A DNA stretch of 64,000 nucleotides from Pseudomonas sp. ADAK18 (GTDB lineage: Bacteria > Pseudomonadota > Gammaproteobacteria > Pseudomonadales > Pseudomonadaceae), in assembly GCF_012935695.1 (NCBI RefSeq), contig NZ_CP052859.1:1467001-1531000 (forward strand). Reading direction: 5' to 3'. The translations under genes and the position numbers were made by a program. Below the pieces are notes generated by a model. It saw only the letters and a list, made by a program, of their open reading frames with translations. It did no database searches and was not told where the DNA came from. Positions 1 to 64,000 of the stretch are shown in pieces (within the stretch, counting starts at the first letter, position 1; the number at the start of each line of letters is the position of its first letter).

Positions 1-1
1 C

Positions 2-1225
2 GATATCGATTACGTACGCAAGCAATTTCCCGGTCTGGCCGATGGCTACGCCTACATGGATAACGCCGGTGGTTCGATGGTGCTGAGTGCCGTAGCTGAG
101 CGGGTCGTTGATTACATGCTCAACAGCAGTGTGCAACTGGGCGCGTCCTACCAACCTTCCGTTGACGCTGGCGCACGAGTGATACAGGCTCGGCACTCGG
201 TCATGCAGTTGATCAACGCCGAGCATCCCGAAGAAGTGATCATGGGCGGCTCGACCACTCATTTGTTGCAAATACTGTGTCGCGCCATCGCCCCGTCAAT
301 CGTTCCAGGCGATGAAATTATCGTTACCAATTGCGACCATGAGGCCAATATCGGCCCATGGGTCAAACTGTGCGAAAGCAGCGGTGCGACCTTGCGTGTG
401 TGGCAGGTCAATCTCGATAGTTGTGAGCTTGAGCTGGAGGACCTGCAGGTCTTGCTCACTGATAAAACCCGTTATGTGGCCATGACCCACACCTCGAACA
501 TTCTCGGTTCGGTCAATCCAGTCGCCGAGGTTGCGCGGCGTGTTCATGCGGTGGGCGCAAAGCTGTGCGTGGACGCTGTCGCTTATGCGCCACACCGTCT
601 GGTGGATGTGCAGGCCAGCGGAGCCGATTTCTACGTCTACAGCTTCTACAAAACGTTCGGCCCGCACTTTGCCGTGCTCTGGGGGCGTCGTTATCTGTTG
701 CTGGAATTGCCGAGCCTTAACCACTTCTTTATAGGCAAGGATGTGGTGCCTTACAAATTGCAGCCGGGCAATGTCAACTACGAGTTGTCCTTCGGTTGCA
801 TCGGCATTACCGACTATCTGCTCGACATCGGCACCCGGCTCGGCGCGCAAGGCAGCGAACGCGAGTGCATGCAGGCTGCGCTGGATGCCTTTGAGGTGCA
901 GGAGGATTTGCTGGCCGAGCGTCTGTTGGCATTTTTGCGCCAGCGCGAAGGCGTTCGGATCATTGGCAAAGCGCATACCCGCAATCGAGTGCCAACGATC
1001 AGTTTCGTGGTTGAGGGCGTTCAGTCAGAGGCTATTGTGTGCAGGCTCGATGAGCACCGGATAGGCATTCGCTTTGGTGACTTCTATGCGCGGCGACTGA
1101 TCGAAGCCCTTGGACTTGACCAGTTTGGTGGGGTAGTGCGGGTGTCATTGGCGCATTACAACACGCTGGAAGAAGTCGACCGCCTTATCACTGCGCTGGA
1201 TCAGGCAATCAATGCATTGCGTTGA
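2..1225 (+). CDS. Cysteine desulfurase-like PLP enzyme (5' end outside window)
   Basis: Class V aminotransferase-fold, PLP-dependent protein. The reading frame is open from base 2, upstream of the first ATG at 56 and coding for DIDYVRKQFPGLADGYAYMDNAG, so the true start lies left of the window. The PLP-binding lysine is in SFYKTFGPH (codon 650-652). The segment where SufS/IscS carry the catalytic cysteine reads IGIRFGDFYARR with no cysteine, as I recall for the 'cysteine desulfurase-like' subfamily, so real desulfurase activity is doubtful. It lies 36 bp before an RpiR-type regulator and a PuuE-type deacetylase on the same strand. The three probably serve one catabolic route whose substrate I cannot name. 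Confidence 0.85.
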   Translation, partial: DIDYVRKQFPGLADGYAYMDNAGGSMVLSAVAERVVDYMLNSSVQLGASYQPSVDAGARVIQARHSVMQLINAEHPEEVIMGGSTTHLLQILCRAIAPSIVPGDEIIVTNCDHEANIGPWVKLCESSGATLRVWQVNLDSCELELEDLQVLLTDKTRYVAMTHTSNILGSVNPVAEVARRVHAVGAKLCVDAVAYAPHRLVDVQASGADFYVYSFYKTFGPHFAVLWGRRYLLLELPSLNHFFIGKDVVPYKLQPGNVNYELSFGCIGITDYLLDIGTRLGAQGSERECMQAALDAFEVQEDLLAERLLAFLRQREGVRIIGKAHTRNRVPTISFVVEGVQSEAIVCRLDEHRIGIRFGDFYARRLIEALGLDQFGGVVRVSLAHYNTLEEVDRLITALDQAINALR

Positions 1226-1261
1226 CTGGCGCATACACTCCTAATTTTACGAGCCTTCACT

Positions 1262-2131
1262 ATGGCCTTACCTGAAACCCTTGCAGAGCTGCGTGACTGT
1301 ATAGCGGCCCAGCACGAACAACTGACCGGTCGTCTGCGCGATGCTGCCCGATTCCTGATCGACAACCCGCACGAGATCGCACTCAACACGGTGGCCGAAC
1401 TGGGGAAGCGCTCGAGCATCGCGCCTTCCGCTTATATTCGGCTGGCTCAGGCGCTTGGCTTTGCAGGTTTCAAGGATTTGCAAAGGTTGTTCCGCGCACC
1501 GCTGCAGCAGGCTGCCGATACCCACAGCGAGCGCATTCGGTACTACGGCGGTGAGACGTTGCTGGAGGACCCGAGTGACGTCGGTGCGATTCTGCGTGAG
1601 TTCAGTCAAGCCAATATCGTTTCTCTGGAACACCTGGCCGAGGGTGGTGAGCAGGCCAATATCGAAGCAGCCATCGCCCATCTGCAAGTCGCGCGCACTA
1701 CCTTCGTCATTGGCATGCGCCGTGCTTTTCCGGTGGCGGCGTATCTGAGCTACGCGCTGAGTCGTGTGGGCCGGCGAACTGTACACATCAGCGGTGCCGG
1801 CGGCACGTTGCCGGAGCAGGTCAGCGCCATTGCCGATGATGATTTGTTGATAGCCGTCAGCTTTCCACCCTACGCCAATGACACCGTTGAGGCGTGTCGT
1901 CAGGCGCGAGAAGCAGGCGTGACGCTGGTGGCGATTACTGACAGCGTTCTGAGCCCTATCGGGCAGATGGCCGATACGGTGATCGAGGTCAACGACGCCG
2001 AGTTACTGGGCTTTCGCTCGCTCACCGCTTCGTTTTGTATTGCGCAAACCCTGGCCATGGGCCTGGCCTTCAGCGAGTGGCAATCGGACAGCACCTTTAG
2101 CCATGACCGGTTGAAAGATATCGACTGCTAA
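1262..2131 (+). CDS. MurR/RpiR family transcriptional regulator
   Basis: 289 aa. The N-terminal RpiR-type helix-turn-helix (about residues 5-80) includes the family signature around ALNTVAELGKRSSIAPSAYIRLAQ. A SIS sugar/metabolite-binding domain follows (about 115-265, with VIGMRRAFPVAAYLSYAL and DDLLIAVSFPPYANDT). Members of this family sense phosphosugars or other catabolites and control neighbouring operons. It sits between the PLP enzyme and the deacetylase-like gene in the same orientation and so probably controls them. The start at 1262 has only a weak upstream purine stretch. Confidence 0.88.
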   Translation: MALPETLAELRDCIAAQHEQLTGRLRDAARFLIDNPHEIALNTVAELGKRSSIAPSAYIRLAQALGFAGFKDLQRLFRAPLQQAADTHSERIRYYGGETLLEDPSDVGAILREFSQANIVSLEHLAEGGEQANIEAAIAHLQVARTTFVIGMRRAFPVAAYLSYALSRVGRRTVHISGAGGTLPEQVSAIADDDLLIAVSFPPYANDTVEACRQAREAGVTLVAITDSVLSPIGQMADTVIEVNDAELLGFRSLTASFCIAQTLAMGLAFSEWQSDSTFSHDRLKDIDC

Positions 2132-2185
2132 GTCGCTACTTTGGCCACGTACTTATTTAACCTGTCACTTCAGGAGAACATCCCG

Positions 2186-3082
2186 ATGGTTTTACCTGCA
2201 CGCGATTTAGTGGGTTATGGAAGACAACGCCCACAAGGTTCCTGGCCGAATGGCGCACGTTTGGCCATCAGCCTGGTGATCAACTACGAAGAAGGCTCCG
2301 AGCGCTCGCTCGCCATGGGCGACCCGGACCAGGAATCAATGACTGAATGGGGCAGTTATTCAATACCCGACGGTACCCGCAATCTGGCGATGGAATCGAT
2401 GTATGAGTACGGTTCGCGCGTGGGGATCTGGCGAATTCTGGATATTCTCGACCAGCAATCGGTTCGTGCGACTTTTCATGCTTGCGCAGTGGCCTTTGAG
2501 CAGAACCCTGATGTGGCACGCGCCGCAGTCACAGGCGGTCATGAAATCTGCAGTCACGGTTATCGCTGGGAGGAAGTATTTCGCCTGACTGTAGAGCAGG
2601 AGCGTGAACACATGCGTTTGGCAATCGAGTCATTCGAACGCACCTGCGGCAAGCGTCCCGTTGGCTGGTATTGCCGGTATGGCGCCAGCGTCAATACCCG
2701 TCGCCTGGTCGCTGAGGAGGGCGGTTTTCTCTATGACTCCGATGCCTACAACGACGATGTTCCCTACTTTGTCGAGGTGGAGGGTAAGCGTCATCTCGTG
2801 GTGCCTTACACTGCCGACGTGAACGATTTCCGCTACTGGAATTCTCCGGGGCTTTCGCAGGCATCGGATTTTTTCGAGTACATGAAAGAAAGCTTTGAGG
2901 TCCTTTATGAGGAGTCGGCTCAAGGTCCACGCATGATGTCGATCGGGCTGCACCCACGTATGGTGGGTCGTCCTGGGCGGGTTAGGGCGATCAAGCAATT
3001 CATCGAGTATGCCAAGCAACACGGCGGTGTTTGGTTTGCGACGCGCGAAGAAATCGCCCGTGCGTGGCTTGAACGAACGTGA
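2186..3082 (+). CDS. Polysaccharide deacetylase family protein, PuuE/allantoinase-like
   Basis: 298 aa from the ATG at 2186, chosen because AGGAGA (2172-2177) sits 8 bases upstream; an earlier in-frame start at 2141 has no such site. The opening (ARDLVGYGRQRPQGSWPNGA, then ISLVINYEEGSE) and HEICSHGYRWEE resemble the PuuE-type cofactor-free allantoinases within the NodB/polysaccharide deacetylase superfamily. Later motifs are CRYGASVNTRRL and IGLHPRMVGRPGR. The substrate is probably a cyclic amide or acylated small molecule rather than a polysaccharide. That is inferred from the family; neighbouring genes are not purine-catabolic, so allantoin itself is not supported. Confidence 0.82.
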   Translation: MVLPARDLVGYGRQRPQGSWPNGARLAISLVINYEEGSERSLAMGDPDQESMTEWGSYSIPDGTRNLAMESMYEYGSRVGIWRILDILDQQSVRATFHACAVAFEQNPDVARAAVTGGHEICSHGYRWEEVFRLTVEQEREHMRLAIESFERTCGKRPVGWYCRYGASVNTRRLVAEEGGFLYDSDAYNDDVPYFVEVEGKRHLVVPYTADVNDFRYWNSPGLSQASDFFEYMKESFEVLYEESAQGPRMMSIGLHPRMVGRPGRVRAIKQFIEYAKQHGGVWFATREEIARAWLERT

Positions 3083-3285
3083 TTGCGTGGCAATCACGCG
3101 GGATCAAAAAATTGGTACGCGCGATTCCCTGCTGCGTTGAAAGAGTTCAAGGGGAAGTTCACCGATGCCTTTGAGTGGAAATTTTTCAAAAAAATAAATA
3201 ATTAATAAATCCGGTGGAACATGTATTTGCCATTTTTTTGAAAGCCTACAATCGGTTGACGCGACGGGAAGCAATTGCTCCGCTT

Positions 3286-3304
3286 AATAGGAAGTATTAC
3301 TATT
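3286..3304 (+). promoter_or_regulatory. Candidate Fur-like operator upstream of the ECF sigma gene
   Basis: AATAGGAAGTATTACTATT has 5-bp inverted ends (AATAG/CTATT) and matches the 19-bp Fur consensus at about 10 of 19 positions by hand. It lies 28 bp before the chosen sigma-factor start. FecI-type genes in pseudomonads are usually Fur-repressed, which makes the site plausible, but the match is weak. Confidence 0.25.
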
Positions 3305-3331
3305 CACGTCCCGCCTCCCCAGTGCACCCTC

Positions 3332-3832
3332 ATGATTCCGCCGCCGCCCACCAGACCAGGCTTTTTCGAGCACTACGAGGAGTTGATCGGGACCTGGACG
3401 CGTCGCCTGAGGAACCGCCAGCAGGCCGAGGACCTGGCCCATGACACATTCGTCCGAGTGCTTGAGTCAAAATCAACGCAAGTCACGCAACCTCGCGCTT
3501 ATTTGCATCAAACCGCACGCAATATCGCGGTGGACGCCTATCGTCGCGAGGACCGCCGTGAGGCAATGGCATTGGAAGCCTTTGATCAGCGTTCGCCCCA
3601 GAGCGGCGACCCGGAGCACTTCATGCACGCGATCCAGTTGGCGGACTCCATCGAACGGGCCTTGGCCGAGTTGCCCCTCAACTGTCGCAAGATTTTCATC
3701 TGGCAAAAGATCGAAGGCCTGACCCAGCAGGAAATCGCCGAGCGCCTGGGGCTTTCAAAAAACATGGTGGAAAAGTATATGATCCGCACCCTGCGGCATC
3801 TGCGTGACCGCTTGGACGCGATGGCCCCATGA
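3332..3832 (+). CDS. ECF RNA polymerase sigma factor, FecI type
   Basis: 166 aa from the ATG at 3332 (MIPPPPTRPGFFEHYEEL); the frame stays open upstream to 3275. Sigma region 2 is FFEHYEELIGTWTRRLRN through QAEDLAHDTFVRVLE and QPRAYLHQTARNIAVDAYRR. Region 4 is ALAELPLNCRKIFIWQKIEG with the helix-turn-helix LTQQEIAERLGLSKNMVEKY. FecI-type sigmas are released by a FecR partner when an outer-membrane receptor binds its ferric ligand. The stop overlaps the next gene (ATGA at 3829-3832) and a TonB receptor follows, so this is a full cell-surface signalling trio. Confidence 0.93.
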   Translation: MIPPPPTRPGFFEHYEELIGTWTRRLRNRQQAEDLAHDTFVRVLESKSTQVTQPRAYLHQTARNIAVDAYRREDRREAMALEAFDQRSPQSGDPEHFMHAIQLADSIERALAELPLNCRKIFIWQKIEGLTQQEIAERLGLSKNMVEKYMIRTLRHLRDRLDAMAP

Positions 3833-4839
3833 CCAACGCCCGCTTTGAAACAGGATCTTCCATGATGGATACCCGCGAGTGTGTCGGCGGTAGCAAGACG
3901 GCCCGTGACGAGGCGGCGCTTTGGTTCGTGCGCTTGCAGGACAGCCCGTTGAGTGTCGAGGAGCGCAGCCGGTTTGACGCCTGGCGCGAGGAACATCCTG
4001 AGCATCAGTACGAATTTGATGTGCTGCAAGGGCTGTGGAGTGCCACCGACCTCGTGCCACAGGCTCGCCTGCAGGCCTTGTGCGATACGCCCGTGCCCTG
4101 TGCGAAACGTCGGCCAGTGTTGCGTTATGCGGTGGCGGCCAGTGTCCTGGCCGCTGCCCTCGGGCTTGGGTTGTTCAGCGGCCTGGATCATCCTGCGACT
4201 TACACCGCCGAGTTCAGCACGAAGCAGGGAGAGCGTCGGCAGGTGGCGCTGCCTGATGGCTCGCTGATGGACTTGAACAGCCGCAGCGTAGTCGCGGTGC
4301 ATTATGAAAAAGGCCGGCGCGGCATCGAACTCAAGCAGGGCGAAGCGATGTTCAGCGTCGAGCATGACACCAGCCGGCCCTTTGTGGTCGAGGCCGGGGC
4401 AGGGCAGGTGACAGTGACCGGTACGCGTTTCGATGTGCGTCGTGATGACGACCAGACCCGCGTGGTGGTCGAGGCTGGGACTGTCAAGGTGCAGGGTCGC
4501 TCCCCGGACGTGATCGTCACACTCACGGCAGGCCGAGGCACGCAGATCGACGGGCATGGTCAGGTGGCAGCAGCTTACGCGGTCAACCCCGAGGAGCTGA
4601 CAGCCTGGCGTACCGGCAAACTGGTATTCAATAACGCGACTCTCGGTGAAGTGGCCCGGGAAGTCTCGCGCTACCGCGAGCAACCACTGCGGGTCAGTAC
4701 TCCGGCGGTCAGCAACTTGCGGCTGACCAGCGTGTTCAAATCCGCCGACACCGACGCCTTGCTCAAGGCTTTGCCGCACATTCTGCCGGTGGCGTTGCGT
4801 ACGCTGCCTGACGGTAGCCAGGAAATAATTTCACGCTAG
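3829..4839 (+). CDS. FecR-type sigma factor regulator
   Basis: 336 aa, translationally coupled to the sigma gene by a 4-bp overlap. An N-terminal cytoplasmic DUF4880 domain (about residues 25-65: ARDEAALWFVRLQDSPLS, FDAWREEHPEHQYEFD) precedes one membrane segment (YAVAASVLAAALGLGLFSGL, about 102-121). The periplasmic FecR domain follows (GERRQVALPDGSLMDLNSRS, then VTVTGTRFDVRRDDD), and the C-terminal secretin/TonB-like DUF4974 part ends at 336. FecR relays receptor occupancy to the sigma factor across the inner membrane. An alternative start at 3862 is possible. Confidence 0.93.
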   Translation: MTNARFETGSSMMDTRECVGGSKTARDEAALWFVRLQDSPLSVEERSRFDAWREEHPEHQYEFDVLQGLWSATDLVPQARLQALCDTPVPCAKRRPVLRYAVAASVLAAALGLGLFSGLDHPATYTAEFSTKQGERRQVALPDGSLMDLNSRSVVAVHYEKGRRGIELKQGEAMFSVEHDTSRPFVVEAGAGQVTVTGTRFDVRRDDDQTRVVVEAGTVKVQGRSPDVIVTLTAGRGTQIDGHGQVAAAYAVNPEELTAWRTGKLVFNNATLGEVAREVSRYREQPLRVSTPAVSNLRLTSVFKSADTDALLKALPHILPVALRTLPDGSQEIISR

Positions 4840-4935
4840 ATTCAGGTTTTTTCCGAGTTCTTCGTCTTCTTGTCCAACTGCAACTGGTTTGCATTAACAG
4901 ACGCACTCTCTTGCGATCAGAGGACTAGGTTCGAC

Positions 4936-7350
4936 GTGAAAAAACTCGCCGTGAAAAACAATAAATCATCTCGCTGGGCACCTCTCGCGCTGGCCTTGGC
5001 GGTCAGCGCCGCAGTTCCGGCGGCGTACGCCGACCAGGCATCGGGCGCGATCCATATCCAGGCGCAATCCCTGGGCTCGGCCTTGAGCCAATTAGGCCAG
5101 CAAACCTCTCTGCAAGTGTTCTTCAGTCCTGACCTGGTGGCCGGTAAGCAAGCGCCGGCAGTAGACGGTAACCTGTCGCCGGAACAAGCCCTGCGCCAAC
5201 TGCTGCAAGGCAGCGGCCTGGACTACCAGATAGATGCAGGCTCGGTGACACTGCGGCCGTTATCCAGCGGCAGCGGTGAGGCCGGGTCGCCTCTGGAGTT
5301 GGGTGCAACCGACATCCGGGTGGTGGGGGATTGGCTCGGCGATGCCAATGCCGAAGTGGTGCAGAACCATCCGGGGGCGAGGACCGTGGTACGTCGTGAG
5401 GCCATGGTAGAGCAGGGCGCGATGAACGTCGGTGATGTGTTACGGCGCATTCCGGGTGTGCAAGTGCAGGAAGCTAATGGCACCGGCGGCAGCGACATTT
5501 CCCTCAACGTTGGCGTGCGCGGTCTGACTTCACGCCTGTCGCCACGCTCCACGGTATTGATCGACGGCGTGCCAGCGGCTTTCGCCCCTTACGGCCAGCC
5601 ACAACTGTCCATGGCGCCGATTTCTTCCGGCAACCTGGACAGCATCGATGTAGTGCGCGGCGCCGGTTCCGTACGTTATGGACCACAGAACGTCGGCGGG
5701 GTGATCAACTTTGTGACCCGGGCCATTCCGGAAAAATTCTCCGGTGAGGTTGGCACCACCCTGCAAACCTCCGCCCACGGCGGCTGGAAACACATCGACA
5801 ACGCCTTCATCGGGGGTACCGCCGACAACGGCATTGGCGTGGCGCTGCTGTACTCCGGCGTCAACGGCAACGGGTATCGCAACAGCAACAACTCCAACGA
5901 CATCGACGACGTGATCCTCAAGACCCATTGGGCGCCGACCGATCAAGACGATTTCTCGCTGAATTTCCACTACTACGACGCCAGTGCTGACATGCCCGGC
6001 GGCCTGACCCAGAAGCAGTTCGACGCCAACCCGTATCAATCGGTGCGCGACTGGGACAACTTCAGTGGCCGGCGCAAAGATGTGTCGTTCAAGTACATCC
6101 GGCAGATCGACGACCGTACCCAGGCAGAAGTGCTGACCTACTATTCGGACAGTTTTCGCGGTAGCAACATCGCCAACCGCGACCTGAAAGCCCTGAGTTC
6201 CTACCCGCGTACCTACTACACCTTTGGCATTGAGCCACGGGTATCCCACGTGTTCGACCTCGGGCCGACGACCCAGGAAGCCAGCATTGGCTACCGCTAC
6301 CTGAAAGAGGGCATGCACGAGCAGGCCACCAGCCTGGCCCTGGTCAACAACCAGCCGACGCCAGTCGGTCAGAATGACGGCCACGTTTACCAGGACCGCA
6401 CCGGTGGTACCGAGGCCAATTCGTTCTACATCGATGACAAGATTGATATCGGCAAATGGACGGTCACCCCGGGTATTCGTTTTGAAAGCATCCGCACCGA
6501 ATGGCATGACCGGCCAGTGGTGGGCCTCAATGGCAAGCCGGTCCAGGAGAAGCGCCGCGAGATCAATAACAACGAACCGTTGCCGGCCCTGAGCGTGATG
6601 TACCACGTCTCCGATGCCTGGAAACTGTTTGCCAACTACGAAACGTCCTTCGGCAGCTTGCAGTATTTCCAGCTCGGCCAGGGTGGTAACGGCGACCAGA
6701 CCGCCAACGGCCTGAACCCCGAAAAAGCCAAGACCTACGAGATCGGTACCCGCTACAACGACAACGTCTGGGGCGGCGAAGTGACGCTGTTCTACATCGA
6801 CTTCTCCGATGAGCTGCAATACGTCAGCAACGATATGGGCTGGACCAATCTGGGCGCCACCAAGCATCAGGGGATCGAAGCGTCGGGTCATTACGACCTG
6901 TCGAACCTGGACCCGCGCCTCGATGGCCTGACCGCCAGCGCCGGCTTCACCTACACCAAGGCCACCGCCGAGGGCGACGTGCCATTTAAAGGGCGCGACT
7001 TGCCGCTGTACTCCCGTGAAGTGGCGACCCTGGGACTGCGTTACGACGTCAACCACTGGACCCATAACCTGGACGTGTATGCACAGTCCGGCCAGCGCGC
7101 TCCGGGTACCGGTACCACCTACATCACCCAGCCGACTGACGATGGCCAGTACGGTGATATCCCAGGCTATGTCTCAGTCAACGTACGTAGCGGTTATGAC
7201 TTTGGTGCGCAACTGTCGAATCTGAAACTGGGCGTCGGGGTAAAAAACGTTTTTGACCAGCAGCATTACACCCGTTCCAGCGACAACAACGCCGGGCTTT
7301 ACCTGGGCGAGCCGCGCACATTCTTTGTGCAGGCGAGCGTCGGGTTCTGA
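4936..7350 (+). CDS. TonB-dependent outer-membrane receptor with signalling domain, FecA-like
   Basis: 804 aa from the GTG at 4936, preceded by AGAGGA (4919-4924). This start gives a clean signal peptide ending PAAYA-DQ near residue 31. An N-terminal STN signalling domain (IQAQSLGSALSQLGQQTSLQ to LLQGSGLDYQIDAGSVTLRP) contacts FecR. The plug domain follows (MNVGDVLRRIPGVQVQEA; IDVVRGAGSVRYGPQNVGGV), then a 22-strand barrel ending in aromatic FFVQASVGF. It resembles ferric-citrate-type receptors, but the ligand cannot be told from sequence alone. With the sigma and FecR genes just upstream it forms a self-regulating iron-uptake unit. Confidence 0.93.
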   Translation: MKKLAVKNNKSSRWAPLALALAVSAAVPAAYADQASGAIHIQAQSLGSALSQLGQQTSLQVFFSPDLVAGKQAPAVDGNLSPEQALRQLLQGSGLDYQIDAGSVTLRPLSSGSGEAGSPLELGATDIRVVGDWLGDANAEVVQNHPGARTVVRREAMVEQGAMNVGDVLRRIPGVQVQEANGTGGSDISLNVGVRGLTSRLSPRSTVLIDGVPAAFAPYGQPQLSMAPISSGNLDSIDVVRGAGSVRYGPQNVGGVINFVTRAIPEKFSGEVGTTLQTSAHGGWKHIDNAFIGGTADNGIGVALLYSGVNGNGYRNSNNSNDIDDVILKTHWAPTDQDDFSLNFHYYDASADMPGGLTQKQFDANPYQSVRDWDNFSGRRKDVSFKYIRQIDDRTQAEVLTYYSDSFRGSNIANRDLKALSSYPRTYYTFGIEPRVSHVFDLGPTTQEASIGYRYLKEGMHEQATSLALVNNQPTPVGQNDGHVYQDRTGGTEANSFYIDDKIDIGKWTVTPGIRFESIRTEWHDRPVVGLNGKPVQEKRREINNNEPLPALSVMYHVSDAWKLFANYETSFGSLQYFQLGQGGNGDQTANGLNPEKAKTYEIGTRYNDNVWGGEVTLFYIDFSDELQYVSNDMGWTNLGATKHQGIEASGHYDLSNLDPRLDGLTASAGFTYTKATAEGDVPFKGRDLPLYSREVATLGLRYDVNHWTHNLDVYAQSGQRAPGTGTTYITQPTDDGQYGDIPGYVSVNVRSGYDFGAQLSNLKLGVGVKNVFDQQHYTRSSDNNAGLYLGEPRTFFVQASVGF

Positions 7351-7371
7351 TCCGCTGTTGATTCCTGGGGT

Positions 7372-7414
7372 CGCAGCCCGTTCTGGCCTTGTCAGGACGG
7401 GCTGCGATTCTTCT
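7372..7414 (+). terminator. Rho-independent terminator after the TonB receptor gene
   Basis: Perfect 10-bp arms CGCAGCCCGT (7372-7381) and ACGGGCTGCG (7397-7406) with further pairing inside the loop, followed by ATTCTTCT. It lies 22 bp after the stop codon and insulates the iron operon from the hrp-box cluster downstream. Confidence 0.85.
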
Positions 7415-7466
7415 AATGTTCAGCGCCTTCTTCCTACTCTTTTTCCGACAATTTTCCGCAGCTTCA

Positions 7467-7495
7467 GGAACTGAATCCGACAGGCCTCCCACACA
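7467..7495 (+). promoter_or_regulatory. hrp box 1 (HrpL-type ECF promoter)
   Basis: GGAACT (7467-7472), 16-base spacer, CCACACA (7489-7495). The hrp box known from Pseudomonas syringae is GGAACC-N15/16-CCACNNA, so this matches at 10 of 11 fixed positions with allowed spacing. It lies 100 bp upstream of the start at 7595. Two more such sites precede the next two genes, which makes chance unlikely. Confidence 0.8.
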
Positions 7496-7594
7496 GGGAT
7501 AGCCCTCTTTCCACAGAGTATTTCGACGATCACTCCGTTGTGACGCTTTGGACAGTGAGGCGAACCTTGTAATCAAGCCGAACTGGAGATGCAA

Positions 7595-8485
7595 ATGTCG
7601 GTACCCGCGTTCAATCAGCCCGTCGCCAATTCACCCAATAACGCCGCGCAGACTAAAGCCGATACTACGGCCGGCACCGAAGCCTCTGTCGCTTCGTCGA
7701 GGGGGCAAGAACCGGCCGGTTTAAATTTCGCAGAACAAAACAGCAAGTTCGGACCGATATTTGGGGGGCCGCCGCATCGGCCTCATCCAGGCCACTGGCA
7801 TGGTGGTGCGCCGGCACGACCGACTCCTGGAGGTCCGCCACCGCGACCGATGCCTGGAGGCCCGCCGCCGCGACCAATGCCTGGAGGTCCACCGCCTCGG
7901 CCAAACCCCACATTGCCGGATCCTCACTATTCAAAACAGAGTAATGAGCAGTTGTCCCAGAGTCTGCTGAACAACTTCAACGCGTTCAAGGCTCCATGGC
8001 CTGCGAACTACATAACGTCCAAAGGCCTGGAGAAGATGGCCGGCAAGCCGTTGACCGGCCATCCGTCCACGGATCAGAACATCCTCTTGGCCAGAGAGAT
8101 TCAGCGACGTCCGGACCTGATGAAAGCCCTTGATCGGGATGGCAGCACCGGTGTGCTGGATGGACGGCTAACCCGGCAAGATATCAACAGTGTTGTTCGT
8201 TCTGATAACCCGTTGAAGTTTCAAGACGACAAACAACTCGTTCAACAGATGCTTAACAATTTTAATGAATTGAAGGGCGGTTTCTGGAGTGACTCCATTA
8301 AAGTCGGCACGCTCAAGCACTTGTCTTCGCGACCGTTGACCGGCAACCCGACGACTGACTCGCTCATCCAGTTAGCAAGAGAAGTTACTACGCGATCTGA
8401 TCTGCTGGGGAAAATGGACAATATTGTCGGCTGGAAACAAGACGGCAAGATCAAGTGGGACGAACTGCTGCGTCTGCTGCGTTAA
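7595..8485 (+). CDS. Putative type III secretion substrate with Pro-rich linker and two HrpK/HrpF-like repeats
   Basis: 296 aa from the ATG at 7595 (GGAG at 7585-7588); the ATG at 7589 is too close to that site. The first 50 residues (MSVPAFNQPVANSPNNAA...) have no Asp/Glu in the first 12, Val/Pro at positions 3-4 and many Ser/Thr/Asn, as in P. syringae type III export signals. A proline-rich linker with tandem GGPPPRPMP units (about residues 66-105) follows. Two repeats of about 85 residues come next, each with LLNNFN or MLNNFN, a PLTGHP or PLTGNP motif, and an EF-hand-like loop (DRDGSTGVLDG; KQDGKIKWDEL). Repeats of this style recall the HrpK and HrpF/NolX translocator-associated proteins; that link is from memory. 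It is transcribed from hrp box 1 and has its own terminator. Confidence 0.75.
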   Translation: MSVPAFNQPVANSPNNAAQTKADTTAGTEASVASSRGQEPAGLNFAEQNSKFGPIFGGPPHRPHPGHWHGGAPARPTPGGPPPRPMPGGPPPRPMPGGPPPRPNPTLPDPHYSKQSNEQLSQSLLNNFNAFKAPWPANYITSKGLEKMAGKPLTGHPSTDQNILLAREIQRRPDLMKALDRDGSTGVLDGRLTRQDINSVVRSDNPLKFQDDKQLVQQMLNNFNELKGGFWSDSIKVGTLKHLSSRPLTGNPTTDSLIQLAREVTTRSDLLGKMDNIVGWKQDGKIKWDELLRLLR

Positions 8486-8519
8486 ACCACAGGCCTTACC
8501 GTATTACCCGAAATGCAGG

Positions 8520-8553
8520 AAAGCGCCGCGAACCGGTTGTGGCGCTTTTCTCT
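8520..8553 (+). terminator. Rho-independent terminator
   Basis: AAAGCGCC (8520-8527) pairs with GGCGCTTT (8541-8548), followed by a short T-rich run. It lies 34 bp after the stop of the repeat protein, so the next gene needs its own promoter. Confidence 0.75.
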
Positions 8554-8627
8554 CGGTCTGCCCATCACGAGGGTGGCACCTGGTTGAGACCGTTTACGTT
8601 TTCAGTTGCCGGTCATTTCAATGGTTA

Positions 8628-8655
8628 GGAACTATTTCTGCCGGATTGCCACACA
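8628..8655 (+). promoter_or_regulatory. hrp box 2 (HrpL-type ECF promoter)
   Basis: GGAACT (8628-8633), 15-base spacer, CCACACA (8649-8655). The two blocks are identical to those of hrp box 1, but the spacer differs in length and sequence, so this is not a simple local duplication. It lies 60 bp before the ATG at 8716. Confidence 0.8.
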
Positions 8656-8715
8656 GGGTGTATCCGATGGCTTTTATGGCGCCGAAGGCTTTTCACTCCT
8701 AGCGAGGGCTTAGAC

Positions 8716-9069
8716 ATGACCTCAACGTCGTTTGGAGCTCGTACTCCCGGACCCCAGCAATCCTTTCAAGCGTCTCCTTGCGAAAGCAGGGAGGGATCCC
8801 GTCTTTCTGATCCGCCGAGCCTGCTTGCCGAAGGCAGCGGCGAAGCTCTGCGCGTAAAAAAATTTGCCGGCCAACACACATTCAAGGCACCCGCGGCGGC
8901 GGATTTCGCTAAAGGAATGCTGCCCCATCAAGCCCCAACGGCTCCTGACCCCAATCCGTTAGCCAAGGTGGGTGTGGCCATGGAGTCCATGATCAAAGCA
9001 GTGAAGGCTTTTATTGGAGGGTACAAATCGCAAACATCCTCTTTGCCAATGACTCGAAAACCCGAGTGA
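8716..9069 (+). CDS. Unrecognised 117-aa protein under an hrp box, candidate type III secreted protein
   Basis: I do not recognise this protein. The N-terminus (MTSTSFGARTPGPQQSFQAS) is Ser/Thr/Pro/Gln-rich with no acidic residue in the first 20, typical of type III export signals. The middle is Pro/Ala-rich, and the C-terminal third has a likely amphipathic helix (VGVAMESMIKAVKAFIGG). No transmembrane segment or known motif is seen. GAGGG (8704-8708) precedes the ATG. The upstream hrp box and its position between two repeat proteins support a secreted or chaperone role. No terminator is obvious after it. Confidence 0.6.
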   Translation: MTSTSFGARTPGPQQSFQASPCESREGSRLSDPPSLLAEGSGEALRVKKFAGQHTFKAPAAADFAKGMLPHQAPTAPDPNPLAKVGVAMESMIKAVKAFIGGYKSQTSSLPMTRKPE

Positions 9070-9130
9070 TGCAGTTTCCAGGCATCCGCTGACCGTTTAC
9101 ATACAGTCATCGAAATTGATCGACCGCCTC

Positions 9131-9158
9131 GGAACCATTGCTTGTAGGTGGCCACATA
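9131..9158 (+). promoter_or_regulatory. hrp box 3 (HrpL-type ECF promoter), full consensus
   Basis: GGAACC (9131-9136), 15-base spacer, CCACATA (9152-9158). This matches GGAACC-N15/16-CCACNNA at every fixed position. It lies 97 bp before the ATG at 9256. Confidence 0.88.
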
Positions 9159-9255
9159 CTTTTGCGCGTGTTTAACCACCGTTACTCCAGCGATGTGCGC
9201 TGTGACAGTGGTGGTGACAGGGTAAGTACGGATCGGGAAAAGGTGGGCATGAAAA

Positions 9256-9588
9256 ATGGCAATTGATGGTGGGCTACCCTACCTGCGGCCTGGTGCTATA
9301 GGTCGATTTGATGCGATACCGGATGAGGCACAGCAAAAAACGCATGAGGTTCATCCTGTTCGACAAGACGATCAGCAACGTTCGATCGACACGGTTCGAT
9401 CTTCCGGCTTCAGGCGTCCCTTGCGATGGGCCAATTCCTATGAGGTTGCATTGCATCACCGGGAACTGCAGAACGTTGCCTCCACGCGCGCCGGTCATGG
9501 GAACCCCTACACACAACTGCCGGATAGTCAGTTAGTGAAGGCATTGGGCGTTCATTTTTCCATGTTGGAAAACTTCCATGAAAAATGA
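9256..9588 (+). CDS. N-terminal part of a frameshifted hrp-box-controlled repeat protein
   Basis: 110 aa, MAIDGGLPYLRPGAIGRFDA through PDSQLVKALGVHFSMLENFHEK, then TGA. AAGGTGG lies 10 bases upstream of the ATG. The last 25 residues match the start of the repeat unit in the protein at 7595 (EQLSQSLLNNFNAFK), and the rest of the unit continues in the next frame from 9578. A run of five A bases (9581-9585) at the break would restore one frame if it were four. Most likely this is the 5' half of one gene broken by a +1 slip, a sequencing error, or a site of ribosomal or transcriptional slippage. Unlike the first two cluster genes it has an acidic residue at position 4. Confidence 0.6.
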   Translation: MAIDGGLPYLRPGAIGRFDAIPDEAQQKTHEVHPVRQDDQQRSIDTVRSSGFRRPLRWANSYEVALHHRELQNVASTRAGHGNPYTQLPDSQLVKALGVHFSMLENFHEK

Positions 9589-10201
9589 AGGGCTGAAGCT
9601 GGCTTCCCTGCAGCGTATTGCCAGCGAAAAAATGGGACCGAGCCAGGAACTCAATAACTCGATCTTACTGGCCAAGGCACTTATCCGCCGTCCACGATTG
9701 ATCGACGCGATCCTCGACGAGGATGGCTTTATTACCCGGCAAAGTCTTTTGAGGGCTGCGAAGAGACTGTTTGGCAACAGTGATCCCGACACGTTCAGCC
9801 CGGACCCCTTTCACGCCAAAACCAATGTCGAACTGGTTCAGGCGTTTCAGGCGATGTTTGAGGCGTTCCGTGACAAGTCGCAGGACCGGACAGTCTTTTT
9901 TGAAAAAATCGGCTACGTCAAAATTGAGCGGCTGGTTGCCATAAGCAAAGACCCAAACGAAATTGACACGCGGGGTGACGTTGTCCTGGATCTGGTCACC
10001 GGGCTGCCCAGAAAAAAATACGATGAACAGCACGTGTATATGTCAAAAAATCTTGTGTATCGTCCGGGGCTATTGCGTTCTTTGGAGAGTATCCAGGCCA
10101 GCGGACGTCGTATGTTCGGTAGCCATTATCAGAGGGGTTGGTTAAGCAACAAAGACGTTGAATGCTGGCTTAAAAACAACACCTCCGGTAACCCGTCTTG
10201 A
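9578..10201 (+). CDS. C-terminal part of the frameshifted hrp-box-controlled repeat protein
   Basis: 207 aa if started at the ATG at 9578, which overlaps the end of the upstream frame by 11 bp; no separate ribosome site is seen. It carries the remainder of repeat unit one (NSILLAKALIRRPRLIDAIL then the EF-hand-like DEDGFITRQSLL) and a more diverged second unit (NVELVQAFQAMFEAFRDKSQ ... LVYRPGLLRSLE ... LSNKDVECWL). The units align with those at 7595, where the equivalent text is ILLAREIQRRPDLMKALDRD. It could be made as its own polypeptide by reinitiation, but a split single gene is the simpler reading. Confidence 0.6.
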   Translation: MKNEGLKLASLQRIASEKMGPSQELNNSILLAKALIRRPRLIDAILDEDGFITRQSLLRAAKRLFGNSDPDTFSPDPFHAKTNVELVQAFQAMFEAFRDKSQDRTVFFEKIGYVKIERLVAISKDPNEIDTRGDVVLDLVTGLPRKKYDEQHVYMSKNLVYRPGLLRSLESIQASGRRMFGSHYQRGWLSNKDVECWLKNNTSGNPS

Positions 10202-10221
10202 CGCCTCAACCCATGAGGCGT
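10201..10221. terminator. Hairpin between convergent genes
   Basis: ACGCCTC (10201-10207) pairs with GAGGCGT (10215-10221) with a 7-base loop, directly at the end of the hrp-box cluster and 8 bp from the convergent MFS gene. The following T run is poor, so it is a weak or bidirectional terminator at best. Confidence 0.5.
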
Positions 10222-10228
10222 TGTGTAT

Positions 10229-11380
10229 CTACACCCGCAGTATTTTCCCGCTGATCGCCACGCCTGCCAGCAGCACTGCGATCAGCACAAAGGCGGCACT
10301 CAAGCTACTGCCATGGGCGATAAAGCCGATCATCGCCGGGCCGGAAAGAATGCCGGCATAGCCCAGGGTGGTGATGGCAGGCACGGCAATGTGTTCTGGC
10401 ATGACCTGCTGCTTGCCGACGGCGGTGTACAGCACCGGCACGATATTCGAGCACCCGGCACCCACCAGCGCATAGCCCAGCAGGGCGGTTTCCCAGGCCG
10501 GGAACAGCGTCGCCAGCAGCATGCCAACTGCGGCCAATGAGCCGCCGATCACAATGACCCGGGTAGCACCCAGACGGCGAACGATGGCATCACCGGTCAG
10601 GCGTCCGGCGGTCATGGTCAGAGCAAATGCTGCGTAGCCCAGGCCTGCGTAGGCTTCATCCAGCCCGCGCTCGGCACTGAGGAACACCGCACTCCAATCC
10701 AGCACAGCGCCTTCGGCGAGAAATACGATAAAGCACAGGCAGCCGATAAACAGCACAACGCCATGGGGGATGGCAAAGGCCGGCCCCGAGCTTTCGCTGC
10801 CGTAGGGCAGCAGGTGTGGCCCGGCCTTGAGCAGCGCCAACGCGATGATGACGATCACCACCAGGATGGCCGCCAGCGGCGACAGGCCCAGCCCCAGCAA
10901 CCCGCTGACACCCGCCGCACCGACGATGCCTCCGAGGCTGAACAGCCCGTGGAAGCCCGACATCATGGTCTTGCCGCTAGCCCGTTCGACGATCACCGCT
11001 TGCAGGTTGACCGTGGAGTCCACCGCGCCTAAGCCTGCGCCAAACAGAAACAGCGCGGCCATCAACAACGGAATTGAGCTGACCGTGGCCAGCAATGGCA
11101 AGGCCAGGCAGATCAGAATCGTCCCCCCGGTCAGCACCCGTCGGCAGCCGAAGCGCGATGCTAGGGCGCCCGCTGCCGGCATGGCGATGATCGAACCGAC
11201 ACCAAGGCACAACAACAACAGCCCCAGTGTGCCTTCATCGAGTTGCGCCCGTGCCTTGGCATATGGCACCAGCGGTGCCCAGGCAGCAATGCCGAAACCT
11301 GCGATGAAAAACGCGATACGGGTCGACATTTGTTCCAGCCGCCCGGGAACCACGGGCGCTGGGGTGCTGATGGCGGTCAT
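10229..11380 (-). CDS. MFS transporter
   Basis: 383 aa with about twelve hydrophobic segments and the usual major facilitator features: RFGCRRVLTGG in loop 2-3, DSTVNLQAVIVE, and the second-half GRLTGDAIVRRLGATRV. The overall look is that of the E. coli YbjJ-type inner-membrane MFS proteins of unknown substrate. It is convergent with the hrp-box genes and separated by 373 bp from the next leftward gene, so it is a single transcription unit. Substrate unknown. Confidence 0.88.
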   Translation of the reverse strand: MTAISTPAPVVPGRLEQMSTRIAFFIAGFGIAAWAPLVPYAKARAQLDEGTLGLLLLCLGVGSIIAMPAAGALASRFGCRRVLTGGTILICLALPLLATVSSIPLLMAALFLFGAGLGAVDSTVNLQAVIVERASGKTMMSGFHGLFSLGGIVGAAGVSGLLGLGLSPLAAILVVIVIIALALLKAGPHLLPYGSESSGPAFAIPHGVVLFIGCLCFIVFLAEGAVLDWSAVFLSAERGLDEAYAGLGYAAFALTMTAGRLTGDAIVRRLGATRVIVIGGSLAAVGMLLATLFPAWETALLGYALVGAGCSNIVPVLYTAVGKQQVMPEHIAVPAITTLGYAGILSGPAMIGFIAHGSSLSAAFVLIAVLLAGVAISGKILRV

Positions 11381-11753
11381 GAAAAATCCTTGGCTTTGCG
11401 TTTAACGACGATGTGCTGCGCAACATCCTTGCACATCAGGCCGTATCGAGCGAGCGGGGTTCCCTTGGAATGGCTCAACTCGCCCTGGCTTTACACATCG
11501 CCAAACGCTGCCGATTTTTGTTTTTCCAATCATGGAACGCTATTCCCCTGCTTCGCCACTCAACTACTTCCTATCTGCAGGACAGTAGCCTGTGCCTTGT
11601 GTGAGGTGGTCTGGAAGGTGCGTAATCTCCGTGAGAACAGGTGAACCCCAGTATTCTTGCGGTGGATTACCACCTTCCAGGCCAATCCTTTTACTGGTCG
11701 GAGCCGCTCAGGCGTACTTTCGGGATAACGTTGGGCGATATTTTGGATAAGTA
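11381..11753. other. Intergenic stretch without a supported gene
   Basis: 373 bp between the MFS gene and the CMD-family gene. I find no convincing coding frame; short open frames here lack ribosome sites and family features. The one notable item is the long hairpin at 11607-11684. Confidence 0.6.
11607..11684. repeat. Long imperfect inverted repeat (78-nt hairpin)
   Basis: CTGGAAGGTG (11611-11620) and CACCTTCCAG (11671-11680) are perfect complements. Pairing extends outwards by four more pairs (one G-T) and, after a bulged C, inwards by GTAATC/GATTAC. There is no T run, so it does not look like a terminator. It could be a small RNA, a relic of a miniature transposable element, or a recombination site. 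Confidence 0.6.
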
Positions 11754-12416
11754 TCAAGCCGACGTTTTCAAATAGTCCTGCACCTGCACCACTTCAGGCC
11801 CCACCACCCGGACCAGTACTACACCACGTGGCGTGGTTTCCTTGTCGACATAACTCTCGACAATCACCCGATCCGCAGCGGTGGCGTGCAACGACAGCGT
11901 GTGAGGTTTACGCAGCAGTTTCTTGATCTGGGCACTGACGGGAAATGACGGTTTGCCCTGGCGTACGCTGTCACAGAACGCCATGGCCAGCGCCAGTGGT
12001 GTAGGCGGCGGGGGCGAGGCGAGGCCAGCCGCTTCGAAGAGTTGGTTGAGCTGATCGGCAGTGGCTACGGCACGGGGAAAACCGGTGAATGCAGATGCGA
12101 TCAACAGCAGTTCGGTGAGTTCCCCCGGTGCCAGCCCCTCAGCCAGGCTGGTCTTGAAGTGAACGCTCAAGGGGGCCGAAACAATCCCCGTGGCGACGAT
12201 GGCGGCAAAGATCGCCGCCTCTTGCAAGCGCGAGTCCAGGCCCGGACGACTGTTCAAATAGCCGTAGACCACACCCACCGCGAGCTCGCCCAAAGCCGGA
12301 GCGGTGTGGAACAGTGCATCCAGGCGTGCGCCGCCCTCGGGAACCAATTCAATGAAGGTCTTGCGACCTTCGCGATACAGCGTTTCGACGGGGCTTTGTG
12401 GGGCAAGTGTTTTCAT
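11754..12416 (-). CDS. Carboxymuconolactone decarboxylase-fold protein
   Basis: 220 aa. The N-terminal two thirds is an AhpD/CMD-type helical domain (ALGELAVGVVYGYLNSRPGL, then LSVHFKTSLAEGLAPGELTE and FTGFPRAVATADQLNQLF). The CxxC of AhpD peroxidases is absent, so a PcaC-like or non-redox role is more likely. The last about 70 residues form an extra domain of unknown type. It is the last gene downstream of the L-fucose operon (126 bp after fucP) and may or may not be part of it. Substrate unknown. Confidence 0.75.
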   Translation of the reverse strand: MKTLAPQSPVETLYREGRKTFIELVPEGGARLDALFHTAPALGELAVGVVYGYLNSRPGLDSRLQEAAIFAAIVATGIVSAPLSVHFKTSLAEGLAPGELTELLLIASAFTGFPRAVATADQLNQLFEAAGLASPPPPTPLALAMAFCDSVRQGKPSFPVSAQIKKLLRKPHTLSLHATAADRVIVESYVDKETTPRGVVLVRVVGPEVVQVQDYLKTSA

Positions 12417-12542
12417 GTCGCATCCTCCGCGAAAAGAGGAGGGCGTTTGATCGACTGCGCACGTATTTCGGCCTGATGAAAACGTCCATCCATGGGAAAG
12501 ACAAGTGTAGAACCCACAGGCCTTTACGCCACTTCCATGCTA

Positions 12543-13772
12543 TTAGCCGTGCCGCAACCGGCTGCGGGCGTAGACCGCGACAATCACAAAGCATCCCAGG
12601 GGCAACAGGTAGGCAAGCGCCACCGAACTGTGATCGGCCACCTTGCCCATCAAGTAGGGCATCAACGCGCCGCCGACAATCGCCATGATCATGAACGAAC
12701 TGCCCCGCTTGGTATGCGGTCCGAGGTTTTTCACGCCCATGGCAAACAGCGTCGGGAACATGATCGACATGAAGAAGAACACTGCGATCAGCGCGATCAC
12801 CGACACGCCTTCCAGCCCCATTACCACCAATGCACACAAGGCAATGTTGATCAGCGCGTAAATCAGCAGCAACCGCTGGGCGCTGACCCGCCCCATCAGC
12901 CAGGTACTGAAAAACCGTCCGAACATGAAGGCCAGCATGGCGATCGACAGCAAATAGGCCGCACGCTGGCTACTCATCTGCGCCCAGTGTTCGGTGACGT
13001 AGTTGATAAAAAATGCGCCGACGCCGACCTGGGCCGCCACGTAGAAAAACTGAGTGATCACCCCGCCGACAAACTCCCGATGCTGCCACAAGCCCTTGCC
13101 ACTGACCGGTTGCATCGCCTGTTCCTGGGCTCGCAAGTCCGGTAATGGCGTGCGGGCAATCAGCACCGCCACCAGCAGCACCAGAATGGCGATTACCACG
13201 TAGGTGGTTTGCAGCGAACCCATGTCTGAGGCGGGTGTGCTGCCAGCGCTGAAAAACATCGCGCCGCCAATCAGCGGGCCGAAGAACTGACCCAGGCCGT
13301 TGAACGATTGCGCCAGGTTCAAGCGCCGTTCGGCGCCCTGAGGATCACCCAACACGGTGGCGTAAGGGTTGGCGGCCGTCTCCAGGCAACCCAGGCCGCA
13401 GGCAATCACGAACAACGCGAACAGGAAAAACGGGAAACTGGCCGCCGCCGCCGCTGGCATGAACAGCAGGGCGCCCGCCGCATACAGGCACAAGCCCAGC
13501 AGGATCCCGGCCTTGTAGCCGTGACGGTCCATCAACAGTCCCGCCGGCAGGGCAATCAGGAAATAGGCGCCGAAGTAGGCGCTTTGCAAGAGGCCGGACT
13601 GGGCTTTGCTGACGTGCAAGGTTTCCTGGAAGTGCTTGTTCAGCACGTCCAGCAAGCCATAGGACAAGCCCCAGAGGAAGAACAGGCTGGTCACCAGGAT
13701 CAGTGCCCAGCGATAGGTCGGCACAGCTGCGCTTTGGGCGCCGTCTGCCACTCTCGTTTCTTTGCTTAACAT
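12543..13772 (-). CDS. fucP: L-fucose:H+ symporter, FucP type MFS permease
   Basis: 409 aa with twelve predicted membrane segments. It carries the FucP-subfamily features SLFFLWGLSYGLLDVLNKHF near residue 30, SAYFGAYFLIALPAGLLMDR, and LGCLETAANPYATVLG, plus SFNGLGQFFGPLIGG. FucP imports L-fucose by proton symport. It is the importer at the distal end of a seven-gene fucose-degradation operon on this strand. A related sugar cannot be excluded from the permease alone, but the enzymes upstream fit fucose. Confidence 0.9.
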   Translation of the reverse strand: MLSKETRVADGAQSAAVPTYRWALILVTSLFFLWGLSYGLLDVLNKHFQETLHVSKAQSGLLQSAYFGAYFLIALPAGLLMDRHGYKAGILLGLCLYAAGALLFMPAAAAASFPFFLFALFVIACGLGCLETAANPYATVLGDPQGAERRLNLAQSFNGLGQFFGPLIGGAMFFSAGSTPASDMGSLQTTYVVIAILVLLVAVLIARTPLPDLRAQEQAMQPVSGKGLWQHREFVGGVITQFFYVAAQVGVGAFFINYVTEHWAQMSSQRAAYLLSIAMLAFMFGRFFSTWLMGRVSAQRLLLIYALINIALCALVVMGLEGVSVIALIAVFFFMSIMFPTLFAMGVKNLGPHTKRGSSFMIMAIVGGALMPYLMGKVADHSSVALAYLLPLGCFVIVAVYARSRLRHG

Positions 13773-13837
13773 GACGCTTCTCCTGTTGTTTTTATGGGAT
13801 CAAGGCGTGCGATGCAGGGGGACTTACGGTTGAAAGG

Positions 13838-15812
<1,975 letters not shown>

Positions 15813-15849
15813 TATTATTGTGCTCCGTCCATTCAGTTTGCTGTTCGTC

Positions 15850-17127
15850 TCAAGGCCGGTGACGGTATTGCTCACGGGACGCGGCTTTCATCTGGATCGA
15901 AAAACCTGGTGCCTGAGGCGGCATGTAGGCCGCGCCACGGACCACGCACGGCTCTTCGAAGTGCTCGTGCAGGTGGTCGACATATTCGATCACTCGACCG
16001 TCATGGGTGCCGGCAATGCACAGGTAATCGATCATCGATAAGTGCTGCACATACTCGCAAAGCCCGACACCGCCGGCATGCGGGCACACGGGCAAGTTGT
16101 ACTTGGCCGCCATCAGCATCACCGCGAGGACTTCGTTGACCCCGCCCAGGCGGCAGGCGTCAATCTGCACCACATCGATGGCTTCGCGCATGATCAATTG
16201 CTTGAAGATGATCCGGTTCTGGCACATCTCGCCGGTGGCCACCTTGACCGGTGCTACGCCCAGGCGAATCTTGCGGTGGCCTTCAATATCGTCGGGGCTG
16301 GTGGGTTCCTCGATAAACCAGGGTTTGGCAAACGCCAATTCCCGTACCCAGTCGATGGCGGTGTTCACTTCCCACACCTGGTTGGCGTCGATCATCAGTT
16401 GGCGGTCTGGCCCCAGTACCTCGCGGGCGATGCGCACCCGGCGCAGGTCGTCCTGCAAGTCGTGGCCGACCTTGAGTTTGACGTGATTGAAACCGGCATC
16501 CACCGCTTCCTGGCACAGCCGGCGCAGCTTGTCGTCGCCATAACCGAGCCAACCCGCTGAAGTGGTGTAGCACGGGTAGCCGTGGGCTTGCAGGTTGGCC
16601 ATGCGCTGGGCCTTGCCTTCGGCGCGTTGACGCAGCAGGACCAGGGCTTCGGGCGCGGTGATGCAGTCGGTGATGTAGCGAAAATCGATGCAGCGCACCA
16701 GCTGTTCCGGGCTCATGTCGGCCACCAGGCGCCACAGGGGTTTTCCTTCGGCCTTGGCCCATAGATCCCACGCGGCGTTGACGATGGCGCCGGTGGCCAA
16801 GTGAATGGCGCCCTTGTCCGGACCGATCCAGCGTAACTGGCTGTCGCTGGTGACATGGCGCCAGAAGCGGCCCATGTCCTCGCTGATCCATTCCAGCGTC
16901 AGGCCCACCAGCAGCGGCTCCATGGCCTTGATCGCCGCGCAGCAAATCTCGTTGCCACGGCCGATGGTGAATGTCAGGCCATGGCCTTCAAGGGCCGGAT
17001 TATCGGTTTGCAGAATCACATAAGCGGCGGAGTAGTCTGGGTCCGGGTTCATTGCGTCGGAACCGTCCAGGGACTGGGACGTAGGAAAACGGATATCTTC
17101 GACACGAATCGCGGTAATGGTGGTCAT
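15850..17127 (-). CDS. L-fuconate dehydratase (enolase superfamily)
   Basis: 425 aa, the usual length for the family. The N-terminal capping domain starts TAIRVEDIRFPTSQSLDGSD. The barrel has the KxK base in HVKLKVGHD, metal ligands in MIDANQVWEV, FIEEPTSPDD and KVATGEMCQNR, and the general-acid region VCPHAGGVGLCEYVQHLSM. It dehydrates L-fuconate to 2-keto-3-deoxy-L-fuconate with Mg2+. The sequence strongly resembles the Xanthomonas campestris-type enzyme, which anchors the pathway assignment for the whole operon. Confidence 0.93.
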   Translation of the reverse strand: MTTITAIRVEDIRFPTSQSLDGSDAMNPDPDYSAAYVILQTDNPALEGHGLTFTIGRGNEICCAAIKAMEPLLVGLTLEWISEDMGRFWRHVTSDSQLRWIGPDKGAIHLATGAIVNAAWDLWAKAEGKPLWRLVADMSPEQLVRCIDFRYITDCITAPEALVLLRQRAEGKAQRMANLQAHGYPCYTTSAGWLGYGDDKLRRLCQEAVDAGFNHVKLKVGHDLQDDLRRVRIAREVLGPDRQLMIDANQVWEVNTAIDWVRELAFAKPWFIEEPTSPDDIEGHRKIRLGVAPVKVATGEMCQNRIIFKQLIMREAIDVVQIDACRLGGVNEVLAVMLMAAKYNLPVCPHAGGVGLCEYVQHLSMIDYLCIAGTHDGRVIEYVDHLHEHFEEPCVVRGAAYMPPQAPGFSIQMKAASREQYRHRP

Positions 17128-17147
17128 GAACGGCTCCTTGGCTCTTG

Positions 17148-17999
17148 TCAGGCGTCGACCGTGGTCTGGTTCTGCTCGCCCAGGCCTTCGATACCCAGGC
17201 GGATTTTTTGCCCGGCCTTGAGGTAGACCGGCGTGGGCTTGATCCCCAGACCGACACCGGGCGGGGTACCGGTGGAAATCACATCCCCCGGTTGCAGGCT
17301 CATGAATTGGCTCAGATAGCTGATCAATTTGGGAATCTGGAAAATCATGGTGCGGGTGTTGCCGTTCTGATAACGGTGGCCGTCGACTTCCAGCCAGATT
17401 GCCAGTTGATGCGGGTCGGCGATTTCATCACGAGTCACCAGCCATGGGCCCAGCGGGCCGAAGGTGTCGCAGCCTTTGCCCTTGTCCCAGGTACCGCCGC
17501 GCTCCAGTTGGAATTCACGCTCGGACACGTCGTTGATCACGCAATAACCGGCGACATGTTCCATGGCCCGACTTTCATCGATATAGCGCCCGCCCTGGCC
17601 GATCACCACGCCCAGCTCCACTTCCCAGTCGGTCTTGTGTGAGTGGCGAGGGATCTCGATGTTGTCGTTGGGGCCAACGATGGCGCTGGTCCATTTGTTG
17701 AAGATGATCGGTTCGTCTGGAATCGGTGCTCCGGTTTCTGCTGCATGATCGGCGTAGTTCAGGCCGATGCAGATGAATTTTCCGACGTGTCCGACACAGG
17801 CTCCCAGTCGGGGGGTACCCGGCACCAGAGGCAGGCTGGCGGGATCAAGGTCTTGCAGGCGAGCCAGGTTGTGCGGGAGCAGGGCACTGCCTGCGATATC
17901 GCTGACATGGGCGGACAAGTCCCGCAGCCGACCGTCCTGGTCCAGCAGAGCCGGGCGTTCCTGACCTTTCTCACCATAACGCAACAGTTTCATGGGCAA
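17148..17999 (-). CDS. Fumarylacetoacetate hydrolase family, probable 2,4-diketo-3-deoxy-L-fuconate hydrolase
   Basis: 283 aa. The FAH core contains ICIGLNYADHAAETGAPIPD, PIIFNKWTSAIVGPND and the metal-binding WEVELGVVIG. DVSEREFQLERGGTWDKGKG and GDVISTGTPPGVGLG follow. In the non-phosphorylating fucose route an FAH protein splits 2,4-diketo-3-deoxy-L-fuconate into pyruvate and L-lactate. The place directly between the two other late-step genes supports that; other acylpyruvate hydrolases share the fold. Confidence 0.88.
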   Translation of the reverse strand: MPMKLLRYGEKGQERPALLDQDGRLRDLSAHVSDIAGSALLPHNLARLQDLDPASLPLVPGTPRLGACVGHVGKFICIGLNYADHAAETGAPIPDEPIIFNKWTSAIVGPNDNIEIPRHSHKTDWEVELGVVIGQGGRYIDESRAMEHVAGYCVINDVSEREFQLERGGTWDKGKGCDTFGPLGPWLVTRDEIADPHQLAIWLEVDGHRYQNGNTRTMIFQIPKLISYLSQFMSLQPGDVISTGTPPGVGLGIKPTPVYLKAGQKIRLGIEGLGEQNQTTVDA

Positions 18000-18028
18000 T
18001 CCTCTAATAAGTAGAAGGAACGGGGCGG

Positions 18029-18769
18029 TCAGTTGCTCCAGCCGCCATCGATAATTTGGGTAGTACCGGTGGTAAAGGCACTGGCATCTGAACCGAGGTA
18101 CAGCGCCAACTGAGCGATTTCCTGCGGTGTGCCCAGGCGCCCCATCGGCTGGCGGCCGGTGAAGGCGGCATACACCTCATCCTGTTGCCGACCTTCGCGG
18201 GTGGCCTGCTCGGCAATGCGCTGATGCAGTGACGGCGACTCCACCGTGCCAGGGCAGATGGCATTGCAGCGAATGCCCCGGGTGACGAAGTCGGCGGCCA
18301 CGGATTTCGTCAGGCCGATTACCGCGGCCTTGCTGGCGCAGTAGGCGAAGCGGTTGGGCACGCCTTTGAGGCTGGAGGCCACCGACGACATATTGATGAT
18401 CGACCCGCCCCCCGCCGCCAGCATGCCGGGAAGAAAGGCGCGGATCATGCGGTACATGGCGGTGACGTTCAGGTCCATGGCAAACGCCCAGTCACTTTCC
18501 GGGCATTCCAGGATATTGCCGGCATGAACGACACCGGCGCAGTTGAACAACACATCGAGAGGGCCGAATTGTGCGGCTAGGCGTTGGGCGGCAGCGGCGT
18601 CGGTGACGTCCAGCACGACCGTCTGCGCGCCCGGCAGGTCGGCGAGTGCCTGTTGATTGATGTCGGCGGCAATCACCTCGGCGCCAGCCTCCAGATAGGC
18701 TTCGACGCTGGCACGGCCAATGCCTTGGGCGGCGGCGGTGATCAACACGCGTTTACCGGTGAGGTCCAT
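18029..18769 (-). CDS. SDR oxidoreductase, probable 2-keto-3-deoxy-L-fuconate dehydrogenase
   Basis: 246 aa. NAD-binding motif ITAAAQGIGRAS near the N-terminus, LFNCAGVVHAGNIL (NNAG variant), catalytic Ser in INMSSVASSLKG and Tyr/Lys in FAYCASKAAVIGL. It ends in GTTQIIDGGWSN. First gene of the operon, with AAGGGAG on the minus strand 7 bases before its ATG. It would oxidise 2-keto-3-deoxy-L-fuconate to the 2,4-diketo acid. The operator at 18799-18817 lies 30 bp upstream. Confidence 0.9.
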   Translation of the reverse strand: MDLTGKRVLITAAAQGIGRASVEAYLEAGAEVIAADINQQALADLPGAQTVVLDVTDAAAAQRLAAQFGPLDVLFNCAGVVHAGNILECPESDWAFAMDLNVTAMYRMIRAFLPGMLAAGGGSIINMSSVASSLKGVPNRFAYCASKAAVIGLTKSVAADFVTRGIRCNAICPGTVESPSLHQRIAEQATREGRQQDEVYAAFTGRQPMGRLGTPQEIAQLALYLGSDASAFTTGTTQIIDGGWSN

Positions 18770-18798
18770 GACAGACTCCCTTGATTGTTATTATTGGC

Positions 18799-18817
18799 TC
18801 AATGGTCAGGCCATTGA
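18799..18817. promoter_or_regulatory. Operator O1 of the fucose locus
   Basis: TCAATGG-TCAGG-CCATTGA, a palindrome with 7-bp arms and a 5-bp centre. The TGG-N5-CCA core is typical of FadR/FCD-type GntR binding sites. It lies 30 bp before the fucose operon start, where a bound repressor would block the leftward promoter. Confidence 0.75.
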
Positions 18818-18891
18818 GGGCGTAAAACGCCTGAATATGGTTCGTAGCGAAACCTGGGAGGTTTGCTATGATCAGCCCAATGGAAACGATC

Positions 18892-18908
18892 CAATGGTCA
18901 GGCCATTG
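18892..18908. promoter_or_regulatory. Operator O2 of the fucose locus
   Basis: CAATGG-TCAGG-CCATTG, identical to the core of O1 including the asymmetric centre, 92 bp away. It lies 96 bp before the regulator gene. A further half site CCAATGG is at 18877-18883. Paired sites suggest repression of both divergent units, possibly by looping. Confidence 0.75.
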
Positions 18909-19003
18909 ATCCAATTTTTAGCACGGGACTTCCCGGTCAACAAGCGGCTTTTTTGCGGGATGATCGGTTTTTCCTGGCTGTGCATGAGTCGAGCTGAGCC
19001 AAG

Positions 19004-19765
19004 ATGCCATTTCAAGTAATTGATAACCAACGTCTTTACCGGCAGATCGCCGACCAGTTGCGAGCGCTGATCGACAGCGGTGAATTTCCTCCAGGCAGCC
19101 GCCTCCCGGCTGAGCGGGAACTGGCCAAGCTGTTGGGCGTAAGCCGTGCGTCGGTCCGGGAAGCCATGATTGCCCTGGAAGTGATCGGCCTGGTGGATGT
19201 GCGCGTTGGTAACGGCGTGCTGGTGTGTGAACCGGCGCAGCCAAAGGTCAGTCAGGAGCCGGTGATGGCCCTGGCCACTCGGGATCAATGGCAGGAGTTT
19301 GATCCGGAGCTGGATTTGCACGTCGACTTCAACGCTGAAATCCCACCGTTTTCCCTGCTGCAGGCCCGTCGCCTGATTGAACCGGAGGCCGCAGCCCTGG
19401 CCGCCAAACACGCCACTGATGAAGAACTGGTGGGTATTCGCGAGGCGTTTGAGCGCAACGTCCAGGACAACCGCGAAGGCTCGCATACCCACCCAGGTGA
19501 TCGCCTGTTCCATATCCGCATTGCCCAGGCTTCGGGTAACCCGGCGTATGCGCTGATGATTGCGCACTTGTTGGGGCATCGTTACGGCAGCATGTTCCAA
19601 CGATTGCAGGCGCACTACACCTCTGACGATATGCCTCATCGTTCCGAAGACGAGCACCGCAAAATCCTGGAAGCCTTGGAACAACGGGATGCCGAAGGTG
19701 CGCGACAGGCCATGCGCAAGCATCTGGAGGAAGTGGTACGGATCTTTATGCGGACGGCGCAATGA
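19004..19765 (+). CDS. FCD-domain GntR family regulator of the fucose locus
   Basis: 253 aa. The N-terminal winged helix (RIAQ-side: YRQIADQLRALIDSGEF, PAERELAKLLGVSRASVREA) is followed by an FCD ligand domain (about residues 95-245). The FCD metal-binding Asp/His are in PGDRLFHIRIAQASGN and a His in EDEHRKILEAL. It is divergent from the fucose operon across a 234-bp region with two identical palindromes, so it is the probable pathway repressor released by a pathway acid. It overlaps the next gene by 4 bp. Confidence 0.92.
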   Translation: MPFQVIDNQRLYRQIADQLRALIDSGEFPPGSRLPAERELAKLLGVSRASVREAMIALEVIGLVDVRVGNGVLVCEPAQPKVSQEPVMALATRDQWQEFDPELDLHVDFNAEIPPFSLLQARRLIEPEAAALAAKHATDEELVGIREAFERNVQDNREGSHTHPGDRLFHIRIAQASGNPAYALMIAHLLGHRYGSMFQRLQAHYTSDDMPHRSEDEHRKILEALEQRDAEGARQAMRKHLEEVVRIFMRTAQ

Positions 19766-20751
19766 CCCATTTCTACGACGCCCGAGGCAATATCTACGGC
19801 GTTGTGAGCCCCGCGTTGTTGCGCAGTCATGGCATTGCGGTGCCGGATAGTGCCGCCCAGGCTGCGCGTACCCGGGATGCCTGGACGCAGGCTGCGGTGG
19901 CCCGCGAGTGTGGTTGGGGAGCACTGCCGCGTCCTCCAGAGAGCAAGGCTCACCGCAGTGATGGCTTGCTGGTCGGGCCGTTTCAGGTCGAGCCGCCATT
20001 CGATCTACTGATCGTCAACACCGACGGTACCTTGGCCGAACGCAGCGGTAATGGCTTGACGATCTTTGCCCAGGCGTTGACCGATCAAGGGTTGATGACG
20101 CAGGCGTGTGAGCTGCGGGTGTATCACGACAAGACGGATACGTTGTCACCGGTGCTGACCCGGATTGAGCCCGCGGTGCATGACCAGATCCGGGGCTTCT
20201 GGCTGGCGCTGGGACGCCCTGAGTTCGGGCCGGCGGCAGTGGGGGCCGTGGGCCCTGGGCAGGTGTCGCTCAACGGTCGTGAACTAAGCCATGTTTCAGG
20301 CCTGTCTTCGATCAACGCCCAATGGGATCACAGTCAGTTTGTGCGCGTGGGTAATCCTCATTGCGTGACTCTGGTACCTCAGATTTCGTTGTTGCCAAGC
20401 AACCAGCAGATGCATCAGTTGGACCTGTTCGAGTCGCTGCAGGCGATTGCTTTTGCGCCCCCGGTTGGAGCTGGCCAGCCTTGCATCGGCGGAGTCAACC
20501 TGCAATGGGCGGCCCGGGAGTCTGATAGTCGCTTGATTGCCCGGGTGTTCGAGCGCGGCGAAGGGCCTACGGAGTCTTCCGGCACCAGTGCCAGTGCGGT
20601 GGCTTGTGCTGCCTGGCGTGTGGGATGGGTGGGTGCGGGCGAGGTCGCGGTGGTGATGCCTGGAGGGACAGCACCTATGCGGTTGGAGCAGCAGGGGGGA
20701 ACGTTGAGCAATGTCAGCCTGTTCGGGACCGCGCGGCGGCAAGAGACCTGA
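19762..20751 (+). CDS. Diaminopimelate-epimerase-fold protein with both catalytic Cys replaced by Ser
   Basis: 329 aa. The DapF-like fold is seen in FDLLIVNTDGTLAERSGNGL (DapF: AEMCGNGAR) and RVFERGEGPTESSGTSASA (DapF: ETLACGTGA). The two catalytic cysteines are Ser95 and Ser273 here. DapF uses this Cys pair as acid and base; proline-racemase relatives with Ser variants act as dehydratases or epimerases. It is therefore probably not a diaminopimelate epimerase. The ATG overlaps the stop of the fucose regulator (ATGA), which ties it to that locus. The real substrate is unknown; a sugar-acid or hydroxy-acid role would be guesswork. Confidence 0.75.
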   Translation: MTHFYDARGNIYGVVSPALLRSHGIAVPDSAAQAARTRDAWTQAAVARECGWGALPRPPESKAHRSDGLLVGPFQVEPPFDLLIVNTDGTLAERSGNGLTIFAQALTDQGLMTQACELRVYHDKTDTLSPVLTRIEPAVHDQIRGFWLALGRPEFGPAAVGAVGPGQVSLNGRELSHVSGLSSINAQWDHSQFVRVGNPHCVTLVPQISLLPSNQQMHQLDLFESLQAIAFAPPVGAGQPCIGGVNLQWAARESDSRLIARVFERGEGPTESSGTSASAVACAAWRVGWVGAGEVAVVMPGGTAPMRLEQQGGTLSNVSLFGTARRQET

Positions 20752-21062
20752 ATAAGAAAGTGATCGGCTTAATTAGCCGGGTCAGCTGGTTCTCTATCAG
20801 TAAGTTATTAATATGAGAATAGTGTAGGACTTTTCCAGTTGTCCGGTACTGGCTCTTTGATTGTGATTCTTTATTTTAAAAAGACACTTCTTTTGCTCGC
20901 GTACGAAACTTCCTTTTTATTTTCAAGTGGCCAGAGTTTCCTCTGGAATCGCTACCCTTAGGGCTGCTCAGGGATTTCTCTTCGGCTCCGATTTAAACAA
21001 CTAACGCATCGGTGCACAGGGAAAGTCATTTCAGTGTGGCAATTAGTGGCGGACAACAACGG
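20752..21062. other. AT-rich intergenic region before vgrG
   Basis: 311 bp without a supported gene, visibly richer in A/T than its flanks. It holds a small perfect hairpin CCAGAG-TTTC-CTCTGG (20931-20946) and a poor sigma-54-like match (TGGCTC-N5-TTGTG near 20850). The promoter of the VgrG module must lie here, but I cannot place it. Confidence 0.5.
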
Positions 21063-23105
21063 ATGTTTAATGCGCATGTTTCTTCCCGTTTCAAACTGAT
21101 CGTTCCAAGTGTTACCCATGACTTCCAGGTACTTGCCTTCAAAGGCAATGAAACCATCAGCCAGCCTTTCTCCGTTCATGTCCAACTGGTCAGTGAGAAT
21201 CCCTCCCTTGATCTGGAGACACTTCTCCATCAACCCGCCTATCTTGATTTCGGTGAACCTGGCCAAGGACTTCATGGGCAGATCTACGCTGTTGGACGCG
21301 ATGATCCGGGCAGCCGGCTGACCCGTTATCACCTGACCCTGGTACCGCGCCTGGCCTACCTGGCTCATCGCTGTGATCAGCGGATTTTCCAGCAACGCAG
21401 CGTGCCGCAGATCATCGCAGCGGTATTGGAGCATCACGGTATTCTCGCGGATGCCTATGCCTTTGAGCTCGGTCCGGTGGTTTATCCGCCTCGAACGTTC
21501 TGTGTGCAATACGCAGAAACCGATTTGCATTTTATCCAGCGGCTGTGTGAGGAGGAGGGCATTCATTACCATCTGCGTCACAGTCCAGACGGCCATCTCC
21601 TGGTGTTTGGCGATGATCAGACGGTGTTTCGCCGATTGCCGGCGCAGCGCTATTGCTCCAGCCGTTCGACTGCAGATCAAGGTGTGATCCAGCGCTTTGA
21701 TGTACGCCTGTCGACCCGTAGCCGGCAGGTGGTACGGCGTGACTATGACTTCGAACATCCGTCGTTGCGTTTGCAAGATCAGACCGGGACTTCATCTATC
21801 GAGGTTCTTGAAGACTACCAATACCCGGCGGGCTTCACCGGTCATCGGCGTGGTGCGCAATTGGCCCGGCGTGGTCTGGAGCGCCACCAGCAGCCTCGTT
21901 ATCGGGCGTTGGGCAAGAGTGATCAGCCCACTCTGCGCAGTGGGCATTTTCTGGAGTTGCAGGATCATCCGGATCAGTCGTGCAATGACTTGTGGCTGAT
22001 CACCAGTGTGCGTCATGAAGGCTATCAGCCCCAAGTGTTGGAGGAGGTCGCACCGGAGCCTGGCGCTTTCTGCGGTTACCGTAACCGGTTCACCGCAACG
22101 CCTTGGCGAGCGCCTTTCCGTCCACCGCTCGAACACCCCAAGCCGCGTATCGCCGCAAGCCAGACCGCTACGGTGACCGGGCCTGCGGGTGAAGATGTGC
22201 ATTGCGACCCATATGGTCGGGTCAAGATCCGGTTTCACTGGGATCGACTGGATCCCAGTGATGACAAAAGCAGTTGCTGGGTGCGAGTTGCCTCCGGTTG
22301 GGCCGGTGATAGTTACGGCGCGTTGATGCTTCCGCGAGTGGGCATGGAGGTTCTGGTGACCTTTCTGGAGGGCGATCCCGATCAGCCGCTGATCAATGGC
22401 TGTTTACCTAATGCCCGGCACATGCCGCCCTATTCCTTGCCGAAGCACAAGACCCGCAGCGTCCTGCGCAGCCGTAGCTCTCCAGGTGGTGCAGGGGCCA
22501 ATGAGCTGCACCTGGAAGATCGCCGCGGCGAGGAGCTCATCTACCTGCGAGCCCAGCGGGATCTGGAACAACACGTGGGTCATGACATCCGGCTGGAGGT
22601 TGCAGGCCAGCGGCAGGAAACCATCCGTGGCTTGAGTACCGCCAGCCTGGAGGATGAGGAACACCGCAGTATCGTCGGTGACCGCAAGATTCTGCTTGAG
22701 GCAGATGATCACTTGAAGGTGGCTGGCAGCAGCCAGACGCATGTGGGCCAGGTGTTGCTGATCGAAGCCGGGCAGCAGATTCATCTCAAGGCTGGTGCCT
22801 GCCTGGTTATTGAGGCGGGTGCGCAGTTGAGTTTCAAGGCCGGTGGTGAGCATCTGGTGATTCAGGCGGGCGGGATATTCAGCAGTCGTCCCATTACCGT
22901 GGGAGGAAAACCTACTGCAATCCGCTCGGCGAATCCTGTCGGGCCGGGTGAAGAAGCTTCGTTGCCGATGCTCGCAGTCGTTCCAATGATGTCTACAGCG
23001 CAAGGAGCCGTCATGGGGTTGGCCAGGCAACTGGGGGCTGACTTCTGCCCGGTGTGTGAGCGTTGTCGCGAAGGTGTGTGCGACGTTACGGGGAGGGCCG
23101 CCTGA
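21063..23105 (+). CDS. vgrG: Type VI secretion spike protein VgrG
   Basis: 680 aa from the ATG at 21063 (MFNAHVSSRFKL), the usual VgrG opening; the frame is open back to a GTG at 21012. The gp27-like part contains RYHLTLVPRLAYLAHRCDQR, IFQQRSVPQIIAAVLEHHGI and YAETDLHFIQRLCEEEGIHY. The gp5/OB part has DPYGRVKIRFHWDR, SCWVRVASGWAGDSYG and LPRVGMEVLVTFLEGDPDQP. A DUF2345 beta-helix ends the spike. The tail carries a cysteine cluster CPVCERCREGVC. VgrG tips the contractile T6SS needle. No other T6SS structural gene is in the window, so it is an orphan module. Confidence 0.95.
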   Translation: MFNAHVSSRFKLIVPSVTHDFQVLAFKGNETISQPFSVHVQLVSENPSLDLETLLHQPAYLDFGEPGQGLHGQIYAVGRDDPGSRLTRYHLTLVPRLAYLAHRCDQRIFQQRSVPQIIAAVLEHHGILADAYAFELGPVVYPPRTFCVQYAETDLHFIQRLCEEEGIHYHLRHSPDGHLLVFGDDQTVFRRLPAQRYCSSRSTADQGVIQRFDVRLSTRSRQVVRRDYDFEHPSLRLQDQTGTSSIEVLEDYQYPAGFTGHRRGAQLARRGLERHQQPRYRALGKSDQPTLRSGHFLELQDHPDQSCNDLWLITSVRHEGYQPQVLEEVAPEPGAFCGYRNRFTATPWRAPFRPPLEHPKPRIAASQTATVTGPAGEDVHCDPYGRVKIRFHWDRLDPSDDKSSCWVRVASGWAGDSYGALMLPRVGMEVLVTFLEGDPDQPLINGCLPNARHMPPYSLPKHKTRSVLRSRSSPGGAGANELHLEDRRGEELIYLRAQRDLEQHVGHDIRLEVAGQRQETIRGLSTASLEDEEHRSIVGDRKILLEADDHLKVAGSSQTHVGQVLLIEAGQQIHLKAGACLVIEAGAQLSFKAGGEHLVIQAGGIFSSRPITVGGKPTAIRSANPVGPGEEASLPMLAVVPMMSTAQGAVMGLARQLGADFCPVCERCREGVCDVTGRAA

Positions 23106-23947
23106 TGAAGATCACGCCCGGACATTGGATGGCTCAACAACAGCAGGCAGGACGCTGGCTGTGCCTGATGCTTGAGGGGAACAGTGAGGCGCGTCACTCA
23201 CTGCTGGCGACACGCGCGGTATCGCAGTATTGCAATCTCTACAGTGGAACCGTCGTGGAGGCGCTGGCAACGAAAGGCCCGTTGATCCTGCTGCTGGATC
23301 AGGCCAGCGAGCCTGAGCTTGTCAGGTTGCTGCAACAACCAGAGCTGAATTGGGGATGGTTGGGCAGCCTGCCTGATGAGGACTTGTCTAGCGTTACCCG
23401 GCATTGGCGTGAACGGCTGTTGGTGGGAGCTACGGGGAACCAGGCGCTGTACCGCTTTCACGACAACCGTACTTTCGCGCGAGCGTTGGCACATCTACCA
23501 ACCCAGGAGTGGCCTGCCTTCCTCGGGCCATTGATCAGCGTGTGCTACTGGCACGATCAGCGCTGGAACTGTGGCAACAACCCAGCGCCCAACGAACACA
23601 CAGTGCCCGATCCTGCACCGTGGCTCGACGTCCCCAATCCGCATTCTGGAGCCATTCTGCAAGCCAACATCCTGCGCTACCTGCTGGCTGAACACAGCGA
23701 AGACCTTTGCCGGTTGGCCGAGTATCAGGACCCGAAAGTCTGGCTGGTCCAGGTGTTGGAGCAGGCCCGGGTCTGGCAATGGGAGGCGCCTGAACGGTTG
23801 GAGTTTTTGGTGGTGCAGCGCTTGCTGGAGGCCAGTGGAGAGGCTGTTGTCCATTGGCAGCCGGTGCCGGGGGAACCCGCAGCGGGTCATTTTCAGCGGG
23901 TGGTGGAGCAGTGGCGTCGGGCGCAGGGAGCGAGTCGTGATGCGTAA
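23105..23947 (+). CDS. DUF4123 protein, T6SS effector chaperone (Tap/TEC)
   Basis: 280 aa from the ATG at 23105, which shares one base with the vgrG stop (TGATG). DUF4123 features are LLATRAVSQYCNLYSGTVVE, GPLILLLDQASEPELVRLLQ, and HWRERLLVGATGNQALYRFH followed by DNRTFARAL. Such proteins load a specific effector onto the cognate VgrG. Its place between vgrG and the lipase gene indicates the lipase as its cargo. Confidence 0.9.
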   Translation: MKITPGHWMAQQQQAGRWLCLMLEGNSEARHSLLATRAVSQYCNLYSGTVVEALATKGPLILLLDQASEPELVRLLQQPELNWGWLGSLPDEDLSSVTRHWRERLLVGATGNQALYRFHDNRTFARALAHLPTQEWPAFLGPLISVCYWHDQRWNCGNNPAPNEHTVPDPAPWLDVPNPHSGAILQANILRYLLAEHSEDLCRLAEYQDPKVWLVQVLEQARVWQWEAPERLEFLVVQRLLEASGEAVVHWQPVPGEPAAGHFQRVVEQWRRAQGASRDA

Positions 23948-24722
23948 GGGAATCATGTTGGGGTTACTTGTCTGTGGTGTGCTGGTCACTTCCGGGTGTG
24001 GGACGCAACCCGTCGATAGCTTCACGTTGGAGGTCGATCTGCCGGCGAATTTCAGATTCAGAGGCGATGCGGTTTACCAACCTGCGACGGGCGAGACCTG
24101 CACGTTGCCGCGACGGCGAGGCAAGCGGCCGGAGCTTAAGGTTTTTGACACGCGTGGTAAGCCAGAAGCTAACCGGGTCAGTTTCGAAGTACCGCTGACG
24201 GAGCGGGTGGGTGGGTGTCCGCTGGTGTTGCGCAGAATTATGTTTGCGCTGGATACGGAGTGGGGAGAGCGCTGGTTTGATATTGGGAGGGATTATGCCG
24301 CCATCTATTTGAGTGATCAGTCGGAGTTCGGGGACTCCGTAATGCCTGAGTCTGGAGTATTGGAACTTGCGGCTCGGTGTCAGTGGCTGTTTCGTACTGG
24401 AGGACCTGAACGTGCCCTTATCAAACTCCTCAAATGCAACGCATTGGGCGCGGATGGTCTGTTACGCAAGGCACGGGCGGGTGGTGCTGTTCAGCGTGAT
24501 GCGATGACAGGGAAAACCATAAGACTGACATTGGGGTTGATCGATGAGGAGTTACCAGCGGTTGACGACAATTGGATAGTTGTTCCTGGTGGTTGGAAGC
24601 GGTGTCTGGGGAAAAGCCTGGATGACGTGTTCGCGTTTTGCCGTGGTAATACGACTGATTTCAAGTCTTTTAAAATGCCAGATGGGCGTGTCTGCACTAT
24701 CTATCCGACGTGTAACGAATAG
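23940..24722 (+). CDS. Lipoprotein, candidate immunity protein for the lipase effector
   Basis: 260 aa. The N-terminus MRKGIMLGLLVCGVLVTSGC is a lipoprotein signal with the modified cysteine at residue 20. The rest has no motif I recognise; it is rich in charged residues with several cysteines (e.g. GETCTLPRRRG, RVCTIYPTCNE). It overlaps the chaperone gene by 8 bp and precedes the lipase by 11 bp. Immunity proteins for periplasm-acting phospholipase effectors are commonly such lipoproteins next to the effector. The function is inferred from context only. Confidence 0.75.
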   Translation: MRKGIMLGLLVCGVLVTSGCGTQPVDSFTLEVDLPANFRFRGDAVYQPATGETCTLPRRRGKRPELKVFDTRGKPEANRVSFEVPLTERVGGCPLVLRRIMFALDTEWGERWFDIGRDYAAIYLSDQSEFGDSVMPESGVLELAARCQWLFRTGGPERALIKLLKCNALGADGLLRKARAGGAVQRDAMTGKTIRLTLGLIDEELPAVDDNWIVVPGGWKRCLGKSLDDVFAFCRGNTTDFKSFKMPDGRVCTIYPTCNE

Positions 24723-24733
24723 GGAGAAAGCTC

Positions 24734-26893
24734 ATGAGTCAGGACGCATGGAAGCAACTGTTCTTCAGTAACAAGATGCCAGCTTGTTCATTGCGAGGAC
24801 ACTGGGTGAGCTTTTGTTTGGTAGATGAACTGGGGAGTGGCAAGGCATATGGAGGTCTACCTTACAAGGTCTATGACAGTGCAGGAGAGCATTACACCGG
24901 AAGGTTGAACGGTGAGGGGTTTGCCAAATTGCAAGGGCTCTACTGCGGGCCGGTTGTCCTGTCGTTCGACGAGCGTTATTCGGGAGCAGAAGATATCTAT
25001 AACGGACTGATGACGCGGCCAAGTTACAAGTTGCCTGTCACCGAGCTTCAAGTTCGTGCGGAACAAACCCGTTTTTCACGCGACGATGGTCAGCGGTTAG
25101 AACGTAATCCGTCGCAGATACAGGCAGACCATTTTTATCAGGTCGAAGTACGCGATCTTGTCCGGCACTCCGCTCATTTGCCCCCTCCGGCACCGAGGAT
25201 TCATTGTCCGCCTCGGCATGCTCTAAAAATGATGGCTGATCTGGGTTTTGGGCCACCTCAACCGACGTTGACAGGATTGGTGCTATTTCCTAACAAGCAC
25301 ACCGTACTGGAGGTTCGGCCGCTTAGAGCACTGCGTCCTGCACTGTCACTTGATGATCGCTTCTGCGCCTTGAACGGCTATCAACTGGCACTCATGGCAA
25401 CCTTGAGTTATTGCGAGTTTGGTCAGGAGCCTACGGTAGCTCCCCTTGATCAAGTCGCCTTCCCGCTGCATCCCAGCATTGGCAACCTGTTTGCGGAGAA
25501 ACTCGCGGGTTATCACGAAGCCTGGAAAGTCGACTCTGACCAACAGCAACGCTTTTATCCTTTATACGAAGATGTGCCGTACTCCCAGCGCTTTGAAATT
25601 TTGCCCTTTGATCCAGAGTTGTATGAGCAGAATGACCCCCGGTTGGATAAGGCCCAAGAGCATCCAGCACAGTTGCATTTTTTCGACGATGAGGAGAATG
25701 GCACTGATACTCAGGCTTTTATCTGTCACCACGATGAGGTGGTTTTGATCGCGGTACGGGGCACCGCCAGCGGTGCCGACGCCATTCGTGATGCGAACGC
25801 TCATCAAGTTCCATTTACCGAAGGCGTCGGGAAGGCACACGAAGGCTTTTATCTGGCTTACCGTGCGATGCAGCGATTTGTGCTCGGATATTTGACGCAG
25901 TTTCATACCAGCCAACGCATCATTATCTGTGGCCACAGCCTCGGCGGAGCCATAGCCCTTTTACTGGCAGAGTCCTTGCGCCGAATCCCAGACCGCGAAT
26001 ACAACATCCTCCTCTACACCTACGGCGCCCCCCGCGCCGCCGACGCCGAATTCACCGAAGGCGCCTCTGCGCTGGTACACCACCGCATCGTCAACCACAA
26101 CGACCCGGTCCCTAGCGTCCCGGCACCGTGGATGAACACCACCGCCAAAATCTGGATCCCGGGTGCCGTGGTGCTGTTCAGCAACCCGGCCCCCGGTGGC
26201 CTGCTATTCGTCCTGGGCCTGGTTCGCCTGACCGGCAATCCCTATCAACACCACGGCGCACAACAACATTTCATGCCGATCATCCTGCCCGACGGCACGC
26301 AGTCCTCGGTACTGTGGACCCCCGGCTGTGAGTCCATCGAGGAGGTGGCCTGTCATCGTGCATTGCGACTCCACGGCGATATGCCGGACAGGCCCAATCT
26401 GATCAAGCAATTGGTCCAGTCCAGCCATCACTTTATGGTCACCAGCTACATCCCAGCAGCCTGGGCAACCCTGCGCCGCTGGCAACAAACCCTGGACACC
26501 AATGGCACTCTGGTAACCCCTCGCGAGTTTGAGCTGATCGAGAAAGCACTTAGCACCATGCAACAACAATTGCGGGACAAGAACTACGAACTGCACCGTC
26601 GACGTCCAACTAACCAGCGCAGTGACGAAGACAATCAGGCGGCCTTGAGTGCCGAGGTCGACCGCCTGGACACCAGTCGAAAACGCCTGGCAAGCCTGCG
26701 CTGGCGTCGACTGCAAGCCTGGGACGTCTACGGTTGCCACGCCCAATCCCCAAACCTGCAACCCAGCTTGAACCGCTGGTTCGCCCATCAGGAAAACCGC
26801 GAACGATCCCAAGTGGCAAGTATTCCCCCGCAACCGGATGACAGTTGGGGGCCGGGAAGGGCGCAAACCCTGGATATCGATTCGATTGTGTAA
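24734..26893 (+). CDS. T6SS lipase effector, class 3 lipase domain (Tle-like)
   Basis: 719 aa. The N-terminal about 150 residues (RGHWVSFCLVDELGSGKAYG, GLPYKVYDSAGEHYTG, GLYCGPVVLSFDE) is a domain common at the front of T6SS effectors. The alpha/beta-hydrolase class 3 lipase follows, with the nucleophile Ser402 in IICGHSLGGAIALLLAES, a likely catalytic Asp in VNHNDPVPSVP, and His in NPYQHHGAQQHF. It would attack phospholipids of rival cells. GGGAGAAAG precedes the start. Base composition shifts inside the gene: 29/60 G+C at 25021-25080 against 37/60 at 26041-26100, a sign of mosaic origin. It ends 2 bp from the convergent codA. Confidence 0.88.
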   Translation: MSQDAWKQLFFSNKMPACSLRGHWVSFCLVDELGSGKAYGGLPYKVYDSAGEHYTGRLNGEGFAKLQGLYCGPVVLSFDERYSGAEDIYNGLMTRPSYKLPVTELQVRAEQTRFSRDDGQRLERNPSQIQADHFYQVEVRDLVRHSAHLPPPAPRIHCPPRHALKMMADLGFGPPQPTLTGLVLFPNKHTVLEVRPLRALRPALSLDDRFCALNGYQLALMATLSYCEFGQEPTVAPLDQVAFPLHPSIGNLFAEKLAGYHEAWKVDSDQQQRFYPLYEDVPYSQRFEILPFDPELYEQNDPRLDKAQEHPAQLHFFDDEENGTDTQAFICHHDEVVLIAVRGTASGADAIRDANAHQVPFTEGVGKAHEGFYLAYRAMQRFVLGYLTQFHTSQRIIICGHSLGGAIALLLAESLRRIPDREYNILLYTYGAPRAADAEFTEGASALVHHRIVNHNDPVPSVPAPWMNTTAKIWIPGAVVLFSNPAPGGLLFVLGLVRLTGNPYQHHGAQQHFMPIILPDGTQSSVLWTPGCESIEEVACHRALRLHGDMPDRPNLIKQLVQSSHHFMVTSYIPAAWATLRRWQQTLDTNGTLVTPREFELIEKALSTMQQQLRDKNYELHRRRPTNQRSDEDNQAALSAEVDRLDTSRKRLASLRWRRLQAWDVYGCHAQSPNLQPSLNRWFAHQENRERSQVASIPPQPDDSWGPGRAQTLDIDSIV

Positions 26894-26895
26894 AC

Positions 26896-28131
26896 CTATA
26901 AAAACTCCACCTGCGCAGGCTGACGCTTCATCAACACCTGGCCCCCGCGAATCGAATACAACGGTAAGCCCTGGCTGCGAATCACTTCATAGTCGCTATC
27001 GGCGGAAAGGATCAGCAGGTTCGCCGGGCGCCCAGGCTCCAGGCCATAACGATCCCCCAGGGCCATGGCCTTGGCGCTGTTGTCGGTGACCAGGTCCAGG
27101 GCACTTTGCAGGGTGCGGTAGCCGAGCATATGGCAGATATGCAAACCGGCTTCCAGCACCCGCAGGATGTTGCCGTTGCCCAGTGGGTACCAGGGATCGA
27201 CGATGGAGTCCTGGCCAAAGCAGACGTTCATGCCGGCTTCCAGCAGTTCGTTGACCCGGGTCACGCCCCGACGTTTCGGAAAGTTGTCGAAGCGGCCTTG
27301 CAGGTGGATGCTTTCGGTGGGACAGGAAACGAAACTGATGCCCGAATGCCCCAACAGGCGGAATAGCTTGGCGCAGTAGGCGTTGTCGTAAGAGCCCATG
27401 GCCGTGGTGTGGCTGGCGGTGACGCGGGCACCCATGTCGCGGCTGCGGGCTTCTTCGGCCAGCACTTCAAGAAAGCGCGAGTGGGGATCGTCGGTTTCAT
27501 CGCAATGTACATCCACCAGGCAACCGGTGCGTTCGGCCAGGTCCATCAGGAATTTCACCGAGCTGACGCCCTGGTCGCGGGTGTATTCAAAGTGGGGGAT
27601 ACCACCGATCACATCGGCCCCCAGGCGAACGGCTTCTTCCATCAGCTCGCGGCCATTGCGAAAAGACTCGATTCCTTCCTGGGGAAACGCGACGATTTGC
27701 AGGTCGATCAGGTGCGTGCTTTCTTCGCGCACTTCCAGCATTGCCTTGAGGGCTGTCAGATCCGGGTCGGTGACGTCGACGTGAGTGCGCACATGCTGGA
27801 TGCCGTGGGCGGCCAGGGCCTGGATGGTTTTTTTGGCGCGGGCCTTGGTGTCTTCCTGGGTGATGGTGGCTTTGCGTTCGCCCCAGCACTCGATGCCTTC
27901 GAACAGCGTGCCGCTCATGTTCCAGCGTGGCTCACCGGCGGTAAGGGTGGCGTCGAGGTGGATATGCGGCTCGACGAAGGGGGGAACAACCAGATTACCG
28001 GCAGCGTCCAGATCATCCGGGCCTGCTGCTGGCGCTATGTTTTGTGGGGTGATGCTGGCGATCCGGCCGTGTTCCAGGTGCAGATCATGCAGGCCTTCAC
28101 GGTTGCGCAGGCGAGCGTTGATGATATGCAT
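26896..28131 (-). CDS. codA: Cytosine deaminase
   Basis: 411 aa from the ATG at 28131, chosen over 28152 because AAGAGGAAC lies just upstream on this strand. Amidohydrolase metal motifs are PHIHLDATLT, VDVHCDETDDPHSRF and VTASHTTAMGSYDNAYCAKL, with FGQDSIVDPWYPLGNGN holding the last Asp. It converts cytosine to uracil for pyrimidine salvage. The permease gene lies 39 bp upstream in the same direction, giving a codB-codA order. Related deaminases of other aminopyrimidines cannot be fully excluded. Confidence 0.92.
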   Translation of the reverse strand: MHIINARLRNREGLHDLHLEHGRIASITPQNIAPAAGPDDLDAAGNLVVPPFVEPHIHLDATLTAGEPRWNMSGTLFEGIECWGERKATITQEDTKARAKKTIQALAAHGIQHVRTHVDVTDPDLTALKAMLEVREESTHLIDLQIVAFPQEGIESFRNGRELMEEAVRLGADVIGGIPHFEYTRDQGVSSVKFLMDLAERTGCLVDVHCDETDDPHSRFLEVLAEEARSRDMGARVTASHTTAMGSYDNAYCAKLFRLLGHSGISFVSCPTESIHLQGRFDNFPKRRGVTRVNELLEAGMNVCFGQDSIVDPWYPLGNGNILRVLEAGLHICHMLGYRTLQSALDLVTDNSAKAMALGDRYGLEPGRPANLLILSADSDYEVIRSQGLPLYSIRGGQVLMKRQPAQVEFL

Positions 28132-28170
28132 GGGCAAGTTCCTCTTGGGCAAAAAGCAATCAGATAGTCA

Positions 28171-29439
28171 TTATGCCTGGACGTCAGCCAGTGGCGCCCG
28201 CACCCGCAGTACAGCGGTGAGCACGATGTAGGTCAACGACGCGGCAACAATGCCCACCAACGGTGCCACCCAGGGGGAGTTGAATGCCAGCACTGTCCCG
28301 ACGGCATAGGCGGTCAGCCCAGGCCAGTTGAATGCCGGCAACGGTGTATCGGCCAATCGTGGGTAGGCGCCGCGATACCGATAGAAGAAGTCCGCCATGA
28401 TCACCCCGCCAATCGGCGGAATCACCGTGCCCAGCAGGATCAGGTACGGCACCAGCATGTCGTACATACCTCCCAACGCCAGCAGCGTACCGATCACTGC
28501 GCCCACCAGGGTCACCGTCTTGCGACGCCCGGTGCGCAGCAGGTTGCAGCCAGCGACGGCGAAGTTGTAGATGGTGTTGTCCTGGGTGCTCCAGATATTG
28601 AGCAGCAACATGGCCATCGCGGCCATAGCAAAGCCTTGCAGTAGCAACACTTCCACCACATCGGGTTGCTGATAGACGATGGCTCCGTAGGCACCGATCA
28701 ACACCATCAAGCCATTTCCGATGAAGAAACCAATCAAGCTGGCCAGCACTGCCACCTTGGCCGAACGGGAAAACCGCGTCCAGTTGGTGGCTTGGGTCGC
28801 ACCACTGACAAAGGTGCCGAACACCAGAGTGATGGCGGTGGATATATCCAGCTCGCCGGTCGGCACCACAGCCAACAGGCCATCGAGCCCGCCGACTTTC
28901 ACCGTGGCGACCCACATCGACAGAAACAACAGGATGCCCATGGCCGGCACAGCGATGTAGGACAAAATTTCCAGCCCGCGATACCCCACGTAGGCGGTGG
29001 CGCAAAACACCATGCCAAACAGCACCATCAACGCCAGCACGTTGCCCTGGCTCAGTTCGAAATATTTGCCCAGCACCACGGCGGCGGTGGCGGTGCCCCA
29101 GGCATACCAGCCGATCTGGGTAAACCCAAGGATCAAGTCACTCAGCTTGCTGCCCATTTCACCAAAGCAGAAACGCCCCATCAGCACCGAGTTCAAGCCA
29201 CTCTTGAAGGCGATGTAACCCAGGCCTGCGGCGTAGATACCCAACAGCAGGTTACCCAGGGCCACGACGCCGAGCATCTGGGCAAAGCTGAAGGCTACCC
29301 CCAGCTTGCCGCCCGCGAACATGGTTGCGGTAAAAAACGTGAAACCCAACAGCACCATGGCCGTTGAGGCAAGGCCCTTGCGCGCATGCATGGGCACTTC
29401 GCTGAGGGGGTAATCGTTGCCAGGTTCGTGCTGCGTCAT
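28171..29439 (-). CDS. codB: Cytosine permease (NCS1 family)
   Basis: 422 aa from the ATG at 29439, preceded on this strand by GGGAGAAGG. About twelve hydrophobic segments. NCS1/CodB features are DYPLSEVPMHARKGL near the start, FCFGEMGSKLSDLILGFTQI, IGWYAWGTA and SGATQATNWTRFSRSAKVA. It imports cytosine by cation symport and lies upstream of codA. Confidence 0.92.
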   Translation of the reverse strand: MTQHEPGNDYPLSEVPMHARKGLASTAMVLLGFTFFTATMFAGGKLGVAFSFAQMLGVVALGNLLLGIYAAGLGYIAFKSGLNSVLMGRFCFGEMGSKLSDLILGFTQIGWYAWGTATAAVVLGKYFELSQGNVLALMVLFGMVFCATAYVGYRGLEILSYIAVPAMGILLFLSMWVATVKVGGLDGLLAVVPTGELDISTAITLVFGTFVSGATQATNWTRFSRSAKVAVLASLIGFFIGNGLMVLIGAYGAIVYQQPDVVEVLLLQGFAMAAMAMLLLNIWSTQDNTIYNFAVAGCNLLRTGRRKTVTLVGAVIGTLLALGGMYDMLVPYLILLGTVIPPIGGVIMADFFYRYRGAYPRLADTPLPAFNWPGLTAYAVGTVLAFNSPWVAPLVGIVAASLTYIVLTAVLRVRAPLADVQA

Positions 29440-29510
29440 GTGCCTTCTCCCTGAATAAATGACGCAGGTGTGTAGCACTGCTCGTGCCAACTCCAGGGGC
29501 GGGGAAGGGG

Positions 29511-30134
29511 TCAATCAAACAGGGTGTGGGTCGTCTCGCCGCGATGAAACGCAAATGCGGCCTCGAGATCACTCTCGATGGTCCGTCCTCGGGACAGCGG
29601 TGGCAGGTCATCCAGGCTGAAGAAACCGACATCCGTAGTCTCGAAGCCCGCTACGGGCGCAGCCTGGTCGAGACGTTCACACAGGAAGTACAGTTTGTAG
29701 AAGTCGCGGGTATCAGGCTTGTACAAGCCTTTCGCCTTATGGGTGACGCTGTACAGCGCCTGAGCCGTTACGCTCAGGCCAGCTTCTTCACGGATTTCCT
29801 TGACGATGTTTTCCGCCGCGGATAAACCGATATCGGCGTAGCCACCCGGCAACGCCCAACAGCCGTCGTTCAGTTCTCGCACCAACAAGATGCGGTCGCC
29901 CTCAATCACAGCACCGCGCACATCGAGCATCGGCGTCGAATAGCGCTTGGCGAAATCCGAAACCAGCCCGCTGATGCGCTCCAGAGGCACATTGCCCAGT
30001 TGCGCGAGCATGCTGTGGGCGATATGAGCGATCTCCTCAAAGCGTTCGCGCTCGAAGTCATCGGTGCAAAAGTGCAGCCCTGTGGACGCCAGTGCCTGCA
30101 GGCGTTTGGCCTGGGCCAGCCAGGTATTTTCCAT
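29511..30134 (-). CDS. Nudix hydrolase with N-terminal Nudix-associated domain
   Basis: 207 aa. The first about 60 residues (WLAQAKRLQALASTGLHFCT, FERERFEEIAHIAHSML) match the helical domain that precedes Nudix domains in YjhB-like hydrolases. The Nudix box runs from GGYADIGLSAAEN to VKEIREEAGLSV. The catalytic EIREE is kept, but the first Glu of the consensus is Leu and the Arg is Lys. The substrate is probably a nucleoside diphosphate derivative. It lies 71 bp upstream of codB in the same direction, so it may be co-transcribed with nucleobase salvage genes. Confidence 0.85.
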   Translation of the reverse strand: MENTWLAQAKRLQALASTGLHFCTDDFERERFEEIAHIAHSMLAQLGNVPLERISGLVSDFAKRYSTPMLDVRGAVIEGDRILLVRELNDGCWALPGGYADIGLSAAENIVKEIREEAGLSVTAQALYSVTHKAKGLYKPDTRDFYKLYFLCERLDQAAPVAGFETTDVGFFSLDDLPPLSRGRTIESDLEAAFAFHRGETTHTLFD

Positions 30135-30233
30135 GATGCGTTCCTTGAATGCCGAGATGTCCGGTTTATACGCTGTAGCCGATCAGGGCAAGGCCATCAG
30201 CTCGGCGTTACCCAAAGAGGCTGGCGCCATGCA

Positions 30234-30260
30234 TAAAAAAACCACCGTAGAGGTGGTTTT
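30234..30260. terminator. Bidirectional rho-independent terminator
   Basis: AAAACCACC (30238-30246) pairs with GGTGGTTTT (30252-30260) around the loop GTAGA, with further A's before it, so T runs occur on both transcripts. It lies 17 bp after the queD stop on the minus strand. Confidence 0.8.
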
Positions 30261-30277
30261 CAATAAGTACTGCCCGC

Positions 30278-30634
30278 TTACTCGCCGCGATAAATGCAGC
30301 CACTGGTGCAGGTCTCATGGATCCGAATCGCACTGAGCTCCGGCAGCAGCGGTTTCAATTCATTCCAGATCCATTTGGCCAGCACTTCGCTGGTAGGGTT
30401 TTCGAGGCCCGGAATGTCATTGAGGTAGTTGTGATCGAGACGCTCGTAGAGCGGCTTGAAAATCGCCTTGATCTCCGAGAAGTCACGGATCCAGCCGGTA
30501 TGCGGGTCGAGGTCGCCGCTCAGGTGGATCGCCACCTTGAACGAGTGGCCATGCAGACGTCCGCATTTGTGGCCTTCGGGTACGTGGGGCAGGCGGTGGG
30601 CGGACTCGAAGGTAAACTCTTTGAAGATTTCCAC
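30278..30634 (-). CDS. queD: 6-carboxy-5,6,7,8-tetrahydropterin synthase QueD
   Basis: 118 aa from the GTG at 30634 ([20 protein letters not shown]); a longer open frame to 30772 does not look like this family, whose members are about 118-120 aa. Zinc-binding histidines are in ESAHRL and RLHGHSFKV, the catalytic Cys in [10 protein letters not shown], then LDHNYLNDI and [13 protein letters not shown]. It converts 7,8-dihydroneopterin triphosphate to carboxytetrahydropterin in queuosine (tRNA) synthesis. A single-gene unit with its own terminator. Confidence 0.93.
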
Positions 30635-30816
30635 GGTATTTTCAGCTCGGTCAGGTGTCAGGCAGGCGGCGAGTTTAACAGCTTGACCCGGCGCTGCGCA
30701 TACCGCGTAGCAGCTGTCGAGCCCAAGCGAGGCTGCGTCAGGTACGCCGCGGTTCGCCAGATAGGCCGCCAACGCAGCCTCGCTGGGGCCAGGAAGCCGG
30801 GAGAACGGTTAACAAG

Positions 30817-31896
30817 TTAAAGGGCTATCAGCCGCTCACCCAGGCCGCCGTTATCCGCCAACTGCATAAACTCATCCCCCAACCGCCGGCTTTCACTCAT
30901 TGCCGTTTGCCAGTACTTGTTGCGGCCCGGGTCATCTCCCATGAAGCGCTTGAAGTCACTGCGGTCCGGCAGTTTGCCGTAAGGCAGGCGGGCCAGGTAT
31001 TCCCTGGACGGTGCCAACAGCAACACGTCCTGCAGGCCTTGCTGATTACCGCGCCGCCAGGGCAGGCCCTTGTCAAACCAGCCAGGAATGACCCGGTCGG
31101 TGAAGTGCGGGTACAGCACGATGTCATCGCCGTGGTAGGGCAGGTCGAGGTGATAGTCCAGCAAACCGCCATCGCGGTAGGTGCCGGTGCCCGCGCCCGG
31201 CAGGTTGCGCACCCCTTGCATGACCATCGGGATCGAGCCGGATGCCAGTAACGCCTGGCGCAGGTTGCCCAGTTCCAGGTGGAGGAAGCGCGATGGGAAG
31301 TCCTTGAGCGGATGCAGCGGTGGCGCCTGGCGCGGGTCGTGGATGATCAGCCGTTCGAAATGCCGCGACAGCCGCGCGCGTCCCCGCAAGTTGTCGGCAA
31401 TCACCGACGACAGCCCCAGGCCCAGACGGCCACGATGATCGTCAGCCAGCAGGCCGTGGCTTTTGACCACCACGATATTCAGTCGATAGTCGGGGTTGGC
31501 CAGCAATGTGGCGTCGCGCCCGGCCAGCAAGTCGTCGAGCATGCGCTGGCAGCTCTGGCTGACTTCGGCCATGGTCACGCCCTTGGCAAAACGCTGCTCG
31601 TTATACAGCCGGCCCAGGTCCAGCAGGCCTTGCACCGGGTCGGGCAGGCAGGCACTGGCAAAGCGCCAGGAACCGATGGACGCGCCGATCAGTGAGCGCT
31701 GACGAGGTGCACGAGGCAGCCAGTCACCGAACAACGCCAGGTCGATGCCCTGAATCCCCAAGGCTTTTGGTCCGCCGGCCGCGCCAGGCAGAATGCCAAC
31801 GTCCGCTGGCTTCAAACCCTGTTCGCGGATCCGCGAAAGGGCGCGTTTGCCGGCTTTGAGCGTCAGGGCAGGGTACTTGATGTGAATAGCCGTCAT
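30817..31896 (-). CDS. Patatin-like phospholipase family protein
   Basis: 359 aa from the ATG at 31896 (MTAIHIKYPALTL). The glycine-rich oxyanion part GILPGAAGGPKALGIQG, the nucleophile motif LIGASIGSWRFA (GxSxG) and the dyad Asp in YRDGGLLDYHLDL are present. No signal peptide is seen, so it is cytoplasmic or secreted without one. Function is unknown beyond probable acyl hydrolase. It is divergent from the bqsPQRS operon across 150 bp. Confidence 0.85.
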   Translation of the reverse strand: MTAIHIKYPALTLKAGKRALSRIREQGLKPADVGILPGAAGGPKALGIQGIDLALFGDWLPRAPRQRSLIGASIGSWRFASACLPDPVQGLLDLGRLYNEQRFAKGVTMAEVSQSCQRMLDDLLAGRDATLLANPDYRLNIVVVKSHGLLADDHRGRLGLGLSSVIADNLRGRARLSRHFERLIIHDPRQAPPLHPLKDFPSRFLHLELGNLRQALLASGSIPMVMQGVRNLPGAGTGTYRDGGLLDYHLDLPYHGDDIVLYPHFTDRVIPGWFDKGLPWRRGNQQGLQDVLLLAPSREYLARLPYGKLPDRSDFKRFMGDDPGRNKYWQTAMSESRRLGDEFMQLADNGGLGERLIAL

Positions 31897-31975
31897 ACCG
31901 GTCTCTATGGGAACGAGCAGGGCAGTATAGAAAATCTTCCTTGGTCGCACGCAAGGTGAATTGCCATGGTGGCAA

Positions 31976-31991
31976 TTCAGTTTCAGTTAAG
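31976..31991 (+). promoter_or_regulatory. Candidate BqsR binding site
   Basis: TTCAG-N6-TTAAG. The BqsR site described in P. aeruginosa is the tandem TTAAG-N6-TTAAG, so this has one mismatch and correct spacing. It lies 55 bp before the first gene of the operon, fitting autoregulation. Confidence 0.55.
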
Positions 31992-32046
31992 TTGCAGCCG
32001 TTACCGTGAGCCCCGTAGGAAAAACATCCCGAAACGGAGACTCACC

Positions 32047-32355
32047 ATGAAAACCCTCACAGCTTTGGCCACCACCAGTATCATCGTCATGACCGCCGGC
32101 CTGGCCCAGGCCCGAGACCTGGGGCCGGATGAAGCGCTGAGACTGCGCGACGCTGGTACCATTGTGTCTTTCGAGAAGCTCAATGCGACGGCACTGGCCA
32201 GTCACCCCGGCGCCACGGTGCATGAAACCGAGCTTGAAGAGGAATACGGCAAGTACCTTTATCAAGTGGAGCTGCGCGATGTCCAAGGCGTCGAGTGGAA
32301 CCTGGAATTGGACGCTGTTACTGGGGCCATCCTCAAGAACCATCAGGATACGTAA
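32047..32355 (+). CDS. bqsP: PepSY-domain periplasmic protein, BqsP-like
   Basis: 102 aa from the ATG at 32047 (MKTLTALATTSIIVMTAGLA) with a signal peptide cleaved after AQA. A single PepSY domain fills the mature part (DLGPDEALRLRDAGTIVSFE, ATVHETELEEEYGKYLYQVE, LDAVTGAILKNHQDT). First of four overlapping genes; the stop shares a base with the next start (TAATG). In P. aeruginosa the matching gene PA2659 opens the operon of the BqsRS (CarRS) system, which responds to Fe(II) and has also been linked to calcium. Confidence 0.85.
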   Translation: MKTLTALATTSIIVMTAGLAQARDLGPDEALRLRDAGTIVSFEKLNATALASHPGATVHETELEEEYGKYLYQVELRDVQGVEWNLELDAVTGAILKNHQDT

Positions 32356-32678
32356 TGAAGGTAAATCTACGCACCAGCAGTCGAGTGGCGCTGGTGCTCC
32401 TGGCGTTTTGCTCAAGTCTGGCCGCACGAGACCTGGGCCAGGACGAGGCCTTGCGTCTGAGCCAGAAAGGTTACATCAAGCCGCTGGAACAGTTGCTGGG
32501 GCAGGCTTTCGAGCGCTATCCCGGTAGTCGCTTGCTGGATGCCGAGCTGGAGGAACATAAGGATCGGCCTGTGCGGTATATCTATGAAATCGAATTGCTG
32601 ACGGTTGAAGGGGTGGTCCGAGAAATCGAACTCGACGCCAACACCGGCGAACTGCTCAAAGACAAGGAAGACGACTGA
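32355..32678 (+). CDS. bqsQ: PepSY-domain protein, BqsQ-like
   Basis: 107 aa with a signal peptide ([18 protein letters not shown]). The PepSY domain is paralogous to the upstream gene: both share DLG-DEALRL, E-YGKYLYQVEL versus [14 protein letters not shown], and [15 protein letters not shown] at the end. A local duplication gave the pair. It overlaps the upstream and downstream genes by one base each (TAATG, TGATG), so the four genes form one transcript. Role in the signalling pathway is unknown. Confidence 0.85.
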
Positions 32679-33346
32679 TGCGCCTGCTGCTGGTGGAAGA
32701 CCATGTACCCCTGGCCGATGAGTTGATGGCCGGGCTCAATCGCCAGGGTTATGCCGTCGACTGGTTGGCGGATGGGCGCGACGCGGTGTATCAGGGACGC
32801 AGCGAGCCTTACGACTTGATCGTTCTCGACCTCGGTCTGCCCGGTCTACCGGGGTTGGAAGTATTGGCACAATGGCGAGCCGCCGGTTTGGCCACACCGG
32901 TCTTGATCCTCACCGCCCGCGACTCTTGGGCTGAACGCATCGAAGGCCTCAAGGCGGGTGCCGACGACTACCTGAGCAAGCCCTTTCATCCCGAAGAGTT
33001 GCACCTGCGTATCCAGGCCTTGTTGCGCCGCTCTCACGGTCAGGCAAACCAGCCGACCCTGCAGGCCGCCGGTTTGCATCTGGACGAGGGACGCCAGTGC
33101 GTTATTCGTGATGGCGACGATATTCAATTGACCGCCGCCGAGTTTCGGTTACTACGTTATTTCATGCTGCATCCCGAGCAGATTCTGTCGAAAAGCCACT
33201 TGGCCGAACATCTGTACGACGGTGAAACCGAGCGCGATTCCAATGTGCTGGAAGTCCACGTCAACCATCTGCGCCGCAAGCTGGGCCGCAGCGTGATCGA
33301 AACCCGCCGTGGCCAGGGTTACCTGTTTGGCGCCAGTAAAGCGTGA
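32678..33346 (+). CDS. bqsR: OmpR-family response regulator, BqsR/CarR-like
   Basis: 222 aa. The receiver domain has the acidic pair in LLVEDHVPL, phospho-acceptor Asp51 in [10 protein letters not shown], Thr in LILTARDS and Lys in YLSKPF. The C-terminal winged helix (about 128-220: [42 protein letters not shown]) is OmpR type. Gene order P-Q-R-S and the following chemoreceptor genes match P. aeruginosa PA2659-PA2652, where the regulator is BqsR/CarR. It overlaps the kinase gene by 4 bp. Confidence 0.9.
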
Positions 33347-34662
33347 AGTCCATTCAGCGACGGTTGAGCCTGGGGCTGATCAGCGTCATGGTGGTCGTTG
33401 GCCTGGTGCTGGCACAAACCAGCCTGTGGCTGTTTGAAATGGGCTTGCAGCGCTACCTTGAATCGGGACTGCGCAACGACAGCGAAAACCTGCTGGTGGC
33501 ACTCGTGCGTGGGCCCAATGGTGTGCAACTGGATGAGCAGCGCCTGTCACCGGCCTATCAGCGCCCGTTTTCCGGCCACTATTTCCGTATCGATTTTTCC
33601 GACACCCACTGGCGCTCTCGCTCCTTGTGGGATCAGGAATTGCCGCAACTGCCTCACTCAGGGCTGAAGGGCAATCTGCAACTGGGGCCGGAGGGCCAGC
33701 AACTGTTGGTGTTGCGTTCGGACTACAAGCGCTTCGGCCAATCGATTTCTATCAGCGTGGCTCAGGACTACACGCCGGTCAGGGAAAGCTTTCGCCTGAT
33801 GCGCCAGGTCGGTCTGGTCCTCGGGTTGGCGGCGTTATTGTTAATCCTGGTCCTGCAACGGGTTACCGTGCGCAGGGCCTTGCGCCCCTTGGAGACCGCT
33901 CGCGAACAGATCGCCCAACTGCAGCAAGGCCAGCGCTCGCAACTGGATACCCAGGTGCCGGTGGAGCTGGAGCCGCTGGTGGCGCAAATCAACCATTTGC
34001 TGGCCCATACCGAAGACAGCCTCAAGCGCTCACGCAATGCCTTGGGCAACCTCGGCCATGCCTTGAAAACCCCGCTGGCAGTGTTGCTGAGCGTGGCGTC
34101 CAGCGAACAACTCAAAGACCATCCGCAGCTCGCCAAGCTGCTGCGCGAGCAACTGGAGCAGGTACAGCAACGACTCAACCGAGAACTCAACCGCGCGCGG
34201 CTGGCCGGTGAGACCTTGCCCGGCGCCTTGTTTGACTGCGATGGAGAGTTGCCAGGGTTGCTGGCGACCTTGAACATGATCCACGGCGAGCATCTGGCGT
34301 TGAGCTACCACGTACGGCCCGGCTTGCAGTTGCCGTGGGACCGCGAGGACCTGCTGGAGCTGCTGGGCAACCTGCTGGACAACGCCTGCAAGTGGGCGGA
34401 TGCCGAGGTAGTGCTTCGCATCGACGAAGTGGCGGAGGGTTTCCGCCTGAGCGTGGAGGACGATGGCCCTGGGATTCCCGAAAGCCAGCGCGATCAGGTC
34501 TTCAGCCGTGGTACACGCTTGGATGAACAAACTCAGGGCCATGGCCTTGGGCTGGGGATCGTGCGGGATATCGTCGAAGTGTGGGGCGGGGTGTTGCAGT
34601 TGCAAGAGAGCGAGTTGGGCGGGTTGAAGGTGGTGATTGAGCTGCCCCGTCGCCAGGGCTGA
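33343..34662 (+). CDS. bqsS: Sensor histidine kinase, BqsS/CarS-like
   Basis: 439 aa from a GTG overlapping the regulator stop. Membrane segments at about residues 8-28 and 152-172 enclose a periplasmic sensor of about 120 residues. HAMP follows, then the phospho-acceptor His239 in [15 protein letters not shown], the N box [14 protein letters not shown], and [11 protein letters not shown] with [12 protein letters not shown]. The kinase core is PhoQ-like. Homologues sense Fe(II) or respond to calcium. I did not find an RExxE motif in the sensor domain. Confidence 0.9.
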
Positions 34663-34674
34663 AGAGCTCGATCA

Positions 34675-34788
34675 CCTGTAGCCGCTGGCGCAGCCTGCGA
34701 TCGGCTGCGCAGCAGTCGTCAGGATCTTGAAACCGCTGAAGGTCCTTCGGCCCTTATCGCAGCCTCGTATCTCGGCAGCGGCTACAGG
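34675..34788. repeat. 114-bp palindromic intergenic repeat
   Basis: Starts CCTGTAGCCGCTG and ends CAGCGGCTACAGG, perfect 13-bp inverted ends, with a further internal hairpin (GGCGCAGCCTGCGATCGG-type, CTGCGCAGC). Elements with these ends are widespread between genes of fluorescent pseudomonads. It is a different class from the GTGGCGAG REPINs further right. It lies between convergent bqsS and a chemoreceptor gene and may act as a terminator. Confidence 0.75.
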
Positions 34789-34806
34789 AAGGGCGGTGTT
34801 ATCCCA

Positions 34807-36954
34807 TCAAACCCTGAACTGATCCATCAAGCTCTGCTGCTGGTTGGCCAGGCTGTTCAACGCCTGACTGACCCGCGCCGACTCATTGGCCTGGCCTGAT
34901 AGCGATTCCGTCACGTCACGAATGCTTGCCACGTTATGGTTGATCTCCTCGGCCACCGCGCTCTGTTCTTCGGCGGCGCTGGCGATTTGCAGGTTCATGT
35001 CGCTGATCACCGTCACCGCATCACCAATCTGGCGCAGTGCGGTCACGGCATGGCCCACTTGCTCGACGCTGCCCTGGGCCTGGCGGTGGCTGTTGCTCAT
35101 GGAGCCCACTACGTCCTGAGTGCCGCTTTGCAGTTGCTCGATGACCGCGCGGGTTTCCTCCACCGATTCCTGGGTGCGCCGTGCCAGGTTGCGCACTTCA
35201 TCGGCGACTACCGCAAAACCACGACCGGCCTCGCCAGCACGGGCCGCTTCGATAGCGGCGTTGAGGGCCAGCAGGTTGGTCTGTTCGGCAATGGCGCGGA
35301 TCACTTCCAGCACTGAACCGATCTTCTCGCTGTTGGCCGCCAGGCCTTCAACTTGGGCCATGGCCGTGCTCATGTCGGCGGCCAGGTGGCCGATGCTGGT
35401 GGTGGTGCGATCGATCACGGTCAGGCCTTCGCGGGTGGCTTGATCCGCATCGCGCGCGGCCTGGGCCGCCTGGGCCGCGCTGCGGGCGACGTCCTGGGCG
35501 GTGGCGCTCATCTCGTGGGAAGCCGTGGCCACCTGGTCTACCTGACGGTACTGCTGCTCCATGCCTGCGCTGGTTTCGGTGGCGATGGCGGCGGACTGGT
35601 CGGCGGTGCCACGGGCGTCCTGTACCGAACGTTTGACCTGGGCAATGATCGGTTGCAGCTTGTCGAGGAAACGGTTGAACCAGCCGGCCAACTCACCGAG
35701 TTCATCGCGCTTGTCGTAGGCCAGGCGCCGGGTCAAATCGCCTTCACCGCTGGCGATATCTTCCAGCATGCGTGCCACGCCGAGGATCGGCCGGGTCACG
35801 CTGCGGGCCATCAGCCACACCAGCAACAGCCCGACGATCGCCGCCAACAAACCCAGGCTCAGTTCCAGTAACGTGCCTTTGGCGTTGTCGGCATCCAGTT
35901 CGGCCTTGAGGGCTTCGGCTGGGGCGACCAGGACTTTTTCCGGCACATCCAGCAACACGCCCCACGACTTGCCGCCGGGAATCGGTTGGAACGGCGCCAG
36001 CACTTTGAGTTGATGATCGCTACGCAGGCTGCGGGTCTCGGCGCTGTTGGCAAGGGCGCTGATCAGCTGCGCGCCACTGGCCGTGTCAACTTTGTCCAGG
36101 CGTTGGCTGAGTTGACTGGCGTCCGGGCTGTAACCGGCGAGCAGGCCCACCGGGCTGATAATGCTGACGCTGGTCTGGCCATCGTAGAGCTTCTGGCTGG
36201 CCTGCTGGCTGATGGCTTGCAGGCTATTGAGGTTGATGTCCACCGACAGCGAGGCAATGACTTTACCATCCACCATCAGCGGGAAAACGATGCTGGTCAT
36301 CAGCACGTTCTGCCCGTCGATCACATAGAAGTAGGGCTCGATCACACACGGCTTGAGGGTGGCGCGCGGGCAGGTGAACCAGGCGTTGGCCTTCTCACCG
36401 CTGGGGCCGAGACTGGTGTCGGACATGTCGCTTTCCGGCAGCGGCATTGACGTCAACTTGCCGGGTGTCGGCTGCGACCAATACAGGGCAAAGCGGCCTT
36501 TTTCATTGCTGCCCAGCTCTTTCTGACCGTTGAACAACTCGTCCTTACCGTCCAGTGCATTGGCTTCGAACACCAGGGACAGGCCCAGCAAGTCCGGGTT
36601 GGCTTGCAGCGCCGCCTTGACTTGGCGAGTCAGGTCTTCCCGCAGGTCGAAGGCATCCAGGAAGCGCTTCTCGGCCTGCTCACGCAAAAACAACACCTGC
36701 CGGGAAAAGCCGTGGCCGTACTGGTAGGCGTCCATGAACTGCTGGCGAATGCCCAGCGCCTGGACTTCACCCTGGGCCTCGATGCGTGCCTGGGCGGCCT
36801 CGTCGAGCATCTCCATGCTGGACGCCTTGACCCGCTGGGAACTCTGCTCCATGCGATACAACGAAAGACCCACCAGCAAGGTCACGATTCCCGCCAGGCA
36901 CAGGCCAGCCAGGAGGGTAATTTTCCATTGTATGGACAGCTGTCTGAGCGACAT
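34807..36954 (-). CDS. Methyl-accepting chemotaxis protein with dCache sensor, TlpQ-like
   Basis: 715 aa from the ATG at 36954 ([17 protein letters not shown]), with AAGGAT upstream on this strand. The first membrane segment (about 11-32) is followed by a large periplasmic double-Cache domain (about 33-365), a second segment, HAMP, and a signalling tip with [20 protein letters not shown]. Position next to bqsS and the antiporter matches P. aeruginosa PA2654 (TlpQ), a receptor for histamine and polyamines. Ligand here is inferred from that synteny only. Confidence 0.9.
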
Positions 36955-37213
36955 GGAGATATCCTTAACCTTGCGAGACGACAGAGACGATCTGCCTGTA
37001 TCGGCGAGCCAGGTTTTTTCTTTATTCATGCGTTCAATTTAAAGTTTCCCCTCGGGCCTTCGTCTTTGACATGACGTCCCACCTGCTGCAAAGTGCGCGC
37101 CCTCTAATAAAACTCTCTTTAAGCCTGCATTCCGGCAGTCGTTCTCGACGCTTGCCCGAGCGCCGGTATGCCCGTGTTTTGCTGTTTTTTTAGCTTTCTG
37201 TCTTGAGGTAACC

Positions 37214-38536
37214 ATGGTTAATGCAGTAATCGCCGCGGTCGGCACCATGCTGGTGCTCAGCCTGTCTCGCGTGCATGTGGTCATCGCGATCATTATCGGC
37301 GCCCTCGTGGGTGGCCTGACCGGTGGCTTGGGAATCGATGCCACGCTGAAGGCGTTCAACAGCGGTTTGGGCGGCGGCGCTACGGTGGCGTTGTCCTACG
37401 CGCTGCTCGGTGCTTTCGCGGTGGCGATTGCCAAGTCCGGCCTGGCCCACGCCTTGGCGGACAAGGCGTTGCTGCTGGTGGATCGCCAAGAGGCCAGCGG
37501 TGGCAGTCACGTCAAATGGCTGTTGATCGGCCTGCTGTGGGTGGTGGCCATCGCGTCGCAGAACATCCTGCCGATTCACATCGCCTTTATCCCGCTGCTG
37601 GTGCCGCCGCTGTTATATGTGCTGACCAAGTTGCAACTGGACCGCCGCCTGATCGCCTGTGTCATGACCTTCGGCTTGATCACGCCCTACATGTTCCTGC
37701 CGGTGGGCTTCGGCAACATTTTCCTTAACCAGATCCTGCTGGCCAACGTCGCCAAGAGCGGCGTGGACATCAGTCACGTCAACGTCACCCACGCCATGGG
37801 TCTCCCGGCGCTGGGCATGGTGGTCGGCTTGCTGGTGGCGGTGTTTATCAGCTACCGCAAGAAACGCGTGTACGACTTGGAGAAAATCGAGCGGGTCGAG
37901 CAGGTCGCCGTGCAATACAACCCGTTGACCCTGCTGGTGGCCGGCCTGGCGATTGCCTCTGCGTTCATTATTCAGTTGTGGCTGGACTCGATGATTATTG
38001 GCGCCCTGGCCGGGTTCCTGATTTTCTCGGTGTCGGGCATCGTGCGCTGGCGCGAAACCGATGACCTGTTCACAGAAGGCATGAAGATGATGGCGATGAT
38101 CGGTTTCATCATGATCGCCTCCTCAGGCTTTGCCGAGGTGCTCAAGGCCACCGGCGAAGTCAATACGCTGGTGGAAGCGTCCGCAGCCTTTATCGGCCAT
38201 AGCCGTGGGGTGGGGGCCCTGCTGATGTTGCTGGTGGGTTTGCTGGTGACCATGGGCATCGGTTCGTCGTTCTCCACCGTGCCGATCCTGGCGGCGATCT
38301 TCGTGCCGTTGTGTGTGCAACTGGGGTTCAGCCCGCTGGCCATCGTGTGCATCGTCGGCACCGCCGGCGCCTTGGGCGATGCCGGTTCGCCTGCCTCGGA
38401 CTCGACCCTGGGCCCGACCTCTGGCTTGAACATCGACGGCCAGCATCACCATATCTGGGACACCGTGGTGCCGACATTCCTGCACTACAACCTGCCGTTG
38501 CTGGCCTTCGGTTGGTTTGCCGCGATGACGCTGTAG
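37214..38536 (+). CDS. Na+/H+ antiporter family (NhaC-like) transporter, PA2653-like
   Basis: 440 aa, about eleven to twelve hydrophobic segments. Motifs include [40 protein letters not shown] and [19 protein letters not shown], which are seen in the YuiF-type branch annotated as Na+/H+ antiporters though some may carry amino acids or amines. It is divergent from the TlpQ-like receptor (259-bp gap) and followed by a second receptor, as in P. aeruginosa PA2652-PA2654. A joint sensing-and-uptake role is likely; substrate unproven. Confidence 0.82.
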
Positions 38537-38648
38537 GTTACCCGTGCAGGAGTTGTCGAGTGAAACGAGGCTGCGATAGCGGCCTACAGTTTTCTCCCGC
38601 CAAGCCGTTAACCCCATAAACCACCCTGCTAATCGAGAGAGAAAAACC

Positions 38649-40331
38649 ATGCGCCTTAGCTTGAAGGCCAAAGTATTGTCCCTCGCAGTACTGCCTGTGC
38701 TGCTGTTTGCCGTGGTCATCAGCCTGACCACCGTGTGGATCCTCAAGGACCAGGCGCGCAACGAGGTGGAAGAAACCCGTCAGCGGTTGCTCGAAGATGC
38801 CAAGGCCACCCTGCAGAGTTACGTGGCGGTGGCGATGACTACCATCAAGCCGTTATACGACGCTGCGGCCCCCGGCGACGAGACAGCGCGGGCCCAGGTG
38901 GTCAAGTTGTTGTCCAGCATCAGCTACGGCAAGGACGGCTACTTCTTTGGCTACGACTCCGAAACCGTGCGCCTGTTCAAGGGCAACAGCCCGGAAGGTG
39001 TCGGCAAGAGCTTCAAGGACAACCGCGACCCGAACGGCGTGTACGTCAACCGCGACCTGGTGAAAGTCGGCAAGGACGGCACTCACTACCTGCAATACAG
39101 CTCATCGCTGCCGGGTAACGAGAAGGTGTTGGTCCCCAAACTGGGTTACACCGAATACCTGCCGAAGTGGGACATGGTGATCGGTACTGCGGTCAACCTG
39201 GATGGCATCGAAACCCAGGTCAGCGAAGTTGAAGTCAAGGTGCACGAGCGCATGGAAGGCGTGTTGCTGAGCATTATCGGCATCGCGGTGATCGTGCTGC
39301 TGGTGATTGCTGCGGTGGGCATGCTGGTAGCCAATACGATTTTGCGGCCACTGCACCTGATGAAGATTAACCTCGACGACATCGCCGCCGGTGAAGGCGA
39401 CTTGACCCGCCGCCTGGCCATCACCAGCCAGGATGAGCTGGGCGAGTTGGCCGGTTCGTTCAACCGTTTCGTCGACAAGATCCACGGCCTGGTGCGTCAG
39501 ATTACCGAGATGACCTCGCAACTCACCGGGCTGGTCAGCCAGGTTTCCGAGCAAGCCCAGCGCTCGGAGCTGGCTATGGAACGCCAGCGCCAGGAGACCG
39601 ATCAGGTGGCCACCGCGATCAACGAAATGTCCTCGGCCGCCCATGAAGTGGCGCGCAGTGCCCAAGGCGCGGCCGTGGCCGCGCAGCAGACCGATGCCGA
39701 AGGTCAGGCCGCCAAGCGCGTGGTGGATGGCAGCATCGCGCAGATCCATGCGTTGGTCAGCGACATCCGCAGCAGCGGCGTGTCGTTGGACAGCCTGCAG
39801 AAGGACGTGTCGTCGATTGTCAGCGTGCTTGGGGTGATTCGTTCGATTGCCGAGCAGACCAACCTGTTGGCCCTCAACGCCGCGATTGAAGCGGCGCGGG
39901 CAGGCGAGGCCGGACGTGGATTTGCGGTGGTGGCCGACGAAGTGCGGGCTTTGGCCAGTCGCACCCAACAAAGCACCCAGGAAATCCAGGGCATGATCGA
40001 CCGCCTGCAAAAAGGCACCGAGGCTGCTGTGGAATCTATGCGCCGCTCCAGCGATGCTGGTGACGGCACCTCGGCCCAAGCCAACGAAGCCGGAGCGTCC
40101 CTGGACACCATGGCCCAGTTGATCGGCACCATCAACTCGATGAACGCGCAGATTGCCAGCGCTGCTGAAGAGCAGACCGCTGTGGCCGAAGAGATCAACC
40201 GCAGCGTGCATCAGATTGCCGTGGCGGTGGACAGCGTGGCTGATGAAACTCAACTGGGTGCGCAGACGTCGCGTAGTCTGGCGGACCTGGGGCAGCGGTT
40301 GGGCAAGTTGGTGGGGCAGTTCAGGATCTGA
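38649..40331 (+). CDS. Methyl-accepting chemotaxis protein with single Cache sensor, CtpM-like
   Basis: 560 aa. Membrane segment 1 at about 8-30, a short periplasmic sCache_2 sensor (about 31-200, with [20 protein letters not shown] and [20 protein letters not shown]), segment 2 at about 205-228, HAMP ([19 protein letters not shown]) and a signalling tip [20 protein letters not shown]. The position matches P. aeruginosa PA2652 (CtpM), a malate receptor. GAGAGAGAAAAACC precedes the ATG. Confidence 0.9.
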
Positions 40332-40407
40332 TTCAAGAATTGAGATGCCTGTTCTGGCCTCTTCGACTTGCTCGCGAAAGAGCCCTTACAGGCACCCTCA
40401 AACTCCT

Positions 40408-41727
40408 TCATATATCCCGCATCAACAGCCCAAACCGCAGCTCTATCTTCAGCGGTACCGGCACATACACCGTATGCCCATCCCCCGGCGCCACCTCAAT
40501 CGCCTGGCCATTGCCGTTTCGCATCATCCCCAGATCAAAATGAAAATTCCCCGCCGGCGTCATCAACTCCAGATGATCACCCACGGCAAACCGATTCTTC
40601 ACCTTCACCTCGGCCAACTCGACACGCCGCTCACCGGTCAACTCCCCGACAAACTGCTGACGCTGCGACACTGAGCTGCCGTTCTGGTAGTTCTGGTACT
40701 CGTCATGCACGTGCCTGCGCAGAAACCCCTCGGTGTAGCCACGTTGGGCCAGTGATTCCAGGTTCGTCATCAAACCCCGATCAAATGCACGACCAGCCAC
40801 GGCATCATCAATGGCTTGACGATAAACCTGGGTGGTACGCGCGCAGTAAAAGTGCGACTTGGTACGGCCTTCGATCTTCAGTGAATGCACGCCCATGTGG
40901 GCCAGGCGCTCAACATGTTGCACCGCCCGCAGGTCCTTGGCGTTCATTATGTAGGTGCCGTGTTCGTCTTCGAAAGCGGGCATCTGTTCATCGAGGCGAT
41001 TGGCTTCCTGCAACAGGAACACTTGGTCGGTGGGCGCGCCCAGACCAAGAGTGGGTTCCGGCTGATATTGCTGGACGATATCGCCGACGGTGTTTTCCAC
41101 CGCGGGTGACGCCTGGTACTTCCAGCGGCAGGCATTGGTGCAAGTTCCCTGGTTGGCATCCCGTTTGTTCATGTAGCCCGATAACAGGCAGCGCCCGGAG
41201 TAAGCCATGCACAACGCGCCGTGGACGAAGACTTCCAGCTCCATCGTCGGGACTTGCTGGCGGATTTCGGCGATTTCTTCCAGGGACAGCTCCCGCGACA
41301 GGATGATCCGACAAATCCCTTGCTGCTGCCAGAACTCGGCGCTGGCCCAATTCACGGTGTTGGCCTGTACCGAGAGGTGAATCGGCATGTGCGGGAAGTG
41401 CCGGCGTACCAGCATGATCAGCCCTGGGTCAGACATGATCAGCGCGTCCGGGCCCATGGCGATGACCGGTTCAAGGTCCTTGAGGAAGGTCTTCAGCTTG
41501 GCGTTGTGGGGCGCAATGTTGACCACCACGTAGAAACGCTTGCCCTGGGCGTGAGCTTCCTGGATGCCGAGGGCCAGGTTCGTGTGATCGAACTCGTTGT
41601 TGCGCACCCGCAGGCTGTAGCGTGGTTGCCCGGCGTACACTGCGTCGGCGCCGTAGGCAAAAGCGTAACGCATGTTTTTCAGGGTGCCGGCGGGCGCCAG
41701 CAGTTCGGGGGCAAGGGCAGGGAGCAT
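40408..41727 (-). CDS. trhP: tRNA 5-hydroxyuridine synthesis protein TrhP (YegQ), peptidase U32 family
   Basis: 439 aa. It starts LPALAPELLAPAGTLKNMRY. The U32 signature ELEVFVHGALCMAYSGRCLL is followed by SGYMNKRDANQGTCTNACRW, and MNAKDLRAVQHVERLAHMGV comes later. The cysteines in the signature region likely hold an iron-sulfur cluster. TrhP uses prephenate-dependent chemistry to place 5-hydroxyuridine at tRNA position 34. It is divergent from the AI-2E-family permease with 152 bp between. Confidence 0.9.
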   Translation of the reverse strand: MLPALAPELLAPAGTLKNMRYAFAYGADAVYAGQPRYSLRVRNNEFDHTNLALGIQEAHAQGKRFYVVVNIAPHNAKLKTFLKDLEPVIAMGPDALIMSDPGLIMLVRRHFPHMPIHLSVQANTVNWASAEFWQQQGICRIILSRELSLEEIAEIRQQVPTMELEVFVHGALCMAYSGRCLLSGYMNKRDANQGTCTNACRWKYQASPAVENTVGDIVQQYQPEPTLGLGAPTDQVFLLQEANRLDEQMPAFEDEHGTYIMNAKDLRAVQHVERLAHMGVHSLKIEGRTKSHFYCARTTQVYRQAIDDAVAGRAFDRGLMTNLESLAQRGYTEGFLRRHVHDEYQNYQNGSSVSQRQQFVGELTGERRVELAEVKVKNRFAVGDHLELMTPAGNFHFDLGMMRNGNGQAIEVAPGDGHTVYVPVPLKIELRFGLLMRDI

Positions 41728-41879
41728 GAGGGCTTCGATCGCAAAAGGACGGCAGGGTAGTCGAGGTGCTGTCAGGCGTTATTGACCTGGGTCTACATAA
41801 AAGGGCACTCGCAGGATGCGCTGCGGACTAAACATCAAGGGGCGCTTGGGTTCCTGTGTTTTTCTGCCATGGATCGAAC

Positions 41880-42941
41880 ATGAATCAAACCAACCTGCAA
41901 TTCAAAACCCTGCTGGTACTGTTGGTGCTGGTGACCCTCGCTTTTTTCTGGATCCTGCTGCCGTTTTATGGCGCAGTGTTCTGGGCCGTCATTCTGGGGA
42001 TCATCTTTGCGCCGATGCAGCGGCGTTTGCAGTTACGGTTCGGCTGGAACCGTAACCTGACGTCACTCTGTACGTTGGCCGCCTGCCTTGTGATCGCAAT
42101 CTTGCCGGTGATTATCACCAGCACCTTGCTGGTGCAGGAAGGTGCGACGCTTTACAAGAATATCGAGAGCGGCAAGCTGGACATCGCCGGCTACCTTGAG
42201 CAGTTCAAGAATGTGTTGCCGCCGTACTTCCAGCAACTGCTGGACCGCTTCGGCATGGGCAACCTGGAAGGGCTGCGGGAAAAGATCGTCAAGGGCGCCA
42301 TGCAGGGCAGCCAGTTTTTCGCCACCCAGGCGTTCAGCTTCGGCCAGGGCACCTTTGATTTCCTAGTGAGCTTTTTTATCATGCTGTATTTGCTGTTCTT
42401 CCTGCTGCGCGATGGCCCTGAATTGGTGCGCAAAGTGCGCACGGCAGTACCGTTGGCCGAGCCGCAAAAGCGTCGCCTGCAGCTCAAGTTCAATCGAGTG
42501 GTGCGCGCCACGGTCAAGGGCAACGTGCTGGTGGCCGTGACTCAGGGGGCATTGGGCGGCTTGATTTTCTGGTTTCTGGACATTCCCAGCGCATTGCTCT
42601 GGGCGGTACTGATGGCATTTCTGTCACTGTTGCCAGCGGTGGGGGCGGGAATTGTCTGGGCCCCGGTGGCGGCGTACTTCCTGCTCAGCGGTTCGATCTG
42701 GCAAGGCGTGGTACTGGCGCTGTTCGGAGTGTTCGTGATCGGGTTGGTGGATAACGTGCTGCGGCCTATCCTGGTGGGCAAGGACACCAAGATGCCCGAC
42801 TACCTGATCCTGATCTCGACCCTGGGCGGGCTGGCAATCTTTGGCCTGAATGGGTTTGTCATCGGGCCGCTGATCGCCGCGCTGTTCATGTCCAGTTGGG
42901 CGCTGTTCGTCGAAACCAGGCCGAAAGTGCAACTGCCTTAG
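41880..42941 (+). CDS. AI-2E/PerM family membrane transporter
   Basis: 353 aa from the ATG at 41880 (MNQTNLQFKTLLVLL). About seven to eight membrane segments with a large loop (about 85-150). The family pattern is seen in FFIMLYLLFFLLRDGPELVR, VAVTQGALGGLIFWFLDIPS and LPAVGAGIVWAPVAAYFLL, with the DNVLRPILVGKDTKMPDYLI end segment. Members export autoinducer-2 or act in ion exchange; a specific substrate cannot be given. Its last 4 bases overlap the 3' end of a small gene on the other strand. Confidence 0.9.
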   Translation: MNQTNLQFKTLLVLLVLVTLAFFWILLPFYGAVFWAVILGIIFAPMQRRLQLRFGWNRNLTSLCTLAACLVIAILPVIITSTLLVQEGATLYKNIESGKLDIAGYLEQFKNVLPPYFQQLLDRFGMGNLEGLREKIVKGAMQGSQFFATQAFSFGQGTFDFLVSFFIMLYLLFFLLRDGPELVRKVRTAVPLAEPQKRRLQLKFNRVVRATVKGNVLVAVTQGALGGLIFWFLDIPSALLWAVLMAFLSLLPAVGAGIVWAPVAAYFLLSGSIWQGVVLALFGVFVIGLVDNVLRPILVGKDTKMPDYLILISTLGGLAIFGLNGFVIGPLIAALFMSSWALFVETRPKVQLP

Positions 42942-43117
42942 GCGTGGAAGCAGTGGGCCATCTTGCGCGACTGGGCCTGGGCATCAGGCAGTGAAGTGAG
43001 CGGGCCGCTGACGGGTTCACCGTCACGAACCAGGTACCAGCAGGCGAGCAGTCCCAGTTCCCTGAGGTGGGCGGGAACGGCGCTGCCGATGACGGACATG
43101 ATTTGGATAGTAGGCAT
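42938..43117 (-). CDS. Small conserved hypothetical protein (59 aa)
   Basis: MPTIQIMSVIGSAVPAHLRE... with GGAGGT just upstream of the ATG at 43117 on this strand, a strong ribosome site. No signal peptide or known domain. The evenly spaced LRELGLLACWYLVRDGEPV is suggestive of a small folded domain. I recall similar short proteins across Pseudomonas but no function. It overlaps the end of the AI-2E gene by 4 bp. Confidence 0.7.
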   Translation of the reverse strand: MPTIQIMSVIGSAVPAHLRELGLLACWYLVRDGEPVSGPLTSLPDAQAQSRKMAHCFHA

Positions 43118-43230
43118 ATCGACCTCCATTGCTCTATGGAAGCCAGCTTACGGTTCATCAGCCTTCAGGAAAAATCACCCTGCTCGATAGTCGACATCAC
43201 TGTCATCGAGGCATGAGGGGCATGTTGCGA

Positions 43231-43425
43231 TCAGTCGACCACCTGATCGAGCATATTCACCACTTCATGTTCATTAAGCAGGCCCTTGTGTACCAGGTTT
43301 TCCGCCAGCAAGGACAGGAACTTGGCGCAGCGGTGGCCTTCCAGGTGCTTGAGTTCGGTCAAGGCACTGTAGACCTTGCTGGAGGTACAGAGTCCGGCGG
43401 TGCGGTGCGGGTTTTGTGTGGGCAT
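43231..43425 (-). CDS. Small conserved hypothetical protein (64 aa)
   Basis: MPTQNPHRTAGLCTSSKVYS..., preceded on this strand by AAGGACG. Mostly helical in appearance (CAKFLSLLAENLVHKGLLNE, VVNMLDQVVD). No known domain. It lies 113 bp upstream of the other small gene on the same strand. The ribosome site and coding look support it as real. Confidence 0.65.
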   Translation of the reverse strand: MPTQNPHRTAGLCTSSKVYSALTELKHLEGHRCAKFLSLLAENLVHKGLLNEHEVVNMLDQVVD

Positions 43426-43619
43426 GGGCGATCGTCCTTGTTGTTATCACGCGCTTGGATGGACAGTTTCGATAGTGAGAGCCTGTCATGACACAAACAT
43501 GACAGCGCCTGATGGGATCGGGCAAGTGGATATTGAGGTCCATCATGTCGGATTGAGCCACAGTCACTGTCCTCACAACGACCTCGGCAAGATTTATTCA
43601 GACCTGCCGACCCAAAAAG

Positions 43620-44201
43620 TTATTCCATGTTTTCCAGTGGATCGAGGGCTTGTTGGGCTTCGGGGTTGTCTTTGTACCGTTCACGCAAGTCGCTGAGTTG
43701 GCGATCGTGGCCGGCACAGGCTTCATTCATGGCCTTCTCCAGGAAGGCCCGGCGCTCAGCGTCGTAGGGCTCTTCGCCGGCAAAATGCACGCAATCTTCG
43801 TGGCGTTTGACGAAGGCGCTCACGTCGGTGGGAAGCTCCTTGGCGCCGTAGTGACCCAGGAGCTTCAGGCGCTTTTCCTCGACCCAGCCGGTAAAGTCCT
43901 GACCATCTTTAGCGATGTACATGACTTGGGCCCAGCCGCTGTCGCTGGACGCGTATACCGTCAGGCTGTCGTTGGGAACCACGTAGACTTTTTTGTTCAT
44001 GCAGACCGCATTCGGGCCGCTGTGGAAGTGCAGGTGGCCTTCACCGATCACCTTGGCCTCCATTGGCGGGCGGTACTCGGCCGCTTCCAGAGAGACATTG
44101 TCGCTCAGGGCTTCGCAGTCCACAGGCGCTTCGGCGTGGGCCAGCATTGGTAGCAGGGACAGCAATCCATACAGAGACAAGAGGCGCAGAGGTCGGTCCA
44201 T
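43620..44201 (-). CDS. Exported hypothetical protein with SH3-like region
   Basis: 193 aa from the ATG at 44201 (MDRPLRLLSLYGLLSLLPML), giving a signal peptide ending AHA; earlier in-frame ATGs at 44213 and 44231 are possible. The mature part has a conserved-looking segment NKKVYVVPNDSLTVYASSDS followed by GWAQVMYIAKDGQDFTGWVE, the style of a bacterial SH3 domain, and an acidic helical C-terminus. Probably periplasmic. Function unknown. Confidence 0.75.
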   Translation of the reverse strand: MDRPLRLLSLYGLLSLLPMLAHAEAPVDCEALSDNVSLEAAEYRPPMEAKVIGEGHLHFHSGPNAVCMNKKVYVVPNDSLTVYASSDSGWAQVMYIAKDGQDFTGWVEEKRLKLLGHYGAKELPTDVSAFVKRHEDCVHFAGEEPYDAERRAFLEKAMNEACAGHDRQLSDLRERYKDNPEAQQALDPLENME

Positions 44202-44273
44202 CGCAGGGATCATCCATGAGGGAGATGGCACTATGGTAATGAGAAAGACTTGGTCCGGTCATCCGTGAGGCAT

Positions 44274-44300
44274 AAAAAAGCCCCGCATGTTCTGCGAGGC
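44274..44300 (-). terminator. Rho-independent terminator of the Tyr/Pro-rich protein gene
   Basis: GCCCCGCA (44280-44287) and TGCGAGGC (44293-44300) pair with one mismatch; the A run at 44274-44279 gives the U tract on the minus-strand transcript. It lies 25 bp past the stop at 44325. Confidence 0.7.
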
Positions 44301-44324
44301 CTGTTCAGGTGTTTCAGTTCAGGG

Positions 44325-44672
44325 TTACCAGCCGCGGCCGTAGTAGCCGTGTGGAGGACCGTAGTAGCCGCGCGGTGGGCCGTAATAGACCGGTGCCGGG
44401 CGGTAATAAACCTGTTGCTGCACATACACCGGCGGTGGCGGTGCGTAGTACACCGGCTGCGGCTGGACATACACCGGTTGTGGTTGGACATAGACTGGTT
44501 GTTGCACATAGACCGGCCGGGACTGGCTGGCAATCACTGAGCCCACTACAGCGGCACCGACAACAGCACCAAAGACGGCCGGGCCACCCCAACCACCACC
44601 GTGGGCGGAGGCCTGACCTGCTACAGCGAGTGCACCGATAAGCAAGGCGATTTTGGGGATTTTACGAATCAT
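44325..44672 (-). CDS. Secreted Tyr/Pro/Val-rich repeat protein
   Basis: 115 aa from the ATG at 44672 (GAGGA seven bases upstream on this strand). A signal peptide MIRKIPKIALLIGALAVAGQ ends ASA. Next is a glycine-rich hydrophobic part (PAVFGAVVGAAVVGSVIAS) like a glycine zipper. Low-complexity repeats follow, PVYVQPQ and PPPPVYVQQQ, then YYGPPRG and YYGPPHG. Such small envelope proteins are common in pseudomonads and have no known role. Confidence 0.8.
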   Translation of the reverse strand: MIRKIPKIALLIGALAVAGQASAHGGGWGGPAVFGAVVGAAVVGSVIASQSRPVYVQQPVYVQPQPVYVQPQPVYYAPPPPVYVQQQVYYRPAPVYYGPPRGYYGPPHGYYGRGW

Positions 44673-44919
44673 GGTCATTCCTCGGTTAGCCCCTGCGCTT
44701 GTGGTCTGCAATCAATAGACTCAAGGATTGTCGCGGGGATACTTTTAAGACAGCGTATTTCTGGAAAACAGCACAGCCGTTAGGTAAATGTTGTGTAAGG
44801 TCTGTACCGATTGGCTTACAAAGCCTGTGCAGTGCTGCGCTAATGATCCGCGACAAACCGCCCGCACGGGTATCCCCGTCTATCCGAAACGTTCTGAGAA
44901 TGGCTTCAAGGAGTTACAC

Positions 44920-45738
44920 ATGCTGATGACCCCCAACAAGGACACCCAACTGTGCATGTCACTGTCGGGGCGCCCCGGGAATTTTGGCCTGCGGTTTCAC
45001 AACCACCTTTATGAACAACTGGGCCTGAACTTCTATTACAAGGCCTTCAGCAGCCAGGACCTGCCCGGTGCTGTGGGCGGCATTCGCGCCTTGGGTATTC
45101 GCGGTTGTGGTGTTTCCATGCCGTTCAAGGAGGCCTGCATTGCCCTAGTGGATGAACTGGACGACTCTGCCCGTGCTATCGCCTCGATCAATACCATCGT
45201 CAACACCGCCGGGCACCTCAAGGCCTACAACACTGACTACATTGCCATCGAACAACTGCTGAAAAAGCATGCGGTGCCCAAGTCCTCGACGTTTGCCCTA
45301 CGGGGCAGCGGCGGGATGGCCAAGGCGGTGGCCAGCGCCTTGCGCGATGGCGGGTACGCCAAGGGTGTGATCGTGGCGCGCAATGAAGCGGCGGGCAGGG
45401 CGCTGGCACAAAGCCTGGGTTATGAGTGGCAAGCGGAACTGGGTGGCTTGCGCCCGCAGATGTTGATCAACGTGACGCCCATCGGCATGACCGGTGGCCC
45501 GGAAGCCGATCATCTGGCCTTTGATGCCGAAGCGGTTGACTCTGCGGAGACTGTGTTCGATGTGGTGGCGATCCCCGCCGAAACGCCGTTTATCGTGCGT
45601 GGTCGGGCTAAGGGTAAACGGGTGATTACCGGCCTGGAAGTGATCGCGATCCAGGCGTTGGAGCAGTTTGTGTTGTACACGGGTGTCAGGCCGACGGATG
45701 AGCAATTTCAGGCGGCCGTGGCGTTTGCGCGAAGCTGA
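44920..45738 (+). CDS. Shikimate dehydrogenase-like protein (AroE family paralogue)
   Basis: 272 aa from the ATG at 44920, with AAGGAG (44908-44913) upstream. The N-terminal substrate domain (KDTQLCMSLSGRPGNFGLRF, GCGVSMPFKE, SINTIVNT, YNTDYIA) keeps shikimate-type residues. The NAD(P) loop is GSGGMAKAV instead of the AroE GAGGAARA, as in the HI0607-type SDH-like group. It probably oxidises shikimate or quinate weakly or a related compound; it is not the main AroE. Confidence 0.87.
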   Translation: MLMTPNKDTQLCMSLSGRPGNFGLRFHNHLYEQLGLNFYYKAFSSQDLPGAVGGIRALGIRGCGVSMPFKEACIALVDELDDSARAIASINTIVNTAGHLKAYNTDYIAIEQLLKKHAVPKSSTFALRGSGGMAKAVASALRDGGYAKGVIVARNEAAGRALAQSLGYEWQAELGGLRPQMLINVTPIGMTGGPEADHLAFDAEAVDSAETVFDVVAIPAETPFIVRGRAKGKRVITGLEVIAIQALEQFVLYTGVRPTDEQFQAAVAFARS

Positions 45739-45782
45739 ATGCTGAACCTTGGGAGGAGGGCTGTTGTGGGAGGAGGGCCGTT

Positions 45783-45913
45783 GTGGCGAGGGGGCTTGCC
45801 CCCGTTGGGCTGCGAAGCGGCCCTGAAACCTGCCGTCTCGGTCTAACTGAAAAACTCAGCGATCTTTTTGGGGCTGCTGCGCAGCCCAACGGGGGGGCAA
45901 GCCCCCTCGCCAC
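45783..45913. repeat. REPIN (paired REP elements) 1
   Basis: Begins GTGGCGAGGGGGCTTGCCCC and ends GGCAAGCCCCCTCGCCAC, an inverted pair of REP units with a GGGCTGCGAAGCGGCCC and a GGGGCTGCTGCGCAGCCC hairpin. It lies after the AroE-like gene. The right unit has one extra G in its run. Confidence 0.9.
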
Positions 45914-45934
45914 AACAAGCCTGTTCACGCCGCG

Positions 45935-46582
45935 TTATTCCAACCGCGAGAGGCGCTCTTCCAGCGCTGCAATCCGCGCCTCCAACTCTTCAATCCGCTC
46001 CAACGAAACCCCAATACTGGCACTGCGCTCCGCCGGATTACCACGGGCGGCGAGGATCGCCTCGATGTCTGCCGGATCGCCCAAGGCATGCATATAGCGA
46101 TCTTCCCGCTGCCCCGACTGACGTGGAACCAATAGTGCGAGTCCACGGGCGATCAGGCGCTCCAGTTGATGCACCACCTGTTCGGTGTCTTCAAAGTCAT
46201 GCATGCGCCCGCTGCGGGTCAGTAATTCACTGACGGTCTGCGGGCCGCGCAAAAACAACAAGCCGATGAGAATCACCTGGGCCGGCACCAGCTCCAGCGC
46301 CTTGTCCACCCGATGCTCCCAGCGGTCGGCGCGACTGCCCATCACCAATCGGGTAAAACCGCTACCTTCCAGGGCCCGCAGGCTCTGGCCGACCTGGCCT
46401 TGGCTCAGGTTCATCACCGGCTCCCGGCTGGTCTTCTGGTTGCAGGCGATTACCAGCGCGTTGAGGGTCAGCGGGTAGGTTTCCGGGCTGGTGGCCTGTT
46501 TCTCGATCAGGCTGCCCAGGATGCGGATTTCCGTGCTGTTCAGGCGTGGCTCGGCGGAAGTGGTGTCGTGCTCGGTGGTCAT
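45935..46582 (-). CDS. yceH: YceH family protein (UPF0502/DUF480)
   Basis: 215 aa from the ATG at 46582. Two winged-helix-like units make up the DUF480 fold: [59 protein letters not shown] and [20 protein letters not shown]. It ends in a coiled coil ([20 protein letters not shown]). The DNA-binding look suggests a regulator, but no function is established. Confidence 0.88.
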
Positions 46583-46706
46583 CGCGCTTTCCCTATGCAG
46601 TGAGCCCACTAGCCTAATCCTGAAAAAATAAAAGACAAGCAGTGCCGGCGGCGAGCATGTCTATAATCGCGGCTGTTCAAACCCTGCCACCATTGTCGAG
46701 ACTGTC

Positions 46707-47216
46707 ATGACTATTTCCCTGTACGCCGCCTCCCTCCCGGTCTTCAAGCAAATGCTCAACGCCCTGAGCGATGTGCTGAACAAGGCCGAGGCCCATGCCA
46801 CCGCCAAGAACATCGACCCGAACGCCTACCTGCAAGCACGCCTGTTCCCTGACATGTTCCCGCTGGTGCGCCAGGTGCAGATCGCTGTCGACTTCGCCAA
46901 AGGCGTTTCTGCCCGCCTGGCTGAAATCGAAGTGCCGAAATATGACGATACCGAAGTGACCTTTGCTGACCTGCAAGCGCTGATTGCCAAGGTTCTGGCG
47001 TTCATCGACACCATCACCCCGGCACAGATCGACGGCAAGGAAGGCATCGAAATCGTTACTCGTCCTGGTACGCCGAAAGAGAAGCGCTTCAGCGGCCAGT
47101 CTTACCTGCTGACCTACGGCCTGCCGCAGTTCTTCTTCCACGTCACCACCGCTTACGCCTTGCTGCGTCACAATGGTGTGGAAGTGGGCAAGCGTGATTA
47201 CATGGGCGCGTTCTAA
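46707..47216 (+). CDS. DUF1993 family protein
   Basis: 169 aa: MTISLYAASLPVFKQMLNAL, then LFPDMFPLVRQVQIAVDFAK and RFSGQSYLLTYGLPQFFFHV, typical of DUF1993 (a DinB-like helical bundle). The conserved His in FFFHVTTAYALLRHNGVEVG is present. Function unknown. A strong terminator follows. Confidence 0.88.
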   Translation: MTISLYAASLPVFKQMLNALSDVLNKAEAHATAKNIDPNAYLQARLFPDMFPLVRQVQIAVDFAKGVSARLAEIEVPKYDDTEVTFADLQALIAKVLAFIDTITPAQIDGKEGIEIVTRPGTPKEKRFSGQSYLLTYGLPQFFFHVTTAYALLRHNGVEVGKRDYMGAF

Positions 47217-47228
47217 ACGTCCTGAAAT

Positions 47229-47270
47229 AAAAAGCCCGGCCCGGTTCTGTGAACGGGGCCGGGCTTTTTT
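47229..47270 (+). terminator. Rho-independent terminator (bidirectional)
   Basis: AAAAAGCCCGGCCC pairs with GGGCCGGGCTTTTTT around a GGTTCTGTGAACG loop, with A and T runs on either side. It serves the DUF1993 gene and the convergent sstT, whose stop is 13 bp further on. Confidence 0.9.
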
Positions 47271-47282
47271 GTGAGCGCACGC

Positions 47283-48503
47283 TTACGCCGTCTGTTCTTC
47301 TTTGCCCAGGCAGGCTGCGGCGGTGAACAGCACATCGGTGGAGGAGTTGAGGGCGGTTTCCGCCGAATCCTGCAGCACGCCGATGATGAAGCCCACGGCC
47401 ACTACCTGCATGGCGACTTCACTGGGAATGCCGAACAGGCTGCACGCCAGGGGGATCAGCAGCAGCGAGCCACCGGCTACACCCGAAGCACCGCAGGCGC
47501 AGACCGCCGCCACGACGCTGAGCAGGATGGCAGTGGGGATGTCCACGGCGATGCCCAGGGTGTTTACCGCCGCCAGGGTCAATACGGTAATGGTGGTCGC
47601 GGCGCCAGCCATATTGATGGTCGCCCCCAGAGGAATCGACACTGAGTAGGTGTCTTCATGCAGGCCCAGGCGTTTGCTCAACGCCAGGTTGACCGGGATG
47701 TTGGCGGCCGAACTGCGGGTGAAGAATGCCGTGATGCCGCTTTCCCGCAGGCACATCAACACCAGAGGGTAGGGGTTGCGACGCAGCTTCCAGAACACAA
47801 TGGCCGGGTTGATCACCAACGCCACGAACAGCATGCTGCCAAGCAGCACCAGCAGCAGGTGGGCGTAGCCCAGCAAGGCGCCGAAGCCGGAGGTGGCCAG
47901 GGTCGAGGCCACCAGGCCAAAGATCCCCAGCGGTGCAAAGCGGATCACCATGCGCACGATCAGCGTGACGCCATTGGACAAGTCAGCCAGTACGGTGCGG
48001 GTGGTTTCGCTGGCATGACGAATGGCGATGCCCATGCCGATGGCCCAGGCCAGGATGCCGATGAAATTGGCATTCATCAGTGCACTGACCGGGTTGTCCA
48101 CCACGCTGAGCAACAGGCTTTGCAGCACCTCGCCAATGCCACCGGGCGCGCTCACGGCCACATCGTGAGTGGCGAGCACCAGGGTGGAAGGAAACAGGGT
48201 GCTGGCAATCACGGCCACGACGGCGGCGGCAAAGGTGCCCAACAGGTACAGGAACAAAATTGGCCGAATATGGGATTCCTGGCCGTGCTTGTGGCTGGCG
48301 ATCGAGGCCATGACCAGCACAAATACCAGGATCGGCGCGACGGCCTTGAGCGCTGAGACAAACACTTTGCCGATGAAACCGGTGGACTGGGCCACGTCGG
48401 GTAACAACAGGGCCAGTAGAATGCCAGCGATCAGGCCGATCACGATTTGCGTGACCAGGCTGACGCCCATGAGTCGGGTGAAGAGGGAAGGGGCAGCAGT
48501 CAT
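47283..48503 (-). CDS. sstT: Serine/threonine:Na+ symporter SstT
   Basis: 406 aa from the ATG at 48503 ([20 protein letters not shown]); the longer frame to 48632 is not needed. Dicarboxylate/amino-acid:cation symporter fold with the reentrant-loop signature [20 protein letters not shown] and the ligand-site [20 protein letters not shown]. It ends [10 protein letters not shown]. Na+-coupled import of serine and threonine. Confidence 0.92.
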
Positions 48504-48803
48504 AAATAGAGTTGTCTCTGGTTTTCTAATGGGTGCGGCGATTCGTGCAGGCAAGGCAGCGCACAGGCTGCCGGAGGGTAAAGCGCCAAGGCAAGGCCGA
48601 ACGGTAACCGGATGTTCAGCAAAGTTTAACATGCTGTAGGAAATATCCAGGTTGGGTGCGGCGTTCAGTCACCCTGTTACACGACTGGCCCGCTTGGCCT
48701 CCCCAAAGCCGGACACATTCTGTTAAAATCCAGCATCCTCTTATTTCCTCTCTGTCAGCGAGCCCTCGGGCTGTCGTTGGCGTCGTCGTTTCTGGAGTTA
48801 TTC

Positions 48804-49958
48804 ATGTTGTTGCCCATCCTGCTGCTGTCGGCGGCCGGTTTTACCGTGCTGACCACAGAGTTCATCATCGTTGGCTTGTTGCCCTCCATCGCCCGCGACC
48901 TGGATGTCAGCGTGTCCCAGGCCGGCCTGCTAGTGACGCTGTTTGCCTTCACCGTGGCGGCGTTCGGTCCATTCCTGACCGCCTACTTCGCCCGGTTTGA
49001 GCGCAAGCGCCTGTTTATCACCATCCTGGTGATGTTCGGTGCGGCCAATGCCTTGGCGGCGTTGGCGCCGAATATCTGGGTGATGTCGGTGGCGCGATTG
49101 ATTCCAGCCTTGGGGCTGCCGGTGTTCTGGGCGCTGGCCAGTGAAACGGCGGTGGACATTGTCGGCCCGGACTACGCAGGCCGGGCGATTGCCAAAATCG
49201 GCTTCGGCATTGTCTGCGCCACGGTGTTTGGCATCCCGGTGGGTACGCTGATTTCCGACATGTTCGGTTGGCGTACCGCCTTTGGCATCCTGGCGGTGGT
49301 GGCACTGGCCAAGGCCTTGCTACTGTTTGTCTACCTGCCGGCGACCCGCGTGAAGAAAGAACAGGTCACGTTGCGTTCGCAATTCAAGATCCTGCGCAGC
49401 CCGCTGATGCAAGGCCACGTTGTCCTGTCGATCCTGGTCTTTAGCGGCATGTTCACCGCTTATACCTACCTGGCAGACATCCTTGAGCGCTTGGCGGGTT
49501 TCGACGGCACGCTGGTGGGCTGGTGCCTGATGGGCTTTGGTGCGGTCGGCCTGATCGGCAACTCCCTAGGCGGGCGCATTGTGGACCGCCACCCGCTGAT
49601 CGCCTCGATGGTGTTCTGCGGCTTCATGATCACTGGCATGGTGGCGCTGGTGCCGGCCATCCACTCCACGCTGGGGCTGGCGGCGGCGATGGGTATCTGG
49701 GGCGTGACCCAGGCGGCGCTGTTTTTGGTCAGCCACGTGCGGCTGATGAAAGTCGCGCCCCACGCGCCAGCGTTTGCCGCGTCGCTGAACATCGCCGGGG
49801 CCAACCTGGGGATTGGTTTGGGTGCGATGGTCGGCGGGCGGGTGATCGACACGCTGGGCCTGGGCAGCCTGGGCTTTGCCGCTTCGGGTTTTATCCTGCT
49901 GTCGATGCTGTTGGCGTTGTGGCTGATGACCGCCAAGACCCGCGAAGTGTGCGTCTGA
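48804..49958 (+). CDS. MFS transporter (drug-resistance/arabinose-efflux type)
   Basis: 384 aa from the ATG at 48804 with TGGAG upstream. Twelve hydrophobic segments with DHA1-type motifs: GLLPSIARDLDVSVSQAGLL, loop 2-3 YFARFERKRLF, and PVGTLISDMFGWRTAFGIL. Substrate unknown. It is convergent with an NhaR-like LysR gene only 4 bp away. Confidence 0.9.
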   Translation: MLLPILLLSAAGFTVLTTEFIIVGLLPSIARDLDVSVSQAGLLVTLFAFTVAAFGPFLTAYFARFERKRLFITILVMFGAANALAALAPNIWVMSVARLIPALGLPVFWALASETAVDIVGPDYAGRAIAKIGFGIVCATVFGIPVGTLISDMFGWRTAFGILAVVALAKALLLFVYLPATRVKKEQVTLRSQFKILRSPLMQGHVVLSILVFSGMFTAYTYLADILERLAGFDGTLVGWCLMGFGAVGLIGNSLGGRIVDRHPLIASMVFCGFMITGMVALVPAIHSTLGLAAAMGIWGVTQAALFLVSHVRLMKVAPHAPAFAASLNIAGANLGIGLGAMVGGRVIDTLGLGSLGFAASGFILLSMLLALWLMTAKTREVCV

Positions 49959-49962
49959 GGCA

Positions 49963-50868
49963 TCAGTCGGGAAGGGCGGTAAACAACTCCCGTCGGGCAC
50001 CTTCGGTAATCGCCACGATGCCAGGGTGCTTGACCTTGCGCTCCACCGAAATGGCGTAGAAGGATTCGGTTACTGCTTCAGTCTGGCCGATCAGCACCAC
50101 GCCGTACTGGCGCGCCACTTCATCGGCAATCACGCTGGGGGCGATAAAAATACCGCTGCCGGATTGGCCGAAGGCCTGCATCAAGGCGCTGTCGTCAAAT
50201 TCCCCGACAATCCTTGGTTGGATCTGTTGCTCGGCAAACCAGCGCAACAGACGGCTACGTACCACGGTTTCCGCCCCCGGAATCAACAGCGGGGCGCCCT
50301 GCAGGCACTGTGGGAAAGTGCCGCCGTGTTGGTCAGCCAAGGCTTGGGTGGCGAAGAAGCTGATTCCGCATTCCCCCAGTTTCTGGCTGTAGCCCTTGAT
50401 GTCCAGGTGCGTGGGCATCGGGCTGTCGGAGATCACCAGGTCCAGGCGCTGGATCGCCAGGTCCGCCAGCAGGCGTTCGAGTTTGTCTTCGCGGCAGGTG
50501 ATGCGGATCGGCTCACTGAGCTCCATGGTCGGCGCGATCAGCCGGTAGACGATGGACTTGGGCACCACATCCGCTACGCCCACCCTGAACAGGATCTGCT
50601 GTTCGTTGGGCTGGGCTCGCAACATGGCCTCCAGCTCATTGCCCGTCTGAAACATCTGCTCGGCATAGGGCAGCGCCTGCCGACCGGCTTCGGTCAATTC
50701 CAACTGCCGTCCCACCCGCTGAAACAATGCCACGCCGAAGGTTTGCTCCAGCAGGCTGATTTGCCCGCTGATCGTCTGTGGCGTGAGGTTAAGTTGCTCG
50801 CAGGCGCGCACGATACTACCGGTCTTGGCGACTACCCAGAAGTAATGCAGTTGACGGTAATTGAGCAT
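49963..50868 (-). CDS. nhaR: LysR family regulator, NhaR-like
   Basis: 301 aa. The N-terminal helix-turn-helix (LNYRQLHYFWVVAKTGSIVR, ACEQLNLTPQTISGQISLLE) is of the NhaR type. The effector domain continues with VADVVPKSIVYRLIAPTMEL. NhaR activates Na+/H+ antiporter and stress genes in E. coli. No nhaA is adjacent here, so the target is uncertain. It is divergent from a small lipoprotein gene. Confidence 0.85.
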   Translation of the reverse strand: MLNYRQLHYFWVVAKTGSIVRACEQLNLTPQTISGQISLLEQTFGVALFQRVGRQLELTEAGRQALPYAEQMFQTGNELEAMLRAQPNEQQILFRVGVADVVPKSIVYRLIAPTMELSEPIRITCREDKLERLLADLAIQRLDLVISDSPMPTHLDIKGYSQKLGECGISFFATQALADQHGGTFPQCLQGAPLLIPGAETVVRSRLLRWFAEQQIQPRIVGEFDDSALMQAFGQSGSGIFIAPSVIADEVARQYGVVLIGQTEAVTESFYAISVERKVKHPGIVAITEGARRELFTALPD

Positions 50869-51015
50869 GGGCGCCTCACAAGGAAGATATTACTTCGTGT
50901 AAATCGAAGTATAAGCGAAAAAAATACGAATTTTCCTGAACTGTTCATCCCCATAGAATGCGTCGCTATCGAGGGGCCAATGCTTGGACCCAACCGTTCT
51001 AACGAGGAACGCATC

Positions 51016-51267
51016 ATGAAACTCAATTCTCTGGGCGCGGCGTCGCTGCTTGCGCTTTCATTAGTCATGCTCAGCGGCTGTGATCAAGCTGAAAAAAGCG
51101 CGCAACAACTGTTGGGCAAAGCCACCGAGTCGGCCAAGCAAGTGATCGATGACACCCACCAGGCCGCCGAGCAGGCCTTGAGTGATGCGACCAAAGGTTT
51201 GATTGCTCCGAAAGACAAAGAGCAACAGGAAGAGAAGAAACCTGAACCGACTTCGCAAGAAACCTAA
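51016..51267 (+). CDS. Small lipoprotein
   Basis: 83 aa. The signal MKLNSLGAASLLALSLVMLS is followed by the lipobox cysteine in LSGCDQ. The mature chain is helical and charged (AEKSAQQLLGKATESAKQVI) with a Lys/Glu-rich tail. No known domain. GAGGAACGC precedes the ATG. It lies 28 bp before the TerC gene and may share its transcript. Confidence 0.82.
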   Translation: MKLNSLGAASLLALSLVMLSGCDQAEKSAQQLLGKATESAKQVIDDTHQAAEQALSDATKGLIAPKDKEQQEEKKPEPTSQET

Positions 51268-51295
51268 CCCCAGCACACCACGTCAGGACTGACCT

Positions 51296-52042
51296 ATGGA
51301 TTACCTTTTACAACTGGCCGCCAGCCCGACCGCCTGGGTCGCACTGGCCACCTTGATCGTCATGGAGATCGTGCTGGGGATCGACAACCTGATCTTTATC
51401 TCGATTCTCACCAACAAGTTGCCGGTGCAGCATCGTGCCAAGGCGCGGCGTATCGGCATCAGCATGGCGTTGTTCTTGCGGTTGGGCCTGTTGAGCACCA
51501 TTGCCTTCATCGTGCAGTTGACCGCGCCGGTCATCGAGATCTTCGGGCAAGCGTTCTCCTGGAAGGACATGATTCTGATCGCCGGTGGTCTGTTCCTGGT
51601 GTGGAAGGCTACGACCGAGATCCATCACAGCATGGACCCAGAGCCTGAACAGGTGCAAAGCAGCACGCCGAGCGTGTCCCTGGGCTTTGCCGCGGCTATC
51701 GGGCAGATCCTGATGCTGGACCTGGTGTTTTCCATCGACAGCATCATCACTGCCGTGGGCATGACCGAGCACTTGCCGATCATGATCATTGCCGTGGTGG
51801 TCTCGGTAATCGTGATGTTGGTGGCGGCCGAGCCGTTGGCCAAGTTCATCAACGACAACCCGACTGTCGTGATGCTGGCCCTGGGCTTCCTCATCATGAT
51901 CGGTATGACCTTGATTGCCGAAGGTTTCGGTGCCCATGTGCCAAAAGGCTATGTGTATGCGGCCATGGCGTTCTCGGCAGTGATCGAGTGCCTGAACATG
52001 GCGCGTCGCAGTCGGCATAAGCGGCTTGCGGCAAAACCCTAA
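51296..52042 (+). CDS. TerC family integral membrane protein
   Basis: 248 aa, about seven membrane segments. TerC motifs are [20 protein letters not shown], and [20 protein letters not shown] with the acidic residues in membrane helices. Members are linked to manganese export or tellurite resistance; which applies here cannot be told. A terminator follows. Confidence 0.9.
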
Positions 52043-52053
52043 AGGCTGAAACC

Positions 52054-52092
52054 AAAGGCCAGCTGCGCTCATCAGAGCCCAGCTGGCCTTTT
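52054..52092 (+). terminator. Rho-independent terminator after the TerC gene
   Basis: AAAGGCCAGCTG (52054-52065) pairs perfectly with CAGCTGGCCTTT (52080-52091), followed by T's. Confidence 0.88.
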
Positions 52093-52174
52093 GCTGTCTG
52101 GCATCGGCTGATTTGCCGCATGTATGTAGGTATCGTCTGATAAAATCCCGCACCTTGACGTTGAGAGGTGCCCC

Positions 52175-53209
52175 ATGAACGAGCCGATTCGCCTGACCCA
52201 GTACAGCCACGGTGCGGGTTGCGGTTGCAAGATTTCCCCCCAGGTGCTTGAAGTGATCCTCGCCGGCAGCGGTGCGCAGAACCTCGACCCCAAACTCTGG
52301 GTGGGCAATGCCTCGCGGGACGACGCGGCGGTCTACGCCATCGACGAAGAGCGTGGCGTAGTCTCCACCGCCGATTTTTTCATGCCGATTGTCGATGACC
52401 CTTTCGACTTCGGCCGTATTGCCGCGACCAACGCCATCAGCGATATCTACGCCATGGGTGGCGATCCGTTGATGGCCATTGCCATTCTTGGTTGGCCGGT
52501 CAACGTGCTGGCGCCGGAAATTGCCCGTGAAGTGATCCGTGGCGGTCGCTCGGTGTGTGACGAGGCCGGTATTCCCCTGGCCGGTGGTCACTCCATCGAC
52601 GCTCCCGAGCCGATCTTTGGCCTGGCCGTCACCGGCCTGGTAGAAAAACGCCATATGAAACGCAACGACACCGCCACTGCGGGTTGCCAGTTGTACCTGA
52701 CCAAGCCGCTGGGCATCGGCATCCTCACCACGGCGGAAAAAAAGGGCAAATTGCGCGAAGCCGATATCGGCCTGGCGCGGGACTGGATGTGTACCCTCAA
52801 CAAGCCCGGCAGCCGTTTCGGCAAGTTGTCCGGTGTGACGGCGATGACGGATGTCACCGGTTTCGGCCTGTTGGGTCATCTGGTGGAAATGGCTGACGGC
52901 AGTGGTTTGACCGCCCGCATCGAATACGAAAAAGTTCCACGCCTGCCAGGGGTCGAGTACTACCTGGACCAGGGCTGTGTGCCAGGTGGCACCTTGCGTA
53001 ACTTCGACAGCTACGCCAGTAAGCTGGGGCGGGTGAATGAGCTGCACAAACGCGTGTTGTGCGATCCGCAAACCAGCGGTGGGTTGTTGATTGCGGTCAC
53101 GCCCGAAGGCAACGCCGAGTTCCTGGCGGTGGCCGCCAAACTTGGCCTGAAGCTGGAGCCCATCGGCCACCTGGTTGAGCGACAGACCAACGCGGTAGAG
53201 GTGTTCTGA
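52175..53209 (+). CDS. selD: Selenide, water dikinase
   Basis: 344 aa. The catalytic Cys16 and Lys19 are in [11 protein letters not shown] (cysteine, not selenocysteine). ATP/Mg residues lie in [34 protein letters not shown] and [12 protein letters not shown]. It makes selenophosphate from selenide and ATP. The stop shares a base with selU (TGATG), so selenophosphate is supplied for tRNA selenation. Confidence 0.95.
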
Positions 53210-54303
53210 TGCCCATCGACATCACCGATTACCGCGACATCTTTCTTAACGACCGGCCGATGATGGATACCCGCGCACCGGTGGAGTTCACTAAGGGGGC
53301 TTTTCCCGGGGTGATCAACCTGCCGCTGATGACCGATGACGAGCGTCAGCGGGTCGGGACTTGTTATAAGCAGCAAGGGCAGGAGGCAGCGATCGCTCTG
53401 GGGCGGCAGTTGGTCAGTGGGGCGACCCTCAACGAGCGCCTTGAGCGATGGGTCGGGTTTGCCCGGGCCAACTCCGATGGTTATCTCTACTGTTTCCGCG
53501 GCGGCCTGCGCTCCCATCTTGTGCAGCAAGTGCTCAAGGATGAAGCCGGTATCGATTACCCGCGCGTTGGTGGTGGCTACAAGGCCATGCGAACCTTTCT
53601 GCTTGAAACAGTGGATCAGGCAGTGGCGCAATGCGATTTTGTCTTGCTGGGCGGCATGACCGGCAGCGGCAAGACCGAAATCCTTACCCAGCTGGACAAC
53701 GGCTTGGATCTGGAAGGCCATGCCAATCATCGCGGGTCCAGCTTCGGCAAACGGGCTACCGCCCAGCCGTCCAATATCGACTTTGAAAACCGTTTGGCCG
53801 TGGATGTGCTGAAAAAGCGCGCACGGGGCATCGAGCGGTTTGTGTTGGAGGACGAGAGCCGAATGATCGGCAGTTGTGCCTTGCCGCTGAATTTGCATCG
53901 AGGTATGCAGACGTTTTCCATGGTCTGGCTGGAAGAAAGTCTGGAAAACCGGGTCGAGCGCGTGTTGCGTGATTATGTGATCGACCTGTGTGCACAATTT
54001 ATCGCCGAGTTTGGTGAGGCGGGTTTCGACCTGTTCGCCGAACGCCTGACGCAGAGTCTGAGCAATATTCACAAACGCCTCGGCGGCGAGCGTTATCAAC
54101 GGTTGTTGGGATTGATGCAGGACGCGTTGGCGGAACAGGCACGCAGTGGCGACGTGGACCTGCATCGAGGCTGGATTATCGGGTTGCGCGAGTATTACGA
54201 CCCGATGTACGCCTTCCAGAGAGAAAGCAAAGGCGCGCGGATCGAGTTCTCCGGGGAGCAAAGCGCGGTGGTGGAGTATCTGCGCGAGCGTGCAGCCCGG
54301 TAG
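53209..54303 (+). CDS. selU: tRNA 2-selenouridine synthase (SelU/MnmH)
   Basis: 364 aa. An N-terminal rhodanese domain ([17 protein letters not shown]; catalytic Cys in [11 protein letters not shown]) is followed by a P-loop domain with [14 protein letters not shown] and [20 protein letters not shown]. It replaces the sulfur of 2-thiouridine at the tRNA wobble position with selenium via a geranylated intermediate. Coupled to selD; a REPIN follows the stop. Confidence 0.95.
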
Positions 54304-54343
54304 GGTGGGCAATGCCAATCAACTAAGAACGAACACCAAACTT

Positions 54344-54474
54344 GTGGCGAGGGGGCTTGCCCCCGTTGTGCAGCGAAGCGGCCCTGAAGCCTGTTATCTC
54401 GGTCTATCTGAAAAAAACGCAGTGATCTTATTGGGGCTGCTACGCAGCCCAACGGGGGCAAGCCCCCTCGCCAC
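54344..54474. repeat. REPIN 2
   Basis: GTGGCGAGGGGGCTTGCCCC ... GGGGCAAGCCCCCTCGCCAC, inverted REP pair between convergent selU and the permease gene. Same internal hairpins as REPIN 1. Confidence 0.9.
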
Positions 54475-54527
54475 AGGTCACTCGCTGCCTGTTCGATCGC
54501 CTGACTGACTGACATAAGTTCGGGTGA

Positions 54528-55583
54528 CTACAGAATGGCCATTCCAATCAGGCCACACACCACACCCATCAGCATGGTCAACCCGGCCACTGTCACCAGC
54601 ACCCGTGCATCAAAATCTTTGCGCAGCATCAACAGCGACGGCAGGCTTACGCTCGGCAAAGTCATCAGCAACGCCACGGCCGGGCCAGTGCCCATGCCCA
54701 GGGTCATCATGGTCTGCACGATGGGGATTTCCGCCGCTGTGGGGATCACAAACAGCGTGCCGACGATTGCCAGGGGCACCAGCCACATGAGGCTGTTGGC
54801 CATCGCGCCATCGACATGGGGAAACAGCCAGACCCGCACCGCGCCCAAGATCAGCACCGCGAGGATATAGACCGGAATCGTGCTCCAGAACAGCTGCCAC
54901 AAGGTGCGCAACCAGCGGCTCAGGAACGGTTGGGTCTCGAGGGTGCTCGCTTCGGCGACGGCGTCCAGCGCCGCTTCCGGCACTAATTCAGGACGTGCGA
55001 TGCGTTGGGCCACCAGCGAAACGCCCACCACCAGGACGATGCCTGCCACCAGGCGCAATGCGGTAAACCCCCAGCCGAGCACAAAACCCATGAACACCAG
55101 GGTCGCCGGGTTGAGCACCGGGTTGGCGATCCAGAATGCCAGAGCGGCGCCAACCGAGACCTTCTGGCGACGCATACCGGCGGCCACCGGCGCGGCACAG
55201 CAGCTGCACATCATCCCCGGCAAGGCGAACAGCCCGCCACGCAAGGTCGACCCCAGCCCGGCGCGGCCGAACAGGCGTAACAGCCAGTCCCGGGGGATCA
55301 GCACTTGCAGCAACGACCCGAGGATTACCGCCAGCACAGCGGCTTTCCAGATCGCCAGGAAATACACCTGGGCATAGGCCAGTGCAGCGGCCAGTGGTGC
55401 GCTTTGCTCGTCGTTGAGAATCGAGGCACCGATGCTGTGGTTATCGGCCGCAACAAAGGCCTTGAAGTAGTAAGGCGACCACTTCACGTAATAGAGGCCG
55501 ACACAGGCCACCAGCAGGAACAGCGCCGGTTTCCACCAGAAGGACCAACCCCGGGCGGGGTGGGTGGAGGAGAGGTTGGACAT
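54528..55583 (-). CDS. DUF318-type permease (ArsP-like)
   Basis: 351 aa from the ATG at 55583 (MSNLSSTHPARGWSFWWKPA); the frame is open further upstream into a REPIN, which is not coding. About eight membrane segments. The family signature LPGMMCSCCAAPVAAGMRRQ holds the cysteine group, followed by ALAFWIANPVLNPATLVFMG. Relatives include ArsP organoarsenical exporters; a metal or organometal substrate is possible but unproven. Confidence 0.85.
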   Translation of the reverse strand: MSNLSSTHPARGWSFWWKPALFLLVACVGLYYVKWSPYYFKAFVAADNHSIGASILNDEQSAPLAAALAYAQVYFLAIWKAAVLAVILGSLLQVLIPRDWLLRLFGRAGLGSTLRGGLFALPGMMCSCCAAPVAAGMRRQKVSVGAALAFWIANPVLNPATLVFMGFVLGWGFTALRLVAGIVLVVGVSLVAQRIARPELVPEAALDAVAEASTLETQPFLSRWLRTLWQLFWSTIPVYILAVLILGAVRVWLFPHVDGAMANSLMWLVPLAIVGTLFVIPTAAEIPIVQTMMTLGMGTGPAVALLMTLPSVSLPSLLMLRKDFDARVLVTVAGLTMLMGVVCGLIGMAIL

Positions 55584-55658
55584 GTTGAGGATCCGCAGAT
55601 GAGTCAATAGCGGCGCATCATACGCTGTGGACGGGTATGTAGGGCGAGCAGGCTTTCT

Positions 55659-55788
55659 GTGGCGAGTGGGCTTGCCCGCGTTGGGCTGCGTAGCAGCCCC
55701 ATTCTGACTCCCGCGTTGTTTCAGGCAGAACACCCCATGCGGTTATAGGACTGCTGCGCAGTCCAACGCGGGCAAGCCCGCTCGCCAC
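55659..55788. repeat. REPIN 3
   Basis: GTGGCGAGTGGGCTTGCCCG ... CGGGCAAGCCCGCTCGCCAC. The G/T-rich variant of the same REP family, with internal hairpin GGGCTGCGTAGCAGCCC. It lies between the permease gene and the histidine phosphatase gene. Confidence 0.9.
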
Positions 55789-55799
55789 AGTGTGGAGGG

Positions 55800-56501
55800 T
55801 CAGGTATCCGCGCTGACCTGCGTCGCCGCCGGGCACGTCTGCTGGCCGTTATCCAGCCCTTGCTTGTAATTGCGGCTGAGCAGGCTCGCCTTGCCGTTGT
55901 GCCAGGTCAGGGTCAACACATACAGCGTGTCGAAATCACTGCCGGACCAATCCTCGGTGATGGTGTGTTCTTCACCGACTGCTTCGCTCGCCACCTTGTT
56001 GATCAGCTCTGGCAGGTAGCCATGGGACCAGGCGGTGTAGATGATTGAGTTGTGGTATTTGTTTTCCACCAGTTCGTCGGCCAGGGCGCTGGTGTCATTG
56101 GCCGAGTACTCGATGTTCACCGGCAGGCCGAGTTTGATGGCGCTGGGGCTGATGGTCATCAGCGGCCGAATGTAGCTGTAGGAATTGTCGAACTCGCCTT
56201 CCTCGACGTTACGGGTCGGGTTGGCGGCAAATATGTAGTTGGCGTTGCCGAATTTTTCCGGCAGCACGGTGGCCAGGTTCATGGCGCGGTTCAGGCCTTG
56301 GCAATTGAGCTGGCCGAGGCCGCCTGCTGGTTTTTCTCCGTGGCGCAGGAATACCAGGGTCTGCACGCCGTCCACTTGCTGGGCGCGGCTTTCGCGGGCT
56401 TCCAGGGCCACGGCCAGCGCGCCAGCCACCAGCAGTAGCGGCAACAGGGTGTAAGAATAGCGTTTAAGGCGTTTGGCAAGGCACAGAGGCTTTAATATCA
56501 T
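55800..56501 (-). CDS. Histidine phosphatase family protein, membrane-anchored or exported
   Basis: 233 aa. An N-terminal basic stretch and hydrophobic segment (YTLLPLLLVAGALAVALEAR) form a signal or anchor. The phosphohistidine motif is LVFLRHGEKPAGGLGQLNCQ, and the second His is in IIYTAWSHGYLPELINK. Substrate unknown. It is divergent from the glutathione transferase gene with 255 bp between. Confidence 0.83.
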   Translation of the reverse strand: MILKPLCLAKRLKRYSYTLLPLLLVAGALAVALEARESRAQQVDGVQTLVFLRHGEKPAGGLGQLNCQGLNRAMNLATVLPEKFGNANYIFAANPTRNVEEGEFDNSYSYIRPLMTISPSAIKLGLPVNIEYSANDTSALADELVENKYHNSIIYTAWSHGYLPELINKVASEAVGEEHTITEDWSGSDFDTLYVLTLTWHNGKASLLSRNYKQGLDNGQQTCPAATQVSADT

Positions 56502-56756
56502 TGGAGGTTTTAGTCTTCAGTGCGTCGGGTTAAGGCAGACAAGCCTGGCCTCAGCGACGCTTCAGGCGTCGTGTGGTTTTCCATTTTCGTTGTAGCGGCG
56601 TGCTTCCCTTCACCGTTCGGTGCGCACTTAAGAGTGCGCTTGAGGGTTTTGGTTCGCGTCGACGGGAGATTAGCGAGGCGATGTTGCGAATTGAAGACCG
56701 ATGCAGGCGGCTCGCCAGATGACTATGATGGACCCTTCTTGCCTTGGAGCTTTGCG

Positions 56757-57455
56757 ATGAACTCACTCTCCACGTTCCCGATCACCCGCAAATGGCCGGC
56801 TCAGCATCCCGAGCGCCTGCAACTGTACTCCTTGCCGACGCCCAATGGGGTCAAAGTGTCGATCATGCTGGAGGAGTTGGGCCTGCCATATGAGCCACAC
56901 AAGGTCAGCTTCGAGACCCAGGACCAGCTCTCCGCCGAATTCATGTCGCTGAACCCCAACAACAAGATCCCGGCGATCATCGACCCCAATGGCCCTGGCG
57001 GACAGGCACTGGCGTTGTTCGAGTCCGGTGCGATCCTGATTTACCTGGCCGAGAAAAGCGGCCAGCTTCTGCCCGAGGACCCGGCAGCGCGTTACGAGAC
57101 GATTCAGTGGCTGATGTTTCAGATGGCCGGTATCGGGCCGATGTTCGGTCAGGTCGGTTTCTTCAACAAATTCGCCGGCAAGGCCTATGAAGACAAACGC
57201 CCCCGTGACCGTTACGCCGCCGAAGCCCGGCGCTTGCTGGACGTGCTGGAAAAACGCCTTCTGGGTCGCACCTGGATCATGGGCGACGAGTACACCATCG
57301 CCGATATCGCGACCTTCCCCTGGATCCGCAACCTGATTGGCTTCTATGAGTCGGGCGAGCTGGTGGGTATTTCCGATTTCCCGAATGTGCTGCGCGCGCT
57401 GGACGGCTTTGTCGCACGGCCGGCGGTGATCCGTGGGTTGAACATTCCCGCCTGA
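56757..57455 (+). CDS. Glutathione S-transferase, YfcG-like (nu class)
   Basis: 232 aa from the ATG at 56757 (TTGGAG upstream); the long frame back to 56520 is not supported. The thioredoxin-like domain has LYSLPTPNGVKVSIMLEELG, SLNPNNKIPAIIDPNGPGGQ and LFESGAILIYLAEKSGQLLP, close to E. coli YfcG. The helical domain ends YTIADIATFPWIRNLIG... YfcG has disulfide-bond reductase activity with glutathione. It lies 24 bp before the phzF-like gene. Confidence 0.9.
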   Translation: MNSLSTFPITRKWPAQHPERLQLYSLPTPNGVKVSIMLEELGLPYEPHKVSFETQDQLSAEFMSLNPNNKIPAIIDPNGPGGQALALFESGAILIYLAEKSGQLLPEDPAARYETIQWLMFQMAGIGPMFGQVGFFNKFAGKAYEDKRPRDRYAAEARRLLDVLEKRLLGRTWIMGDEYTIADIATFPWIRNLIGFYESGELVGISDFPNVLRALDGFVARPAVIRGLNIPA

Positions 57456-57479
57456 CAATAACCGACTGACAGGAACCCC

Positions 57480-58322
57480 ATGCCTTCCTTCGACTTCAAG
57501 CAACTGGATGTCTTCAGCAGTATCGCCCTCAAAGGCAATCCCCTGGCCGTGGTGCTGGGGGCCGATAGCCTGAGCGACCAGCAGATGGCTGACTTCGCCC
57601 AGTGGACCAACCTCAGCGAAACCACCTTCCTGCTCAAACCCCGTGATCCAAAGGCCGACTACCGAGTAAGAATCTTCACCACCCTGCAGGAACTGCCATT
57701 TGCCGGTCATCCTACCCTGGGCAGTTGCCATGCCTGGCTGCAAGCCGGTGGCGAGCCCAGGGGAGAGGAGATCATCCAGGAGTGTGAAATCGGCCTGGTG
57801 CGCATCCGGCGCCAAGGTGATGAACTGGCCTTTATCGCGCCGCCGTTGTTACGTTCAGGCCCGGTGGAGGCCGAGCTGGTAGAGCGGGTCCGGCGAGCAT
57901 TGGCGCTGGAGCCGGGGGCGATTATTCGCAGCCAGTGGGTCGATAACGGCGCGGGCTGGCTGGCGGTGATGTTGGCGGATCGTGAGACGGTTCTGGAACT
58001 GCGCCCGGACTACTCGCAATTGCACGGACTGGCGGTCGGGGTGATCGCCCCGTGGAACCCCGAACGGGACGGTCTGGAGGCGCAGTTTGAAGTCCGCGCG
58101 TTTATTGCCGGCGATGGCGCCCCGGAAGATCCTGCCACCGGCAGCCTCAACGCCGGCGTGGCCCAGTGGTTGCTGGGCGAAGGCTTGGCGCCGAATCGTT
58201 ATGTGGTCAGCCAGGGTACGGCCATGGGCCGCGCCGGGCGAATTCGAGTCGAACGCCAAGGCGAAGAAGTCTGGATTGGCGGTGCGGTCTCGGTCTGCAT
58301 TGACGGGCAACTGACCCTTTAA
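57480..58322 (+). CDS. PhzF family epimerase/isomerase-like protein
   Basis: 280 aa. The family opening is FKQLDVFSSIALKGNPLAVV. The catalytic Glu is in NLSETTFLL, with FTTLQELPFAGHPTLGSCHA and PEDPATGSLNAGVAQWLLGE. PhzF isomerises a phenazine precursor, but stand-alone members of this DapF-fold family act on other small molecules. No phz cluster is present, so the role is unknown. It overlaps the convergent LysE gene by 4 bp. Confidence 0.88.
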   Translation: MPSFDFKQLDVFSSIALKGNPLAVVLGADSLSDQQMADFAQWTNLSETTFLLKPRDPKADYRVRIFTTLQELPFAGHPTLGSCHAWLQAGGEPRGEEIIQECEIGLVRIRRQGDELAFIAPPLLRSGPVEAELVERVRRALALEPGAIIRSQWVDNGAGWLAVMLADRETVLELRPDYSQLHGLAVGVIAPWNPERDGLEAQFEVRAFIAGDGAPEDPATGSLNAGVAQWLLGEGLAPNRYVVSQGTAMGRAGRIRVERQGEEVWIGGAVSVCIDGQLTL

Positions 58323-58939
58323 CGGTTGTTGGCCGCCAGTTTGATGCCAAAACCGATCAGCGCCAGGCTGGCTACGCGGGTGGCAATTTTTCGCGCCAAT
58401 GGAAACATCCTCAGGCGCAAGGCCACAGCGTTGCCTGCCAACACCAGCAGCGCCTGATACAAAAAGCCGATCAACGTGACGTGCACCATCATTGCCACCA
58501 AGGTGCTTGACGGTGAGTCCGGCCGGATAAACAACGGAAAAAATGCCACGAAAAACAGAATCACCTTGGGGTTGGTCAGGCTGACGGCGACGGCTTTGCG
58601 AAAATAGATCCAGCCGGAGCGCTTGGGCTCCAGCCCTGCGGTGTCGTGGCCGACGGGAGTGAACAGCAATTGCAGTCCCATCCAGCACAGGTAGGCTGCA
58701 CCGACCCACTGCAGTGCCATGAACAGCATGGGATTGGCCTTCATCAAGGCCGCCAGGCCCGCTGATGCCGCGAGCATGAAGATCACGTCTCCCAGCACCG
58801 TGCCGAATACCGCGCCGAACCCGGCGCGCACGCCATTGCGCGCCGTCGCGTGCAGAATGGCAAAGGTGCCTGGCCCCGGGATCAATTGAAAGATCAGGAT
58901 GGCGGCGATAAAGCTGCCGTAGTTCTGGATATCAAACAT
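58319..58939 (-). CDS. LysE family amino-acid exporter 1
   Basis: 206 aa, about six membrane segments. LysE/RhtB features: FQLIPGPGTFAILHATARNG, GAVFGTVLGDVIFMLAASAG, AYLCWMGLQLL and NPKVILFFVAFFPLFI. It exports amino acids or homoserine lactone-like compounds; the substrate is not predictable. A related gene follows hemB. Confidence 0.9.
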   Translation of the reverse strand: MFDIQNYGSFIAAILIFQLIPGPGTFAILHATARNGVRAGFGAVFGTVLGDVIFMLAASAGLAALMKANPMLFMALQWVGAAYLCWMGLQLLFTPVGHDTAGLEPKRSGWIYFRKAVAVSLTNPKVILFFVAFFPLFIRPDSPSSTLVAMMVHVTLIGFLYQALLVLAGNAVALRLRMFPLARKIATRVASLALIGFGIKLAANNR

Positions 58940-59131
58940 GGGGAGCGCTCCTTTGCTTTTTTGTCGCCAGTAGCCGGATTTTTATCAAGTCGCGGTGATT
59001 GTTACTGAAACGGAAAGGCACTGTTATGGAGGGGATGTTTGTGCTCCCGGTCAATCCGGGCATAAGCTTTCGCCTTTAAACTATCAGCCTCGTCACCTGC
59101 CTTGTTCTACAGGTCTTTTTCAGGAGCATCA

Positions 59132-60106
59132 ATGTCCAGCCAGTTCCCCGAAGCCCGTCCTCGCCGCCTGCGCCGCTCCCCGGAGCTGCGTGGCCTGTTT
59201 CAGGAAACCGAGTTCACCCTCAACGACCTGGTGCTGCCGATTTTCGTCGAGGAAGAAATCGACGACTTCGTGCCGATCACCAGCATGCCTGGGGTGCTGC
59301 GTATTCCCGAGTCGAAACTGGCCGGTGAAATCGAGCGCTATGCCCGTGCCGGGATCAAGTCGGTGATGACCTTCGGCGTGTCCCATCACCTGGACGCCAG
59401 CGGCAGCGACACCTGGAACGAACGTGGGCTGGTGTCGCGCATGTCGGCGATCTGCAAGGACGCGGTGCCGGAAATGATCGTCATGTCCGATACCTGTTTC
59501 TGTGAATACACCGACCACGGCCACTGCGGCGTGATGCAGGGCGCTGAAGTCGACAACGATCGCACTTTGGTCAACCTTGGCAAGCAAGCAGTGGCGGCGG
59601 CTCGTGCCGGGGCAGATGTGATTGCGCCGTCGGCTGCCATGGACGGACAAGTCCAGGCTATCCGCCGGGCGTTGGATGAGGCTGGTTTCAGCCATATTCC
59701 GATCATGGCGTATTCCACCAAGTTCGCGTCTGCCCTCTATGGTCCGTTCCGCGAAGCTGGCGGCAGCGCGCTCAAGGGCGATCGCAAGAGCTACCAGATG
59801 AACCCGATGAACCGTCGTGAAGCGGTGCGTGAATCGCTGCTGGATGAACAGGAGGGCGCGGATGCGCTGATGGTCAAGCCGGCCGGTGCTTACCTGGACA
59901 TCATTCGCGACATCCGCGAAGCCTCGCGTTTGCCGGTGGCGGCGTATCAGGTCAGCGGTGAATACGCGATGATCAAGTTCGGTGCCCAGGCGGGTGCCAT
60001 TGATGAAGGGCGGATCGTTCGCGAGACATTGGGTTCGATCAAGCGGGCCGGTGCGGACCTGATCTTTACCTACTTCGCGATGGACCTGGCACTGGCCGGG
60101 ATCTGA
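59132..60106 (+). CDS. hemB: Porphobilinogen synthase (5-aminolevulinate dehydratase), zinc type
   Basis: 324 aa from the ATG at 59132 with AGGAGC upstream. The active-site lysines are in [18 protein letters not shown] and [13 protein letters not shown]. The metal site [16 protein letters not shown] has Cys122, Cys124 and Cys132, the triad of zinc-dependent enzymes; overall it looks much like E. coli HemB. P. aeruginosa HemB lacks these cysteines and uses magnesium, so this is a different type and the genome may hold both. It condenses two 5-aminolevulinates to porphobilinogen in haem synthesis. Confidence 0.95.
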
Positions 60107-60143
60107 TAAGACTGACGGGAACCTCGTGGTGATGGGGCTTGTT

Positions 60144-60273
60144 GTGGCGAGGGGGCTTGCCCCCGTTGGGCTGCGTAGCAGCCCCAAGCCAGGCGATATA
60201 GTTCTGTCTGAAGAAATGCGGTGGTGCTATTAGGGCCGCTGCGCAGCCCAGCGCGGGCAAGCCCGCTCGCCAC
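60144..60273. repeat. REPIN 4
   Basis: GTGGCGAGGGGGCTTGCCCC ... GCGGGCAAGCCCGCTCGCCAC. The left unit is of the GGGGGC type and the right of the CGGGC type, a hybrid of the two variants. It separates convergent hemB and the second LysE gene. Confidence 0.9.
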
Positions 60274-60301
60274 AGAAGCGCGATCGCCACAGGCTCTATG
60301 C

Positions 60302-60925
60302 CTAGCGTTGCGCAAACGCCAAATTCAGCCCCAACCCCGCAAACGTCGCGGCAAAGCTGCGGCGCAGCCAGTTCTGTACTCGTGGTGATTCGATCACCGC
60401 GCGGCGGAACACATTGGCCAGCAGGCCGTAGATCACGAACACCGCCAACGTCATCGCCATGAATACGCTGCTCAGCAATAGCATTTGCACGGCGGGTGCG
60501 GTGCTGCCTGGGGTGACGAACTGCGGCAGGAATGCCAGGAAGAAAATCGTCAGCTTCGGGTTGAGGATATTCAGCAGGCAGCCCCTGACCATCAGGCTGC
60601 GGGCGCTGGACACCGTCGGCGTGTCATTCATGGCAAAGGCCGAGCGATCGCGCCAGGTGGCGTAAGCCAGGTACAGCAAGTAGGCGGCACCGGCAAACTT
60701 CAGCGCTTCAAAAGCCAGCGCACTGGTGTGCAACAGGGCGGACAGGCCGAGCACCGATGCCAGCAAATGCGGGACGATTCCGGCGGTACAGCCCAGCGCG
60801 GCAAAAGCACTGGCTCGCTTACCAGCGGTAAGCCCCGTGGAAATGGTGAAGATCACGCCGGTACCGGGGATCAGCACGACGATCAGACAAGTGATGAGAA
60901 AATTCACACTGAGCATGGCATTCAA
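60302..60925 (-). CDS. LysE family amino-acid exporter 2
   Basis: 207 aa from the ATG at 60925, with AAGGAG five bases upstream on this strand. About six membrane segments with LIPGTGVIFTISTGLTAGKR, AAYLLYLAYATWRDRSAF and NPKLTIFFLAFLPQFVTPG. Same family as the gene at 58319 but not a close copy. Substrate unknown. Confidence 0.9.
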   Translation of the reverse strand: MNAMLSVNFLITCLIVVLIPGTGVIFTISTGLTAGKRASAFAALGCTAGIVPHLLASVLGLSALLHTSALAFEALKFAGAAYLLYLAYATWRDRSAFAMNDTPTVSSARSLMVRGCLLNILNPKLTIFFLAFLPQFVTPGSTAPAVQMLLLSSVFMAMTLAVFVIYGLLANVFRRAVIESPRVQNWLRRSFAATFAGLGLNLAFAQR

Positions 60926-61052
60926 ACTCCTTGTTGGAACGGCAGGAGTCCGATCCTGTCACAGTTGCGCTGTGGCTGGCGAGTACAGCAGGTCGGCAAA
61001 CCCGCGTTAGACTTGTCCGCCATGACTGCCCATCGTCGTCCAAGGAAGCCCC

Positions 61053-62138
61053 ATGTCCTCATCCCACCTGATTCTCTGCCTGACTACGCTGCTGGTGCTG
61101 GCCGGTTGCTCCAGCCAAGGCACCCGGCAACAGCCGGAGCGCAGCGAAGCCGAGGTCAAGGCGCAGATTGTGCGGTTGCTACCCGCTAAAGTTGCGGACC
61201 GGTCTGGCTGGGCCCAGGACATCTACACCGCATTCAATGCCCAGAAAATTTACCCCAGCACTGAAAATATCTGCGCGGTACTGGCAGTGACCGAGCAGGA
61301 GTCCACCTATCAGGTCGACCCGCCAGTACCGAACATGGGCAAGATTGCCCAGGACGAAATCCTCCGGCGTGCGGGCAAGGTGCACATTCCGGCCGTGCTG
61401 GTGCGTACCGCGCTGCAATTGCGCTCGCCCACGGGCAAGTCCTACGCCGATCGCTTGAGTGCTGCGCGTACGGAAAAGGACCTGAGCGGGATTTTTGACG
61501 ACTTCATCAGCGTTGTGCCATTGGGGAATACCTTGTTTGGTGGCTTCAACCCGGTGCACACCGCAGGCCCGATGCAAGTCAGTATCGCCTTCGCTGAGAA
61601 GCAGGCTCGGGGTTATCTCTACACAGTTGACGGGACAATTCGTCGGGAAGTCTTCACCCGGCGTGGCGGTATGTATTTCGGCATTGCTCACTTGCTGGGC
61701 TATCCGGTGAACTACGACCAGCCGCTGTACCGCTTCGCCGACTTCAACGCCGGCTGGTACGCCAGCCGCAATGCTGCGTTCCAGGCGGCCGTGAACCGCG
61801 TCTCGGGGAAGTCACTGGCGTTGGATGGGGATCTGATCCGCTACGGCTCAATCTTGCCCGGCACGACCGAACTGGCGGTGCGTTCGTTGGGCAAGTCCCT
61901 GGATATGCGGAACACCAGCATCCGCAGTCAGTTGGAGCAGGGCGACCGCCTGGATTTTGAAGAAACCACCCTCTATCAACGAGTCTTTGCCCTGGCCGAG
62001 AAGGCCGAGGGCAAGCCATTGCCTAGGGCGATCTTGCCGGGCATCGTGCTGAAAAGCCCGAAGATCACCCGTAACCTGACCACGGCCTGGTTCGCCAAGC
62101 GGGTGGATGAGCGCTATCAGCGGTGCATGAAGCGTTAG
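61053..62138 (+). CDS. DUF1615 lipoprotein
   Basis: 361 aa. A lipoprotein signal (LILCLTTLLVLAGCSSQGTR, Cys at residue 16) precedes a DUF1615 domain: ICAVLAVTEQESTYQVDPPV, PNMGKIAQDEILRRAGKV and TAGPMQVSIAFAEKQARGYL. The glutamate in VTEQES and the fold suggest a lysozyme-like peptidoglycan role, not proven. It ends overlapping the next gene on the other strand by 4 bp. Confidence 0.87.
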   Translation: MSSSHLILCLTTLLVLAGCSSQGTRQQPERSEAEVKAQIVRLLPAKVADRSGWAQDIYTAFNAQKIYPSTENICAVLAVTEQESTYQVDPPVPNMGKIAQDEILRRAGKVHIPAVLVRTALQLRSPTGKSYADRLSAARTEKDLSGIFDDFISVVPLGNTLFGGFNPVHTAGPMQVSIAFAEKQARGYLYTVDGTIRREVFTRRGGMYFGIAHLLGYPVNYDQPLYRFADFNAGWYASRNAAFQAAVNRVSGKSLALDGDLIRYGSILPGTTELAVRSLGKSLDMRNTSIRSQLEQGDRLDFEETTLYQRVFALAEKAEGKPLPRAILPGIVLKSPKITRNLTTAWFAKRVDERYQRCMKR

Positions 62139-62929
62139 GTGCGACGCTTGACGAACTTGCGCCACAACCAGACCCACAACCACAACACCGGGAAGGCCAG
62201 GATCACGAACGGCAACACATAGCTGACCCGTTCCAGGGCATCGGCGGTGCCGTTCACCAGGTTGTCCCCCAGGTTGCTGAACATCCGGCTGAAGCGTGAC
62301 TGCTGCTGCGAACCGTCGGAGGCCCGGAAGTTCAGGGTCACGCGGTTGGTGTCCAGGCGCCGCTGCTGGCCGGCGGCGGCCTGGGCCAGCTCCTGCAAGT
62401 CGTTCTCGATGCTCGCTTGTTCCTTGCTCAAGGTGATCAGGTCACCCACGGTGATGTCCTTGCGCTTGGCCAGCTCATCCAGGCGCTGTTGCTGCGCCAG
62501 CAAGCGTTCCTGACGGCGGCGAACGTCGGCCACAGCGTCGGCCAGGTCCTCGGCGGTGGTGATGCGCTGGCCCAGTTTCCCACCTTCGGCCGCCATGGCC
62601 ACCATCGGTTCGACACCGGTGGGTGCGATGCGCAAGACAATCTCGCCACCGCTGCTGTCCTCCTTGATGCCCAGGATATTGCAGGCGCCAAAGCGCGCCG
62701 ATTCGCAAGCCTCGCGTGTCGCCTGCATGCGTGGCGCCAGCAGCGCGGCGGGCAGGGACAGGTTCAACTCGTGCTCATAGGCTAACTGCGCACCGGCCCG
62801 GCCTTGTTCGCCACTGATTACTGTGGCTTCGGAATGGGTCTTGGGCGAGCAACCGCCAAGGGCCAGGCCGGCGAACAGGATCAGTACGGTGTTGCGGAGC
62901 AGGGAGGGATTGCCGTCCAGGTGGCGCAT
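62135..62929 (-). CDS. DUF4349 lipoprotein with C-terminal membrane segment
   Basis: 264 aa. The lipobox is LALGGCSPK. A DUF4349 domain follows with a coiled coil in the middle (RRRQERLLAQQQRLDELAKR ... LSKEQASIENDLQELAQAA), then VTLNFRASDG. It ends in one membrane segment (VSYVLPFVILAFPVLWLWVW) with basic residues after it. Role unknown. Confidence 0.87.
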   Translation of the reverse strand: MRHLDGNPSLLRNTVLILFAGLALGGCSPKTHSEATVISGEQGRAGAQLAYEHELNLSLPAALLAPRMQATREACESARFGACNILGIKEDSSGGEIVLRIAPTGVEPMVAMAAEGGKLGQRITTAEDLADAVADVRRRQERLLAQQQRLDELAKRKDITVGDLITLSKEQASIENDLQELAQAAAGQQRRLDTNRVTLNFRASDGSQQQSRFSRMFSNLGDNLVNGTADALERVSYVLPFVILAFPVLWLWVWLWRKFVKRRT

Positions 62930-63086
62930 TGCGGTTCCTTGGGGAATAAGCAGGAGGTCGAAGGCGATTAAAGCGGTTCTTGGGGATTAACGCAAAGTAT
63001 CGCCGGGGATTTGCGGGGCTGATCTTGATAGCTGCGATAGGCACGCCGAGTTACACCTCAAGCCAGACTCCCAAGAGGAACTCGTC

Positions 63087-63500
63087 ATGATCACTATTCC
63101 TGAAGGTTTCATCCCTCTAGCCCGCAGCAGCCCGCTGTTGGACCTGCTTGGTCCGGTGTATTGCCGGGGCGAAGGCCTGCAACTGGAAATCGGCCTGCGT
63201 GCCGACCCGCGTCACGCCAATGGGCGCGGCACAGTACATGGTGGTGTGTTGGCAACCCTGGCGGATATCGGCATGGGTTACGCCATGGCGTTTTCCAGCG
63301 AGCCGCCGCTGGCACTGATTACGGCGAGCATGACCCTGGACTATATGGGCGCCGTGCAGGTGGGAGAGTGGATCGAGGTGCGGCTGGATAACCACAAGCG
63401 TGGCCGGCAGATGGCGTTTGCTACAGTCAGCTTGCAGGTGGGGGAGAAGGTGGTAGTGCGGGCGAGTGCGGTGTTTGCGGTGCCGCAGGTCCAGGGCTGA
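63087..63500 (+). CDS. PaaI family hotdog thioesterase
   Basis: 137 aa with AGAGGAACTCGTC before the ATG. Hotdog fold signature GRGTVHGGVLATLADIGMGY, then LITASMTLDYMGAVQVGEWI. The HGG with a downstream acidic residue fits acyl-CoA thioesterases of the PaaI/YbgC kind. Substrate chain unknown. Confidence 0.9.
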   Translation: MITIPEGFIPLARSSPLLDLLGPVYCRGEGLQLEIGLRADPRHANGRGTVHGGVLATLADIGMGYAMAFSSEPPLALITASMTLDYMGAVQVGEWIEVRLDNHKRGRQMAFATVSLQVGEKVVVRASAVFAVPQVQG

Positions 63501-63527
63501 TCACGATTTTTTGACCAAGCAAGACCT

Positions 63528-63657
63528 GTGGCGAGCGGGCTTGCCCGCGTTGGGCTGCGAAGCGGCCCTAAAACCTGACACCTCAATCGGTCTGAAAAAA
63601 TGCGGTGTCTGTATTGGGGCTGCTTCGCAGTCCAACGCGGGCTTGCCCGCTCGTCAC
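63528..63657. repeat. REPIN 5
   Basis: GTGGCGAGCGGGCTTGCCCG ... CGCGGGCTTGCCCGCTCGTCAC. The right unit differs from the others (GGGCTTGCCCG rather than GGGCAAGCCCG, and CGTCAC end), so this copy is degenerating. It lies between the thioesterase and thiolase genes. Confidence 0.88.
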
Positions 63658-63689
63658 AGTCGGGCCTGTTCTGTGTTGCTCGCTACAAG

Positions 63690-64000
63690 TCAGCTGCGTT
63701 CGAGCGCCAATGCCACACCCTGACCGCCACCGATGCACAAGGTCGCCAGACCTTTCTTGGCATCACGCTTGATCATTTCGTGAAGCAGGGTCACCAGCAC
63801 TCGGCAACCTGACGCACCGATCGGGTGACCGATGGCAATCGCGCCGCCGTTGACGTTGACCTTGGCCGCATCCCACTCCAGTTCCTTGCCCACTGCCAGC
63901 GACTGCGCGGCAAAGGCTTCGTTGGCTTCGATCAGGTCCAGGTCATCCAGTTTCCAGCCGGCCTTGTCCAGGCAACGACGGGTGGCCGAGACCGGGCCAA
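63690..64000 (-). CDS. Acetyl-CoA acetyltransferase (thiolase), C-terminal part; 5' end outside window
   Basis: Only the last about 102 residues are present; the frame stays open to the right edge ([20 protein letters not shown], then [15 protein letters not shown]). Thiolase C-terminal motifs are [19 protein letters not shown] (catalytic His in GHP) and [14 protein letters not shown] (catalytic Cys). It would condense or split acetyl-CoA units in fatty-acid, ketone or polyhydroxyalkanoate metabolism; the family member (atoB/phaA type) cannot be fixed from this part. Confidence 0.93.

What the first reader, a model, noticed from the sequence alone, without database searches (positions are those of the whole stretch)
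7467..10201. Orphan cluster of three genes, each with its own hrp box: candidate new type III secretion substrates
Three matches to the HrpL promoter GGAACC-N15/16-CCACNNA lie 60-100 bp upstream of three successive genes (7467-7495, 8628-8655, 9131-9158). The third is a full match and the first two differ by one base, all with permitted spacing. The first two proteins have export-signal-like N-termini without early acidic residues. No apparatus gene is nearby. The cluster sits between a terminator and a convergent MFS gene, as inserted effector cassettes often do. This implies a HrpL-controlled type III system elsewhere in the genome.
Basis: partly seen in the sequence, partly recalled or inferred. 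Interest (0 to 1): 0.85.

Follow-up and report, generated by a model that had tools for sequence, protein, structure and literature searches.

The report
Orphaned type III secretion substrate cassette
A Pseudomonas chromosome keeps a conserved set of genes that look like cargo for a protein-injection machine, each with its own on-switch, although the machine and the regulator for those switches have been broken by deletions elsewhere on the same chromosome.

Summary
The three hrp boxes are real and exactly where stated. They are kept in place in related Pseudomonas: in 44 loci fetched with the third gene, box 3 is present in 44, box 1 in 40 and box 2 in 28, with only 3 other matches in 869,808 bases. 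Of 298 Pseudomonas genomes 47 carry the cassette. All 47 also hold an RspL/HrpL gene, or a remnant of one, at 69% identity or more, against 3 of the other 251. So this is a conserved part of the P. fluorescens-group Rsp type III regulon. Type III substrates is the best reading; secretion is untested.

A working HrpL-controlled system elsewhere is not borne out. The rsp locus lies at 233-244 kb of the same chromosome but lacks about 7.0 kb (hrcV, ATPase gene and others) and about 0.42 kb, and the hrpL remnant lost its first 8 codons and upstream region.

Gene 1 is predicted as a disordered proline-rich arm plus four EF-hand-like units. Gene 3 is two overlapping ORFs, a state shared by ten relatives. 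Such genes were already predicted as effectors in related strains.

The parts
7371..7407 (+). terminator-like inverted repeat closing the upstream TonB-receptor-like gene
   Evidence: read directly in the sequence
7467..7495 (+). hrp box 1, GGAACT-N16-CCACACA
   Evidence: conserved in 40 of 44 loci
7595..8485 (+). gene 1, 296 aa: Pro-rich arm predicted disordered, then four helix-strand-helix (EF-hand-like) units
   Evidence: relative found in 40 of 44 loci
8628..8655 (+). hrp box 2, GGAACT-N15-CCACACA
   Evidence: conserved in 28 of 44 loci
8716..9069 (+). gene 2, 117 aa, Ser-rich N-terminus, no known family
   Evidence: relative found in 36 of 44 loci
9131..9158 (+). hrp box 3, GGAACC-N15-CCACATA
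   Evidence: conserved in 44 of 44 loci
9256..9588 (+). gene 3a, 110 aa, head part of gene 3
9578..10201 (+). gene 3b, 207 aa, body part of gene 3, overlapping the end of 3a in another frame; distant homologue of gene 1

Best explanation
This is a vertically inherited cassette of the RspL (HrpL) regulon of the P. fluorescens group, in which each transcription unit has its own hrp box. In relatives with an intact system, RspL would switch on genes 1, 2 and 3 together with the Rsp apparatus, and the products would leave through it. Gene 1 and gene 3b are distant copies of one module (paired EF-hand-like helical units behind a flexible arm), so they probably act by binding or scaffolding outside the cell or at the needle tip and not as enzymes. 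In this strain the cassette is an orphan: deletions removed the export gate gene, the ATPase gene and the start and upstream region of hrpL, so the boxes are probably silent and the products not exported. Shown: the boxes, their conservation, the co-occurrence, the deletions. Inferred: RspL control, export, silence here, and the molecular role.
For: Boxes in place in 40, 28 and 44 of 44 loci. Cassette with RspL/HrpL 47 of 47 against 3 of 251; with hrcV over the cut-off 45 of 47 against 69 of 251; in 43 of the 47 that hrcV lies within 4 kb of hrpL (positions read; exceptions G000, G207, G230, G255). Over-cut-off hrcV in 43 of 44 named cassette genomes. Own genome: the only TIGR01399 match lies in the flagellar cluster and is below the cut-off. 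Against the intact P. spelaei locus about 7,003 and about 420 bases are missing. hrpL remnant = residues 9-183, no ATG/GTG/TTG in its first 61 open codons; no other own-genome row at 56 bits or more in the HrpL search. Two rsp boxes and a box-bearing paralogue of gene 1 at 1,462,379 remain. dN/dS against the two nearest relatives: gene 1 0.17-0.18, 3a 0.20-0.29, 3b 0.10-0.12.
Confidence: 0.78

Rival explanations
1. The cassette is still live here: the hrpL remnant, or another ECF sigma factor, fires the boxes, and the products work inside the cell or leave by another route.
For: All cassette ORFs are open and under purifying selection against near relatives. The boxes are intact. The hrpL remnant keeps residues 9-183 at 84% identity. 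The genome has five weaker matches in the HrpL search, presumably other ECF factors (one search counts 6 matches for G000, only one of them listed).
Against: The hrpL remnant lacks a usual start codon in its first 61 open codons and its upstream region. Cassette presence follows RspL across 298 genomes. Selection measured between species mostly predates the loss.
Confidence: 0.12
2. Genes 1 and 3 are translocator or needle-tip proteins of the HrpK/HrpF/NolX kind and not effectors.
For: Weak Pfam hits of two gene 1 relatives to HrpK1 (23.1 and 22.1 bits against a cut-off of 30.9) and NolX. A 34-column motif shared with the HrpK domain, hhalign E 3.5e-4, probability 37.5. Own genome has no PF16937 match, so the role could be vacant. 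PMC6647874 reports no translocation component such as rspZ in two rsp clusters (passage read).
Against: No match over any cut-off. The similarity is confined to one EF-hand-like motif, which unrelated proteins could share. G017, G069, G080 and G111 have both the cassette and PF16937.
Confidence: 0.2
3. The boxes are chance matches before ordinary hypothetical genes.
For: Genome-wide, motif counts do not exceed the reversed control.
Against: Conserved position in 44 loci with 3 other hits in 869,808 bases, co-occurrence, clustering not reached in 300 simulations.
Confidence: 0.01

Closest known systems
Predicted RspL-dependent type III effectors of the P. fluorescens group (PMC3390384 and PMC6647874, passages read)
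   Same: hrp box upstream, small hypothetical proteins with export-like N-termini, encoded away from the rsp cluster, same species group
   Different: Supplementary tables were not open to me, so identity with any listed gene is unproven. Those strains have an rsp cluster; here it is gutted.
HrpK1/HrpF (PF16937) and NolX (PF05819)
   Same: a short motif around an EF-hand-like loop
   Different: no match over a family cut-off; only 34 of 251 columns aligned
EF-hand (calmodulin-like) proteins
   Same: predicted helix-strand-helix units in pairs; relative P0041 has a 12-residue loop where gene 1 has 17 and scores over the EF-hand_5 and EF-hand_6 cut-offs
   Different: five-residue insertion in that loop of gene 1, weak fold scores, calcium binding untested
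Cryptic rsp locus of P. fluorescens SBW25 (as described in PMC2997014, passages read)
   Same: a type III locus of the same group with missing or truncated genes
   Different: here the hrcV and ATPase genes and the start of hrpL are gone

Membership tests
HrpL/RspL regulon of Pseudomonas | hrp box at a short distance upstream, conserved between species | tested here: met
   boxes 1, 2, 3 in 40, 28 and 44 of 44 loci
HrpL/RspL regulon of Pseudomonas | occurs where the cognate sigma factor occurs | tested here: met
   47 of 47 cassette genomes against 3 of 251 others; in the own genome and in G255 only a remnant of the factor is left
HrpL/RspL regulon of Pseudomonas | HrpL-dependent transcription | not testable with these tools
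   needs RNA data
[quoted passage not shown]
   genes 1 and 2 fit (6 and 9 Ser in 50); 3a and 3b have one acidic residue each and 3 and 4 Ser
Type III secreted substrate | export or translocation that depends on the apparatus | not testable with these tools
   experiment needed
Complete type III injectisome in this genome | export gate HrcV present | tested here: not met
   only a match in the flagellar cluster, below the cut-off; hrcV lies in the stretch missing against P. spelaei
HrpK1/HrpF (PF16937) and NolX (PF05819) | match over the curated cut-off | tested here: not met
   gene 1: NolX 13.7 bits against 26.1; relative P0009: HrpK1 23.1 against 30.9
EF-hand proteins | paired helix-loop-helix units | tested here: inconclusive
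EF-hand proteins | 12-residue calcium-loop pattern | tested here: not met
   gene 1 loop has a five-residue insertion against P0041; gene 1 itself has no EF-hand hit at E 0.01

The most novel reading that the evidence does not exclude
The cassette encodes a family of type III-exported, calmodulin-like proteins special to the P. fluorescens group, with gene 1 and gene 3b as diverged copies. Gene 3 has been stably split at two different places, in two sets of species, into a short head and a body translated by coupling, which would make it a two-part exported protein. Its apparatus has been broken in at least three different ways in three lineages while the cargo genes and their boxes stay.
Probability: 0.3. 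Interest if true: 0.65.

Novelty: new member of a known kind. Interest (0 to 1): 0.5.

Why it matters
Functions of the type III systems of non-pathogenic P. fluorescens-group bacteria are called enigmatic in PMC3390384 (passage read). A box-marked cassette at one site in dozens of species gives a small, testable set of likely substrates, and one with a predicted fold. The strain also shows a regulon caught after loss of its machine, with cargo and promoters still intact; ISL-62 and G255 show other breaks of the same locus.

Tried and rejected
Chance origin of the boxes: rejected by conservation. HrcV in the own genome: the 598-bit TIGR01399 match at 924,923 looked like HrcV at first but is below the cut-off and lies among flagellar genes. 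Membership in HrpK1/NolX: not met. PF05819 search of the own genome gave nothing, but rang in no control either, so it shows nothing. Link to the box of WH6 gene PFWH6_1942, which resembles box 1: no exact match in 109 loci, so unproven. Programmed frameshift between 3a and 3b: not excluded; I prefer translational coupling, because the overlapping start is kept in 11 of 11 loci of that type while the bases before the stop vary. Sequence searches of solved structures with both profiles: 0 matches. Foldseek for gene 3b: no clear match. Literature: HrpK with EF-hand and type III, 0 papers; the orphan-effector search gave nothing pertinent among the 10 of 859 listed. In one search the script's pick for L042 (39 aa) is unreliable and L068's downstream frame looks interrupted; both are left unclassified or flagged in the counts. 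L105 (from G344) was fetched and not used; L109 likewise.

Full report
Observation. The three boxes are at 7467-7495, 8628-8655 and 9131-9158 on the + strand. With C or T at base 6 they are the only matches in the 64 kb on both strands, where a first-order Markov model gives 0.13 on average; none of 300 simulated sequences had three same-strand matches within 2 kb. Genome-wide the motif is not enriched over its reversed control (12 against 31; 12 against 26). Four ORFs follow: gene 1 (7595-8485), gene 2 (8716-9069), gene 3a (9256-9588) and gene 3b (9578-10201).

Conservation. A scan of genome contigs with the gene 3b profile returned 44 loci. At the corresponding places box 3 occurs in 44, box 1 in 40 and box 2 in 28 of 44, with 3 other matches in 869,808 bases on both strands. 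Gene 1 was found by tblastn in 40 of 44 and gene 2 in 36 of 44. The same convergent MFS-like gene follows the cassette in 44 of 44; the upstream TonB-receptor-like gene was seen in 39 of 44, but at least one locus (L048) ends too soon to show it. The cassette therefore sits at one inherited site.

Co-occurrence. In the same sample of 298 Pseudomonas genomes the gene 3b profile matches 47. All 47 have an RspL/HrpL match of 69% identity or more to the P. fluorescens-group protein used as query, against 3 of the 251 others (Fisher p about 1e-51, which ignores relatedness; the line was drawn after seeing the list, and the G255 match is a fragment). hrcV over the family cut-off occurs in 114 of 298, in 45 of the 47 and 69 of the 251. 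Comparing positions, that hrcV lies within 4 kb of hrpL in 43 of the 47; the exceptions are G000, G207, G230 and G255. Of the 44 named genomes, 43 have an over-cut-off hrcV, counting any class.

The own genome. G000 is one contig of 6,471,780 bases, given as 100% complete, with the window at 1,467,001-1,531,000. Its only TIGR01399 match is below the cut-off and lies in the flagellar cluster. The rsp locus is at 233-244 kb. Compared with the intact P. spelaei locus, about 7,003 bases are missing between codon 9 of hrpL and hrcQ, with 14 other bases in their place, and about 420 bases between hrcR and hrcS. The first gap covers hrpJ, hrcV, hrpQ, hrcN, hrpO, hrpP and part of hrcQ (names other than hrcV are assigned from order and appearance, recalled). 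The hrpL remnant matches residues 9-183 at 84% and has no ATG, GTG or TTG in the first 61 codons of its open frame. Genes for other parts remain, with two boxes. Intact loci exist in relatives.

Other broken loci. In ISL-62 (G319), the nearest relative found, hrcV beside hrpL matches residues 1-265 only, an ORF that looks like an IS66 transposase (recalled, not tested) lies beyond, and a stretch of about 3.5 kb from hrcU towards hrcC is missing; the genome has a second system with its own hrcV. In G255, which by size and hrcV score seems to be the assembly of L056, only hrpL residues 82-183 remain in the 20 kb examined. The cassette and its boxes are present in both L031 and L056, though box 1 of L056 has the -10 variant CCACGCA.

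Split gene 3. Among the window and 44 loci, 11 (window, L031-L040) have 3a and 3b overlapping by a few bases with the 3b start inside the 3a end; 22 have one ORF of 301-320 aa; 11 (L062, L064-L073) have a different junction, with a GGAG-stop-GTG arrangement in most (L068's downstream frame looks interrupted); L042 is unresolved. In the first set both halves are constrained: median dN/dS over 45 pairs of L031-L040 is 0.26 for 3a (largest 0.71) and 0.17 for 3b (largest 0.32). So the split is an old, kept state and not fresh decay in this strain. The junction cuts the first predicted helical unit away from the rest.

Mechanism. Shown: promoters, conservation, co-occurrence, deletions. Inferred: in intact relatives RspL switches the cassette on with the apparatus, and the products are exported and bind something by their EF-hand-like module. 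In this strain the boxes are probably silent and export impossible, because gate and ATPase genes are missing. A fourth box-bearing gene, a paralogue of gene 1, lies 4 kb outside the window, and a few scattered box-plus-ORF pairs may belong to the same orphaned regulon.

Known before. PMC3390384 (passages) reports 14-15 RspL-promoter hypothetical genes per strain in A506, SS101 and BG33R; PMC6647874 (passages) 15 and 11 candidates in two strains; PMC2997014 (passages and one section) a cryptic rsp locus in SBW25. I could not open supplements, so I cannot say which cassette genes are listed there. A search for HrpK with EF-hand and type III found 0 papers.

Noticed in passing
G000:C1:1462379-1463398 (L026:15379-16398), about 3.6 kb before the window: A 339-aa paralogue of gene 1 with its own hrp box at L026:15248; P. 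spelaei (L032) has an 84% relative about 8.2 kb upstream of its 3b, also with a box.
   Followed up: partly
window 9256-10201 and L031-L074: Gene 3 exists as one ORF in 22 loci and as two ORFs with two different junctions in 11 and 11 (one of these flagged), with one locus unresolved.
   Followed up: partly
G000:C1 near 496210(+), 513194(+), 3422603(-), 4316585(-): Further box-plus-ORF pairs, one with a Gly/Met-rich harpin-like short ORF; conservation of these boxes not tested.
   Followed up: no
L101:1550-2791 (G000:C1:229550-230791): An ORF that looks like a phage-type integrase (recalled) near the broken rsp locus.
   Followed up: no
L027:10706-18058: A 2450-aa ORF upstream of the window, not identified.
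   Followed up: no
L102 (ISL-62) and L108 (G255): Two other, different breaks of the rsp locus in cassette-bearing genomes.
   Followed up: partly
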